A stretch of 61,933 nucleotides of DNA. Origin: Helicobacteraceae bacterium. Its GTDB lineage: Bacteria > Campylobacterota > Campylobacteria > Campylobacterales > Sulfurimonadaceae. Where the stretch lies: NCBI GenBank assembly GCA_015493495.1, contig WGDB01000114.1, positions 1 through 61,933 of the forward strand, read 5' to 3'. Below the pieces are notes generated by a model. The model searched no databases. It saw only the letters and a list, made by a program, of their open reading frames with translations, and was not told where the DNA came from. The position numbers were made by a program, and so were the translations under genes. Below are positions 1-61,933 of this stretch, in pieces (position 1 is the first letter of the stretch; each line of letters starts with the position of its first letter).

Positions 1-416
1 AGTTTACGTCCAAGACGTAAAAGTGTATCACCATAGACCGCACCACGTGCATGACCGATATGAAGCGGTCCTGTCGGATTAGCAGAGACAAATTCCAAAA
101 GGATCTTCTCATCTGTTTGTATCGTCCCAAAAGCATCTTCGTTGGCCAATGCCCATGAAGCGTACTCGTCCAAAAAAGATTCTGAAAGACGTAGGTTGAT
201 GTAACCCTTGACCGACTCTACGGCTGAGAACATCTCATTTTCACCAAATGAAGAGGCCAACTCTTCAGCAATGATCATAGGTGATTTACGAAGTTCTTTA
301 GCGAGGGAAAATGCAACGGGGGTTGAGAAGTGACCGAAAGAGCGATCTTTTGGCTTCTCTAAAACAACATCACGTTCAAACTGCTCTCTAAGGAGCGCTG
401 CGACACGTTGTTTCAA
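1..416 (-). CDS. argS: Arginyl-tRNA synthetase, N-terminal part (truncated by window edge; TTG start)
   Basis: Minus-strand translation from TTG at 416: [42 protein letters not shown]...[52 protein letters not shown] is the class I ArgRS signature. Confidence 0.9.
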   Translation of the reverse strand, partial: [138 protein letters not shown]

Positions 417-418
417 TG

Positions 419-664
419 TTAGGCTTGCTTGGTTTCTTTAGGTGCTTCAGTAGATGCACCCTCTTCAGAAGCTTCTACTTTTTTAGGCACTTCACTCTCT
501 TCTGTAGAGGCAACTTCCGGTTCATCGTCTTTTACAGACTTTTTGAAGTTTTTAATACCTTCACCAAGACCTTTTGCGAGTTGTGGAATTTTTTTACCAC
601 CAAAAAGAAGCAGTACAACTGCAAGAATTAAAATAAGTTCGAACCCGCCTGGAATCTGTGGCAT
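419..664 (-). CDS. tatA: Twin-arginine translocase subunit TatA/E
   Basis: ORF 81 aa: [40 protein letters not shown], classic TatA motif. Confidence 0.93.
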
Positions 665-780
665 AAGGTCTCCTTGTTATAGAATAATTGGTGAGATTAT
701 AACTTTTAGATGCTGTAAGGGGGATAAAAAGAGGTTTTATTTATGGCCAAGAAGGCCAATAGGTAACAAGAGTAGTGGTT

Positions 781-1134
781 TTAAGCCGCTCTTATTTCAG
801 AAAGCACTTGATCGATCTTACTAAGGACTTCGTTCACTTTTTCTGGAAAGGTAAAAAGTTCACGCTTTACAGTACTTGAAAGTTTTCCATCTTCTTCGAT
901 ATCATTTAAAATACCCATCATATTACGCATATAATTTCTCTGATAGCTACATGTTTTACATGCTTGGATGTCATCACACATACCATCATTAAGACCGACA
1001 TAGGCCTCTTCAACTGCGATCGATAGGTTCTCTATAAAGTCCGGCTTCTGCAGGTCTTGACCATAGCGCTCTGTGTTGACCATTTTAGAGATAGTCTTAA
1101 ACTGCTGTTCTACTTTTTCAATTGTTTCAATCAT
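781..1134 (-). CDS. Hypothetical protein with Cys cluster (CDDIQACKTC)
   Basis: ORF 117 aa in the same direction as neighbours; no family recognised. Confidence 0.6.
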   Translation of the reverse strand: MIETIEKVEQQFKTISKMVNTERYGQDLQKPDFIENLSIAVEEAYVGLNDGMCDDIQACKTCSYQRNYMRNMMGILNDIEEDGKLSSTVKRELFTFPEKVNEVLSKIDQVLSEIRAA

Positions 1135-1210
1135 TACTTTTCCTTATTGCATGGCACTTGAATGCAGTATAAGGAGAGAAAGATGAAAAAAAGCTAAAAG
1201 CTTACAATAT

Positions 1211-1813
1211 TTAATTATTTCTTGTTTTTATGCGTCGTATATAAACAAATAGAAGAAGCACAATCAGTGCAAGAACCCCTAATGTGATCTGATGCAAGTA
1301 ATTTCCAATGAGTTCTTGGTTGTCTCCAAGGATATAGCCTAAAAGGATCAAGACCATGCTCCAAGCCCCTGCACCAAGTGCGGTATAGAAGGTAAAGGGC
1401 ATCAAGGACATCTTAGAGAGACCCGCAGGTATAGAGATGAGCTGACGGATACCGGGGATCAGTCGACCTGTAAAGGTCGATATAGGGCCATGGGCTTGGA
1501 AAAAGTTCTCCATTTTCTCCATAGCAGCATTAGAGATAAAGATGTACTTGCCATAGCGCATTAAAATCGCACGTCCTACAAAAAATGCTAAAAAATAATT
1601 AATATAGGCACCGACAAGTGAGCCAAATAGTGCCGCTAGAAAAACCAGACCCATGTTCATCTCACCCTGTTGTACCAAGTAGCCTGCAGGAATCAAAACG
1701 ATCTCACTTGGAAAAGGGATAAAAGAGCTCTCTACTAACATCAAGAGAAAGATCCCCATGTATCCCATCTCTAAAATATTTTGTACCAACCACTGTACCA
1801 GATCAGCTAACAT
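1211..1813 (-). CDS. DedA family membrane protein
   Basis: ESSFIPFPSEIVLIPAGYL and GRLIPGIRQLISIPAGLSKM motifs. Confidence 0.9.
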   Translation of the reverse strand: MLADLVQWLVQNILEMGYMGIFLLMLVESSFIPFPSEIVLIPAGYLVQQGEMNMGLVFLAALFGSLVGAYINYFLAFFVGRAILMRYGKYIFISNAAMEKMENFFQAHGPISTFTGRLIPGIRQLISIPAGLSKMSLMPFTFYTALGAGAWSMVLILLGYILGDNQELIGNYLHQITLGVLALIVLLLFVYIRRIKTRNN

Positions 1814-2828
1814 CCAAATCCTTCTCTATATCTTCTATGATGGCTCTAGCACCACCTTCATGGCTTAAGGCTAAAAGAGCTTCACTCTTGGAAGAAATAT
1901 CTTGTTCTAAAATAGAGAGAAGGTTACCTGCGTAACCATCACCCTCTCTATAGACCCAAGCAAGATCTTTGTCTGCCAAGTACTTCGCGTTGTAAAACTG
2001 ATGGTCTCCTGCAGCATACGGATACGGTACAAAAAGTGCAGGCAGACCGTTGGCTGTAAGTTCCCATAAGGTACTGGCCCCGGCACGACTCACTGCCAAG
2101 TCTGCCTCTTCGATCAGCTTGGGCATCTCTTTGGTAAAGGCATAGAGTTCTACCTCCGTTTTTTGACTTCTATAAGCTTCTTTTACCCGTTCAAAATCAT
2201 TTTCACCACACTGATGGATTACTTTTATCCCCTTGGCGATACAGACACTTGCCGTCTCTATAGCCAGATTGTTAATAAAACGTGCCCCTTGAGAACCACC
2301 CAAAAAGAGGATCGTCTTGATCTCTTTACGAGGATGTGCCGTCTTGAAAAAGAGGTCTCTTACCGGATAATCTTTTACAGCAGAAGCGGCATCGTAAGAG
2401 CTGTAAAAAGTACGGGCATAAGGTTTCATCATGGTGTTGAGACGTCCCATTACCGCATTTTGCTCATGAATATAAAAAGGGATATGCTGGGTATATGCAG
2501 CAAACGTGGCAGCAGCAGCAGAGTAACCACCAACCGCAATCACCGCTTCGACCTGCTCCTCTTTTAAGATCTTACGACTTTTGATCACTGCGCGAAAGAT
2601 CTTCCAAAGTGCCCAGACCTTGCCAAAACACCTGCGGTTGACCACACCAGAGGTCTCTAAAAAAAATCGTTTTTCAAACCTCTCTTCTTCTGCAAACCAT
2701 GACCTGTCCTGTCCTGATGTCGAGCCTATATATATGGCTTCATGGCCTTTAGCTTTCAGCGCTTCCAAGAGTGCCGCGGCTATCGCCAAATGTCCACCTG
2801 TTCCACCACCTGTCAATGCTATTTTCAT
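1803..2828 (-). CDS. murG: UDP-N-acetylglucosamine--N-acetylmuramyl-(pentapeptide) pyrophosphoryl-undecaprenol GlcNAc transferase
   Basis: GGGTGGHLAIAAALLEALKAKGHEAIYIGS N-terminus; LGGSQGARFIN; SRAGASTLWELTANGLPALFVPYPYAAGDHQ. Confidence 0.95.
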   Translation of the reverse strand: MKIALTGGGTGGHLAIAAALLEALKAKGHEAIYIGSTSGQDRSWFAEEERFEKRFFLETSGVVNRRCFGKVWALWKIFRAVIKSRKILKEEQVEAVIAVGGYSAAAATFAAYTQHIPFYIHEQNAVMGRLNTMMKPYARTFYSSYDAASAVKDYPVRDLFFKTAHPRKEIKTILFLGGSQGARFINNLAIETASVCIAKGIKVIHQCGENDFERVKEAYRSQKTEVELYAFTKEMPKLIEEADLAVSRAGASTLWELTANGLPALFVPYPYAAGDHQFYNAKYLADKDLAWVYREGDGYAGNLLSILEQDISSKSEALLALSHEGGARAIIEDIEKDLDVS

Positions 2829-2836
2829 CTGCGCTC

Positions 2837-4000
2837 CTAGCTTAGTTTCACTTTGTTTGAGGCCATCAAGACCATACCTATCCCAATGGCCGCTGCGATC
2901 ATGGCCGAACCACCATAACTTAAAAATGGTACCGAGATCCCTTTTATGGGAGTAATTCCACTGATACCGTACGCATTGATCAAAAAGGTAAAGGCCAGTA
3001 CCAGACCGATACCGATACTAAAAAGGTAGCTCACCTCATCACGACTGCGGTTAGCCACCTTGAAAATACGTTGCAAGATGGCTAAAAACACAAAGGTCAC
3101 TAACAATACACCCATAAATCCAAACTCCTCAGCAATCCCTGCCAAGACAAAGTCTGTATGAACTTCAGAAAGAAAACCTAACTTAAAAGTACCATTGGCC
3201 AGACCAGTACCAAAAATACCCCCGTTGTTGATCGCATTTAATGAGTGTGAGATCTGGTAAGGTTCACTGTAAGTCTCTACATGCAGTTTACTCATCAACC
3301 ATGCAGGTAGAAAAGGTTCTAACTGGGTCTGCGCTAAAGACCACCAGGACTTGATCCTGAGAATACGATGTTCCGCTGTAAAGATAAAAACGAGAAAAGC
3401 AAGCATGGCCAGACCCATGATCGACATAAAGACCTTCCAACTGCTTCCGGCAAAAGAGAGCATAAAGAGCAGAGACATACTTAAGACAACCACCTGCCCC
3501 AGATCTTTTTGCATTACCGCGATCAGTGCCATAATAAACGCGGAGATCACCAAATAAGGCATGAGACGCATAAACTCTTTTTTAAGGCCCATACCTCCAT
3601 GATGTCCTAATTTTCGGGAAAAACTCCATGCTAAAAAGTAGATGAACCCTACTTTAAAAAACTCTACCGGTGCCAAAGAAAAACCGGCCACCTTGATCCA
3701 TCGTTTGGCACCACCAACTTCACTGACCAAAGACGAAGGCATCAACGGCATCGTTATCATCAACAGCAGACTCCCCAAAAAGAGAGTCAGTCCCAAACGT
3801 TTTAACCAGACAGTAGGGTCTAACTGAGAGAGTCCCCACATAATAAGGATAGAGAGCAGACCAAAAGCAGCCTGACGTATGGCAAAATGAAAGTCGCTGT
3901 AGCCAAAAAGCACCACGATATAGCTCGAAAGAGAGTAAGAGAAAATAATGCTGATACCTATAAGTATAGTGGTAAAGATAAAAAGTTGTCGATCAGCCAT
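2837..4000 (-). CDS. ftsW: Cell division lipid II polymerase FtsW (SEDS family)
   Basis: SEDS motifs incl. GGAKRWIKVAGFSLAPVEFFKVGFI, HTDFVLAGIAEEFGFMG, PFLSYGGSAMIAAAIGIGMVL; adjacent to murG. Confidence 0.92.
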   Translation of the reverse strand: MADRQLFIFTTILIGISIIFSYSLSSYIVVLFGYSDFHFAIRQAAFGLLSILIMWGLSQLDPTVWLKRLGLTLFLGSLLLMITMPLMPSSLVSEVGGAKRWIKVAGFSLAPVEFFKVGFIYFLAWSFSRKLGHHGGMGLKKEFMRLMPYLVISAFIMALIAVMQKDLGQVVVLSMSLLFMLSFAGSSWKVFMSIMGLAMLAFLVFIFTAEHRILRIKSWWSLAQTQLEPFLPAWLMSKLHVETYSEPYQISHSLNAINNGGIFGTGLANGTFKLGFLSEVHTDFVLAGIAEEFGFMGVLLVTFVFLAILQRIFKVANRSRDEVSYLFSIGIGLVLAFTFLINAYGISGITPIKGISVPFLSYGGSAMIAAAIGIGMVLMASNKVKLS

Positions 4001-4158
4001 GGTAATTCCGTCTTAGATTAGTACCGACATTTTAGCGTTTTGGGTTTAAGGACACCTCTAAAAGCTCTAGTTATCCTCAGCAATAGAGAGAAATTCATAA
4101 TCAAGGCGATATTTTGAAGACCTAGCCATAGCTAAGTCAAAAGAAGTGGGGTTGTGTT

Positions 4159-4986
4159 TTAAGGACACTGGTGGTTGGGCAACTCAAAACTGCGTATACC
4201 ATCAAAAAAGAGGGCATTTCCTTTAAGTTCCACCACAATGATCCTGTCAAGACCATCATCGCCGTGAAGTATCAATGCCTCTTCTTCTACCTTCCAACTA
4301 CCAAGTTTTTGCTCTTTGACACGAGACATTCCGCCCGCTACCGTTCTACTCTCAATCAAAAGATATCTTTTGTTACTGCAGAGCCAAAGTTCACGTTTGT
4401 CATCATACGCACCATCACGTTTCAGATAAGAGAGATGTACACCTTTAAGCCTTTTACGTAGGTCTTGTTGTGCTGTCTGTAGCTGCCTGGTCGGTGTAAA
4501 ACTAAGCGCTTGAACCAGACTCATACTGGTCGCTTTAATACTGCTCTCATGTGTTCTATCATAGGTCACCCACACTAAGATCGTTCTCTCTTGAGGTCCG
4601 GAGACAACATAAGCCAAGTAAGCAGGGCGCTTGATGCCACCGTTAGAGGTAAATGCTCTTCGGTATATACGGGAGTTGAGTCTCACCACACGCTCTTGAG
4701 GAAAGACCTTTGTTCCATTAAGGGTATGAGACATGTTCAAATAGCGTAAGGCTTCATCTCTAGTCATACTTTTTGATCTCATAAGTATAACGTCTTGGCT
4801 CGTCTCCTGAAATAGCTTAAGTCCCTTACCTTTAGTCGCCAAGGCACTCCAATGTTTGGGAAGCCCCATACTGACACCAAGAGAGGAGACTGTAAGTTTT
4901 TTAGGCCCTGTATAGGTAGTGTCGAAAGTCAATTCCACACCTAGAAGCACCATATGAAGTAAAAAAAGTGTGAAAAAAAGTCGCAT
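4159..4986 (-). CDS. Hypothetical exported protein
   Basis: ORF 275 aa with N-terminal signal-like sequence MRLFFTLFLLHMVLLGVEL. Confidence 0.6.
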   Translation of the reverse strand: MRLFFTLFLLHMVLLGVELTFDTTYTGPKKLTVSSLGVSMGLPKHWSALATKGKGLKLFQETSQDVILMRSKSMTRDEALRYLNMSHTLNGTKVFPQERVVRLNSRIYRRAFTSNGGIKRPAYLAYVVSGPQERTILVWVTYDRTHESSIKATSMSLVQALSFTPTRQLQTAQQDLRKRLKGVHLSYLKRDGAYDDKRELWLCSNKRYLLIESRTVAGGMSRVKEQKLGSWKVEEEALILHGDDGLDRIIVVELKGNALFFDGIRSFELPNHQCP

Positions 4987-5156
4987 AGATTATCCTCATG
5001 ATCGTAACAGTTGCGTAAAAAGCAAACTATAACATAAGGGCACTAAAGGAGTGCCCCAAACACTTAACACCGTTATAATGATATAAACGCTATATTTCTG
5101 CTTATATTTTCCCCACATAAACAGTCCAAACCAAAGACAGAGAGGCCCCCACCCAG

Positions 5157-6950
5157 ATGATAGACCACGACAGCAAAGGTTCCAAAGTACTTCTACTCTT
5201 TTTGATCATTGTAGTTGCCTTTGGAATCTTTTTATATACAATGTTCTATACCGCTGTCAAACCGCGTCATCTCCCCTCTCTTTACACTTCCAACACCACC
5301 AATGCAGAACGTGGCAGTATCATCAGTGCGGACGGTTTTCACCTGGCCATCACCAAAAAAGTCTATAAGGCGATGATTAACACTAAAAACCTTGACCCTG
5401 ATAAAAAAGAGCTATTTATCCAACTCTTTTCGATCTACAGTGATATTCCAGTCAAGAAGATCCGTAAAAAGCTTCGAAAACATGGGACGATTACACTGAG
5501 CTATGGTATCTCTGAACAACATGCCCAATATCTAAAGACCTTAGCCTATGAGTTACGTCGACTGCATGTCTTTACCCCTTACAAAACACGCAGTGGCCGT
5601 CTTATCTTACAAGGTCTCGATATTTTGGAGAGTGGTGAAGCACGTGTCTACCCCTATGGAGACCTGCTGACACCTGTTATAGGTTATCCCAAAAAGTATG
5701 AAGAGCATGGCTATACCCGCTCCAAGGGGAACAAAGGGATAGAGCGCCAATATAACGAAGACCTCACACCTATCAAAAATGGCAAGCAGCGTGCCCGACG
5801 TGATGTCAATGGTTATATGATTTTAAACAAAGAGAGCCATACCCAGTACCCTAAAAATGGTCTCAGTGTTAAACTCACCATTCCTGTTACTCTTCAGTCT
5901 CGTGTCGAACAGATGTGTGACAAGATGAAAAAGAAGATGGGTGCCCGTCAGATCATGGTGACGGTTATGGAAGCAGAGACCGGTAAAATGTTGGTATTGG
6001 CCACGTCGAACCGCTTTAAGCCTAAAGATATCCAACAAGACCAGATCAACTCACTGCAGGTCCACGCCGTCGAGTACAGTTTTGAACCCGGCTCTGTTCT
6101 TAAACCTATCACCTTTGCCCTCTTGATGCGCGCAAAAAAAGTCAACCCTTTCGAGGTTGTCAATGTGCATAACGGACGTTTTAAGATCGGGAAACGTTGG
6201 ATTACGGACGAACATAAAGAGCACTATCTAAGTGCTGAAAATGTTATTGTCTACTCTTCCAACATCGGGATCGCTATCTTGGCACAACGGCTTAACTCAT
6301 CAGAGTTTTACCAAGGTCTTATGGACTTTGGGTTTTCCGTTCCATCCGGCATCGACCTAACCAATGAAAAACGCGGCAGTATCCCAAGCAGACGACAACT
6401 TGGCACAGAGACCTATAAAGGAAGTGCTTCTTACGGTTATGCTATCAGTGCCAACCTCATGCAACTCCTCAAAGCCTACAATGTCTTTAACAACCACGGT
6501 CGCATACTCACACCAAGACTCACCCAAGAGCTTATTGAGCAAGATGGTCATATCATCGAATTGGAGGGCGATGAACCCACACAACTTATCAGCCCAGAGA
6601 TCGCAGAACGTGTTAAACGCATACTGATCAAAACAGCGGTTGAGGGTACAGGACAAAAGGCCTTAGTCGATGGTATCACAGTCGGTGGAAAAACTGGTAC
6701 CGCAATGATCTCCGAACATGGCCACTACCAACGAAAATATAACACTTCCTTCATAGGCTTCGCAGATGACGAAACCCACAACTACACTATAGGCGTCACC
6801 GTAGTCCGACCCAAGACAGCCTACAAGTTCGCCGCACAAAGTTCGGCTCCTGTCTTTAAAAAGACCGTAGAATTGATGATAGAAGAGGAGTTCTTAAAAC
6901 CCTCACCCAAACTGCAGCATAAAAAGATCAAAAAACGTAAGCATCACTGA
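5157..6950 (+). CDS. ftsI: Peptidoglycan transpeptidase, class B PBP (FtsI/PBP3-like)
   Basis: SxxK (EPGSVLKPIT), SxN (YSSNIG), KTGT (GGKTGTA) motifs; N-terminal TM; near ftsW/murG. Confidence 0.9.
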   Translation: MIDHDSKGSKVLLLFLIIVVAFGIFLYTMFYTAVKPRHLPSLYTSNTTNAERGSIISADGFHLAITKKVYKAMINTKNLDPDKKELFIQLFSIYSDIPVKKIRKKLRKHGTITLSYGISEQHAQYLKTLAYELRRLHVFTPYKTRSGRLILQGLDILESGEARVYPYGDLLTPVIGYPKKYEEHGYTRSKGNKGIERQYNEDLTPIKNGKQRARRDVNGYMILNKESHTQYPKNGLSVKLTIPVTLQSRVEQMCDKMKKKMGARQIMVTVMEAETGKMLVLATSNRFKPKDIQQDQINSLQVHAVEYSFEPGSVLKPITFALLMRAKKVNPFEVVNVHNGRFKIGKRWITDEHKEHYLSAENVIVYSSNIGIAILAQRLNSSEFYQGLMDFGFSVPSGIDLTNEKRGSIPSRRQLGTETYKGSASYGYAISANLMQLLKAYNVFNNHGRILTPRLTQELIEQDGHIIELEGDEPTQLISPEIAERVKRILIKTAVEGTGQKALVDGITVGGKTGTAMISEHGHYQRKYNTSFIGFADDETHNYTIGVTVVRPKTAYKFAAQSSAPVFKKTVELMIEEEFLKPSPKLQHKKIKKRKHH

Positions 6951-7091
6951 TTACGAGTTACGAAATATGACGCTGTCATCTTAAGAGCAAGAGCCTTTGT
7001 CAACAGATTAAGAGCAAAAGATGACAGAGTTCATAAAAACAAGGATCATCCGTCGCAGGTACTTCGTACATCTGCTTTGGTTCCGACCCTA

Positions 7092-7115
7092 AAAAAGCCA
7101 AGCAGTTGGCTTTTT
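7092..7115. terminator. Bidirectional hairpin terminator AAAAAGCCAA-GCAG-TTGGCTTTTT
   Basis: Perfect inverted repeat with flanking A-run/T-run between convergent genes. Confidence 0.7.
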
Positions 7116-7129
7116 CTTAACGGGTCTCA

Positions 7130-7205
7130 GGTGCTCGTTGTGCTGAAGCGATCCCGATAGCGCACTGCTGTGCGTGGAGTGGTGAGCTGAAGCGCAAATC
7201 GCACC
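7130..7205. repeat. Structured intergenic element, copy A (76 nt)
   Basis: About 54/76 identical (hand count, ungapped) to 61704-61779; long imperfect hairpin with compensatory changes. Confidence 0.6.
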
Positions 7206-7219
7206 GCAGCTACAACTTT

Positions 7220-7885
7220 TTAATGGAATAGGCTATTTTTGTCGTAGTTATGTCTTGCGTGTAAAAGCGCTTCATCATGCTCTATAAAATACTTATAACT
7301 CGAATACGAAAGCGACTTATCCATCTTCTCATTCACGATCTTCCTGATCGCTGTCAAATTGACCCCAAGGTTCAATAACTCCATGATCTCTTCACGATAT
7401 CCATCAAGTGCCCGTTCTTTGTTTTTATGTCCCTTGGGACGACCCAGTTTGATCCCCTTGGCCTTAACAGCAGCAAGTCCCTGCTTGGTTCGTACGGAGA
7501 TAAAAGTACGTTCGGTCTCTGCAAAATAACCAAACACCTTTTCTATGGTCTCTAACAGAGGATTTTCCTCACTCATGTTGATCTCGTTTTGGTGGGCAAA
7601 AAGTATAGAGACTCCTGCTTTTTTAAGCGCCTCCAAAAGGTTCAGAACCTCCAAGATATTACGACCCATACGAGAGAGTTCCGCCACTATCAGGCTATCG
7701 CCTTTTTGGACTTTTGACAGGAGGAAATCGATACGCTTTTCATGGGCCATTTTTTTAGAATAAGTCTCTACCTCTATGAACCCATCTACTGAAACATCCA
7801 AAGTCTCAGCATATTTGTTAATAGCATTTTTTTGTTTGATCAGCTCATTCTTATCTTTATAAAGACGTAGGTAGCCATAAAACAT
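7220..7885 (-). CDS. Serine recombinase/resolvase family homologue with degenerate catalytic Ser (YLRLY in place of YxRVS)
   Basis: LSRMGRNILEVLNLLEALKKAGVSILFAHQ, RTKQGLAAVKAKGIKLGRPKG resolvase signatures; N-terminus MFYGYLRLYKDKNELIKQKNAI. Confidence 0.85.
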   Translation of the reverse strand: MFYGYLRLYKDKNELIKQKNAINKYAETLDVSVDGFIEVETYSKKMAHEKRIDFLLSKVQKGDSLIVAELSRMGRNILEVLNLLEALKKAGVSILFAHQNEINMSEENPLLETIEKVFGYFAETERTFISVRTKQGLAAVKAKGIKLGRPKGHKNKERALDGYREEIMELLNLGVNLTAIRKIVNEKMDKSLSYSSYKYFIEHDEALLHARHNYDKNSLFH

Positions 7886-8009
7886 CTCAACCCCTTTTTA
7901 CTATAAAATCGTAGTAAACTTAATTTATTATACAATTTTTACTATTTTATTCAAACTATTATCTATTATTATTAGAAAATATGATGTTAAAAGAGGCAAA
8001 GGAGTTACA

Positions 8010-8831
8010 CTAGATCCAGATGTTGTCCAAAAGGCGTGTGCTGCCGCTTATAGCTTCGACAAGAATGATGGTATTACCTATCTCTATCTTCTCTATAGGT
8101 TCAAAAGCACGGTTGACGATGGTGACATACTCGACCTCTAAAGGGACTAAGATCTCAAGCATCTTTTCTCTGATCTCGTCAACACTGCACTCTTGGCGCA
8201 TCACCATCTGAGTCGCCACACGCAGTGACTTTATGATGTTCAAGGCTTCGACCCGTTCTTGTGTATTTAAGTAGGCGTTTCGTGAGCTCATCGCAAGACC
8301 ATCTTTCTCACGTACGGTATCCATAGGTACGATCTCGACATCCATAAAAAGGTTGGCTGCCATGGTCTCTATGAGCATTAATTGTTGGGCATCTTTTTTG
8401 CCAAAATATGCACGTGTTGGACTGACGATGTTTAAGAGTTTATTGACCACAGTCAGTACACCGGAGAAGTGTCCCGGGCGTGAGGTGCCTTCCATAATAT
8501 AACCACGGATGTTTGGTGCATTGAGACTCACTTCATCTGTACCATACATAGACTCCACTGTAGGATAAAAGAGATAGTCCACACCGCTGAGTTCACAAAC
8601 TTTTTTGTCTGCTTCCTCTTTACGAGGATAGGCATCAAGGTCTTCTCCCTCTAAAAACTGTGTCGGATTGACAAAGATAGAGACAACAACAATATCATTG
8701 GCTTTTTTAGCAGCTTCGATCAGGGTTCTATGCCCAAGATGAAGTGCACCCATGGTAGGCACGAAACCGACACTTTTCGGCTCCTCTTTCAGCAATCTTT
8801 GAAGTTCTAATGGTGAATGTACAACCCTCAT
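8010..8831 (-). CDS. panC: Pantothenate synthetase
   Basis: VGFVPTMGALHLGHRTLI, VSIFVNPTQF, FGKKDAQQL, SSRN motifs. Confidence 0.96.
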   Translation of the reverse strand: MRVVHSPLELQRLLKEEPKSVGFVPTMGALHLGHRTLIEAAKKANDIVVVSIFVNPTQFLEGEDLDAYPRKEEADKKVCELSGVDYLFYPTVESMYGTDEVSLNAPNIRGYIMEGTSRPGHFSGVLTVVNKLLNIVSPTRAYFGKKDAQQLMLIETMAANLFMDVEIVPMDTVREKDGLAMSSRNAYLNTQERVEALNIIKSLRVATQMVMRQECSVDEIREKMLEILVPLEVEYVTIVNRAFEPIEKIEIGNTIILVEAISGSTRLLDNIWI

Positions 8832-8956
8832 CTTTTAAGCCCTTATAGAATATAATCGCAATTATATCTAAGCTTATTTTAGAACACTGAATTAATAAAA
8901 ATATTTATTCCTGCCTACGTAGGAATAACAACACATGCGAACTATACGGAGTTATT

Positions 8957-10057
8957 ATGGATCACTACGAGTACACAGAACTTTTAAAGACTTTAAACAT
9001 AAAGATGGACAACATCGCAGGTGTGGTTCAGCCTGATAAGATCAAAGCACAGCTCAAAGAGATCGAAGCTCTTGAAGCTTCTGATGGTTTTTGGAATGAT
9101 GCGGCCAATGCTGCCAATGTTCAAAAAGAGAAGACGCAGCTTGAACGCAAACTCGAAAAGTTCAGTGTCGCTCAAAATGCTCTGGTAGATGCTCAAGATC
9201 TTTATGAGATGGGAAAAGAGGAAAATGATGAAGAGACTCTGGAGATGCTATTCTCCGAGGCTGAATCTTTGGACGAGCAGGTCAAGAGTATGGAAGTCGC
9301 TATGCTCCTCAGTGGTCCACAAGATGCCAACAATGCCATCGTCTCCATACACCCTGGTGCCGGAGGTACCGAGTCTCAAGACTGGGCGGCCATGCTGCTT
9401 CGTATGTACATGCGCTGGGCAGAACGCCATGAATTCAAGGTCGAAAAAATGGACTATCAGGCAGGTGATGAAGCGGGGATCAAAGATGCTACGATCATCA
9501 TCCGTGGTGAAAATGCTTATGGGTATCTGAAAGTCGAGAACGGTATACACCGTCTTGTTCGGATCAGCCCATTTGACTCTAACGCCAAGCGCCACACCTC
9601 TTTTGCCTCGGTTATGGTCTCACCGGAGATCGAAGATGATATCGACATCATCATAGAGGACAAAGATATCCGTATCGACACCTATCGTGCTTCTGGTGCC
9701 GGCGGACAGCATATCAATAAAACAGAGTCTGCCATACGTATCACCCATATTGATACCAACATCGTTGTACAGTGTCAAAACGACCGCTCTCAGCACAAAA
9801 ACAAAGCTGCTGCTATGAAGATGCTCAAGTCCCGCCTTTATGAGTATGAGATGGCTTTAAAGCAGGCTGAGATAGATGGCGTGGAGAAGAGTGAGATCGG
9901 TTGGGGGCATCAGATCCGCTCTTATGTGATGCAACCCTACCAGCAGGTCAAAGACACCCGTTCTAATGAAGCCTATTCACAAGTCACAGCCATACTTGAT
10001 GGTGATATCGACAAGATGTTAGAAGGTGTTCTTATCGCACAAAGCCGCGGGAAGTAA
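8957..10057 (+). CDS. prfB: Peptide chain release factor 2
   Basis: [33 protein letters not shown]; contiguous ORF. Confidence 0.96.
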
Positions 10058-10071
10058 AGCAGAACACATCT

Positions 10072-10803
10072 ATGAATCATCTACTCAACGAGTGTACACT
10101 TTCTGAAAAGTGTTCCTATATTCCAGACCATGAGCAAACTACCCATTATAAGATCATACAAGAGTGTGACATAGAATATAACGCCCACCTTATAGAACGT
10201 GGTTGGCGACGGTTTGGAAACATGTACTTTCGTCCTATGTGTGAGGGGTGTTCTGCTTGTGAGAGTATCAAGATCGATGTCAATGGCTACGAGTTTTCCA
10301 AGTCGGAACGCAGGGTGATGAAGAAAAATTCCCATATCAAGACTGTACTTCGTAAACCCACTGCATCACATGCTCATATCGCACTTTTTGAGAAGTACCA
10401 TAACCATATGCATGAACGGCGCGGATGGGACAGACAACCAATCAACATCAAAAATTATTATATGTCATTTGTCAATGGTTATAACGAGTACGGCTATGAA
10501 GTACTCTATTTTGATGAGGAGAAACTTATTGCTGTCGATCTTATAGACATCTTGCCAAATGGGATCTCAAGCATCTATTTTTACTATGATCCAGAGTACC
10601 AACATCTCTCACTGGGGAAGTACTCTATGTTGCGGCAGATAAGTTATGCCAAAAACAATCATCTTGAGTGGATATATATGGGCTATTATGTCAAAGAGTG
10701 TCAAAGCCTTGCTTACAAAGCAGACTACAAGCCATTTTTGACCTTGGAAGGCAGTCCAAATGAATCAGAGTTACCTGCCTGGTATAAAAAATCTCAAGAT
10801 TAG
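10072..10803 (+). CDS. bpt: Aspartate/glutamate leucyltransferase
   Basis: RFGNMYFRPMCEGCSACESIKIDV; ISSIYFYYDPEYQHLSLGKYSMLRQI. Confidence 0.88.
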   Translation: MNHLLNECTLSEKCSYIPDHEQTTHYKIIQECDIEYNAHLIERGWRRFGNMYFRPMCEGCSACESIKIDVNGYEFSKSERRVMKKNSHIKTVLRKPTASHAHIALFEKYHNHMHERRGWDRQPINIKNYYMSFVNGYNEYGYEVLYFDEEKLIAVDLIDILPNGISSIYFYYDPEYQHLSLGKYSMLRQISYAKNNHLEWIYMGYYVKECQSLAYKADYKPFLTLEGSPNESELPAWYKKSQD

Positions 10804-10808
10804 GGTTC

Positions 10809-11510
10809 CTACTCGATACCAAGCTCTTTTTTCTGCTTACTTAATACCTTCTCTTTTTCACGTTTTTGCTCTTGTGCGACAGACTTCTCAAGTGCCATCT
10901 CTTTAGCCTCTATCTTGGCACGGATACGTTTAATACGTGCCGCATTCTCTCTCTTTTCCTTTTGAGCTTCTGTCAACGTGGAAGTGTTGGTATCTTTTTT
11001 AATACTTTTCAAATACTCTTGATACATCGCATCCAAACTAGAGAGGTTACTGTCTTCACCAAACTCACTGTAATAATCAATGAGTTCATTTTTATAGTTT
11101 TCAGGGTTAATAACACCGCATAGTACCATCTTGTTAATGGTTTCACTGTCTTCATCACTCATCGCCTCTTTAAAGCGTTTACGACTGTTTAATATAATAG
11201 CATCATGTTCTGCTGAGAGTTTGCGAAGTGCTTTTAAATAAACCTTACTGTCAACTGATTTGTCTTTGGCATCAACAGCAAAACCCATCTCTTTCGTCGA
11301 CAATGCAAATGTTATATACGCGTCTATATCACCTTCATAATCTTTCATCGAAGGCATCTCTTTTAGTTTTTTAAAAGTCTCAATATCGTCATAAGTAACA
11401 TCACCCAAGGCTGCAAATGATTTTGGATTTTGAGCAAAAAGAGTGAGTGTAAAAAGTATTAGTAGTATAAATTGTTTCATAAGAAGACCTAATCTGTAAA
11501 TGTCCATCAT
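10809..11510 (-). CDS. Hypothetical exported protein, Lys/Glu-rich C-terminal coiled region
   Basis: ORF 233 aa; signal peptide around MKQFILLILFTLTLFAQ, so true start may be about 11477. Confidence 0.6.
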   Translation of the reverse strand: MMDIYRLGLLMKQFILLILFTLTLFAQNPKSFAALGDVTYDDIETFKKLKEMPSMKDYEGDIDAYITFALSTKEMGFAVDAKDKSVDSKVYLKALRKLSAEHDAIILNSRKRFKEAMSDEDSETINKMVLCGVINPENYKNELIDYYSEFGEDSNLSSLDAMYQEYLKSIKKDTNTSTLTEAQKEKRENAARIKRIRAKIEAKEMALEKSVAQEQKREKEKVLSKQKKELGIE

Positions 11511-11594
11511 TCTACACTCTAATTGCTGATAAACTTATATAAAATATAAATTTTGTGTTTAAATAGTGATATTTGTTAAAGGATATTTGAAGGT

Positions 11595-11634
11595 CTGTTC
11601 TTGGAGACCCAAGAACAGTGACGCAAATGCGTCA
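11595..11634 (-). terminator. Two back-to-back perfect hairpins downstream of fusA (CTGTTCTTGG-AGAC-CCAAGAACAG and TGACGCA-AA-TGCGTCA)
   Basis: Inverted repeats read directly. Confidence 0.5.
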
Positions 11635-11647
11635 AAGAGTGTAAAGA

Positions 11648-13738
11648 TTAACCGTTGCGCTTTTTCTGAATCTCTTCAGAAACTGCTCTTGGAACTTCAG
11701 CATAGTGATCGAAGTTCATAGCGTATGTTGCACGGCCCTGAGTTGCAGAACGAAGGTCAGTTGAATAACCGAACATCTCAGAAAGAGGAACGAATGCATT
11801 AACAATTTTGTTACCTGCACGGTCATCCATAGAGTTAACTTGACCACGACGTCTGTTAAGGTCACCGATAACATCACCCATGTTCTCTTCTGGAGTTTCT
11901 ACTTCGACTTTCATCATTGGCTCTAGGATCGAAGGTTTTGCCTTACGACAAGCCTCTTTGAATCCCATTGATGCAGCAAGTTTAAAGGCCATCTCATTCG
12001 AGTCAACATCGTGGTATGAACCATCATAAAGTGTAACATCGATGTCTTCCATTGGGTATCCTGCAAGAACACCATTAGACATAGCCTCTTCACAACCCTT
12101 CTTAACAGCTGGAATAAATTCTTTTGGAACCGATCCACCTTTAATAGCATTTGTAAATACAAAACCTGTATCTTTTTCACCTGGCTTAACAGTAAGGTAA
12201 ACATGACCGAACTGACCACGACCACCTGACTGCTTAGCGTATTTGTACTCTTGGTTGACTTCATCTTTAATAGACTCACGGTAAGAAACCTGTGGTGCAC
12301 CAACTTCTGCCTCAACGCTAAATTCACGTCTCATACGGTCAACAAGGATCTCAAGGTGAAGCTCACCCATTCCAGAGATAATTGTCTGACCAGTCTCTTC
12401 GTCAGTATTAACACGGAAAGAAGGATCTTCAGCAGCTAGTTTACTTAAAGCGATACCCATTTTCTCTTGGTCAGCTTTAGTTTTTGGCTCAACTGCAACA
12501 GAGATAACTGGCTCTGGGAAGTCCATTCTTTCAAGAACGATTTTTTCTTCACCAGTACATAGTGTATCACCAGTAGTCGTTGATTTAAGACCAACAACTG
12601 CACCGATCTCACCAGCATAAATATCTTTAACTTCTTCACGTTTGATAGCATGCATCTTAACGATACGGCCGATACGCTCTTTTTTGTCTTTTGTAGAGTT
12701 GTGAACAAATGAACCAGCAGACAGTGAACCACGGTAAACACGGATAAACGTAAGAACTCCAACAAATGGATCTGTCATGATCTTAAACGCTAAGGCTGCA
12801 AAATCGCCATCATCAGTTGATGGAACAGCTACTTCTACTTCTTCGTCATCCATTAGCGTACCCATGATAGCTTCTGATTCAACTGGAGAAGGCAAGTATG
12901 CAACAACAGCGTCAAGTAGTGTCTGAATACCTTTGTTTTTAAACGCCGTACCACAAACCATTGGAACGATTGCCATACCTAAAGTTGCTGCTTTGATAGC
13001 TGAAGAAATCTCTTCTTCAGAAATCTCTTCACCTTCTAAAAACTTCTCAGCAAAGTCTTCGTTTCCGTCAACTTCAGAGATAGACTCAAGCATCTTCTCT
13101 CTATATTCGTCACACTTGTCTTGTAGATCTGCTGGAATATCTTCAACATGGTAGTTAGAACCCATAGCTGCATCTTTATCCCAAACAATAGCTTTCATCT
13201 TAACAAGATCTACAACACCATCAAACTGATCTTCTGCACCAATAGGCACTTGAATAGGGACAGGGTTACCGTTTAGTCTTTCGCGAATTTGAGATTCAAC
13301 TTCAAAAAAGTCTGCACCCGTTCTGTCCATCTTGTTAACAAAAACAACAGATGGAACTTTATAACGGTTACGTTGACGCCATACTGTTTCTGATTGGGGC
13401 TGAACACCACCAACAGCACAGAAAACAGATACTGCACCATCAAGAACACGCATAGAACGCTCAACTTCAATAGTAAAGTCAACGTGGCCCGGTGTGTCAA
13501 TAATGTTAATTTGTTTATGATCCCACTCACAAGTTGTTGCAGCAGAAGTAATGGTAATACCACGCTCTTGTTCTTGTTCCATCCAGTCCATAGTAGCTGC
13601 ACCATCGTGAACCTCACCAATCTTGTGTTCTACACCTGTGTAGAAGAGGATACGCTCTGTTGCTGTAGTTTTACCAGCATCGATATGCGCAGCAATACCG
13701 ATATTTCTTACATCATTAAGTTTGTGACTTCTTGCCAT
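11648..13738 (-). CDS. fusA: Elongation factor G
   Basis: [35 protein letters not shown]; start trimmed from ORF to 13738. Confidence 0.97.
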
Positions 13739-13761
13739 TATTGTTGTCCTATATATTTGTT

Positions 13762-13837
13762 TCGAAAATCGGAAATCGGAAATCGGAAAAAAGAGCATTT
13801 GCACTCTGCTTTCCGCTTTCCGTTTCTCGTTTTCCGA
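13762..13837. repeat. Heptad tandem repeat (TCGGAAA)3 with inverted counterpart, long imperfect hairpin in rpsG-fusA spacer
   Basis: cgaaaatcggaaatcggaaatcggaaaaaagagcatttgcactctgctttccgctttccgtttctcgttttccga. Confidence 0.65.
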
Positions 13838-13979
13838 TGGTGTAATTTAGCCAAGCTAGATTACGAAGATGTTTCCATCACACTATTTTTTAAAGTGCAT
13901 TTTCTGCACTTGAGTCTTACCTTAAGTAAAACTCAGTGTTAACAAAAAGAGTAACACTATTTTTGTTAACGGTCCAATA

Positions 13980-14471
<492 letters not shown>

Positions 14472-14567
14472 TTACTCAAAGCTTGCGCTCTGTATTGTCT
14501 CCTACAAAAATACTCTTCATCACTCACCTGAGTCTATGAAGTTATTGCGTAGTAAACGGACTTTTGG

Positions 14568-14939
14568 TTACTTAGGCTTCTTAGTACCGTACTTAGAACG
14601 TGCTACAGTACGTCCAGAGACACCAGCAGTATCAAGTGCACCACGAACGATGTGATACTTAACACCCGGAAGGTCTTTTACACGACCACCACGTACAAGA
14701 ACGATAGAGTGCTCTTGAAGGTTGTGACCTTCACCACCGATATACGAAATAACTTCGAATCCAGAAGTAAGACGGACTTTGGCTACTTTACGTAGAGCCG
14801 AGTTTGGTTTTTTTGGTGTAGTTGTGTAAACACGAGTACATACACCACGACGCTGAGGACAAGATACAAGTGCAGCAGATTTAGACTTCTTTACCTGACG
14901 CTTGCGCTCTTTACGAATCAATTGGTTGATTGTAGGCAT
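14568..14939 (-). CDS. rpsL: 30S ribosomal protein S12
   Basis: [55 protein letters not shown]. Confidence 0.98.
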
Positions 14940-15226
14940 ACAATTCCTTTATAAAATAAGTTCCAGTAGATTACCCACTAGGGAGCAATAAACGCGGGAT
15001 TATACCTAAATTAGAATAAATGATAACTTTACTCTATACCTTAGCGCTGAAAAAAGTAAACTGATGTGAAGGATATTTTAAAAAGAGAGGCTTAATATAT
15101 CATAAAACGTGATTTTGCACCATGACTATCGCAATATATACAGTTTATCAGAGTAAAAGAACACTACTTTGCCAAAATAGAAAAAGCACAAAGCTTTTCG
15201 CTATATAGGCGAAAAAACTAAAATAT

Positions 15227-15709
15227 TTATTTGGCCAGAACCATCTCTCCAAAGTGATTATAGATGCTGTGTCCCTCTTCAAGCCACTCATCCAGTCCAC
15301 CTTTAAGATACTTGACATTGCTGTACCCTAACTGCTCTTTCATCGTTACAGCAGCAAGTGCCGCACTTTTACCCGCACGACAATAGACAACAATCAATGC
15401 TTTTTTATTAGGGATTGCGGCACCTACGTCAAATTCTAAAACACCACGTGCAATTTTCACATCTTCCTCAACGTCAAAAGTTCCCTCTTCTCTCATGTGC
15501 TCTTCACGAACGTCAAGACCAATAAACTCATCACCATCATCGATCATCTTCTGCAGCTCTTTAGAGCTGATCGATATCGCTTTTTTCTCTGCTGACTTTA
15601 CTAAGGCCTCACTGATCGCATCTCCTGCCATAAGTGGTGCACTTAAACCCAGGCCTAATATCATACCTGCTACTAATGTTCCAAATCTCATTTTCTTCCT
15701 TTTTTTCAC
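15227..15709 (-). CDS. Exported single-domain rhodanese-like protein
   Basis: Signal peptide; LDVREEHMREEGTF; active site loop VVYCRAGKSA. Confidence 0.88.
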   Translation of the reverse strand: MKKRKKMRFGTLVAGMILGLGLSAPLMAGDAISEALVKSAEKKAISISSKELQKMIDDGDEFIGLDVREEHMREEGTFDVEEDVKIARGVLEFDVGAAIPNKKALIVVYCRAGKSAALAAVTMKEQLGYSNVKYLKGGLDEWLEEGHSIYNHFGEMVLAK

Positions 15710-15825
15710 TGTTTCGAATTATAATTTGTTATAGTTTAAGTTTTAAAGAGTTTCTGGTAAAAAATCATGATGTAAGTAAAGCTGTGTAGATTTGACAACA
15801 ATTGAAGGTGTTTGGAGCTAAGAAG

Positions 15826-15874
15826 TTAAGAGGCCTCTTCATGAGGCCTCTTAATGAGTAGTGCTTATAAAAGC
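15826..15874 (-). terminator. rpoC-distal double hairpin terminator
   Basis: TTAAGAGGCCTC-TTCAT-GAGGCCTCTTAA (15826-15854) and AGTGCTT-ATAA-AAGCACT (15857-15874). Confidence 0.7.
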
Positions 15875-15898
15875 ACTATAAAACAAACAAGCAAACGC

Positions 15899-24581
<8,683 letters not shown>

Positions 24582-24919
24582 CTAAGGTAAATTTGTAGTA
24601 ATAAAACACGTTTTATACAACCTGACGAAACGGCGTTCGGGGATGGGTCGTAAATACAATCGTCTGAAGACGGATATGCAGTAGAAATTGCAAAATGCAA
24701 TATTTTAACTGACATTGCAGTTTCTGCTGCATAATAATCATAATAAAAAAAGTGTTTAATTAACGGGAATAATCCAAGCGTCCAAGGATATAACAGCCAC
24801 AAGTAATAAATGTCTGTGGTCTCTAACGCACAAAAGCCACATAGAGAAGTGTCAAACACTCACTCTAAGCGGCTTTAAAATGTGCAAAGCAAGGAGAGTT
24901 CCCTGCTTGAAAGTAAAAC

Positions 24920-25288
24920 TTACTTAATCTCGACAGTTGCACCAGCAGCTTCAAGATCAGCTTTTGCAGCTTCAGCAGTCTCTTTATCAACGCCTTCTTT
25001 AACAGTTGACGGAAGTTCTTCAGCAGCAGATTTTGCTTCTTTAAGACCAAGGCCTGTAAGTGCACGGATTGCTTTAATAACAGCAATTTTCTTAGCACCG
25101 GCGTCAGTTACAACAACATCAAACTCAGTTTTCTCTTCAGCAGCTTCACCAGCTACAGCGCCACCAGCTACAGCAACAGGTTGAGCAGATACGCCAAATT
25201 TTTCTTCGAATTCTTTAACAAGCTCAGAAAGCTCAAGAACAGATAGTGTAGAGATGAATTCTAATACGTCTTCTTTAGTTACAGCCAT
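24920..25288 (-). CDS. rplL: 50S ribosomal protein L7/L12
   Basis: [70 protein letters not shown]. Confidence 0.98.
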
Positions 25289-25405
25289 AATAGGTTCCTT
25301 TATATTTTTAATTTAATTTTTGTAGATGCTATTTTTCACATCTCTCAGTTAAAGTCTGGAAGACTTTAATTTTGTCGTTAAGCGACTAACCTTTGAAGGG
25401 TGGGC

Positions 25406-25897
25406 TTACGCCTCTTCTTCTTTTTTCTTTCTAAGCGCATCGAGGCCAATTGTGAAGTTCGCAACTGGAGCCATCCATGTAGCAGCAAGCATTCCAAGAA
25501 GTTCTTCGCGTCCCGGAAGTTTTGCAAACGCTTCGATTTTTGCAAGATCAGCAGCTTCGCCATCAAGATAACCCGCTTTGATTACGAATTTACCTTCATT
25601 AGCTTTGTCACTTGCGAAGTCGTCAGCAACTTTAGCAGCAGCAACAACATCTTCAGACCAAACAAAAATGTTTGTATTTTTAAGCTCAAGACCGCTCATC
25701 TTTGCATTGCCAAGAGCAACAGTTGCAAGGCTATTTTTAATAACCTGAACTTTAACATCTTTAGCACGTGCAGATTTACGTAGTGTCTCTAGTTGAGAAA
25801 CAGTTAACCCTTTGTAATCACAAACGATAACTGCTGCTTTTCCTTCAAATGATTCGCTAAGTTCAGCGATCAGTTCAGCTTTTCTAGATTTAAGCAT
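25406..25897 (-). CDS. rplJ: 50S ribosomal protein L10
   Basis: ORF 163 aa; VIVCDYKGLTVSQLETLRKSARAKDVKVQVIKNSLATVAL; upstream of rplL. Confidence 0.95.
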   Translation of the reverse strand: MLKSRKAELIAELSESFEGKAAVIVCDYKGLTVSQLETLRKSARAKDVKVQVIKNSLATVALGNAKMSGLELKNTNIFVWSEDVVAAAKVADDFASDKANEGKFVIKAGYLDGEAADLAKIEAFAKLPGREELLGMLAATWMAPVANFTIGLDALRKKKEEEA

Positions 25898-25914
25898 AGT
25901 AGTTCTCCTTTCCA

Positions 25915-26097
25915 GACTTTAACTTCAAGAGGGGCGGGTATGCCGATTAAGCTAACTGCAGACTCTGCAGAAACCCCCAACTATCATTAGTCCAAGTAAT
26001 CCAGAATTCGTGAAGAGCACAAAGCCCTCCAAATCGAAATCTTTATCTAAATATCCACTGATCTCTAGGTAAAAACATCACTATATTTTGAATTTGG
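25915..26097 (-). promoter_or_regulatory. Candidate L10 (rplJL) autoregulatory mRNA leader
   Basis: About 200-nt untranslated leader downstream of a good promoter, with inverted-repeat structure (CTGCAGA..TCTGCAG); position matches known L10 leaders. Confidence 0.4.
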
Positions 26098-26103
26098 AAC
26101 GCA

Positions 26104-26132
26104 ATTATATCTAAATACTTTTTTAATTACAA
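26104..26132 (-). promoter_or_regulatory. sigma70-type promoter for rplJ-rplL-rpoBC (TTGTAA-17-TATAAT)
   Basis: Minus strand TTGTAA TTAAAAAAGTATTTAGA TATAAT. Confidence 0.6.
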
Positions 26133-26302
26133 GTGGTTTGTCATAATTAATGTCTAAAGATCTCAGTAAAGCTACAATAATCCCACACTGGCACCTATAG
26201 AGGCTAAAATGTAAGTTGGATAGTATCATGCACAGAGTAAGTACGGTTAAAGTTATTAAGATATCTGTTATTAAAAGATAGAAGAGAAAAGTAAAAGAGG
26301 TC

Positions 26303-26322
26303 AAGCGCCAAAAGGCGCTTGG
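26303..26322 (-). terminator. Hairpin downstream of rplA (AAGCGCC-AAAA-GGCGCTT)
   Basis: Perfect inverted repeat after the rplA stop. Confidence 0.5.
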
Positions 26323-26335
26323 AAAAGAGGTTAAA

Positions 26336-27031
26336 TTATTTGATATCTGCTAATTCAGAAAGGTCAAACTTAACTGCTGGACTCATAGTTAATGAAAGTG
26401 CAGCATTCTTGATGTAACGACCTTTAGCAGAAGCTGGCTTTTGCTTGTTAATCGCTGCAACAAATGCAGTGATGTTCTCTTCGATCTTTGCAGCATCGAA
26501 GCTTGCTTTACCAATACCAGCATGAATGTTACCTTTTTTGTCAACACGGAAAGCAACTTGGCCTCCCTTAACATTGTTAACAGCAGTAGTAACATCTGGT
26601 GTAACAGTACCAGTCTTAGGGTTAGGCATCATACCTTTTGGCCCTAGAATACGACCAACTTTACCAACAAGACCCATACAGTCAGGTGCAGCAACAACGA
26701 TATCAAAATCAATGTTACCTGCTTGGATCTGCTCTACTAGATCGTCAGTACCAACGATGTCAGCACCAGCAGCTTTAGCTTCGTCTGCTTTCGCACCCTT
26801 AGCAAATACTGCAACACGAACAGTTTTACCTGTACCGTTTGGAAGAACGATCGCACCACGAACCATTTGGTCAGCGTGACGAGGATCTACGTTTAGGTTC
26901 ATCGCGATTTCAACAGTTTCGTCGAATTTTGCAGATGTAAGGTCTTTCATTAATGCAGCTGATTCAGCTACTGTATATTTTTTAGTTACGTCAATTTTTT
27001 CAGACAGTTGTTTATAGCGTTTACTTGCCAT
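26336..27031 (-). CDS. rplA: 50S ribosomal protein L1
   Basis: [49 protein letters not shown]; start trimmed from ORF. Confidence 0.97.
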
Positions 27032-27101
27032 TTTGATCTCCATATATAAATCTGCCACAAAGTTTTATATCACTGTGGTCGGTGATCTTGTGAGTGTAGT
27101 T

Positions 27102-27527
27102 TTAGTCTACGATCTCGATACCCATTGAACGAGCAGAACCCGCCAATGTGTTAGCAGCTTGGTCTACATCGTCAGTGTTAAGATCCGCGATCTTAGCATT
27201 AACAACTTCCATAAGCTGAGCTTTAGTAATCTTACCAACTTTGTTTAAAAGTGGGTTGTCAGTACCTTTTTTAAGACCTGCAGCCTTCATAAGAAGTGCA
27301 GATGCCGGTGGCTGCTTCGTGATAAAAGTAAAACTTCTATCAGAGTAAACAGTGATAACAACAGGAACTTTAAAGCCCATCTTGTCTTTTGTCTTCTCGT
27401 TGAATGCTTTACAGAATTCCATGATGTTAACACCACGTTGTCCTAGAGCTGGTCCAACTGGTGGAGCCGGGTTTGCTTTACCAGCTTCGATTTGAAGCTT
27501 GATATAATCCATAACTTTTTTTGCCAT
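27102..27527 (-). CDS. rplK: 50S ribosomal protein L11
   Basis: [41 protein letters not shown]; start trimmed from ORF. Confidence 0.97.
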
Positions 27528-27613
27528 AGTTTGTCCTTTATATGATTTAACGCAATTCAAATATAATTCAAATCACTTCGCTAACGCTAAGTTCTCTTCA
27601 GCAGAGAGCTCAC

Positions 27614-27691
27614 GCAACAAGTTGTTGCTCTACGCTGGCCTTAGACCTCTATGAGAGCTAAAGTCAGCGTAGTATAACGCAGTGCGTTATA
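27614..27691 (-). promoter_or_regulatory. Structured nusG-rplK spacer (candidate L11/L1 operon leader)
   Basis: Consecutive hairpins GCAACAA-G-TTGTTGC (27614-27628), CTACGCTG...CAGCGTAG (27630-27672), TATAACGCA-G-TGCGTTATA (27673-27691). Confidence 0.4.
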
Positions 27692-28214
27692 TTATTTTTT
27701 CTACTTGTGAATATGATATATCCACTGGTGTTGCACGACCGAAGATCGAAACATTAAGTTTTAACGTTCCATGTTCAACATCATACTCGTCTACAGTACC
27801 TGTAAAGTTTGCAAATGGACCATCGATAATACGTACCATCTCACCATTTTCAAAATAGACTTTTGGTTTTGGTGCAGGACGATTGTTAACACGGTCTAAG
27901 ATCGTATTAATATCAGTGTCACTGAGTGGTGTAGGAACATTTGCCTCACCAATAAATCCAGAGACCTTTGGAACAGTCTGTATCATTGTCTGGATCTCAG
28001 TGTCAAGATCAACATTGATAAAAACATACCCTGAGTACAGTGAACGTTCAGAGATTTTTTTCTTACCGTTTTTCATCTCTACAACATCTTCTGTAGGAAC
28101 GATAACTTCTGCGATCTTATCTTGTAGTTTGTTCTCTTCGATCAGGTAAAGAATTGCTTCTCTAACCTTGCGTTCACTACCATAGGTCTGAATCGAGTAC
28201 CATTTGTGTGCCAT
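27687..28214 (-). CDS. nusG: Transcription termination/antitermination protein NusG
   Basis: MAHKWYSIQTYGSERKVREAI; GEMVRIIDGPFANFTGTVDEYD KOW. Confidence 0.97.
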   Translation of the reverse strand: MAHKWYSIQTYGSERKVREAILYLIEENKLQDKIAEVIVPTEDVVEMKNGKKKISERSLYSGYVFINVDLDTEIQTMIQTVPKVSGFIGEANVPTPLSDTDINTILDRVNNRPAPKPKVYFENGEMVRIIDGPFANFTGTVDEYDVEHGTLKLNVSIFGRATPVDISYSQVEKII

Positions 28215-28223
28215 AATCTATCC

Positions 28224-28397
28224 TTAACCTAATATTGCTGATAGAACTGATGACATAAGCAAGTCAACCAGTGCCAGAAAAATAGAGATGACAGTCACCA
28301 CTAAAAAGACAGCAAAAAATGCTTGTTTTACCTGACCTTTAGTAGGAAAGATAACTTTAGCCAGTTCCAGTTTTGCATTTTGTAACGCACTTCTCAT
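28224..28397 (-). CDS. secE: Preprotein translocase subunit SecE
   Basis: Hand translation MRSALQNAKLELAKVIFPTKGQVKQAFFAVFLVVTVISIFLALVDLLMSSVLSAILG (57 aa, too short for the ORF track). Confidence 0.93.
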   Translation of the reverse strand: MRSALQNAKLELAKVIFPTKGQVKQAFFAVFLVVTVISIFLALVDLLMSSVLSAILG

Positions 28398-28471
28398 ATT
28401 TTATCCTCTATACATTTGCAATCAATAAAGCTCTAAAGCTACATAGATTGTAAATGTCTTATTTTAATTAG

Positions 28472-28547
28472 TGGCAGGCGTAGAGAGACTCGAACTCCCA
28501 ACACCCGGATTTGGAATCCGGTGCTCTACCATTGGAGCTATACGCCT
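28472..28547 (-). tRNA. tRNA-Trp (CCA anticodon)
   Basis: Cloverleaf AGGCGTATAGCTCCAATGGTAGAGCACCGGATTCCAAATCCGG...TACGCCTGCCA. Confidence 0.95.
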
Positions 28548-28661
28548 ATATAATGTAAATGGACAAACCATTTACCACGTTAACTCTGATCTTGCCTTAA
28601 CGGCAGGCTTAAGAAGTTGACCTCTTAATTCAGAGCGTGCCTTACACTTAAAGTGAAATTA

Positions 28662-28814
28662 TTATAATTTCATCTCTTTGTGTGGTGTATGCTCACGACA
28701 CCATTTACAGTATTTAGTTACTGTAAACTTCTCAGTGTGAGTCTTTTTGTTTTTTGAGGTGTGATAGTTACGACGTGTACACTTCTCACAACCTAAGTGA
28801 ATTGTTTCTCTCAT
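28662..28814 (-). CDS. rpmG: 50S ribosomal protein L33
   Basis: Hand translation MRETIHLGCEKCTRRNYHTSKNKKTHTEKFTVTKYCKWCREHTPHKEMKL (50 aa, not in ORF track). Confidence 0.95.
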   Translation of the reverse strand: MRETIHLGCEKCTRRNYHTSKNKKTHTEKFTVTKYCKWCREHTPHKEMKL

Positions 28815-28869
28815 TATGTTTCCCTTCGTTTTATTTCTTACTTAAAAGAGTTTATCCTCTTTACAAGTG

Positions 28870-28901
28870 GCAAGCCAAAGGCTTGCGTCCTAAAAAAGGA
28901 C
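28870..28901 (-). terminator. tuf-distal hairpins (GCAAGCC-AAA-GGCTTGC and GTCCT..AGGAC)
   Basis: Two adjacent inverted repeats downstream of tuf. Confidence 0.45.
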
Positions 28902-28917
28902 TTTACTTTTTCATTAA

Positions 28918-30117
28918 TTACTTAATGATTGTAGCAACAACACCTGCACCAACTGTACGTCCACCTTCACGGATAGCGAAACGAGTTCCCTCTTCCATTG
29001 CAATCGGAGCGATAAGTTCAGCAGTGATACTAACGTTGTCACCTGGCATAACCATCTCAGTACCTTCTGGTAGAGTGATCGCACCTGTAACGTCAGTTGT
29101 ACGTACGTAGAACTGTGGACGGTAGTTAGAGAAGAATGGTGTGTGACGACCACCCTCATCTTTACTTAGTACATAGATCTCAGCAGTAAATGTTGTGTGA
29201 GGAGTGATCGTACCTGGCTTACAAAGAACCTGACCACGCTCAACTGCTTCTTTATCGATACCACGAAGAAGAACACCACAGTTATCACCTGCAACACCAC
29301 AGTCCATCTCTTTACGGAACATCTCAACACCAGTTACAGTAGTAGACTGAGTATCTTTGATTCCAACGATTTCAATGTTTTCACCAACACAAACCTGACC
29401 ACGTTCAACACGACCAGTTACAACTGTACCACGACCAGAGATTGAGAATACATCCTCAACTGGCATTAGGAAGTCTTTGTCTGTTTCACGCTCTGGCTCT
29501 GGGATGTACTCATCAACAGTTTTCATTAGTTCAATGATCTTGTCAGCCCATGGCCCAAGAGCACCAGCTTTTGCTTCTTCTAGTGCTTGGTATGCAGAAC
29601 CAGCAGTAATAGGAGTGTCATCACCTGGGAACTCATATACGTCTAGTAGTTCACGGATTTCCATCTCTACCAGTTCTAGAAGCTCTTCATCATCAACAAG
29701 GTCTTCTTTGTTCATGAATACAACGATATATGGAACACCAACCTGCTTAGAAAGAAGGATGTGCTCACGTGTTTGTGGCATTGGGCCATCCGCTGCAGAA
29801 ACAACAAGAATTGCACCGTCCATCTGAGCAGCACCAGTAATCATGTTCTTAACATAATCGGCGTGACCTGGACAGTCAACGTGAGCGTAGTGACGGATAT
29901 CTGTCTCATACTCAACGTGTGAAGTAGCGATCGTGATTCCACGCTCGCGCTCTTCTGGTGCATTATCGATCATGTCATAATCCATGAATTTTGCATCATT
30001 TTTAACTGCAAGTACTGCTGTAATTGCTGCTGTCAATGTAGTTTTACCGTGGTCAACGTGACCGATAGTACCGATGTTAACGTGCGGTTTCGTACGTTCG
30101 AATTTTTCTTTAGCCAT
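28918..30117 (-). CDS. tuf: Elongation factor Tu
   Basis: [35 protein letters not shown]; start trimmed from ORF. Confidence 0.98.
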
Positions 30118-30226
30118 AAGAATCTCCTGCTTGTTAGTTAAATTGAAATGGAATTGTACCCAAAAACTATTCATTTATTGCTTATAATTTTAAAATTTCG
30201 CAAAAATCATATTTTAATGTCTTAAA

Positions 30227-30301
<75 letters not shown>

Positions 30302-30458
30302 ATAAAGAACACAAACATTAAAAATTATACACCAAAGCAATAAGTGCATAGTTTTTTAGTACATAGTATAGTGTTGAAAGAATTAGCAATTAGATGAAAA
30401 TAAGTAGAAGTATAAAGTTATTGTACTTCAGCTCCCAGAAGGATAATACAGTTCTCAA

Positions 30459-30535
30459 TGGAGCGGGTGAAGGGACTCGAACCCTCGACCCTCAGCTTGG
30501 AAGGCTGACGCTCTAGCCAACTGAGCTACGCCCGC
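30459..30535 (-). tRNA. tRNA-Gly (TCC)
   Basis: GCGGGCGTAGCTCAGTTGGCTAGAGCGTCAGCCTTCCAAGCTGAGGGTCGAGGGTTCGAGTCCCTTCACCCGCTCCA. Confidence 0.95.
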
Positions 30536-30546
30536 GTCATCATTGA

Positions 30547-30631
30547 TGGTGGTGAGAAGAGGAGTCGAACCTCTGAACCCATAGGGAGCAGATTTACAGT
30601 CTGCCGTCGTTGGCCACTTGACTATCTCACC
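30547..30631 (-). tRNA. tRNA-Tyr (GTA), long variable arm
   Basis: GGTGAGATAGTCAAGTGGCCAACGACGGCAGACTGTAAATCTGCTCCCTATGGGTTCAGAGG...TCTCACCACCA. Confidence 0.95.
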
Positions 30632-30684
30632 ATCGTTTGTTGTATTGATCTGGTCTAACACTGTTTCTAATATTCGAAATCAAA

Positions 30685-30761
30685 TGGTGCCGACACGAGG
30701 ATTTGAACCCCGGGCCTGCTGATTACAAATCAGCTGCTCTAGCCAACTGAGCTATGTCGGC
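30685..30761 (-). tRNA. tRNA-Thr (TGT)
   Basis: GCCGACATAGCTCAGTTGGCTAGAGCAGCTGATTTGTAATCAGCAGGCCCGGGGTTCAAATCCTCGTGTCGGCACCA. Confidence 0.95.
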
Positions 30762-30779
30762 ATCTGAAATCGAGCTGCA

Positions 30780-30808
30780 ATTATAGGGACTTTTGTTTTC
30801 AATGTCAA
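30780..30808 (-). promoter_or_regulatory. Consensus sigma70 promoter TTGACA-17-TATAAT for the tRNA-tuf operon
   Basis: Minus strand: TTGACA TTGAAAACAAAAGTCCC TATAAT, about 20 nt upstream of tRNA-Thr. Confidence 0.8.
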
Positions 30809-30819
30809 GGGTTTTTCAA

Positions 30820-31599
30820 TTAAAAGTGAATTTTCTTTCCATCTTCTAATATCTCCACCTCCCAAACCCCCTGTTTTTGGGCTATCTCTTCTATTATACT
30901 TTTTTTATAAAGTGGCTTAATATGGTTGATTTTTAATTGCAAGCCCAACGTTTCTATACTTTTCAGTCCTGAGAAAAGGAGCTTAGGTGTTAAATGTTTA
31001 CTAATTATTGCCAATTTCTCCATTTCTGAAGGAAATGAGCACTCGATGACAAGTGTAGATATACTTTTATCACTTTTCACAAGACGTTCAACACAAGATA
31101 GATCATATGTATCTGCTGTGATCAACACACTTGAACTGTTTTTCTTAACGACATATCCACAACTTGGCACAGTATGATCTGTCTCAAATGCATATATTGA
31201 AGTTGTCTCATCAAGTCTATAAACTTCTCCAATATCTATAGGTTTACAGACCATAGCCATTTTATTGCTGTCGGTCAGTTTTATTTTAGTAAAATCCGGC
31301 CATATGATGTCATTGATAAAGTGTTTTTGTACGGCTTCTAAAGTCTCAGGAAGTCCTCTGACTACTAAGGTCTCTACACGTTTCTCAAAATAACTGTCCA
31401 GGATATAGGCAATGTCGAGTATATGATCTAAATGTGAGTGTGTCAACCAAATGGTCTCTATCTTAGCCACATCTTTTTTAAGAGGGTGCAACAAGTTACC
31501 GGCATCTATGACATTTTGGGCATTTATGTAAAAGGCACTGGTACCACCTTCTAATCCTTTAGTACCATTACTCCCCAATATTGTGATCTCATTCTCCAT
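30820..31599 (-). CDS. Class II 3',5'-cyclic-nucleotide phosphodiesterase (metallo-beta-lactamase fold)
   Basis: TSAFYINAQNVIDAGNLLHPL, IWLTHSHLDHILDIAYILDSYF, TDHTVPSCGYVV, VIECSFPSE: PDEase_II-type motifs. Confidence 0.8.
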   Translation of the reverse strand: MENEITILGSNGTKGLEGGTSAFYINAQNVIDAGNLLHPLKKDVAKIETIWLTHSHLDHILDIAYILDSYFEKRVETLVVRGLPETLEAVQKHFINDIIWPDFTKIKLTDSNKMAMVCKPIDIGEVYRLDETTSIYAFETDHTVPSCGYVVKKNSSSVLITADTYDLSCVERLVKSDKSISTLVIECSFPSEMEKLAIISKHLTPKLLFSGLKSIETLGLQLKINHIKPLYKKSIIEEIAQKQGVWEVEILEDGKKIHF

Positions 31600-32701
31600 G
31601 ATAGGTATCTTTAAATTGTGCTCTTATCTCTAGGAACTTATCGATATTTTCAAAAAAGAGATCGATCAATTTAGGATCAAAGTGTTCTCCCCTCTCTTCT
31701 CTGAAAAGTTTAAATATACGTTCATCATCCCATGCCTTTTTATAGACACGGTCTGAACCCAAGGCATCAAACACATCGGCCAAAGCTGTAATACGACCAT
31801 AAATATGAATCTCTTCACCTTTAAGCTGGTTAGGGTAACCCGTGCCGTTATACTTCTCATGATGTTGATAGGCCACGATAGATGCTGCTTTAAGCAGTGT
31901 GCGTTCAGAACCTTTTAAAATGTTGTAGCCCAACTCTGCATGGGTGTCCATAATACGACGTTCTTCTTCATTGAAGCGTCCTGGCTTGTTTAAAACAGCA
32001 TCTGGAATAGCGATCTTACCCAAGTCATGCATAGGAGAGGCATCTTTTAAAATATTACACTCCTCTTTACTCAGACCATACAGTTCTGCTAAAAGACGTG
32101 AATACTCTGCCACACGTTTAACATGATTGCCAGTCTCTTTGGAACGGCTCTCACCTGTAACACCCATGATGTATACCAGTTCTCTTTGTGTTGCATCTAT
32201 CTCTTGAAGTAACAGAGAGGACTCTATGCTCTCTGCTACATAGGTGGAAGCCAACATAAGATGTTTAAGATCCTCTTTACTGAAACCATTTTTACCTTTT
32301 TTATTAATCACCTGAATGGCACCAACCACTTCATCATTTGAATTATGTACAGGAATCACCATCATAGTCGATGTTTTGTAACCGGTCTCATCATCCACAT
32401 CTCGATTAAAACTCTGATGTGAATAGACGTCATTAATGATCTTTGACTTTCCTTCTCTGATAGCTTCACCGACTATACCACTGTAAGCAGGTATTATAAT
32501 AGAGTCTACCCCATCTGCGACTTTAGTCCGTAGCGTTTTGTTTTCTTGATCTAAAAGCCAAACACTACAGCGGTCTGCCTTGACAATATCTCGCCCCATC
32601 TCTGCCACCTGCGGCAGCAAACGATCAGGGTCGTGTATAGAGGCTATCTTCGTTACATGTTTAAAAATCAATGCTAACAGTTCGTCTGCTTTATGGCCCA
32701 T
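31589..32701 (-). CDS. GAF domain - HD-GYP phosphohydrolase (putative c-di-GMP phosphodiesterase)
   Basis: GAF: INDVYSHQSFNRDVDDETGYKTSTMMVIPV...GAIQVINKKGKNGFSKED; HD: MHDLGKIAIPD; GYP: HHEKYNGTGYP. Confidence 0.9.
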   Translation of the reverse strand: MGHKADELLALIFKHVTKIASIHDPDRLLPQVAEMGRDIVKADRCSVWLLDQENKTLRTKVADGVDSIIIPAYSGIVGEAIREGKSKIINDVYSHQSFNRDVDDETGYKTSTMMVIPVHNSNDEVVGAIQVINKKGKNGFSKEDLKHLMLASTYVAESIESSLLLQEIDATQRELVYIMGVTGESRSKETGNHVKRVAEYSRLLAELYGLSKEECNILKDASPMHDLGKIAIPDAVLNKPGRFNEEERRIMDTHAELGYNILKGSERTLLKAASIVAYQHHEKYNGTGYPNQLKGEEIHIYGRITALADVFDALGSDRVYKKAWDDERIFKLFREERGEHFDPKLIDLFFENIDKFLEIRAQFKDTYHGE

Positions 32702-32915
32702 CTCGACTCCTTGGTCATCTAACTCATAATCTTATCTTTAAAGTGTAACAAATTTTCCCCTATATTGTGCGAAAACACCTTAAGCTTCTAATATTTTACT
32801 TTTTCAATGTAGCAAAGTGTCTATATAGTATTATTAATAACTATAATAGATCTTTCTAAAAGCCCTAGTCATCCACTAAAGTATTTTAGATCTCTATACC
32901 ATTTAAGGATTCACT

Positions 32916-33800
32916 ATGCGATACCTATTAATGACAGCTTTTCTATTTTTGTCTTTACAAGCGAGTACAGGTTTTATCTCTGCAGAACAACTACAAAAAA
33001 AGCTTTTTGACAAAAAACTTATCCTTGTTGATGTAGGAAATCGCGCAGATTATGATGCGGGACATATACCTAACGCTATGCGAAGCGAGATCTCAGCATG
33101 GCGTCAACCCATTGAACTGCATCAAGAGATGCGCTCCAGTGCAGATATACAAGAAGAGATGCAACGCCTTGGCATTAACAAAGACTCTCAAGTTGTTATC
33201 TATGGTCATAATAATAAAAAAGAGGCCCTCAAATCGAGCTATATGGCCTTAGCGATGATTACCCATGGGCTTAAAGACGTTACCATTTTGAATGGAGCCT
33301 ATGGAGAGTGGGAAGATGATGAAGACCGTCCTATCTCTAAAAAACTTACTGAAAACCCTAAAGGTAACTTTACTGCAAAATTCATACCAGGTATCCTTGT
33401 TAATATGCAATATGTCAAAGCCCATATAGGTAAAGTCCCAATGTTAGAAGCACGCCCTGCTGTTTTTTATTATGGAACCTTAAGAAGCAGTGGAGTCAAG
33501 CGTATTGGTCACATCCCTAAAGCCATGAGCAGTTTTTGGAAAGACAAGTTTGAGATCGATGGCACCCTTAAAGAGGAGGAAGTCCTTAAAGAGATCATTA
33601 TCGATGGCTATGCTCTTGACAAGACTAAAGAGGTCATTCTCTACTGCACAGGTGGATTAGAAGCTTCTATGAACTGGTTTATACTCTCTCAACATATGCA
33701 CTTTAAAGATGCAAAAATCTACGATGCCTCTTTACGTGAGTGGGCAAACAAAGACAACACCCCACTCGTTCGTTACAAGTGGGAGACCTTTGGGTACTAA
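32916..33800 (+). CDS. Exported two-domain rhodanese / thiosulfate sulfurtransferase
   Basis: VDVGNRADYDAGHIPNAMRSEI; second-domain active-site loop LYCTGG; signal peptide. Confidence 0.85.
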   Translation: MRYLLMTAFLFLSLQASTGFISAEQLQKKLFDKKLILVDVGNRADYDAGHIPNAMRSEISAWRQPIELHQEMRSSADIQEEMQRLGINKDSQVVIYGHNNKKEALKSSYMALAMITHGLKDVTILNGAYGEWEDDEDRPISKKLTENPKGNFTAKFIPGILVNMQYVKAHIGKVPMLEARPAVFYYGTLRSSGVKRIGHIPKAMSSFWKDKFEIDGTLKEEEVLKEIIIDGYALDKTKEVILYCTGGLEASMNWFILSQHMHFKDAKIYDASLREWANKDNTPLVRYKWETFGY

Positions 33801-36248
33801 ATGAAACGCACCACCAACTTCTTCCAAGCTATTGCTCTTTTTATCTTGTTGGGTTTTATACCCGCAAGTTTTTTCCTGCCCAACGGTACTGCCATTATAT
33901 GGACTGTTGCTATCCCTTTGATCCCCCTTACTATCGTAGTCATAGGCTACAACCGTTGGCGACAACTCTGCCCCTTAGCCTGGATCGCAGCAGTGGGTCA
34001 ATTCCTCCACTGGATCCCAAAACGTAAAGTCTCTGTCTGGTTTGAGAAGAACTATTACTATTTTCAATTTACTCTTCTTTTTACTGCCTTTTGTGCCCGT
34101 CTGCTTTTACTAAACTTTAATGGAACCTATCTCGCACTTTTTTTACTCTTTGTGGCCCTCTCGGCGTTTATAACCAACCTCATTTTTGCCGGTAAGACAT
34201 GGTGTAACTTCTTCTGTCCCGTAGGTGTTGTAGAGAAGATCTACTGTGGCTCCAATGCCCTGCTGAGTGAACAGACTTCAGCTTGCAGTAGTTGTGTCGC
34301 CTGTAAAAGCAACTGTCCCGATATCGACCTGGAAAAAGGATATTGGAAAGAGAACAGTGACCGTTCTAAACGTACCGTCTTTTATGCCTTTGCAGGACTG
34401 GTCTTTGGTTTTTATGCTTACTACTACGCTATCAGTGGGACTTGGACCTACTATTTTGATGGGGGTTGGTCATGTGCCAACTCTGCCTACACAAGTCTCT
34501 TTGCACCCGGATTCTTTTTTCTTCCGATCGTTCCAAAGATTGTTGCCGTACCGCTGACCTTGATCTTTTTCTCTGTTTTAAGTTACCTGTTTTTTGTACA
34601 GATCGAGAAGCTCATTCCCCATCTCAAATGGGCCAAACATAAAGATGCTGCTACGATCGAGCATATTGTGAAGTCTATTGCCGCCTTTGTCGCATTTAAT
34701 ATCTTCTATATCTTTGCAGGTGCACCCACCTTCGTCTACTACCCAACACTCTACGCCCTCTTGCACTTTATAGTGATCGTTGTCTCGTCTGTTATGTTGT
34801 GGAAGGAGATCTTTAGAGAAGAGCGTTTCTATCTTCAAGAGCGTTTTGCCCTCAAAATTTTGAAGAAATGGAAAGGACCGGGACAGGCACCGACCAACCT
34901 AAAAGAGATCTACTACACCTATGCCAACCAGCAAGAGAACCAACAGGACAAACTAGACCTTTATAAAGAGACAGTTTTAGAGATGTTAAGCGATGGAACC
35001 CTCTCCAAAGAGGACTTTACCCTGCTTGACAAGATCCGTGAGCAGTTGGGTCTTAGTGAAAGTGAACATAACAAGGTACTGCGTTCGATCAAACAGGACA
35101 ACAGTGAACTCTTCGACAAAGAGCATGCCCTCTCCTCAGAAAAGATCTACCAACTTAAGATCTATAAAGAGCATCTCTATGAACTACTGGCTCAGGATAC
35201 CCATGCAGACGAAATACGCAAGATCCAACTCCGTTTTCATATTAGTGATGAAGAACATCAAAAGATCTATGACGAGTTGGTCTATGGAGATAACGACCTC
35301 GAAGAGCGTGTTGCAAGCAAGTTTAAACAGCTCAAACAGAGTGCCCGCCTTATCGCGGCACTTACTTTTTACCAAGAACAAAAAAGTTCCTCGTATCTTC
35401 TCTTTTGTCTGTGTAACAGTTTTGAAAAGAAGTTTAAAAAACTCAGCAATACACTTGCCCTGCTCTCACCTCAAGACAGTGAACTGCTTTTAAACCTCAA
35501 CAAAAATGTTCACCTCTATTTTGAAAAAAATGCCAATGAACATGTAGAGATTCCATTTTCAACCCTAATCGCCTCACAGTACAACCATGATCTCAAACAG
35601 ATCATCGACATCTTACAAGATGCTATTATGTACGACACAGAACGTCTCAACCTCCTCATACGTGAGCATCTCGCTTATCAAGAAGAGGAGTTGACCACTG
35701 CGATACTTTACTATTTCTATGAACATAAGTTATATAACATCATTGATTATAGGAGCTACACTAAAAATGAATGCACACTTATCTCAGAAATCACACGGAC
35801 GATTAAAGAGAAAAGCCGTTCCATCACCAATATTGAGATTATGGCCTATCTTCACCGTGTACCTATCTTCAGTACATTGGGCTCAGAGGAGCTCTACCAA
35901 CTGGCCAAAAAAACTAAACGTATGAGCTTTAGAGGCAACAACACCATTGTCAGACAAGGGGACAGTGGAGACTCTTTTTATATCATTACTGAAGGAAATG
36001 CTGATGTCACCATAGAGAAAAATGGTGAGAGCACATATCTGGCTACCCTTTCAAGCGGAGACTACATCGGTGAAGTCAGTATTGTCTCCAACACCAAACG
36101 TACCGCAACTGTAACAACTCAAGGAGTGGTGAACGTACTGCAACTCTCCTCCAAAGCATTTGATGAACTACTCAACCGTCATCCGCATCTGGCACTACGT
36201 ATTATGAAAGATATAACATCCCGTCTTTTGGAACAAAATAGTATTTAA
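33801..36248 (+). CDS. Membrane polyferredoxin (NapH/NosR-like) fused to helical region and C-terminal cyclic-nucleotide-binding domain
   Basis: CNFFCPVG; CSSCVACKSNCP 4Fe-4S motif; multiple TMs; C-terminal FRGNNTIVRQGDSGDSFYIITEGNADV..GDYIGEVSIVSNTKRTATVTT. Confidence 0.88.
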   Translation: MKRTTNFFQAIALFILLGFIPASFFLPNGTAIIWTVAIPLIPLTIVVIGYNRWRQLCPLAWIAAVGQFLHWIPKRKVSVWFEKNYYYFQFTLLFTAFCARLLLLNFNGTYLALFLLFVALSAFITNLIFAGKTWCNFFCPVGVVEKIYCGSNALLSEQTSACSSCVACKSNCPDIDLEKGYWKENSDRSKRTVFYAFAGLVFGFYAYYYAISGTWTYYFDGGWSCANSAYTSLFAPGFFFLPIVPKIVAVPLTLIFFSVLSYLFFVQIEKLIPHLKWAKHKDAATIEHIVKSIAAFVAFNIFYIFAGAPTFVYYPTLYALLHFIVIVVSSVMLWKEIFREERFYLQERFALKILKKWKGPGQAPTNLKEIYYTYANQQENQQDKLDLYKETVLEMLSDGTLSKEDFTLLDKIREQLGLSESEHNKVLRSIKQDNSELFDKEHALSSEKIYQLKIYKEHLYELLAQDTHADEIRKIQLRFHISDEEHQKIYDELVYGDNDLEERVASKFKQLKQSARLIAALTFYQEQKSSSYLLFCLCNSFEKKFKKLSNTLALLSPQDSELLLNLNKNVHLYFEKNANEHVEIPFSTLIASQYNHDLKQIIDILQDAIMYDTERLNLLIREHLAYQEEELTTAILYYFYEHKLYNIIDYRSYTKNECTLISEITRTIKEKSRSITNIEIMAYLHRVPIFSTLGSEELYQLAKKTKRMSFRGNNTIVRQGDSGDSFYIITEGNADVTIEKNGESTYLATLSSGDYIGEVSIVSNTKRTATVTTQGVVNVLQLSSKAFDELLNRHPHLALRIMKDITSRLLEQNSI

Positions 36249-36293
36249 TATACTTGACATATTTTTAAATAAAACTATCCATGGTTGAGTATA

Positions 36294-36311
36294 AACACTT
36301 AAAAGAGTGTT
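36294..36311. promoter_or_regulatory. Palindrome AACACT-N6-AGTGTT upstream of first envelope cassette
   Basis: Perfect 6-bp half-sites with N6 spacer. Confidence 0.3.
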
Positions 36312-36388
36312 AGTATCTACATTTTAAAGAGATTACTCTATAATGTATTTAGATATAAAATAACTGATTAAAATAAAAAAGGGTTATC

Positions 36389-38122
36389 ATGAAGTTTTTG
36401 AGTCTAATTTTGTTCATTTTTCTACTGTTTTCAGGGTGTAGCGAGTCTAATAATAGCAGTGATACACAAGGGAGAGAGGCACCTTTTAGTGTCACACTCT
36501 CTCCCTCACTAGCCCCCGCGACTTACACAACTATTCCTGTAAATTCAAAACTTCTTTTAGATGTCTCTACAGCTTTGGATTCAGCTACTGTAAACAACAG
36601 CTCCGTCTACATCCAAGATATGACAGGGCAGCGACATATAACTGATGTCACACTGGTAAGTAACCAGATCGTCTTACAGCCCAAGGTCTATTTTACAGAA
36701 AACACTACTTATGAGATCATAGTCACAACGGATGTTCATACTGCGGCAGGTGAGAGTCTCAATCGTAAGGCTATCATCTCTTTTACTTCTGGACCAACAA
36801 TTGACAGCACATCACCAACCTTAATGATTACCTTGCCTTCAGGATTTGACAATCCAGAACCATTTGGTATTATCTATTTTCAATTCAGTGAGCCACTCTC
36901 TCCTCTTTTGGACCCAACACTCTTTCGTATTTACGATAACAATGGAGATGTATTAGGAACAACCAAGTTTTCAGGTGCACTGATCTCATTTACTCCTGAG
37001 AGTAACCTGACGTTTAATAAGCAATACTTTGTAGAACTCAACACCAGCAGTATTACCGATCTCTCCAGTAATCCATATAATGGTCCTATTCTCGAAGACT
37101 TTAACTTTACAGTAACATCACTAAGTAACGCAAAGCCTATCGCCACATATAGTGAGACGAGCCAAACCTTTTCTACAAACACTAAGGTCAATACTATTTT
37201 TGCTTTAAGCCCAATAGTTTCAGATGGAAACACCACAACTGAACTCTTTTTAGGTACAGAAGATGGTCTTAAAATCATATCATTTGACCTCAACGATACA
37301 AATTTCTCACACTCTACCTTCACCTATACAGCAGGGCTATCACTTTCTGAAGTTGGCATCGTTTATGACATGGAACTCAATGCAAGTACTGATAGAGCCT
37401 ATTTAGCGACATCTCAAGGTGCTTATATAGTTGATATTAATGACACAAGTAACCCTAGCATCATCAACAGCTACAAAACAGTTGATACAGACAACCACGC
37501 TGTACCTGTATATGGTCTTGATGCAAGCAACACCCACCTCTATCTCGCAGCAACAACACTTGGTATTTATGATCTTAACATTAGTTTTGAATCAGATATC
37601 AGTGTACTTTTTTCTGCTGACACTAATGGCACAGCATTTGACATTGTCGATAATGCAGGGACACTCTTCGTCAGTGATTACAACAAGAACCTGCAACACT
37701 TTGATCTCAATGGAAATCTCCAGGCACCATTAACACCCGGTATATTGGGTACAACACACAACATCATTAGTTATTTTGACAATGGAAATGCTGTCAATGT
37801 CTCTATGGTTGCTGCAGGTATTCGCGGTTTGGGTTATATTGACACCTATCTTGGTTCTCAGGTAGGTACTCTTGCTACACCATCATACACTTCACAGTTA
37901 AGACGCAACGCTTTTGCACCAGATCGCTCATTTGCAGTGCTTAAAGATTTGGGTATTGTCTATTTCTCTCCACTTCAATATTCATCTATAACAATCAATC
38001 AATACCAGTTACTGCCATATGATATCACCTCAGCAGGATATACTGCCTATGAAGCACAAGACCTGAGTATAAACTTTGCAGCAGACACTAATGGTACAAT
38101 TCATGCCTACTATGTTCCTTAA
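36389..38122 (+). CDS. Lipoprotein with Ig-like (Big_5/SbsA) domains and propeller-like C-terminus (cassette copy 1)
   Basis: Lipobox LFSGC; PVNSKLLLDVSTALDSATVNNSSVYI.., IIYFQFSEPLSPLLDPTLFRIYD Ig-like repeats; LVIVD-like ..AYIVDINDTSNPSIINSY. Confidence 0.75.
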   Translation: MKFLSLILFIFLLFSGCSESNNSSDTQGREAPFSVTLSPSLAPATYTTIPVNSKLLLDVSTALDSATVNNSSVYIQDMTGQRHITDVTLVSNQIVLQPKVYFTENTTYEIIVTTDVHTAAGESLNRKAIISFTSGPTIDSTSPTLMITLPSGFDNPEPFGIIYFQFSEPLSPLLDPTLFRIYDNNGDVLGTTKFSGALISFTPESNLTFNKQYFVELNTSSITDLSSNPYNGPILEDFNFTVTSLSNAKPIATYSETSQTFSTNTKVNTIFALSPIVSDGNTTTELFLGTEDGLKIISFDLNDTNFSHSTFTYTAGLSLSEVGIVYDMELNASTDRAYLATSQGAYIVDINDTSNPSIINSYKTVDTDNHAVPVYGLDASNTHLYLAATTLGIYDLNISFESDISVLFSADTNGTAFDIVDNAGTLFVSDYNKNLQHFDLNGNLQAPLTPGILGTTHNIISYFDNGNAVNVSMVAAGIRGLGYIDTYLGSQVGTLATPSYTSQLRRNAFAPDRSFAVLKDLGIVYFSPLQYSSITINQYQLLPYDITSAGYTAYEAQDLSINFAADTNGTIHAYYVP

Positions 38123-39284
38123 GCATCTACTCTATCTCAGTATCATCACGCAATACTCCCTGTTTGGGAGTTGCAACACTGCACTTTCTGCTGTCGACTT
38201 AGGTGAGTGTTACGAAGCAGAAGGTAATATCAATCGTGCCCAAGCAGCTTACGAACGTGCACTTATTGAAGACAAGGACAATGTCCCTGCCCGACTTAAA
38301 CTCGCCTCGCTCTATAACAATATGAAGATGAGAAAACAGGCGAATGCTGTACTCATAGAGCTTGATGACAACCAGTTAACACCGCAGCAGCGTACCTCTT
38401 TAGCCGCGCTTAAACAAAATAGAAAAGAGCTCAGTAACTTTAGAGCCAGAACGACACTTGAACTCGGTTATGACAGTAATATCAATATCAGCCCTTTAAC
38501 CGACAACCTGCCTATTGGCGTAGAGCCACGATCTTCGACACTCTTTACTCGTGTCAAAGCTGACAGTAGTTATATGCATGATCTTAGTACTCAAGGGGGT
38601 TGGTACTTTAGAAGTGATGCTAACATCTACTATCAAAACAACTTCTCCGCACATACTTTTGATGTGCTCTATGGTCACATCTCAGTGGGTGGTGGTCATT
38701 ACGGACGGGGGTATTCACTTTATGTCCCGCTCTTTTACAAGCGTTTAGACTATTTAGACCGAGACCTACTGCAAGAGAGTGGTATCAGACCCACACTCAA
38801 CCTCAGCCTCTCCAATAACTTTATCTTTAATGTTACTGCCTCCTATAGTATGCGGCGTTATATCCAGAGTCAAGATAAACTGCGTGATGATGATATTAGC
38901 AGAGTAGAGAGTGCTCTTATCTGGATTGAGAGTAAAAATATGGCCTACCTGCGTGGGCGTTATGAAAACTATATGGCACAAAACAGTGTTCCCATAGCTT
39001 TTACGAATAAAACGCTTTACTACGTTCAAGTGGGTGGTCTCTACAGTTTTAATAACATTGTGGATCTTCGTCTTAACTACCAGTACCGCTATGCCAATTT
39101 TGCACCGTACACTACAATCAAGCGTACAGACAACAACCATGATATAAAAATAAAACTTGAAAAAGATATTTATACCCACCTTCAACTCAGTGCTCAGTAC
39201 CGTTACATGATCAACAACAGTAACTATTATCTGGCAGAATACACCAAACATGAGGCCATACTTGGTCTGATTTACAACTATTAG
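38112..39284 (+). CDS. TPR + outer-membrane beta-barrel protein (cassette copy 1)
   Basis: YEAEGNINRAQAAYERALIEDKDNVPARLKLASLY TPR; FRARTTLELGYDSNINISP barrel entry; ends ..IYNY; start trimmed to MFLKHLLYL. Confidence 0.78.
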   Translation: MFLKHLLYLSIITQYSLFGSCNTALSAVDLGECYEAEGNINRAQAAYERALIEDKDNVPARLKLASLYNNMKMRKQANAVLIELDDNQLTPQQRTSLAALKQNRKELSNFRARTTLELGYDSNINISPLTDNLPIGVEPRSSTLFTRVKADSSYMHDLSTQGGWYFRSDANIYYQNNFSAHTFDVLYGHISVGGGHYGRGYSLYVPLFYKRLDYLDRDLLQESGIRPTLNLSLSNNFIFNVTASYSMRRYIQSQDKLRDDDISRVESALIWIESKNMAYLRGRYENYMAQNSVPIAFTNKTLYYVQVGGLYSFNNIVDLRLNYQYRYANFAPYTTIKRTDNNHDIKIKLEKDIYTHLQLSAQYRYMINNSNYYLAEYTKHEAILGLIYNY

Positions 39285-39293
39285 GAGCAGAAG

Positions 39294-40211
39294 ATGAAAA
39301 TCTTACTTTTATGGATCACTTTAACCACAATGCTCTTAGCCAACATTGGAGAAGTGACTGCACTCTCTGGTCACGCCCAATTACAACGTAAAAACGAGAT
39401 AAGTGATATTCTAAAAGGGACAAAAATCCAACAAAAAGATCGAATTACCACGGCTACACGTTCAAAAGTCCAAGTCATTTTAAACGATGATACCGTTGTG
39501 ACCATCGGTCCGGAAAGTGAATACTTTTTTGAGGTCTACAAAGACAATGGTAATGCCGAAGTATTAATGAAGATGACAAGAGGATTTTTTAAGACTGTCA
39601 CTGGAAAAATAGGCAAGGTCGCCCCTCAAAAGTTTAAGATCAAAACACGTGCAGCTACAATTGGGGTACGCGGTACGCAGTTTATGGCTTACGTCACAAA
39701 AAGTGAAGAACATATAGGATGTATTCAAGGGGAGATCATTGTCTGGACTAATGAGGGAACATTTATTGTACCCACAGGAAAAATGATCGTTTACAAAAAT
39801 AATCACTGGGAAATATATAATATTGAAATGGGTGATTTTGCACCTGTACTTGTTGGTATGCTTGTAGAACACCACCCCCTCGATCACAAAAAATTCCAAA
39901 CATTAAGCAGTAGAAATAGTTATCTCTTAGAAGAACAGATCATCAAAGAGGCAGAAGAAAAAGAGCAAGAAGCTTATACCCTGGCTATACAAGCACAAAC
40001 AACAGAAGTGGTTCCTTCATTTTTATATGATGACTTTTTGATCGACACCGCACCTGACTTCATCAACCCCTTTACACTTGATGCCACCTCAAATATACCT
40101 GAGTATCTCTTCCAGGAGCAAACCCTTCAAGACCAAAGTGCACCAACGCAACCATTTAGTTTTGACTTAGGCAGTGACAGTTCAACACCAATCCCTTCAT
40201 TTGTTCCCTAA
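39294..40211 (+). CDS. Secreted FecR-domain protein (cassette copy 1)
   Basis: SKVQVILNDDTVVTIGPESEYFFE...RGFFKTVTGKIGKVAPQKFKIKTRAATIGVRGTQFMAYV. Confidence 0.85.
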   Translation: MKILLLWITLTTMLLANIGEVTALSGHAQLQRKNEISDILKGTKIQQKDRITTATRSKVQVILNDDTVVTIGPESEYFFEVYKDNGNAEVLMKMTRGFFKTVTGKIGKVAPQKFKIKTRAATIGVRGTQFMAYVTKSEEHIGCIQGEIIVWTNEGTFIVPTGKMIVYKNNHWEIYNIEMGDFAPVLVGMLVEHHPLDHKKFQTLSSRNSYLLEEQIIKEAEEKEQEAYTLAIQAQTTEVVPSFLYDDFLIDTAPDFINPFTLDATSNIPEYLFQEQTLQDQSAPTQPFSFDLGSDSSTPIPSFVP

Positions 40212-40412
40212 AACTTACTTATAACAAGGGATTTACATCTTATACTGCAAAAAAAGATATTACCTCTTATTTTAGTATCTTGACAAGACACAATCCCCTC
40301 TTTTGAAAACAGATTGTAGAGATCTCTATAACATAGATAGCACTTTAACACTTTTTTACAATGACTAGACTATACTAAGATAAGACAATAAGATTCTAAC
40401 AAGGAAAGTTTT

Positions 40413-42119
40413 ATGATCAAAGTAATCATTTCTTTTCTTCTATTGCTGTTTATAGTCGGCTGTAACAGTACTAAAGAAGAAGATCCCCAAACTACAAAAG
40501 CTCTAACACAAAGACCCTTGATCTTCCAGCTTTCACCTACTCTCTCTTCTCCTTATGGGCATGTACCGGTAAATTCCCGTTTAGTGGTCACCTCCTCCGA
40601 AGCACTTAACCCTCTGACAGTTAACACAGCCAATGTACTGCTTTTTAAAGACAAAGAACCTGTCAATATCAAAGTTGATCTTGTAGGACAGGACATAGTG
40701 GTGACCCCGTGGGTCTACCTTGATGATCTGAGTGGCTATACTCTACAGATCACAACAGGTGTTACGACCAACACTGGAAAAAGTCTCACGCGTTCAACAT
40801 ATCTTTACTTTGAAAGCGGTTCTCAACTCGATTTTGATGCACCAACCCTATTAAAAACACTTCCTGATATCAATCTAACTTACGATATTGATCCTTATAC
40901 GCATATATACTTTAAGTTCAATGAACCCATCTCCCCTTTTCTCTCACCAAAATCTTACAAGATCATGGTTGCTGGCTTTAATGATGTCAACGATACCAAC
41001 AGTCAGTTCAAAATATCGGGAGATACACTTTCTATCATCCCAGATGTAACCTTCCCTTATGAAACCAGTATTACTATAGAACTTAACACCTCTACACTGA
41101 CGGATCTAGCTGGCAATCCTTTTAACGGCGCTTCACTCATAACGATCAATAGTGGCACCGTCCCTACTAGTAGCGACACACCAAAAACACTTTTTGAAGA
41201 GAGAGAAGGACCCGCCAACCCTGGTGAATCTTTCCTTTCAACACTTACTTTCAATACCCAACGTCATATCAACAACCTGATCATTAATGACAACACATTA
41301 TATATTGCTACACAAGAGGGGCTGCTGCTTCTTGACTTCAATGCTTTTACTGGTGAGTTCACACCGCAAGGCAGTTTAGACTATGATAAAGTCGGTTACA
41401 TATATGATGTTGTCCTCTATCAAGGTAACATACTATTTTTAGCTTCTTCCAAAGGGGTTATCACTCTAGACATCTCTAATAAAAAAGCCCCTAAAATCCT
41501 TGCTCTCTATAAAAGCACTTCACCTGTTTACGCACTGACCATGGGAGACAGCTCAAATGACAACACTCTTTATGCGGCAGGAACACTAAAGGGTCTCCTT
41601 TTATTTGGTATTGATACAGCAGGTATACCTCACCTTAGTAACACTATTGATCTAAATGCCTCACTTATGGATGTCTCTAGAAATAAAGACAGCAATATCA
41701 TACTTGCCCTCTATAACCGCGGTGCAAAACTCTATGAACCCACCAGTTCTCAGGTCATTCCTATGCCTTACACCTTACCTAATGACACTTTTCGACAGGT
41801 AACTGAGACACCTACACAAAGTAAAAACTTTTTTGCTGCTGACATCGGTGGTGTTGTTGCTCTTGATCCTGCAAGTTCCTTATATCCACGTATAGAGGTT
41901 CCTACTGCATCTTGTGTCACCAAAGTGGAAGCCTACCATGCTAATGTCAAAGGCATCGGATTAGCAGGATTCTTTTTTGATTCAGTTGGACAATACGCTA
42001 CCTTTAATTTTAATATACAGACCTTCACTCTCAAAGATTATGGTTCTTTACAATATACCTTCATCTTTTTGGCAGATGACGAAGGTGTCATCCATGTTTT
42101 TCTAGAACCTATCCAGTAA
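40413..42119 (+). CDS. Lipoprotein with Ig-like domains and propeller-like C-terminus (cassette copy 2)
   Basis: Lipobox FIVGC; paralogous to the 36389-38122 product (VPVNSRLVVTSSEALNPLTVNTANVLL; IYFKFNEPISPFLSPKSYKI; VITLDISNKKAPKILALY). Confidence 0.75.
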   Translation: MIKVIISFLLLLFIVGCNSTKEEDPQTTKALTQRPLIFQLSPTLSSPYGHVPVNSRLVVTSSEALNPLTVNTANVLLFKDKEPVNIKVDLVGQDIVVTPWVYLDDLSGYTLQITTGVTTNTGKSLTRSTYLYFESGSQLDFDAPTLLKTLPDINLTYDIDPYTHIYFKFNEPISPFLSPKSYKIMVAGFNDVNDTNSQFKISGDTLSIIPDVTFPYETSITIELNTSTLTDLAGNPFNGASLITINSGTVPTSSDTPKTLFEEREGPANPGESFLSTLTFNTQRHINNLIINDNTLYIATQEGLLLLDFNAFTGEFTPQGSLDYDKVGYIYDVVLYQGNILFLASSKGVITLDISNKKAPKILALYKSTSPVYALTMGDSSNDNTLYAAGTLKGLLLFGIDTAGIPHLSNTIDLNASLMDVSRNKDSNIILALYNRGAKLYEPTSSQVIPMPYTLPNDTFRQVTETPTQSKNFFAADIGGVVALDPASSLYPRIEVPTASCVTKVEAYHANVKGIGLAGFFFDSVGQYATFNFNIQTFTLKDYGSLQYTFIFLADDEGVIHVFLEPIQ

Positions 42120-42128
42120 GGAGCATCA

Positions 42129-43292
42129 ATGAAAAAAACACTTTCTTTTCTACTTATATCCATATTGGTCTCTGCAGAGTGCCTTGAGTATCCTACTGAT
42201 ATCGAAGTGGGTGTCTGCTATGAAAAAGAGGGGAACCTTATTCTTGCACAGGCGGCCTATGAACGGGCATTGATCGCTGACGAAGAGGATGCTTCTGCTC
42301 GTCAGAAGCTCATGGCACTCTATCACAAGATGGGCATGAACTCAGAAGCAGACCAGCTTAATAAAAAGCTCTCTGCCAAAGAGCGTACCTCTCTCGCTGC
42401 CGTACAAGGTTCAGGAGAGATCAAAAACAACACCTTTAGAGCCAGAGCCGAACTTGACATCGGGTATGATAACAACATCGACTTCAACCCAGTAGCTGAC
42501 ACCACCCTTACCCAAGGTGGCGATACTGCTGAGACCGCTTTTTCCAGACTTCAGGCAGACATGAGTTACCTTTATGACATCGGCGAGCTGGCAGGTTGGT
42601 ATCTGCGTACTGATGCCGACATCTTCATCCAGGAGAACTTCTCTGCTCATGACTATGATGTTTTTTTCGGGCGGGTCTACGCGGGTGCCGGTTATCGAGG
42701 TATCAATTACTCACTCTATCTCCCACTCTTCTATGACAGAATCAACTATCTTGATCGTGCACTGATGCAAGAGCGTGGTATACACCCAAACTTAGACCTA
42801 CAGCTCCATCAGTCTCTCATCCTCAACCTGAACCTACTCTATAGCCAACGACGCTACATTCAAGACTACGACCAAGGGAGAGATGACAACATGTACAGTG
42901 CTGGAGCAGGCCTTTTCTGGCTCAAAGGTGGTAACCTGCTTTATTTTAAAACTGGGTATGAGCTCTATAAAGCAACACATCAAGTCCCTATTGCATTTAC
43001 TGAAAAACAGGTTTTCAGTGCCTCAATAGGTGCTTTATACGCATTTGGAAATATCATTGATCTAAGGGCAGATTACCAACTTCGTTACTATTACTATGCT
43101 CTTATATCAACCTCTGATGGCAATATTCAAAGAGGTGACACCAACCATGAGTTTACAGTAGCGCTTGAAAAAGAGTTTTTCAATGACTTTCGTGCACAAC
43201 TGCAATATCGCAATGTCAACAACATCTCCAACTATGCACTCGCCGCATATAAAAAAGATGAGTTACTTTTTGGCGTGATCTATAACTACTAG
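42129..43292 (+). CDS. TPR + outer-membrane beta-barrel protein (cassette copy 2)
   Basis: Paralogous to 38112-39284: YEKEGNLILAQAAYERALIADEEDASARQKLMALY; FRARAELDIGYDNNIDFNP; ends ..IYNY. Confidence 0.78.
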   Translation: MKKTLSFLLISILVSAECLEYPTDIEVGVCYEKEGNLILAQAAYERALIADEEDASARQKLMALYHKMGMNSEADQLNKKLSAKERTSLAAVQGSGEIKNNTFRARAELDIGYDNNIDFNPVADTTLTQGGDTAETAFSRLQADMSYLYDIGELAGWYLRTDADIFIQENFSAHDYDVFFGRVYAGAGYRGINYSLYLPLFYDRINYLDRALMQERGIHPNLDLQLHQSLILNLNLLYSQRRYIQDYDQGRDDNMYSAGAGLFWLKGGNLLYFKTGYELYKATHQVPIAFTEKQVFSASIGALYAFGNIIDLRADYQLRYYYYALISTSDGNIQRGDTNHEFTVALEKEFFNDFRAQLQYRNVNNISNYALAAYKKDELLFGVIYNY

Positions 43293-43298
43293 GAGAAG

Positions 43299-44084
43299 AT
43301 GATGAGACTTTTTTTAATACTAATGATGAGCATATTACCCCTTCTCGCAAGTATAGGTAAAGTGACCATAATTAAAGGAAATGCTGATATTTTACGTGAT
43401 AGCGGTCAGCTAAAGGTTAAAAAAGGATTGGCGGTAGAAGAGAAAGATCTTCTAAAAACTGCGGTAAAATCCAAAGTACAGATCATCCTAAACGATGACA
43501 CAGTAGTCACTGTTGGTCCACAAAGTGAATACATTTTTGAACATTTTCAGCAAGAGGATGAACCAGAGGTCATGATGGAACTTAAGCGTGGTTTTTTCAA
43601 GACCGTCACGGGGAAGATCGGAAAGATTGCCCCACAACGATTTAAGATTAAGACCAGAGCCGCGACTATCGGTATCAGAGGAACGCAGTTTATGGCTTAT
43701 ATTGCTGAAAATGGTGATGAGCTTATAGGCTGTGTACAGGGACGGATCGTCATCTATACCCGTAAAAACCGCTTTAATGTACCTGCAGGAAAAATGTTGG
43801 AGTACCACAACGGTACTTGGAGCATGCATGATATCAAACTCGACAAGTTCAGACCTGTCTTCATCGGTCTCACCCCACAACGAGCGGAAGGAGCAGAGGG
43901 TGAGATCTTTCTACCTGGATTCCAGGATGTCACTATCTTGCAAGAATTGACACAACAGTCTTTGCAAGATTCACCAACAGCACAACCCACAACACCAAAA
44001 GTACCAACGCTTAATATCGTGCCACCCTTTGCCACAGAGTTTACAGCAGACGACACACCACTGCCACCACCATATAATCCATAA
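43299..44084 (+). CDS. Secreted FecR-domain protein (cassette copy 2)
   Basis: SKVQIILNDDTVVTVGPQSEYIFE...RGFFKTVTGKIGKIAPQRFKIKTRAATIGIRGTQFMAYI. Confidence 0.85.
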   Translation: MMRLFLILMMSILPLLASIGKVTIIKGNADILRDSGQLKVKKGLAVEEKDLLKTAVKSKVQIILNDDTVVTVGPQSEYIFEHFQQEDEPEVMMELKRGFFKTVTGKIGKIAPQRFKIKTRAATIGIRGTQFMAYIAENGDELIGCVQGRIVIYTRKNRFNVPAGKMLEYHNGTWSMHDIKLDKFRPVFIGLTPQRAEGAEGEIFLPGFQDVTILQELTQQSLQDSPTAQPTTPKVPTLNIVPPFATEFTADDTPLPPPYNP

Positions 44085-44087
44085 CTT

Positions 44088-44106
44088 GAGAGGTCCCGTA
44101 CCTCTC
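44088..44106 (+). terminator. Hairpin GAGAGGT-CCCGT-ACCTCTC after cassette 2 (no clear U-tract)
   Basis: Perfect 7-bp inverted repeat directly after the stop codon. Confidence 0.35.
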
Positions 44107-44294
44107 TGCACAGCGTGTACTATCATTAAGTTTATCGTTTAAAGTAAGTTATAATGCAGTTGTAGGTTTATAGGAAAAAGCAATGCTTTTATACTTTTTC
44201 TACACTTATAAAAATAGGATATTCAGATGCGAAGACCATTATACTTTTTTGCTAAAAGAGACATACTCTCAATCTTCTGTTTTTTGGTAGACCT

Positions 44295-46424
44295 ATGAAA
44301 AAGTTTTGGCTTCATCTCTTTTCAGCACTGACTATCATCATACTGTTAGGCAGTACCTATCTCTTTTTACCACAGACTTTTCTCTCTATAGACAACCGTT
44401 TTAGAGATTTTCTTTTTATCTTACGTGGACCACTGCCAGCAAGCCCAGATATTGTCATTATTGATATTGATGAAAAAAGTCTGAAAAAAGAAGGTCAATG
44501 GCCTTGGTCACGTAACAAAGTAGCCCAACTCATTCAAAATCTAAGTGATGCAGAAGTGGGTATTATCGGTCTGGACATCGTCTTCTCCGAACCAGACAAA
44601 AGTTCACCACATCGCATTGCAGCACAGCTTCAATGTAATACCAGCGCGGTAGATGATTACGATGCCATCTTAGCCAACACCATTGCAAACACTCCTACTA
44701 TTGGCGGTTATTTCTACACTTTTAGCACACAATACAGTACAAGATCACCACTTATACCTGCCGTCTTCGTTACAAAAGGAAAAAGTGGTCAAGAGTACCT
44801 CATCAACCCCACCAACCTTGTACTCAATATTCCCATAATACAGGATGCATTCTACTCCAGTGGTTTTTTTAACAACACGCCCGATGAAGGAGGAATGATA
44901 CGTCGTGTCCCCCTGTTAATGCGCTATGACATGAGTCTCTATCCCTCACTCTCCCTTGAAATGGTACGGATTTATACAGGTGAAAAACGGGTCATCTTCA
45001 ACAACAAACATAGCGGTATGGAAAGTATCAGCATGGGGACGTTACAAATACCAACAGATCGGTTTGCACGTCTTGTAGTAAACTTCAGAGGCGCTGGTCA
45101 CAGCTATAAATACATCAGTGCTTCCGACATCCTTGATAAAAACTTCAAACCTGAGGATATTGCTGGCAAATTTGTACTAATAGGAACCTCAGCCGTAGGT
45201 CTGGCAGATTTGAGAGCCACACCTTTTGATACTCTTATGCCTGGGGTAGAAGTCCATGCCAGTATTATAGATAATCTTATTAACCAGGATTTCCTCTCTT
45301 TAACTGAAGATCCCGAGACCATTGATCTGCTTTTGATCATAGCCAGTATAATCCTTACCTTTATCATTCTTTACACACTTAATGTCTGGTTCATGATCCC
45401 TATCTTTTTAGGTTTGGTATTTGCCCAATATCTCTTTTTTATGGAGATGCTCTTTACTCATGGAATTGTCTTGAACATTCTCTTTCCCGCTGCCGGTCTT
45501 CTTATCAGTTTTGTTACCGTTTTACTACTCGACTACATCATCAGTCTCCATCAAAAAAGAGAGATCATGGCAGTGTTTGCCAAAAAAGTCTCTAAAAATG
45601 TCATGGATGATCTTATTAAAAATAGCAGTGACACACTCTTAACACCTCGAAATAAAGAGGTTACCGTCTTCTTCTCAGACATACGCTCTTTTACCTCTAT
45701 CTCTGAAAGACTTGCGGATCCCAAACGGGTCATCTTGATGCTCAACACCTACATGACACCTATGGTAGAGAACATCACCAAACACCAGGGTACGGTAGAC
45801 AAGTTTATCGGTGACGCCGTTATGGCCTATTGGAATGCGCCGATAGAGGTGCAAAACCATGCGGACAAAGCCTTACTAAGCGCACTTGAACAACAAAAAA
45901 AGCTTAAAGAACTCAACACTGAACTTTATGAGACCTTTGGTGTTCACATAGCCATCGGTATCGGTATTCATACCGGTATGGTCACCATCGGAGAGATGGG
46001 TTCTGTTGGCCGCTCTGACTATACTATCATCGGAGACAACGTCAACCTCGCTTCTCGTCTGGAAGGACTAAATAAGCTTTACGGTTCATCTATCATTATC
46101 TCCTCTAATACTAAAGATGCACTCCAAGACCAATACCAACTACGTTCACTGGACATCGTCAGGGTTAAAGGCAAAAAGAGTGCGGTAGAGATCTTTGAAG
46201 TCATACTTCCAGATGCAGATATCAGTGATGAGACGCTACAGCGTTATGTACAAGCAGTGACACATTATCGCAACCGTGAAGTAGAGGCCGCTTTGAAACT
46301 TTTCGAAAAGCTGCAACATGATTTTGATTCAACACTCTACACCCTTTATGTTGAACGTTGCCAACAAGCCATAGATAAAGGCGTAGAAAATTTTGATCCA
46401 GTTACTACCATGTACAGTAAATAG
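44295..46424 (+). CDS. CHASE2 sensor - class III adenylate cyclase
   Basis: CHASE2: DIVIIDIDEKSLKKEGQWPWSRNKVAQLI..GIIGLDIVFSEPD; three TMs; cyclase: FFSDIRSFTSISERL, VDKFIGDAVMAYWNAP, DYTIIGDNVNLASRLEGLNK. Confidence 0.92.
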   Translation: MKKFWLHLFSALTIIILLGSTYLFLPQTFLSIDNRFRDFLFILRGPLPASPDIVIIDIDEKSLKKEGQWPWSRNKVAQLIQNLSDAEVGIIGLDIVFSEPDKSSPHRIAAQLQCNTSAVDDYDAILANTIANTPTIGGYFYTFSTQYSTRSPLIPAVFVTKGKSGQEYLINPTNLVLNIPIIQDAFYSSGFFNNTPDEGGMIRRVPLLMRYDMSLYPSLSLEMVRIYTGEKRVIFNNKHSGMESISMGTLQIPTDRFARLVVNFRGAGHSYKYISASDILDKNFKPEDIAGKFVLIGTSAVGLADLRATPFDTLMPGVEVHASIIDNLINQDFLSLTEDPETIDLLLIIASIILTFIILYTLNVWFMIPIFLGLVFAQYLFFMEMLFTHGIVLNILFPAAGLLISFVTVLLLDYIISLHQKREIMAVFAKKVSKNVMDDLIKNSSDTLLTPRNKEVTVFFSDIRSFTSISERLADPKRVILMLNTYMTPMVENITKHQGTVDKFIGDAVMAYWNAPIEVQNHADKALLSALEQQKKLKELNTELYETFGVHIAIGIGIHTGMVTIGEMGSVGRSDYTIIGDNVNLASRLEGLNKLYGSSIIISSNTKDALQDQYQLRSLDIVRVKGKKSAVEIFEVILPDADISDETLQRYVQAVTHYRNREVEAALKLFEKLQHDFDSTLYTLYVERCQQAIDKGVENFDPVTTMYSK

Positions 46425-46461
46425 TGCTGAGGATATTTTGCTATAATTCGCAAAAAGAGAC

Positions 46462-47196
46462 TTGATGCTATACACACTATTTTCACCCTCTGAAGGTAAA
46501 CAGACCGGGGGAGAGCTTCTGCCAGAAAGCCAGATCCTTTTTGGATACGAACCCAGAGAGAGCATACTCAAGAGCTATAATGAGATTGTAAACTCTGGAG
46601 ATATGGATGCGGTTAAAAAACTATTCGGCATCAAAAAAGAGTCTGACATCCTTCCCTACATCGAAGACCTTTATACAGCACCTAAGATGCCCGCTATTGC
46701 ACGTTACAGTGGTGTTGCCTTCGGCTACTTAGAGTATGAGACCCTAACTAAAGAGGCTCAGCTATACCTAAAAGAGCAGGTCATTATTTTCTCTAATCTC
46801 TATGGCCCGATCTTAGCCGGAGATCCCATAACCAACTACAAAGTCAAACAGGGGAATAGCATCGGAGATATCACTCCTGAGAAATTTTACAAAGAGCGTT
46901 TCAGTTATCAACTCGACCTCCAGTTAATGGACCATGAGATCTTGGACCTGCGTGCAGGGTACTATGACAAGTTTTACAAAACCAAACAAGAGTACACCAC
47001 TTTGAAGTTTTTAAAAGGGGGAAAAAGTGTAAGCCATTGGGCTAAAGCCTACAGAGGTTTAGTCTTACGTGAACTGGCCAAACATCAGGTCCACTCTTTA
47101 GAAGTGTTTATGGCACTTGAGATCGAAACCCTAAAAGTAGAAGAGATCAAAACGACCAAAAACAAAAAAGAGATCGTCTACTCTATTTTAGACTAG
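46462..47196 (+). CDS. yaaA: YaaA family protein (DUF328, peroxide-stress related)
   Basis: ARYSGVAFGYLEYETL; VIIFSNLYGPILAGDPITNYKVKQG; FLKGGKSVSHWAKAYRG. Confidence 0.75.
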   Translation: MMLYTLFSPSEGKQTGGELLPESQILFGYEPRESILKSYNEIVNSGDMDAVKKLFGIKKESDILPYIEDLYTAPKMPAIARYSGVAFGYLEYETLTKEAQLYLKEQVIIFSNLYGPILAGDPITNYKVKQGNSIGDITPEKFYKERFSYQLDLQLMDHEILDLRAGYYDKFYKTKQEYTTLKFLKGGKSVSHWAKAYRGLVLRELAKHQVHSLEVFMALEIETLKVEEIKTTKNKKEIVYSILD

Positions 47197-47347
47197 TTTT
47201 TATGTTTTGCATTGTGCGAACCGCTCCATTCTATGGAGAGCAATTTTGCGATCGATATAGCGGGTAAAGCTGTCCAAACACCGCTTCTAAGACAGAAAAA
47301 ATGTATTTGTCGTATTTTCGATCCAAAAAACTTTCAATGCTAATGCT

Positions 47348-48514
47348 TTATCTAGAGATGCTTAAACCAAAGCCCACTTGGTTGACTTTTTGATCGTAGT
47401 CTATAAGGCTCTGCCCATAACCTCCAACATTGCCATCAGTGTCGATACCACTGAAAGCTTGCAAGTAGAAAAAGACATTATCACTGATCGGAACAGGATA
47501 ACTCATCTCAAGCTCACCAGTCAAATGTCCCTTGCTAAAACTAGGACGCAGCGTAAGACGAGCCAAAAGTCTTTTATTGATATAACCTAGTTCTACAGAA
47601 CCAGGACCATAATAGTCAACTATATCTGGGTTGTCATCTGTTAGAAGAGGTTCCCCAAACTTATACCAAGCATCAATTTCAGTAAAAAAATTCTTCCACT
47701 GAAAATAGGCTCTGGCATAAATACGATTCCAAGAACGTGACCGTGAACCAGCAATTGGCCCCTTAGGACGTGTACGATTACCATCCGTTACTGGCTGTCC
47801 GTTAGAAGAGTGTTTATAACCAAAAGCCACCCCTTTCAAACCAATACTGTCCAATTTATGAAAAAAAGGAATAGTCACAAAAAGTTCTGGTTTATAGTTG
47901 GTCTCTCTAAAGGGTGCAGAGTCTATAAAAATCTGCCAGTAAGAGGTCTGGGTATAGGCCCCTGTCCACATCTGTCCAAAGCCAAACCAGTTGGTCATAT
48001 AATCTGCTCTTAGAGAGATCTGATACTTTGCTTCCGTATGGATATATGCAACACCATCTGGATTGGTACCACCATCTTCATATTTTGATTCACCTTTAGG
48101 GATCCTATCCGTATAAGAGACAACCGCGTAGTTTGGATAATACGCACGTAGACCAAAGTTACCATTAGCCAATTCTACTAAAGTGCTTGTGGATTCTTGA
48201 TCATCAAGTGGATCAAGGTTGCGGTATATCGTCTCATATACCTGCTTTTTTTTACTATTATTAAGTTCCCATTCCGCTGCTTTTTTATACCAATAAACCG
48301 CAGTCTGTGTCTCCAGTTCTGTAGCTTTTCCATGTTCACACATCCAACCCAATTTGTAAGCAGCTTCAGACTTTTGGTTTTCATTTGCTGATTTAAGATA
48401 ATACGGGTACGCTTTTTTATACTCTTTGTTTTGAAAATATGCTTCAGCTTCATTAAGATAATCGTCTGCATAAAGTGCTGTAAAAATAGAGATAAGTAAC
48501 AATAAGCGCAACAT
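47348..48514 (-). CDS. pldA: Outer-membrane phospholipase A with N-terminal Sel1/TPR repeats
   Basis: FGYKHSSNGQ..SRSRSWNRIYAR matches OMPLA active-site region (YNHQSNG..SRSWNRLYTR); N-term AAYKLGWMCEHGKATELETQTAVYWYKKAAE Sel1; start trimmed to MLRLLL. Confidence 0.85.
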   Translation of the reverse strand: MLRLLLLISIFTALYADDYLNEAEAYFQNKEYKKAYPYYLKSANENQKSEAAYKLGWMCEHGKATELETQTAVYWYKKAAEWELNNSKKKQVYETIYRNLDPLDDQESTSTLVELANGNFGLRAYYPNYAVVSYTDRIPKGESKYEDGGTNPDGVAYIHTEAKYQISLRADYMTNWFGFGQMWTGAYTQTSYWQIFIDSAPFRETNYKPELFVTIPFFHKLDSIGLKGVAFGYKHSSNGQPVTDGNRTRPKGPIAGSRSRSWNRIYARAYFQWKNFFTEIDAWYKFGEPLLTDDNPDIVDYYGPGSVELGYINKRLLARLTLRPSFSKGHLTGELEMSYPVPISDNVFFYLQAFSGIDTDGNVGGYGQSLIDYDQKVNQVGFGLSISR

Positions 48515-48586
48515 CAATATACCTTTGGTAGAAAAACAATATAATGCGGCCATTATAATACAAATCCACTAAAACTAGGAAGATAC

Positions 48587-48904
48587 ATGGACATCGAAAC
48601 GATAGAAAATAGACTCAAGTCTGAGCTGGCAGTTGGACTCTATTTTAGTGCACCAACTTGTAATGTTTGTCATGCGCTTAAGCCCAAACTTCTCACAGCT
48701 TTTGAAGCTAACTTCTCACAGCTCTCTATCATCAGTATTGATATTTCAGAGACTCCTGAGATCGCCTCACACTTTGGTGTCTTTGCCATTCCAACACTTT
48801 TGGTCTACCTTGATGGTAAAGAGTTTTTACGTAAAAGCCGTCATATGAGTGTAGATCAGGTAGTAGAAGAGATCAAACGCCCTTACGACATTATGATCTC
48901 TTAA
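48587..48904 (+). CDS. Thioredoxin-like protein
   Basis: YFSAPTCNVCHALKPKL CxxC; FAIPTLLVYLDGKE cis-Pro. Confidence 0.85.
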   Translation: MDIETIENRLKSELAVGLYFSAPTCNVCHALKPKLLTAFEANFSQLSIISIDISETPEIASHFGVFAIPTLLVYLDGKEFLRKSRHMSVDQVVEEIKRPYDIMIS

Positions 48905-48926
48905 CGGGTATCTCTAAAGATTGAAG

Positions 48927-49685
48927 TTATTTAATAAATGCAAGTAGTGCTGCTGTCACTGCGACATTAAGTGACTCTACCCCGCGTTGCATTGGTATGG
49001 CTAGAGATTTGTTACAAAGTCTAGAGACAGTAGGTGAGACACCCTCACTCTCATTACCTAGGACAAAGATCACCCTCTTACCTGTTTTTACACTGTATAT
49101 ATCATCACTGGCGTGCGAGGATAGGGCATATATCTCACTGGTGTCACCCAGTTTGGCCAAAGGACCTTCTAGAGTCTTACAGTAGAAAATAGGGATTTTA
49201 AAGAGCGTTCCGGCACTCGCTTTGATTACCAAAGGAGAGATCTTGGCACTGCTGTTGGTAGGAAGTAGAATACCATCGATATCTCCAGCCGCAGCAGAAC
49301 GGACGATCATCCCAAGGTTCTGAGGATTCTGAACACCGTCTAAAGCCAAAATACGAAAACTGTCACCTACCGTCTCCTCTAACTTGTCACTTTTTTGATA
49401 GTTAGGGGCGATAATATCTATTGCAACGCCTTGGTCTTGTTTGGCATTTTTAGAGATGCGAGAAAGCTGCTCTTTAGAATGCATCTTGATCTCTACCCCT
49501 CTATGCTCAGCCAGGGCTTTGATATCTAAAATAACACCCTCGTCGCGGTTGCTGCTCGCTAAGTGGAGTTTATGGATCTCAATCTGGTCATCTTCTAATA
49601 TCTCTGTAACAACATTACGCCCATAAAGGGTAATAATACTGTCAAAAAAGGCTTTTTTTTCTAAATACTCTTTCGAATCTTGCAT
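48927..49685 (-). CDS. TrmH/SpoU family RNA 2'-O-methyltransferase
   Basis: LDGVQNPQNLGMIVRSAAAGDIDGILLP; VLGNESEGVSP; LAIPMQRGVESLNVAVTAALL. Confidence 0.92.
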   Translation of the reverse strand: MQDSKEYLEKKAFFDSIITLYGRNVVTEILEDDQIEIHKLHLASSNRDEGVILDIKALAEHRGVEIKMHSKEQLSRISKNAKQDQGVAIDIIAPNYQKSDKLEETVGDSFRILALDGVQNPQNLGMIVRSAAAGDIDGILLPTNSSAKISPLVIKASAGTLFKIPIFYCKTLEGPLAKLGDTSEIYALSSHASDDIYSVKTGKRVIFVLGNESEGVSPTVSRLCNKSLAIPMQRGVESLNVAVTAALLAFIK

Positions 49686-49803
49686 AAATCTACTTCATTT
49701 TTGGATTTCACATTATATCCATATTCTTTTGCTTACTACATTTTCATACTTGTACAAAGCCCAAAGAGAGTTTAGTAAAGTGGATAATGCGCCAATATTG
49801 AAT

Positions 49804-50751
49804 CTAAAAATCTAAACTAAAACCTATACTTAAATTGAGTCCCTCTAAACCATCACCTTTAGAGATACTGGGTTCTATAAAATAACGGTAAATATAGGCA
49901 CTTTTTTCCGGTGTGTTCCAATAAAAACCGAGTCCTGCCGTTCCATAAGCACTGATCTGTGCAACATCTGCCAGATCACCCCAAACATAGTTACCTTTAA
50001 AATAGGGCTCTAACGTAAAACTCATCTCCTCATATTGATAAAGGGGATTGCTCTCATAACCACATATGACAGAGAAAACTGAGGTTTGTGAAGTCAGTGA
50101 AAGCACATCACTCACAACACCCTCAACGACCTCTGGGACCTTAAACTCATTTAACGTATGATAGAGCTTGTAGTTTGATTTTAGAAAGATTTTATGTTTA
50201 TGTATCGTCCGACGATAGACATACTCTGCAAAGAGTTTGTACGAGAAGTTGTCTCTTGCACTTTTATCAAAAAAGCCACTGATATCGTCTTCACTCAGCC
50301 CATCACCTGTTCTTGTACTTACGCCCAAACGAGAGTAGATGATCTCTCCGCCAAAAAGTATCGCTGAATGTGTCCCTAGTTTATGCCTAATCCCTAATCC
50401 TACCCCACCAATATAAGACTGCAGTTGATTATTAATATTCAAAAACGTCCCGTTCACATCAATATCACGGTCATTACGAGTGTCACTGTATCCCATATCA
50501 AAGGTCAAAAAAATGTTACTGTTGTCTGTCAATGGATCAAAGTGATACTGCAAGGGTAAATTGTACATTCGCATTTGTGTACCTGTCTTGGTAAAATTAT
50601 AGACACCCGAACTCAACCCATCTTGCGAGGTAAAGACGATTACAGTATTGGCAGCAGCCAAGTATTGCTCAAGGGCCAGTCCATCTAAGGTACTTTGCGC
50701 TTCAAGCGTGTTAAAGAGCAACATCCATAAAAGTACAATACGTCTCATCAT
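49804..50751 (-). CDS. Outer-membrane beta-barrel protein (possibly solitary autotransporter barrel family)
   Basis: Signal peptide; alternating beta pattern; terminal GFSLDF. Confidence 0.65.
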   Translation of the reverse strand: MMRRIVLLWMLLFNTLEAQSTLDGLALEQYLAAANTVIVFTSQDGLSSGVYNFTKTGTQMRMYNLPLQYHFDPLTDNSNIFLTFDMGYSDTRNDRDIDVNGTFLNINNQLQSYIGGVGLGIRHKLGTHSAILFGGEIIYSRLGVSTRTGDGLSEDDISGFFDKSARDNFSYKLFAEYVYRRTIHKHKIFLKSNYKLYHTLNEFKVPEVVEGVVSDVLSLTSQTSVFSVICGYESNPLYQYEEMSFTLEPYFKGNYVWGDLADVAQISAYGTAGLGFYWNTPEKSAYIYRYFIEPSISKGDGLEGLNLSIGFSLDF

Positions 50752-50781
50752 CTAAAAAAAGGTCCCCTTTCCAAATCTACT

Positions 50782-51966
50782 TTAGTGCTTCTCTATCGAT
50801 TTGGAGAGTTGCCATTTCAGTATAAAGAAACCAGTTATCCCTGAAAGTAGTGATCCTAACAAGATACCGATCCTCTCATCCGTCATATTGATACAGGCAT
50901 CTCCACTACACTCAAACGCCAAGGAACCTATAAAAAGGCTCATTGTAAAGCCTATTCCCCCTAACACAGAGATACCAAAAAGGTGTCCATAGTGCAAAGC
51001 ATCAGGCAGTTTTCCAAGCTTTAGTACAATCGCTAAGAGACTAAAACTAAAAATTCCCACCTGTTTACCAACAAAGAGTCCCAGTGTAATCCCTATGGTG
51101 ATGTTGTCTAAAAAATCTTTACTGCTGACACCGCTAAAGTTCACCCCAGTGTTAACAAAAGCGAAGAGGGGTAAAATCACATAGTTTACAGGGGCATGCA
51201 GAGACTCTTCAAGTTCATGAAAACTCTTGCCATTATTACGAAGAGGGATCAAAAGACCTACTATGACCCCAGCGATCGTTGCATGAACTCCTGATTTCAA
51301 AACCGCTGCCCAAACTATGATACCTATTAAAATATAAGCTGTATTATTGGTCACACCACGCCAATTCATTAGCATCAAAACAGCTATAAAAAATGCAGAG
51401 ACCGCCAATGCAGTGACAGAGACCCCATGCCCAAAAAAAAGCGCGATCACAATGATCGCACCCAGATCATCGATGATCGCCAATGCTAATAAAAAGATCT
51501 TCAGCTCGGCAGGTACACGCTTACCCAAGAGCGAAAGTATCCCCAGGGCAAAAGCGATATCGGTCGCCATAGGAATGGCCCAGCCTTGCATGCCTATAGG
51601 GTCACCCCAGTTAAATACACTATAAACCAATGCCGGAACAAGCATCCCTCCAATAGCAGCAAAGGCAGGAACCACCACTTTAGAGATATGACTTAAACTC
51701 CCATCAAGAACTTCACGCTTGATCTCAAGGCCCACCATAAAAAAGAAGACTGCCATCAGACCATCGTTGACCCATAGTAATAGTGGTTTGGCAATAACAA
51801 ATTCATGGATGCTGATCACAACCGGGATATTCAATAGATCTTTATAAAGAGGGGATAAAGGACTGTTAGAGAGTACCATCGCAAGTATAGTGGCACTGAT
51901 CAATAGCACACCCACTGCGGATTCTGTTTTAAAAAATTTGAGTAAAGATTTTGTTAATACCAACAT
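50782..51966 (-). CDS. nhaA: Na+/H+ antiporter NhaA
   Basis: WVNDGLMAVFFFMVGLEIKREVLDGSL; MATDIAFALGILSLLGKRVP; AIIDDLGAIIVIALF. Confidence 0.96.
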   Translation of the reverse strand: MLVLTKSLLKFFKTESAVGVLLISATILAMVLSNSPLSPLYKDLLNIPVVISIHEFVIAKPLLLWVNDGLMAVFFFMVGLEIKREVLDGSLSHISKVVVPAFAAIGGMLVPALVYSVFNWGDPIGMQGWAIPMATDIAFALGILSLLGKRVPAELKIFLLALAIIDDLGAIIVIALFFGHGVSVTALAVSAFFIAVLMLMNWRGVTNNTAYILIGIIVWAAVLKSGVHATIAGVIVGLLIPLRNNGKSFHELEESLHAPVNYVILPLFAFVNTGVNFSGVSSKDFLDNITIGITLGLFVGKQVGIFSFSLLAIVLKLGKLPDALHYGHLFGISVLGGIGFTMSLFIGSLAFECSGDACINMTDERIGILLGSLLSGITGFFILKWQLSKSIEKH

Positions 51967-52080
51967 ACTATCAATCCTAAGAGATATTTAATCTACCTAA
52001 ATGATACTCTAAATATAGTCAATACATGTAAAAAAAGAAGATACCAACATCAAATGATGCTGATACAAGTGAAAGTCTAT

Positions 52081-53997
52081 TTAAATCTTGGCAATAATCG
52101 CTTCAGCTGTGAATCCAAACTTCTCAAAAAGTTGTCCAGCCGGTGCAGAGGCACCAAAACTGTTCATGTTGATCAGTTCATCAGCAAGCTTATACCACTC
52201 CATACCACGCGCTGCTTCAATCGCAACTGTTTTGGTCCCCGGCTTAATAACTGCATCCATATACGCTTTATCTTGTTCTATGAAAAGATCAAAACAAGGA
52301 ACAGAGACAACATTTGCTTTAGTACCCTTTTCAGCCAACTTGGCAGCCACTTCAAGTGCAAGACCCACTTCAGAACCTGATGCCATAATCGTATAAGCCG
52401 CATCTGCTTCTTCAGCTAGTAAGTAACCACCCTGACGTGCAGTACCAAACTTAGGTGTCTCTAACATCGGTAGTGTTTGACGCGAACAGACAAAGGCAGA
52501 AGGTGATGTTTTCATCTCTAAGGCTTGTTGCCACGCAGCTACATTTTCTGCACCGTCTGCAGGACGCCAAACATAAAAGTTAGGCAGTGCACGAAATTGT
52601 GAAAGCTGCTCTATAGGCTGGTGTGTTGGGCCATCTTCACCTACACCGATACTGTCGTGTGTCCAAACATAGAAGTTCTGGATACCACTTAGTGCCGCAA
52701 TACGTGCTGCTGGCTTTAGGTAATCAGAGAAGACAAAGAATGTCGCTGAAAATGGCATCAATGGACCATAAAGTGCCATCGCATTGACGATAGAAGCCAT
52801 CGCATGTTCACGAATACCAAAGTAGATATTTTTACCCTTAGGGAAGACACCCATATCTTTTAAGTTCGTCTTGTTTGAAGGACTCAGATCAGCAGAACCA
52901 CCAACAAAGCCTGGTATCGCTCTAGCGATTGCATTAAGGACTACACCATTGGTACCACGTGTTGCATCTGCTTTTTCAAACGTTGGCCACTGTATGCGAG
53001 AAAAGTCAGGATTCATGTAAGCATCGAGTGCTTCGTTTTGCTCCATAAGTGGTAATGTCTTAAGAGAGTGATTCCAAGCGCGTTCTGCCAAGTCACCCTC
53101 TTCGATAGCACATCTAAAACGTACCATCACATCTTCAGCAACAAAAAACTTCTTCTCAGGATCAAAACCGGCACCAGCTTTTCCTGCCGCAATAATATCA
53201 TCACCAAGAGGTGCACCATGTGCGTGGTGAGAACCTTCAAGAGGGCCTGCACCCTTGGCCATAATAGTGTTTGCAATGATCAGTACAGGCTTATCTGCTT
53301 TTTTGGCCTGGACCATTGCTGCATCGATCTCGTCATAGTCATGACCATTAACCGAAAGCACTTCCCATCGCTGCGCTTCAAAACGTGCACGAATATCTTC
53401 AGAGATACTCAGTTCTGTTGAACCCTCGATTGTAATACGGTTAGAGTCATAAATACAGATAAGGTTATCAAGACCCATATGGCCAGCAATCGACGCAGCT
53501 TCATAAGAGATGCCCTCTTCCAAGTCGCCATCACCACAAAGGACATAGACATTATGATCAATTACGGCGGCTGTGTCAGAGTTGAGTTGTTCACCCATGT
53601 GCTTGCTCGCCATAGAGAAACCAACTGCGTTAGCCACACCTTGACCTAAAGGACCTGTTGTGATCTCGATCCCTGCTGTATGACCATATTCTGGGTGACC
53701 CGGAGTCTTAGAGTCTAGCTGACGAAAGTTTTTAAGATCTTCTACCTCAAGACCATAACCCCAAAGGTAGTAAAGAGAGTAGATAAGACCTGTCGCATGA
53801 CCACCAGAGAAGACCAGACGGTCACGGTTTAACCAGTCCGGGTTTTTAGGGTTGTGAGAGAGGTGCTCACTTAAGATCACTGCAATATCTGCAAGGCCCA
53901 TCGGTGCACCGGGGTGACCTGAGTTTGCTGCTTGAACCATATCGGCTGCTAAAAAACGGATAGTATCGGCCATCTTTTGGCGCATTACATTTGACAT
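52081..53997 (-). CDS. tkt: Transketolase
   Basis: ANSGHPGAPMGLADIAVIL; GPLGQGVANAVGFSMA; GDGDLEEGISYEA; HDSIGVGEDGPTHQPIEQL. Confidence 0.97.
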   Translation of the reverse strand: MSNVMRQKMADTIRFLAADMVQAANSGHPGAPMGLADIAVILSEHLSHNPKNPDWLNRDRLVFSGGHATGLIYSLYYLWGYGLEVEDLKNFRQLDSKTPGHPEYGHTAGIEITTGPLGQGVANAVGFSMASKHMGEQLNSDTAAVIDHNVYVLCGDGDLEEGISYEAASIAGHMGLDNLICIYDSNRITIEGSTELSISEDIRARFEAQRWEVLSVNGHDYDEIDAAMVQAKKADKPVLIIANTIMAKGAGPLEGSHHAHGAPLGDDIIAAGKAGAGFDPEKKFFVAEDVMVRFRCAIEEGDLAERAWNHSLKTLPLMEQNEALDAYMNPDFSRIQWPTFEKADATRGTNGVVLNAIARAIPGFVGGSADLSPSNKTNLKDMGVFPKGKNIYFGIREHAMASIVNAMALYGPLMPFSATFFVFSDYLKPAARIAALSGIQNFYVWTHDSIGVGEDGPTHQPIEQLSQFRALPNFYVWRPADGAENVAAWQQALEMKTSPSAFVCSRQTLPMLETPKFGTARQGGYLLAEEADAAYTIMASGSEVGLALEVAAKLAEKGTKANVVSVPCFDLFIEQDKAYMDAVIKPGTKTVAIEAARGMEWYKLADELINMNSFGASAPAGQLFEKFGFTAEAIIAKI

Positions 53998-53998
53998 A

Positions 53999-54847
53999 TT
54001 AATCCTTGTGTCTGTTTATATAAGTCGTAAGTATTGGGGAGAGTTCACCTTGTAGACTCTCCTCAAAACTTAAAAGTTGTTCTTCGATCTCAGAAGCCAA
54101 GGAGTTGGCCTCTTGCATCGCTTTTTCTAAACCAAGTAGTGTGACAAAGCTGTTTTTTGCTTCATCATTGTTGGTTGTCTTTCCTGCCTCTTCACTCGTT
54201 TGTGTAACATCCAGGATATCATCTTGTATCTGGAACAGCAGTCCCAGTTTCAAACCGAAATCATAAATAGGCTTTTGCAATGCTTTTTGACCCGCGATAA
54301 TCGCACCCATTTCCAAAGCCGTAGCAATAAGCTTACCTGTTTTGTTAATATGAAGTATTTTAATCTGTTCAATAGTTAAAGGTTGATTCTCAAAGTGACA
54401 GTCGATCGCTTGTCCAAGGACCATACCACCAAGACCACCGTTTTTTGCCAAAGTACGTATAAGTTTTACCCGGGTTGCATCTGAGAAAGGTGCTTCTGAA
54501 AGCACTTCAAAGGCATAGGTGTTAAGCGCATCACCTACTAAAACAGCTGTGACCTCATCATAACGTTTGTGCAGGGTCTCATGACCACGACGCAAGTCGG
54601 CATCATCCATAGCAGGAAGATCGTCATGGATGAGCGAGTAAGTATGAAGAAGTTCGATGGCATAAGCGCCATGATACGCACCCTCAAGCAACAGCGTGTT
54701 ATAGGCTGAGACCACCGCAAGTAAAAGTGCTGGACGGAAACGTTTACCGCCAGCATCAAGCATGGTTGAGAGTGCTAATTCATAGTGAGGATGAAAGCTT
54801 GGTGCAACAGGTCGGTGTGTTGCTATAAACGCTTCAAATACTTGCAT
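53999..54847 (-). CDS. ispA: Polyprenyl synthetase (farnesyl/geranyl diphosphate synthase)
   Basis: LLHTYSLIHDDLPAMDDADLRRG (DDxxxxD) and FQIQDDILD motifs. Confidence 0.92.
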   Translation of the reverse strand: MQVFEAFIATHRPVAPSFHPHYELALSTMLDAGGKRFRPALLLAVVSAYNTLLLEGAYHGAYAIELLHTYSLIHDDLPAMDDADLRRGHETLHKRYDEVTAVLVGDALNTYAFEVLSEAPFSDATRVKLIRTLAKNGGLGGMVLGQAIDCHFENQPLTIEQIKILHINKTGKLIATALEMGAIIAGQKALQKPIYDFGLKLGLLFQIQDDILDVTQTSEEAGKTTNNDEAKNSFVTLLGLEKAMQEANSLASEIEEQLLSFEESLQGELSPILTTYINRHKD

Positions 54848-54883
54848 CTCTATCCTATGTTTTGTCTGCGAAATTTTAACATA

Positions 54884-55489
54884 TTAATAATAAAAATTCA
54901 TGCCCAATTCGACAAGTAGTGAGTGATCGGAGAGGCCAACATTTTGACTCTTTTCTGTATCAAGGTTATAGTTACCCCAGAGACGGTATTTATAGTAAAC
55001 TCCAAGCTGTAACTCTGCGGCACCTGCACGTAAAAAAGTACCGCCGCCAAAAGTGAAACCAACATTGTTAGCCCATGACTGAACATACCCATTAAGAGGC
55101 GCCCAACCATAATCCATACCACCGCGAAGGTACGGTAATGTAGAAGAACCTTTGGAACTGTAAGTTCTGATAACATCAAAGCCAACGCTATATACAAATT
55201 GACTGGTACTACCTTGTTTAACATCATCAGCATCGGTATAACCAAAAATATCGCTGTCCATATAGTCTAAACCAAGATAGATATTAGTACGAAGATCATC
55301 ACCACTGTCTATCCCCACATTGAACTTACCGCCATAGATCACGGGATTAACATCAACATCTACGATTTTGCTGTTTTCTTGTGCGATAAGCCCATAACCA
55401 CTTTCAAGGGTAAAGCCTACATAAGGGCGACTTCCTCCATACAATGCCATAGTCATTAGTAAGAGTGGTATCAACAGGCGAAAGTGCAT
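54884..55489 (-). CDS. Small outer-membrane beta-barrel protein
   Basis: Signal peptide, FTFGGGTFLRAGAAELQLGVYYKYRLW. Confidence 0.7.
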   Translation of the reverse strand: MHFRLLIPLLLMTMALYGGSRPYVGFTLESGYGLIAQENSKIVDVDVNPVIYGGKFNVGIDSGDDLRTNIYLGLDYMDSDIFGYTDADDVKQGSTSQFVYSVGFDVIRTYSSKGSSTLPYLRGGMDYGWAPLNGYVQSWANNVGFTFGGGTFLRAGAAELQLGVYYKYRLWGNYNLDTEKSQNVGLSDHSLLVELGMNFYY

Positions 55490-55589
55490 TAGTAGTCCTC
55501 TTTTTATTTGTGAGTATTATAGCGAAGGGTAACTTGAAAGCGTAGAGAGACTCAGCCTAAACTGAGCATAGAGAGTAAGACAAAATCTA

Positions 55590-55955
55590 TTAGATCTCAT
55601 CCAGAATATGGTCGATGTTATTATCATCGTTTAACAAGACAACACATGGTTTGTAAGTCTCTAGATCTTTTTCATCATAAGTAGCATATGCGACGATAAT
55701 CACTTTATCACCTTTATGTACTTTACGTGCGGCAGCACCATTTAGACAGATGTCACGTTTTCCACGCTCACCTAAAATGATGTATGTTGAAAAACGCTCA
55801 CCATTGTTGATGTTTAAGATCTCAACTTTTTGACCGACACGCATCTTCGATGCTTCTAAAAGTTCTTCGTCGATCGTAATCGAGCCGACATAGTTAAGGT
55901 TGGCATCGGTTACAGTGGCACGGTGAATCTTGCTGTATAACATTTCAATGGTCAT
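55590..55955 (-). CDS. panD: Aspartate 1-decarboxylase
   Basis: [46 protein letters not shown]. Confidence 0.96.
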
Positions 55956-55966
55956 CGAAACTTTCC

Positions 55967-56341
55967 TTATCTACCCATCTGCTTCATCATGTCCGCAGGT
56001 GTTATCGGTGCATCCCATAACTCATCAGCGATCACAAACTCTTCAACAACATTACCACCGATAATATGCTCATCAATAATACGGTCGATCTTTACTTTGT
56101 CAAGACCTGCATACATTGTATGGCCGGGTTCAACTAACATCACGGGACCCGCATTACAGCGGTTAAGACATGCTGAACGGATAGGTTGTACTGTACCAAT
56201 GATACCTTTTTGCATCAAAGACTGTGCTAAATGTTGAAAAAGATCTTGTGTATCAGGTCTAACACATGATGGTTTTGGCATCCCAGGAGGAGCAGACTGC
56301 TCACATTTGAATATATAAAAGGCTGGCTGTGGTACACCCAT
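55967..56341 (-). CDS. Thioredoxin-fold [2Fe-2S] ferredoxin-like protein
   Basis: [32 protein letters not shown] four-Cys pattern. Confidence 0.82.
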
Positions 56342-56547
56342 GTTGTTCTCCAATATGGTAGGTCGAAGCCTACGCTTAAGTAAAATTTGCGCGTATTATA
56401 TCTAAACTCTTCTCTCTATTCTTTAGAGTAATTCATATCACGTTCTATTTAAGGTTGAAAGCCTCTATAATAGTAATAGTTTGGCTCCATCTAAGATGAA
56501 ATTGCCTAAAATGCCATACTTTAATACATTTCTGGAGCAACTGCTAT

Positions 56548-57093
56548 ATGAGAGTTTTACTTCTACTATCTTTTTTATATCTTTCACTTTTTGCAGAAGC
56601 TATGAGCTATATTGGCTTATCCATCGAAGACTCGACAGAGTTTTTTGTGATCAATAGCGAGACACAAGACGCCTCTTCTCCTCAGTACAAACTTAAAGCA
56701 GGTTATGGGGATATTGCTGGGTACACAGTAGAAGCATCGTTTAGCTACATGGATTATGCTACTAATGTGTTTTCAGATAATGATGGTAAGGCACTGATGT
56801 TAGATATCACCTTATATAAGGGGTGGGATCTAGGTTATGACCTCTACCCATATCTCGGTGTTGGTATAGGAATGGGTGAGATGGATGTAGAAAGAGAACT
56901 TGAAAGTTCTCTTAGCTTTAGCAGTTTTAACTTTGGTGGTGGTCTGCGCTATGTCATCAACCACACTTATGATTTTGACATCGGCCTCAACTATAAACTA
57001 CGAACATGGCAGACTATCTCTCTGGTGGCAGACAAGATCAATGTCACCTCACATTTGCTCAATCCCTATATCGGTATTAACGTCCACTTTTAG
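56548..57093 (+). CDS. Small outer-membrane beta-barrel protein
   Basis: Signal peptide; FNFGGGLRYVINHTYDFDIGLNYKLRTW; terminal VHF. Confidence 0.72.
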   Translation: MRVLLLLSFLYLSLFAEAMSYIGLSIEDSTEFFVINSETQDASSPQYKLKAGYGDIAGYTVEASFSYMDYATNVFSDNDGKALMLDITLYKGWDLGYDLYPYLGVGIGMGEMDVERELESSLSFSSFNFGGGLRYVINHTYDFDIGLNYKLRTWQTISLVADKINVTSHLLNPYIGINVHF

Positions 57094-57106
57094 GCAAGGT
57101 ATTTAG

Positions 57107-57820
57107 ATGAAAACATTCCACAACATACTACTCTCTTCAAGTATCTTTGCTTTAATCTTAGGATGTCAAAGCAGTGATGACAAACCACCTCTTGTTCCTG
57201 AGGTCGAAGCGATACAGATCATTGGCTATGATACAACAACTTCACTCTACGCACTTACTGACACTTCAGAAGATACTAATGGGGCTAGCCGTACGGCAAA
57301 ACTTCTAGCGTCTATTATCTACTCAGATGGTCGCAGTGCCACTACTGCTAATGAACTCGATTGGGAAAGTAACAACAGCCGGATTGTTGCGGTCTCTAAC
57401 GGTCTATGTACTGCTCTTGCAAACCATGGCAGTGCCAAGATAAGCGCCTCATATCGTGAAACACTTTATACCAAAAGTGATGAGAGTAAAGTCATTACCA
57501 TCATCCCACTTACAGATGTAAATATTAGTGAAAAAAATAGTGTACTTACCATTAATTACGATAAGAATGGCACAGGACGGGTAGATATTAACGACTCTGG
57601 ACCTTATGAGTTAAGCACTAATGGTCATTTTGAAGATAACCTCAGTATTACAGATATTAGTAGTAACATTATCTGGAGTAGTTCAAACACTACTATTGCT
57701 ACAGTAAGCAGTAGTGGTACTTTAAATGTTGCATTAGACAAAAATGCAACTGTAATCATCAAGACATCCATCTTTAATGAAGTCAATGCAACATTAGAAC
57801 TCAACATTACTGCTCCATAA
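57107..57820 (+). CDS. Lipoprotein with Ig-like (Big_2-like) domains
   Basis: Lipobox LILGC; LDWESNNSRIVAVSN..GSAKISA; IIWSSSNTTIATVSSSGTLNV. Confidence 0.72.
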   Translation: MKTFHNILLSSSIFALILGCQSSDDKPPLVPEVEAIQIIGYDTTTSLYALTDTSEDTNGASRTAKLLASIIYSDGRSATTANELDWESNNSRIVAVSNGLCTALANHGSAKISASYRETLYTKSDESKVITIIPLTDVNISEKNSVLTINYDKNGTGRVDINDSGPYELSTNGHFEDNLSITDISSNIIWSSSNTTIATVSSSGTLNVALDKNATVIIKTSIFNEVNATLELNITAP

Positions 57821-57978
57821 TCGAATCTTTTTATATTGTATTGAAAAGATTTTATTATGGGACTCAAACATTTTTTAGTAATTTATTTATGAAAAAATTT
57901 CAGAAGAAAGTGTATATAAAGAGACCATTTGTAGTGCTACCTTAAAAGAAAGTAGTAGAAGAGGGAAAGGTGTGTGCC

Positions 57979-59274
57979 TTACTCTTGAGCTATTAATTCA
58001 CGTACTACTTCCCGATCATCAAAAGGAAGTTTTTTATCATAAATAAGTTGGTAAGTCTCATCCCCCTTGCCTAAAACCAAGACGATCTCATCACCATTTT
58101 GATCTTTTATAGCTTGAGCGATCGCTTGACGACGGTTGACATCGACATAGACATCATTGCCTTCATCGATACCTTTTAAAATATCCTGGATGATAAGATC
58201 TGGGTCTTCACTGCGCGGGTTGTCACTCGTCACGTAGATCTTTTTAGCAAACTTCGCGGCTACTTTTCCCATAAGTGGACGTTTAGAGATATCACGGTCA
58301 CCACCGGCACCAAAAACTACTAAAATCTCTTTTTCTTTCAAAGCATTAAGTACCTGCTCCATACCATCTGGAGTATGCGCGAAGTCAACAATGACTAAGG
58401 GCTTATCACTCACCTTCTCCATACGTCCACTTACTCCTGCAAAACCATCAACGACTTCACACACTTCATTAAGCTTTTTATCTGTCACCAAATGCACTGC
58501 AGCAATAGCTGCTGTTAAGTTATAGAGATTAAAAAATCCATGCATGGGACTGTTAAAGCTCTCCACCTGCTCAAAGTGTTTGATCACACCACTGACACCA
58601 TTATTCAAAGAATATGCCATGACTTTATAGGTTGCTGGATTTTCAGCACCATAGCTGTAAGCATTTTTGTAATTAAACTCTGCCCGAGGTTCATCTTTAT
58701 TGATCAGCTTTTTACTTTCGTCTTGAAAAAAGCTATTTTTGACGTAGATATAATCTTCTAAGGTCTTATGATAATCCAGATGATCTTGTGTGATGTTGGT
58801 AAGGATCTTTAACGCAAAAGGAATTCCCTCTATGCGCTTTTGAACAATCGCGTGAGAACTGACTTCCATAACAAAGTATTCACATTCTGCTGCCACAGCC
58901 TGATAGATATGGCGATAGGTATTGAGAACACTCGGTGTTGTCAGACTTTTACCCTCAGCAACTGTGTCATTTAAAAAGAATCCACGGGTCCCCTGCATAG
59001 CAGCTTTATAACCTAGATCTAAAAGCATAGAGTAGATCGCGCTCGCTGTCGTCGTTTTACCATTGGTACCTGTAATACCAATGATCTTAATACGATCCAG
59101 CCCAAATATCGAAGCAATCTCAGAAGCAGCGATCACGGAGTGTGCCCCTCTCGACTGGGCATCTTCCAAATACTTTTCGTTTTGTTTGGTCTTTATAAAC
59201 GCAGTTTCACTGTTACACTCTTGGGAGTTTTCAGTGACGAAGCGGAAGGGTTGAGAAGGAAGCTCAATTTTCAA
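57979..59274 (-). CDS. murE: UDP-N-acetylmuramyl-tripeptide synthetase (likely TTG start overlapping upstream stop; ORF track extends to 59325)
   Basis: IIGITGTNGKTTTASAIYSMLLDLGYKAAMQGT; ITQDHLDYHKTLEDY; VVFGAGGDRDISKRPLMGKVA; TSDNPRSEDP. Confidence 0.93.
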   Translation of the reverse strand: MKIELPSQPFRFVTENSQECNSETAFIKTKQNEKYLEDAQSRGAHSVIAASEIASIFGLDRIKIIGITGTNGKTTTASAIYSMLLDLGYKAAMQGTRGFFLNDTVAEGKSLTTPSVLNTYRHIYQAVAAECEYFVMEVSSHAIVQKRIEGIPFALKILTNITQDHLDYHKTLEDYIYVKNSFFQDESKKLINKDEPRAEFNYKNAYSYGAENPATYKVMAYSLNNGVSGVIKHFEQVESFNSPMHGFFNLYNLTAAIAAVHLVTDKKLNEVCEVVDGFAGVSGRMEKVSDKPLVIVDFAHTPDGMEQVLNALKEKEILVVFGAGGDRDISKRPLMGKVAAKFAKKIYVTSDNPRSEDPDLIIQDILKGIDEGNDVYVDVNRRQAIAQAIKDQNGDEIVLVLGKGDETYQLIYDKKLPFDDREVVRELIAQE

Positions 59275-59857
59275 CAGTTTTGCCTTTTGCAAGACGGCGT
59301 AGCAGTTGGCGTAACTGCTCATCATTGGGATGGACGGCCAAAGCCCCCTCCAAGTAACTAAGTGCCATCTCCCGATAGTTATTTTTTATAAGCTTATCCA
59401 AGAAGTCCACAAAATCATCTTTTTCCGTGATGATCACGCGGGTAGAAAACATAATATTTTCAAAAATTCGTCTGAAATCGCCATCTTCATCCACAATCTC
59501 TTTAAATTCAGAGTACATGATACCATCTTCGAAAGCAACATTTTCCTTCAACGGCTGCGAGATCAACTCGCCAAGTTGCTCTAGCGTTCCATCCATCGTC
59601 TCTAATATCTCTGAAAGAACAATATCCGCCTGTTCTGCATCATCTTGGCGCAGTACAGTGTAGTAGTCAAAAAGTGCTTCCGCCCCAACTTCACCACTCA
59701 TTGCCATCTCAGCTAAAATAGCACCGTTATAAGCCTCTTTTGACATAGGGTAGTCTTTAAGGACTAATGCATATGAACGTAAGGCTTGTTCAAAATTTGA
59801 TTGGCTGAAACTCTCATTAGCTAAAGCAAGAGTTTTATATTTGTTGATAGTTGGCAT
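59264..59857 (-). CDS. Hypothetical TPR-like protein
   Basis: ESFSQSNFEQALRSYALVLKDYPMSKEAYNGAILAEMA; start trimmed to MPTINKYK. Confidence 0.75.
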   Translation of the reverse strand: MPTINKYKTLALANESFSQSNFEQALRSYALVLKDYPMSKEAYNGAILAEMAMSGEVGAEALFDYYTVLRQDDAEQADIVLSEILETMDGTLEQLGELISQPLKENVAFEDGIMYSEFKEIVDEDGDFRRIFENIMFSTRVIITEKDDFVDFLDKLIKNNYREMALSYLEGALAVHPNDEQLRQLLRRLAKGKTVEN

Positions 59858-59877
59858 AACTCTTCCTCCCACTTATT

Positions 59878-60153
59878 TTACATAGTATCGATCTGATTTT
59901 CCATCCCATGTGGCACATTGACCACTGTTAACTCGGGGTGGATATCCATACGAAGTTGACGTTCCACCCCATATTTCAGTGTATTACCAGCACTGCCACA
60001 ACCTATGCAAGCACCTTGTAGCTGCACATACACTGTACCATTTTTTACAGCAAGATACTGTATATCACCACCATCAAGTGCCAAAGACGGACGTACCTTC
60101 TCTATAGCTGCCTGAACAGGCCCTTCTAACTCTTCATCAGTAAACGGGATCAT
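59878..60153 (-). CDS. NifU C-terminal-like Fe-S scaffold protein
   Basis: IEKVRPSLALDGGDIQYLAVKNGTVYVQLQGACIGCGSAGNTLKYGVERQL (CxxC). Confidence 0.93.
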   Translation of the reverse strand: MIPFTDEELEGPVQAAIEKVRPSLALDGGDIQYLAVKNGTVYVQLQGACIGCGSAGNTLKYGVERQLRMDIHPELTVVNVPHGMENQIDTM

Positions 60154-60320
60154 ATAAAACCTTATTAATGGACATCTTTACCTGCCCTATTTTCTAATCA
60201 TAAAATATACTAAAAGCCCTTAGCAGGTCATAAAGCTAGTAATTTAGCATTCTTGCAAAGGTTTTTAAAAGGATTAAAAATCTCTCCTAAAAAAACTTTA
60301 TACCATAAATAGTAGAAGTT

Positions 60321-61541
60321 CTATGAGACCATCCCCAAAATATTCATGACATAACTTGGTTTACGCATTCCAACCAAAATATAATCAATGTCTTTTTGGT
60401 TTTGCAAAAATTTCAAAGCACACTCTTGAAGTGATTTGTCACATCCTTCAAGTTTCTCTTTTAATTGCACCCTCGTCATCTTTGTACACTCAAAAGCAAC
60501 CATACGGGCATACTCTTGTAAAAAGAGGTCTAAAGACTCTGCAAGCAACTCAACTACCGCTGGGTCTAAAGACTCTAATACTGATTTGAGATGGGGAATG
60601 ACCTGAACATGTAAAAACTCATCATATTCACCTACATATCCAAATCGATGTTTGACATCATCAAGTTGCTCAACCATATTATAGATATTTTTAAGAGCAC
60701 TGTCATCTGTCATCTCCAACACTTCATTAAGATGATGATAGTAATCATGAGGTTCATCATAACTGGCCAATCGAAACATCAAATCATTGGCTTGGGCATT
60801 AAACGGTCGATTACTCAAGACACGCAGTCCATTTTTCTTTGCCCATGCCGCACACTTCAGCCCCTCTGTCTCTAGTAAATTAATAGGCAACTGTAGTGTC
60901 GTAAAATGATGGTTGCTGCTGCCTGCCTCATTTGCTGCACGTTTAGCTATCGTTACTAAGTCTTCATAAGGTAAAAATTCAGGGTCGTTGCTTTTTTTAG
61001 AAAAAGAGTTTGAACTTACCCCATAACACGTGATGCGTCCTGAAGCAACTTCCTCTTCTAAAGCGACAAAAGCTTTTTCGATCCGCTCAAACATTCTGTC
61101 TAGCAGTTCATTACGGTCAAGGTCATGGTTCAGACCATCTAACACAAAGTATTCAGGATTATGAATCAAGTAACAGTCAAGAGTGTCCATATTAAGACGT
61201 TCAAGTGACTTACTTAACTGGTCTCTTAAAAAAGAGGGCGAGATACAGTGATAGATATGATCCGCAAATTTCACTACATCCAAAAAGTTTTCACCTTCGA
61301 GTACCCTCTGCAATGTAGTACCCTGTATATATCCAAACTTGCTAACAATCTCAACATCTTTAATAGCTTTAGAAGGCATCGGTTGAAAGGCCAAAGCTAT
61401 TGCACGTTCAGCTGCACCATCCATATAGTTAGTAGAGGTATCTATAAGATCAACACCCTCCTCTACCGCTATACGAATAGCCTCAACCTGCTCCGGACTA
61501 CGATCACTGACGCGGTATGTTCCAAATCCTATTTTAGCCAC
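60321..61541 (-). CDS. Aldo/keto reductase family protein
   Basis: IGFGTYRVSDRSPEQVEAIRIAVEEGVDLIDTSTNYMDGAAE; LDCYLIHNPE; ITCYGVSSNSFS. Confidence 0.88.
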   Translation of the reverse strand: MAKIGFGTYRVSDRSPEQVEAIRIAVEEGVDLIDTSTNYMDGAAERAIALAFQPMPSKAIKDVEIVSKFGYIQGTTLQRVLEGENFLDVVKFADHIYHCISPSFLRDQLSKSLERLNMDTLDCYLIHNPEYFVLDGLNHDLDRNELLDRMFERIEKAFVALEEEVASGRITCYGVSSNSFSKKSNDPEFLPYEDLVTIAKRAANEAGSSNHHFTTLQLPINLLETEGLKCAAWAKKNGLRVLSNRPFNAQANDLMFRLASYDEPHDYYHHLNEVLEMTDDSALKNIYNMVEQLDDVKHRFGYVGEYDEFLHVQVIPHLKSVLESLDPAVVELLAESLDLFLQEYARMVAFECTKMTRVQLKEKLEGCDKSLQECALKFLQNQKDIDYILVGMRKPSYVMNILGMVS

Positions 61542-61703
61542 AAAAGTTCCTTATGATTATATGTGTGGAATTATAGCTAATTCAAAAAAAGAGTAAGAGC
61601 GGTTTGCCAATAGGTAACATAGATTTAACATATTAAGAGTAGAAATAGGAAAAGATGGCGAAGCTCATCAAAAAGAGAGCTTCACCAACGAAATTTCAGA
61701 TTT

Positions 61704-61779
61704 GGTGCAGATTGTGTTGAAGTGAACCCGAAGGCGTACATCGGTACGTCGAGAGGTGAACTTCAGCGCAAGATGCGCC
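61704..61779. repeat. Structured intergenic element, copy B (76 nt)
   Basis: Ungapped homologue of 7130-7205; outer stem extends with TTTCAG (61694-61699) / CTGAAA. Confidence 0.6.
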
Positions 61780-61808
61780 GAAGCTGAAAAGTTCAGATAA
61801 GGCTTAGC

Positions 61809-61933
61809 TTATTTGAATGGCTTTGCTAGATCTTTTTCGATTGCGCCTGGTACACTCGCAATAGTCATAAACTCACCCATAGTAAGTTGTGGGTAAGAGA
61901 CCGCAATATAATACTTTGGTGCAAGTATCTTAG
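61809..61933 (-). CDS. C-terminal fragment of an unidentified protein (truncated by window edge)
   Basis: Minus translation ..KILAPKYYIAVSYPQLTMGEFMTIASVPGAIEKDLAKPFK*. Confidence 0.55.
   Translation of the reverse strand, partial: KILAPKYYIAVSYPQLTMGEFMTIASVPGAIEKDLAKPFK

Follow-up and report, generated by a model that had tools for sequence, protein, structure and literature searches.

Two structured elements at the ends of genes

The window analyzed here, comprising 61,933 nt of contig WGDB01000114.1 (positions 1 to 61,933, forward strand) from a Helicobacteraceae bacterium (assembly GCA_015493495.1; Sulfurimonadaceae in the GTDB lineage), carries two copies of a structured intergenic element, both with the folding strand on the + strand. 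Copy A (7119..7226; cmsearch with model R1, 76.3 bits, E = 9e-15; core at 7130-7205) adjoins a serine recombinase gene on the minus strand (7220..7885; PF00239 Resolvase, E = 2.6e-24; Mpi-invertase family), whose stop codon (7220-7222) falls inside the far outer arm of the element. Copy B (61689..61800; 96.5 bits, E = 9e-20), in which both outer arms are present, follows the 3′ end of a minus-strand gene (61809..61933) that terminates in ..VPGAIEKDLAKPFK, with its stop at 61811-61809, and is cut by the contig end; a gene in genome G005 (locus L214) with the same C terminus as this neighbor also bears the element.

The initial annotation had recognized the similarity of the two cores, and an exact ungapped count of 7130-7205 against 61704-61779 returns the 54/76 identical positions that it had estimated by hand (the best other ungapped 76-mer matches to copy A within the window reach 36 on the + strand and 41 on the − strand). 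Its proposed + strand fold also holds for both copies: copy A folds at −36.4 kcal/mol (z = −4.0; − strand, −26.3) and copy B at −43.9 kcal/mol (z = −8.5; − strand, −23.6), such that the + strand beats shuffled sequences and far outdoes the − strand in each case. The compensatory changes that it described in the apical and outer stems, the U-A to U-G change, and the tandem G·A steps are all present, as are the 14 nt between position 7205 and the recombinase stop codon, a distance that was mentioned as an aside and is the main clue to the element. The 76-nt extent originally given is accurate for the core but not for the element as a whole, since the model matches are longer and add an outer stem.

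Copy A is composite and atypical of the family. Its near outer arm is absent, the place being taken by a second dispersed repeat (7049..7132, + strand) that consists of a terminator-like hairpin (AAAAAAGCCAAGCAGTTGGCTTTTTC) plus a GGTACTTCGTAC hairpin and is joined to the copy A core. This second repeat (query part 650-733) has many matches in every congener, and it is likewise fused to an element core at G001:C138, G004:C81, and G004:C120. Its AAAAAAGCCAAGCAGTTGGCTTTTTC hairpin is strong and terminator-like, with an imperfect orientation bias in the complete congener G002. A small hairpin repeat, AAGATGGCGAAGCTCATCTT, lies at about 61655-61675 of the window, some 20 nt from the element; it also flanks many other copies and often has "gctcttaatctgtgaaatctgcgtaatct" and tandem repeats with a 7-nt unit, e.g., (TTAACAC)n, after it.

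A dispersed family with a conserved architecture

Searches with copies A and B (blastn) recovered about 45 dispersed copies in the window's own genome, and these were confirmed by a covariance model for which 32 of them served as input. All seven congeners searched contain 25 to 50 matches each (a number that includes weaker matches to the opposite strand of the same palindrome), versus 0 to 3 in other genera. The two-copy element of that annotation, which had allowed that no further copies might be found, is thus replaced by a genus-wide dispersed family plus older low-copy homologues across the order.

The full element is about 110 nt in length and takes the overall shape of a single long rod. 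The outer stem, usually TAAAAGTTTCAG/CTGGAACTTTTA, is variable yet paired in most copies (e.g., AAAAAACGGCGA/TCGCCGTTTTTT), and in copies A and B its far arm extends to the stop codon of the neighboring gene. Inside the outer stem lie a GGTGY/RYGCC stem, a tandem G·A step, and TTGTGC/GTGCAA, followed further in by a subfamily-specific helix (wholly different between subfamilies), a second G·A-rich step (CGAWRG/NGAG), and the apical hairpin. The tandem G·A steps and wobble pairs are conserved, and the intervening helices covary freely: the internal-loop sequences UAGAUU/AAGAUG and CGAAG/NGAG stay constant between families while helices change.

The family is apparently undescribed. No Rfam family matches the element at the gathering score (at E values up to 10, the only hit is a meaningless one near copy A), all tests for membership in REP families that were run were negative, and no similar DNA was found in plasmids or phages.

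Covariation and the folding strand

An alignment of 104 distinct copies has standard pairs in 97.3% of its pair cells and two-sided changes at 25 of its 40 pairs; two-sided cells number 360, versus 89 in shuffled alignments and 42 to 70 under slid structures. Because the 104-copy alignment was fitted to the model, it is biased toward that model; the same figure of 25/40 pairs with two-sided changes comes, however, from a MAFFT alignment of 32 copies that was not fitted, and single-copy homologues from other genera, aligned without the model, provide independent covariation support. Together, these data strongly support selection for the folding of a single strand.

The strand in question is the antisense strand of the adjoining gene in all 101 copies considered. 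Its mean minimum free energy is −57.2 kcal/mol, about 22 kcal/mol better than the −35.2 kcal/mol of the sense strand, and it is the lower of the two in every copy; on this strand, G·U cells number 616 and A·C cells 35. In the complete congener, ordinary 3′ flanks taken as a control show no strand bias (46/101). Of the two structural targets originally suggested, a folded RNA or a cruciform, selection on a folded single strand thus withstands the 104 copies and the controls, but the cruciform is not favored, since the antisense strand folds far better throughout. A simple mutation bias as the source of the G·U excess was rejected: with the sense strand on the G-rich leading strand, the opposite would be predicted, the antisense strand being on the chromosome's C-rich side. 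DNA energies also favor the antisense strand in 101/101 copies, and because RNA and DNA parameters agree, the strand bias cannot tell RNA from single-stranded DNA (ssDNA); both a transcribed RNA and ssDNA are possible as the folded form.

Anchoring at stop codons

In 98 of 101 copies from six genomes, an open reading frame of at least 60 aa ends at the element. The first base of its stop codon falls between −17 and +14 nt relative to where the element begins; the commonest position, +5, is inside the outer arm. Each of about 30 copies in the window's genome has its 3′ end adjoining the stop codon of an opposite-strand gene. Stop codon usage at elements (TAA 83, TAG 15, TGA 0) departs from that sampled in the complete congener (156, 98, and 74, respectively), most clearly in the complete lack of TGA (0/98 versus 74/328). 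The bearing genes, as judged from their proteins, include prfA, efp, argJ, queE, nifU, yebC, lgt, gmk, trxA, pckA, ilvD, guaA, and porB; a regulon was rejected, as these are mixed core genes. In more than 20 clusters, two to four species have the element at the same orthologue; at argJ, it is present in six of the seven genomes where the gene end could be read and absent in G001.

The configuration of an intrinsic terminator, a stable hairpin followed by a T-tract, occurs on the folding strand in 74/101 copies, versus a background of 26%, and a sense-strand T-tract occurs in 73/101. Part of the T-tract excess derives from the stop codon itself, about a quarter of the copies have no clear T-tract, and the argJ copies of G005 and G007 are without one at both ends. 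Downstream genes are convergent in 47/88 cases, versus 24/81 in the comparison set (P = 0.002); nonetheless, the downstream neighbor is often codirectional, so that the source of an antisense RNA is not evident. No conserved promoter was seen upstream on the folding strand.

Orientation with respect to replication

In the complete congener G002, whose origin lies near position 0 by GC skew, 16/16 copies beyond 1.45 Mb are on the + strand and 13/13 copies below 1.2 Mb are on the − strand. The resulting 29/29 agreement with replication orientation (five shadow matches, which scored lower and lay on the opposite strand at these sites, are left out of the count) compares with 62.5% of genes on the leading strand (P ≈ 1e-6). 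Other closed genomes are concordant (G008, 5/5; G113, 7/7; G221, 6/6, with reversed skew; and G222, 4/4, with no skew check), although some of their copies follow tRNA or rRNA genes, where this orientation is expected anyway. Within the window, GC skew is −0.096 throughout and copies A and B are both on the + strand, as the orientation rule expects. The rule has exceptions, since three single-copy elements (those at guaA in G337 and G385, and another in G256) run against the skew, and the link is therefore primarily to the gene and secondarily to replication.

Homologues outside the genus and turnover of copies

A family-level scan of 201 genomes yielded matches in 83. In the large genus g2, most matched genomes have a single match, which follows porB in each g2 locus read. 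The 22 porB elements from outside the window's genus share the same architecture and the same strand preference (149 G·U versus 6 A·C cells; alifold energies of −40.9 kcal/mol antisense and −6.4 kcal/mol sense), as do nine guaA elements (57 versus 3 cells) and those at ilvC (29 versus 2). An order-level scan of 300 genomes with a broader model found matches in 56: guaA precedes the element in most loci read in family f9 (nine of which entered the strand comparison), with infB doing so once, and in family f1, the element is also preceded by ilvC and purH. Weaker members follow tRNA genes, with one situated within an rRNA operon. At locus L326 of G008, the architecture of the element appears in the 16S-23S spacer, directly after tRNA-Ile(GAT) and before the 23S rRNA gene, at two genomic places. 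In the window's genome, guaA also bears the element (L089); the Rfam purD RNA motif (RF01069) occurs about 1 kb from this guaA, at L089:347-475 (−).

The window's genus is the only one with many copies, and the simplest reading is that an old, low-copy, gene-tied element has multiplied in a single genus, although horizontal spread is possible. Comparison of genome G000 with its sister species G006 revealed no empty sites among those compared: sites are occupied in both, and several differ by their cores, by internal deletions, or by inserts. In one copy in G005, an entire new element comes after the remnant of an arm, lineage-specific subfamilies and flanks are seen, and small modules have been inserted into element arms and loops. 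One such module of about 20 nt, TACCC(G/A)AAGGGGCAGACCCA, occurs as an insert in element arms and in the small hairpin's loop, and others enlarge the apical loop (L131, L135-L138, L129, and L036; G002 and G000).

A putative boundary to antisense transcription

Our preferred reading, a tentative one that falls short of probable, is that the element may be a strand-biased 3′-boundary hairpin acting mainly on antisense (usually head-on) transcription, and that it is an old element multiplied in one genus. RNA polymerase would arrive from the downstream side, and the antisense RNA would fold into the rod as the stop codon of the gene is reached, with the U-rich end (the complement of the stop TAA plus AA) helping to halt the polymerase. 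Antisense transcription, which is head-on for leading-strand genes, would in this way be kept out of the gene, and the sense transcript would fold much more weakly. Within the genus, the low-copy element represented elsewhere by the porB, ilvC, and guaA homologues would have been duplicated to about 45 gene ends, after which copies would have swapped cores or been replaced in place. Head-on antisense transcription may do harm, copies in which the strong strand faces the lagging-strand template may be lost, and either process or both could produce the orientation bias.

Such a barrier would explain the strand, the stop-codon anchor, the T-tract, the excess of convergent neighbors, and the lack of a conserved promoter, and the position and strand of the fold suggest a directional gene-end barrier of a previously undescribed kind. 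The conserved internal loops are left unexplained, since a terminator has no need of internal loops that stay constant between families. A broader view, possible but not one we would call probable, is that the elements form an order-wide, undescribed class of gene-end structure: a protein-binding rod of antisense-strand RNA or ssDNA that would mark the stops of core genes and copy itself between gene ends in step with the direction of replication. Structures at gene ends are usually read as terminators or mRNA stabilizers of the preceding gene, whereas this one is preserved on the opposing strand, right at the stop codon, in several genes and in more than one family of the order. The elements may accordingly offer a natural system for studying how cells bar antisense or head-on transcription from important genes, or how ssDNA hairpins spread, and with the covariance model and the list of genes, culturable relatives can be used for direct tests.

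Alternative explanations and related systems

Bidirectional intrinsic terminators resemble the element in being gene-end hairpins with A-tract/T-tract arms that are enriched between convergent genes; they differ in that the element is about 110 nt long, has conserved internal loops, is anchored at the stop of one gene, strongly favors one strand, and does not always have a T-tract. Integron attC sites offer another parallel, as they too lie directly after stops, fold on the antisense strand, and, as described for sedentary integrons, have the folded strand on the leading-strand template (PMC11023631). The folded strand might by analogy work as ssDNA, offering a recombinase or transposase a hairpin substrate that would be attC-like in its logic and not by membership, a reading that we consider unlikely. 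It would explain the dispersal and orientation of copies, and the DNA folding energies, the differing cores of near-identical species at the same site, and the nested replacement are consistent with it. Set against this, the attC boxes at the element ends number 1/101 for R″ (RYYYAAC), 5/101 for R′ (GTTRRRY), and 0/101 for both together, and, unlike attC sites, elements sit at fixed core genes without cassette arrays: no tandem arrays were found, copies being distributed over about 40 contigs and both replichores beside different core genes. Sites are stable between G000 and G006, the Y1 transposase loci scanned are devoid of copies, and the porB and guaA homologues are confined to one gene in many species, with no spread. 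Nor was a target-site duplication found (flank similarity of 3.64, versus 3.55 in permuted pairs), which also counts against a selfish MITE-like repeat without host function that sits at gene ends because other insertions were lost. Many copies in one genus only, with lineage-specific subfamilies and flanks, would fit such a repeat, but the stop anchoring, antisense fold, and compensatory evolution also hold in the low-copy porB, guaA, and ilvC homologues, and of the readings weighed here, this one strikes us as the most improbable.

REP hairpins near stop codons can slow translation termination in Escherichia coli, acting in the sense mRNA. A REP-like 3′-UTR element that protects the mRNA end or slows termination would accord with the stop-codon position, the sense-strand T-tracts, and the many dispersed intergenic palindromes of mosaic composition, often near gene ends, that typify REP/BIME (RAYT) systems. 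The sense mRNA of this element is, however, the weaker-folding strand, unlike in E. coli REP action: it folds far worse in every copy, carries conserved A·C mismatches, and in the porB elements has an alifold energy of only −6.4 kcal/mol (versus −40.9 antisense), and we regard this explanation as improbable. REPs are also shorter, at 20 to 40 bp. Both the GTAG and CGTC REP/RAYT families have been reported in Sulfurovum NBC37-1 (PMC3733652); these tags occur near the foot of the element in 1/101 and 13/101 copies, respectively. It is scarcely more probable that the elements constitute a family of short antisense or convergent noncoding RNAs with a protein partner, for which the tandem G·A and wobble positions might form the binding site. 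The retention of internal-loop sequences between families while helices vary would suit this reading, but no conserved promoter was seen upstream on the folding strand, and copies are always bound to gene ends and never free-standing. Rfam structured RNAs such as the purD motif are similar in having conserved, covarying folds in the same bacterial group; they differ in that the element matches no Rfam family. A Y1/RAYT transposase was rejected as the mobilizer: Y1 genes are present in 6/8 genomes of the genus, but the R1 model matches nothing at 13 Y1 loci. At L259, L262, and other loci, RAYT-sized Y1 transposases lie between GGTTCACCTGACCCC-type direct repeats, which make up a separate repeat family.
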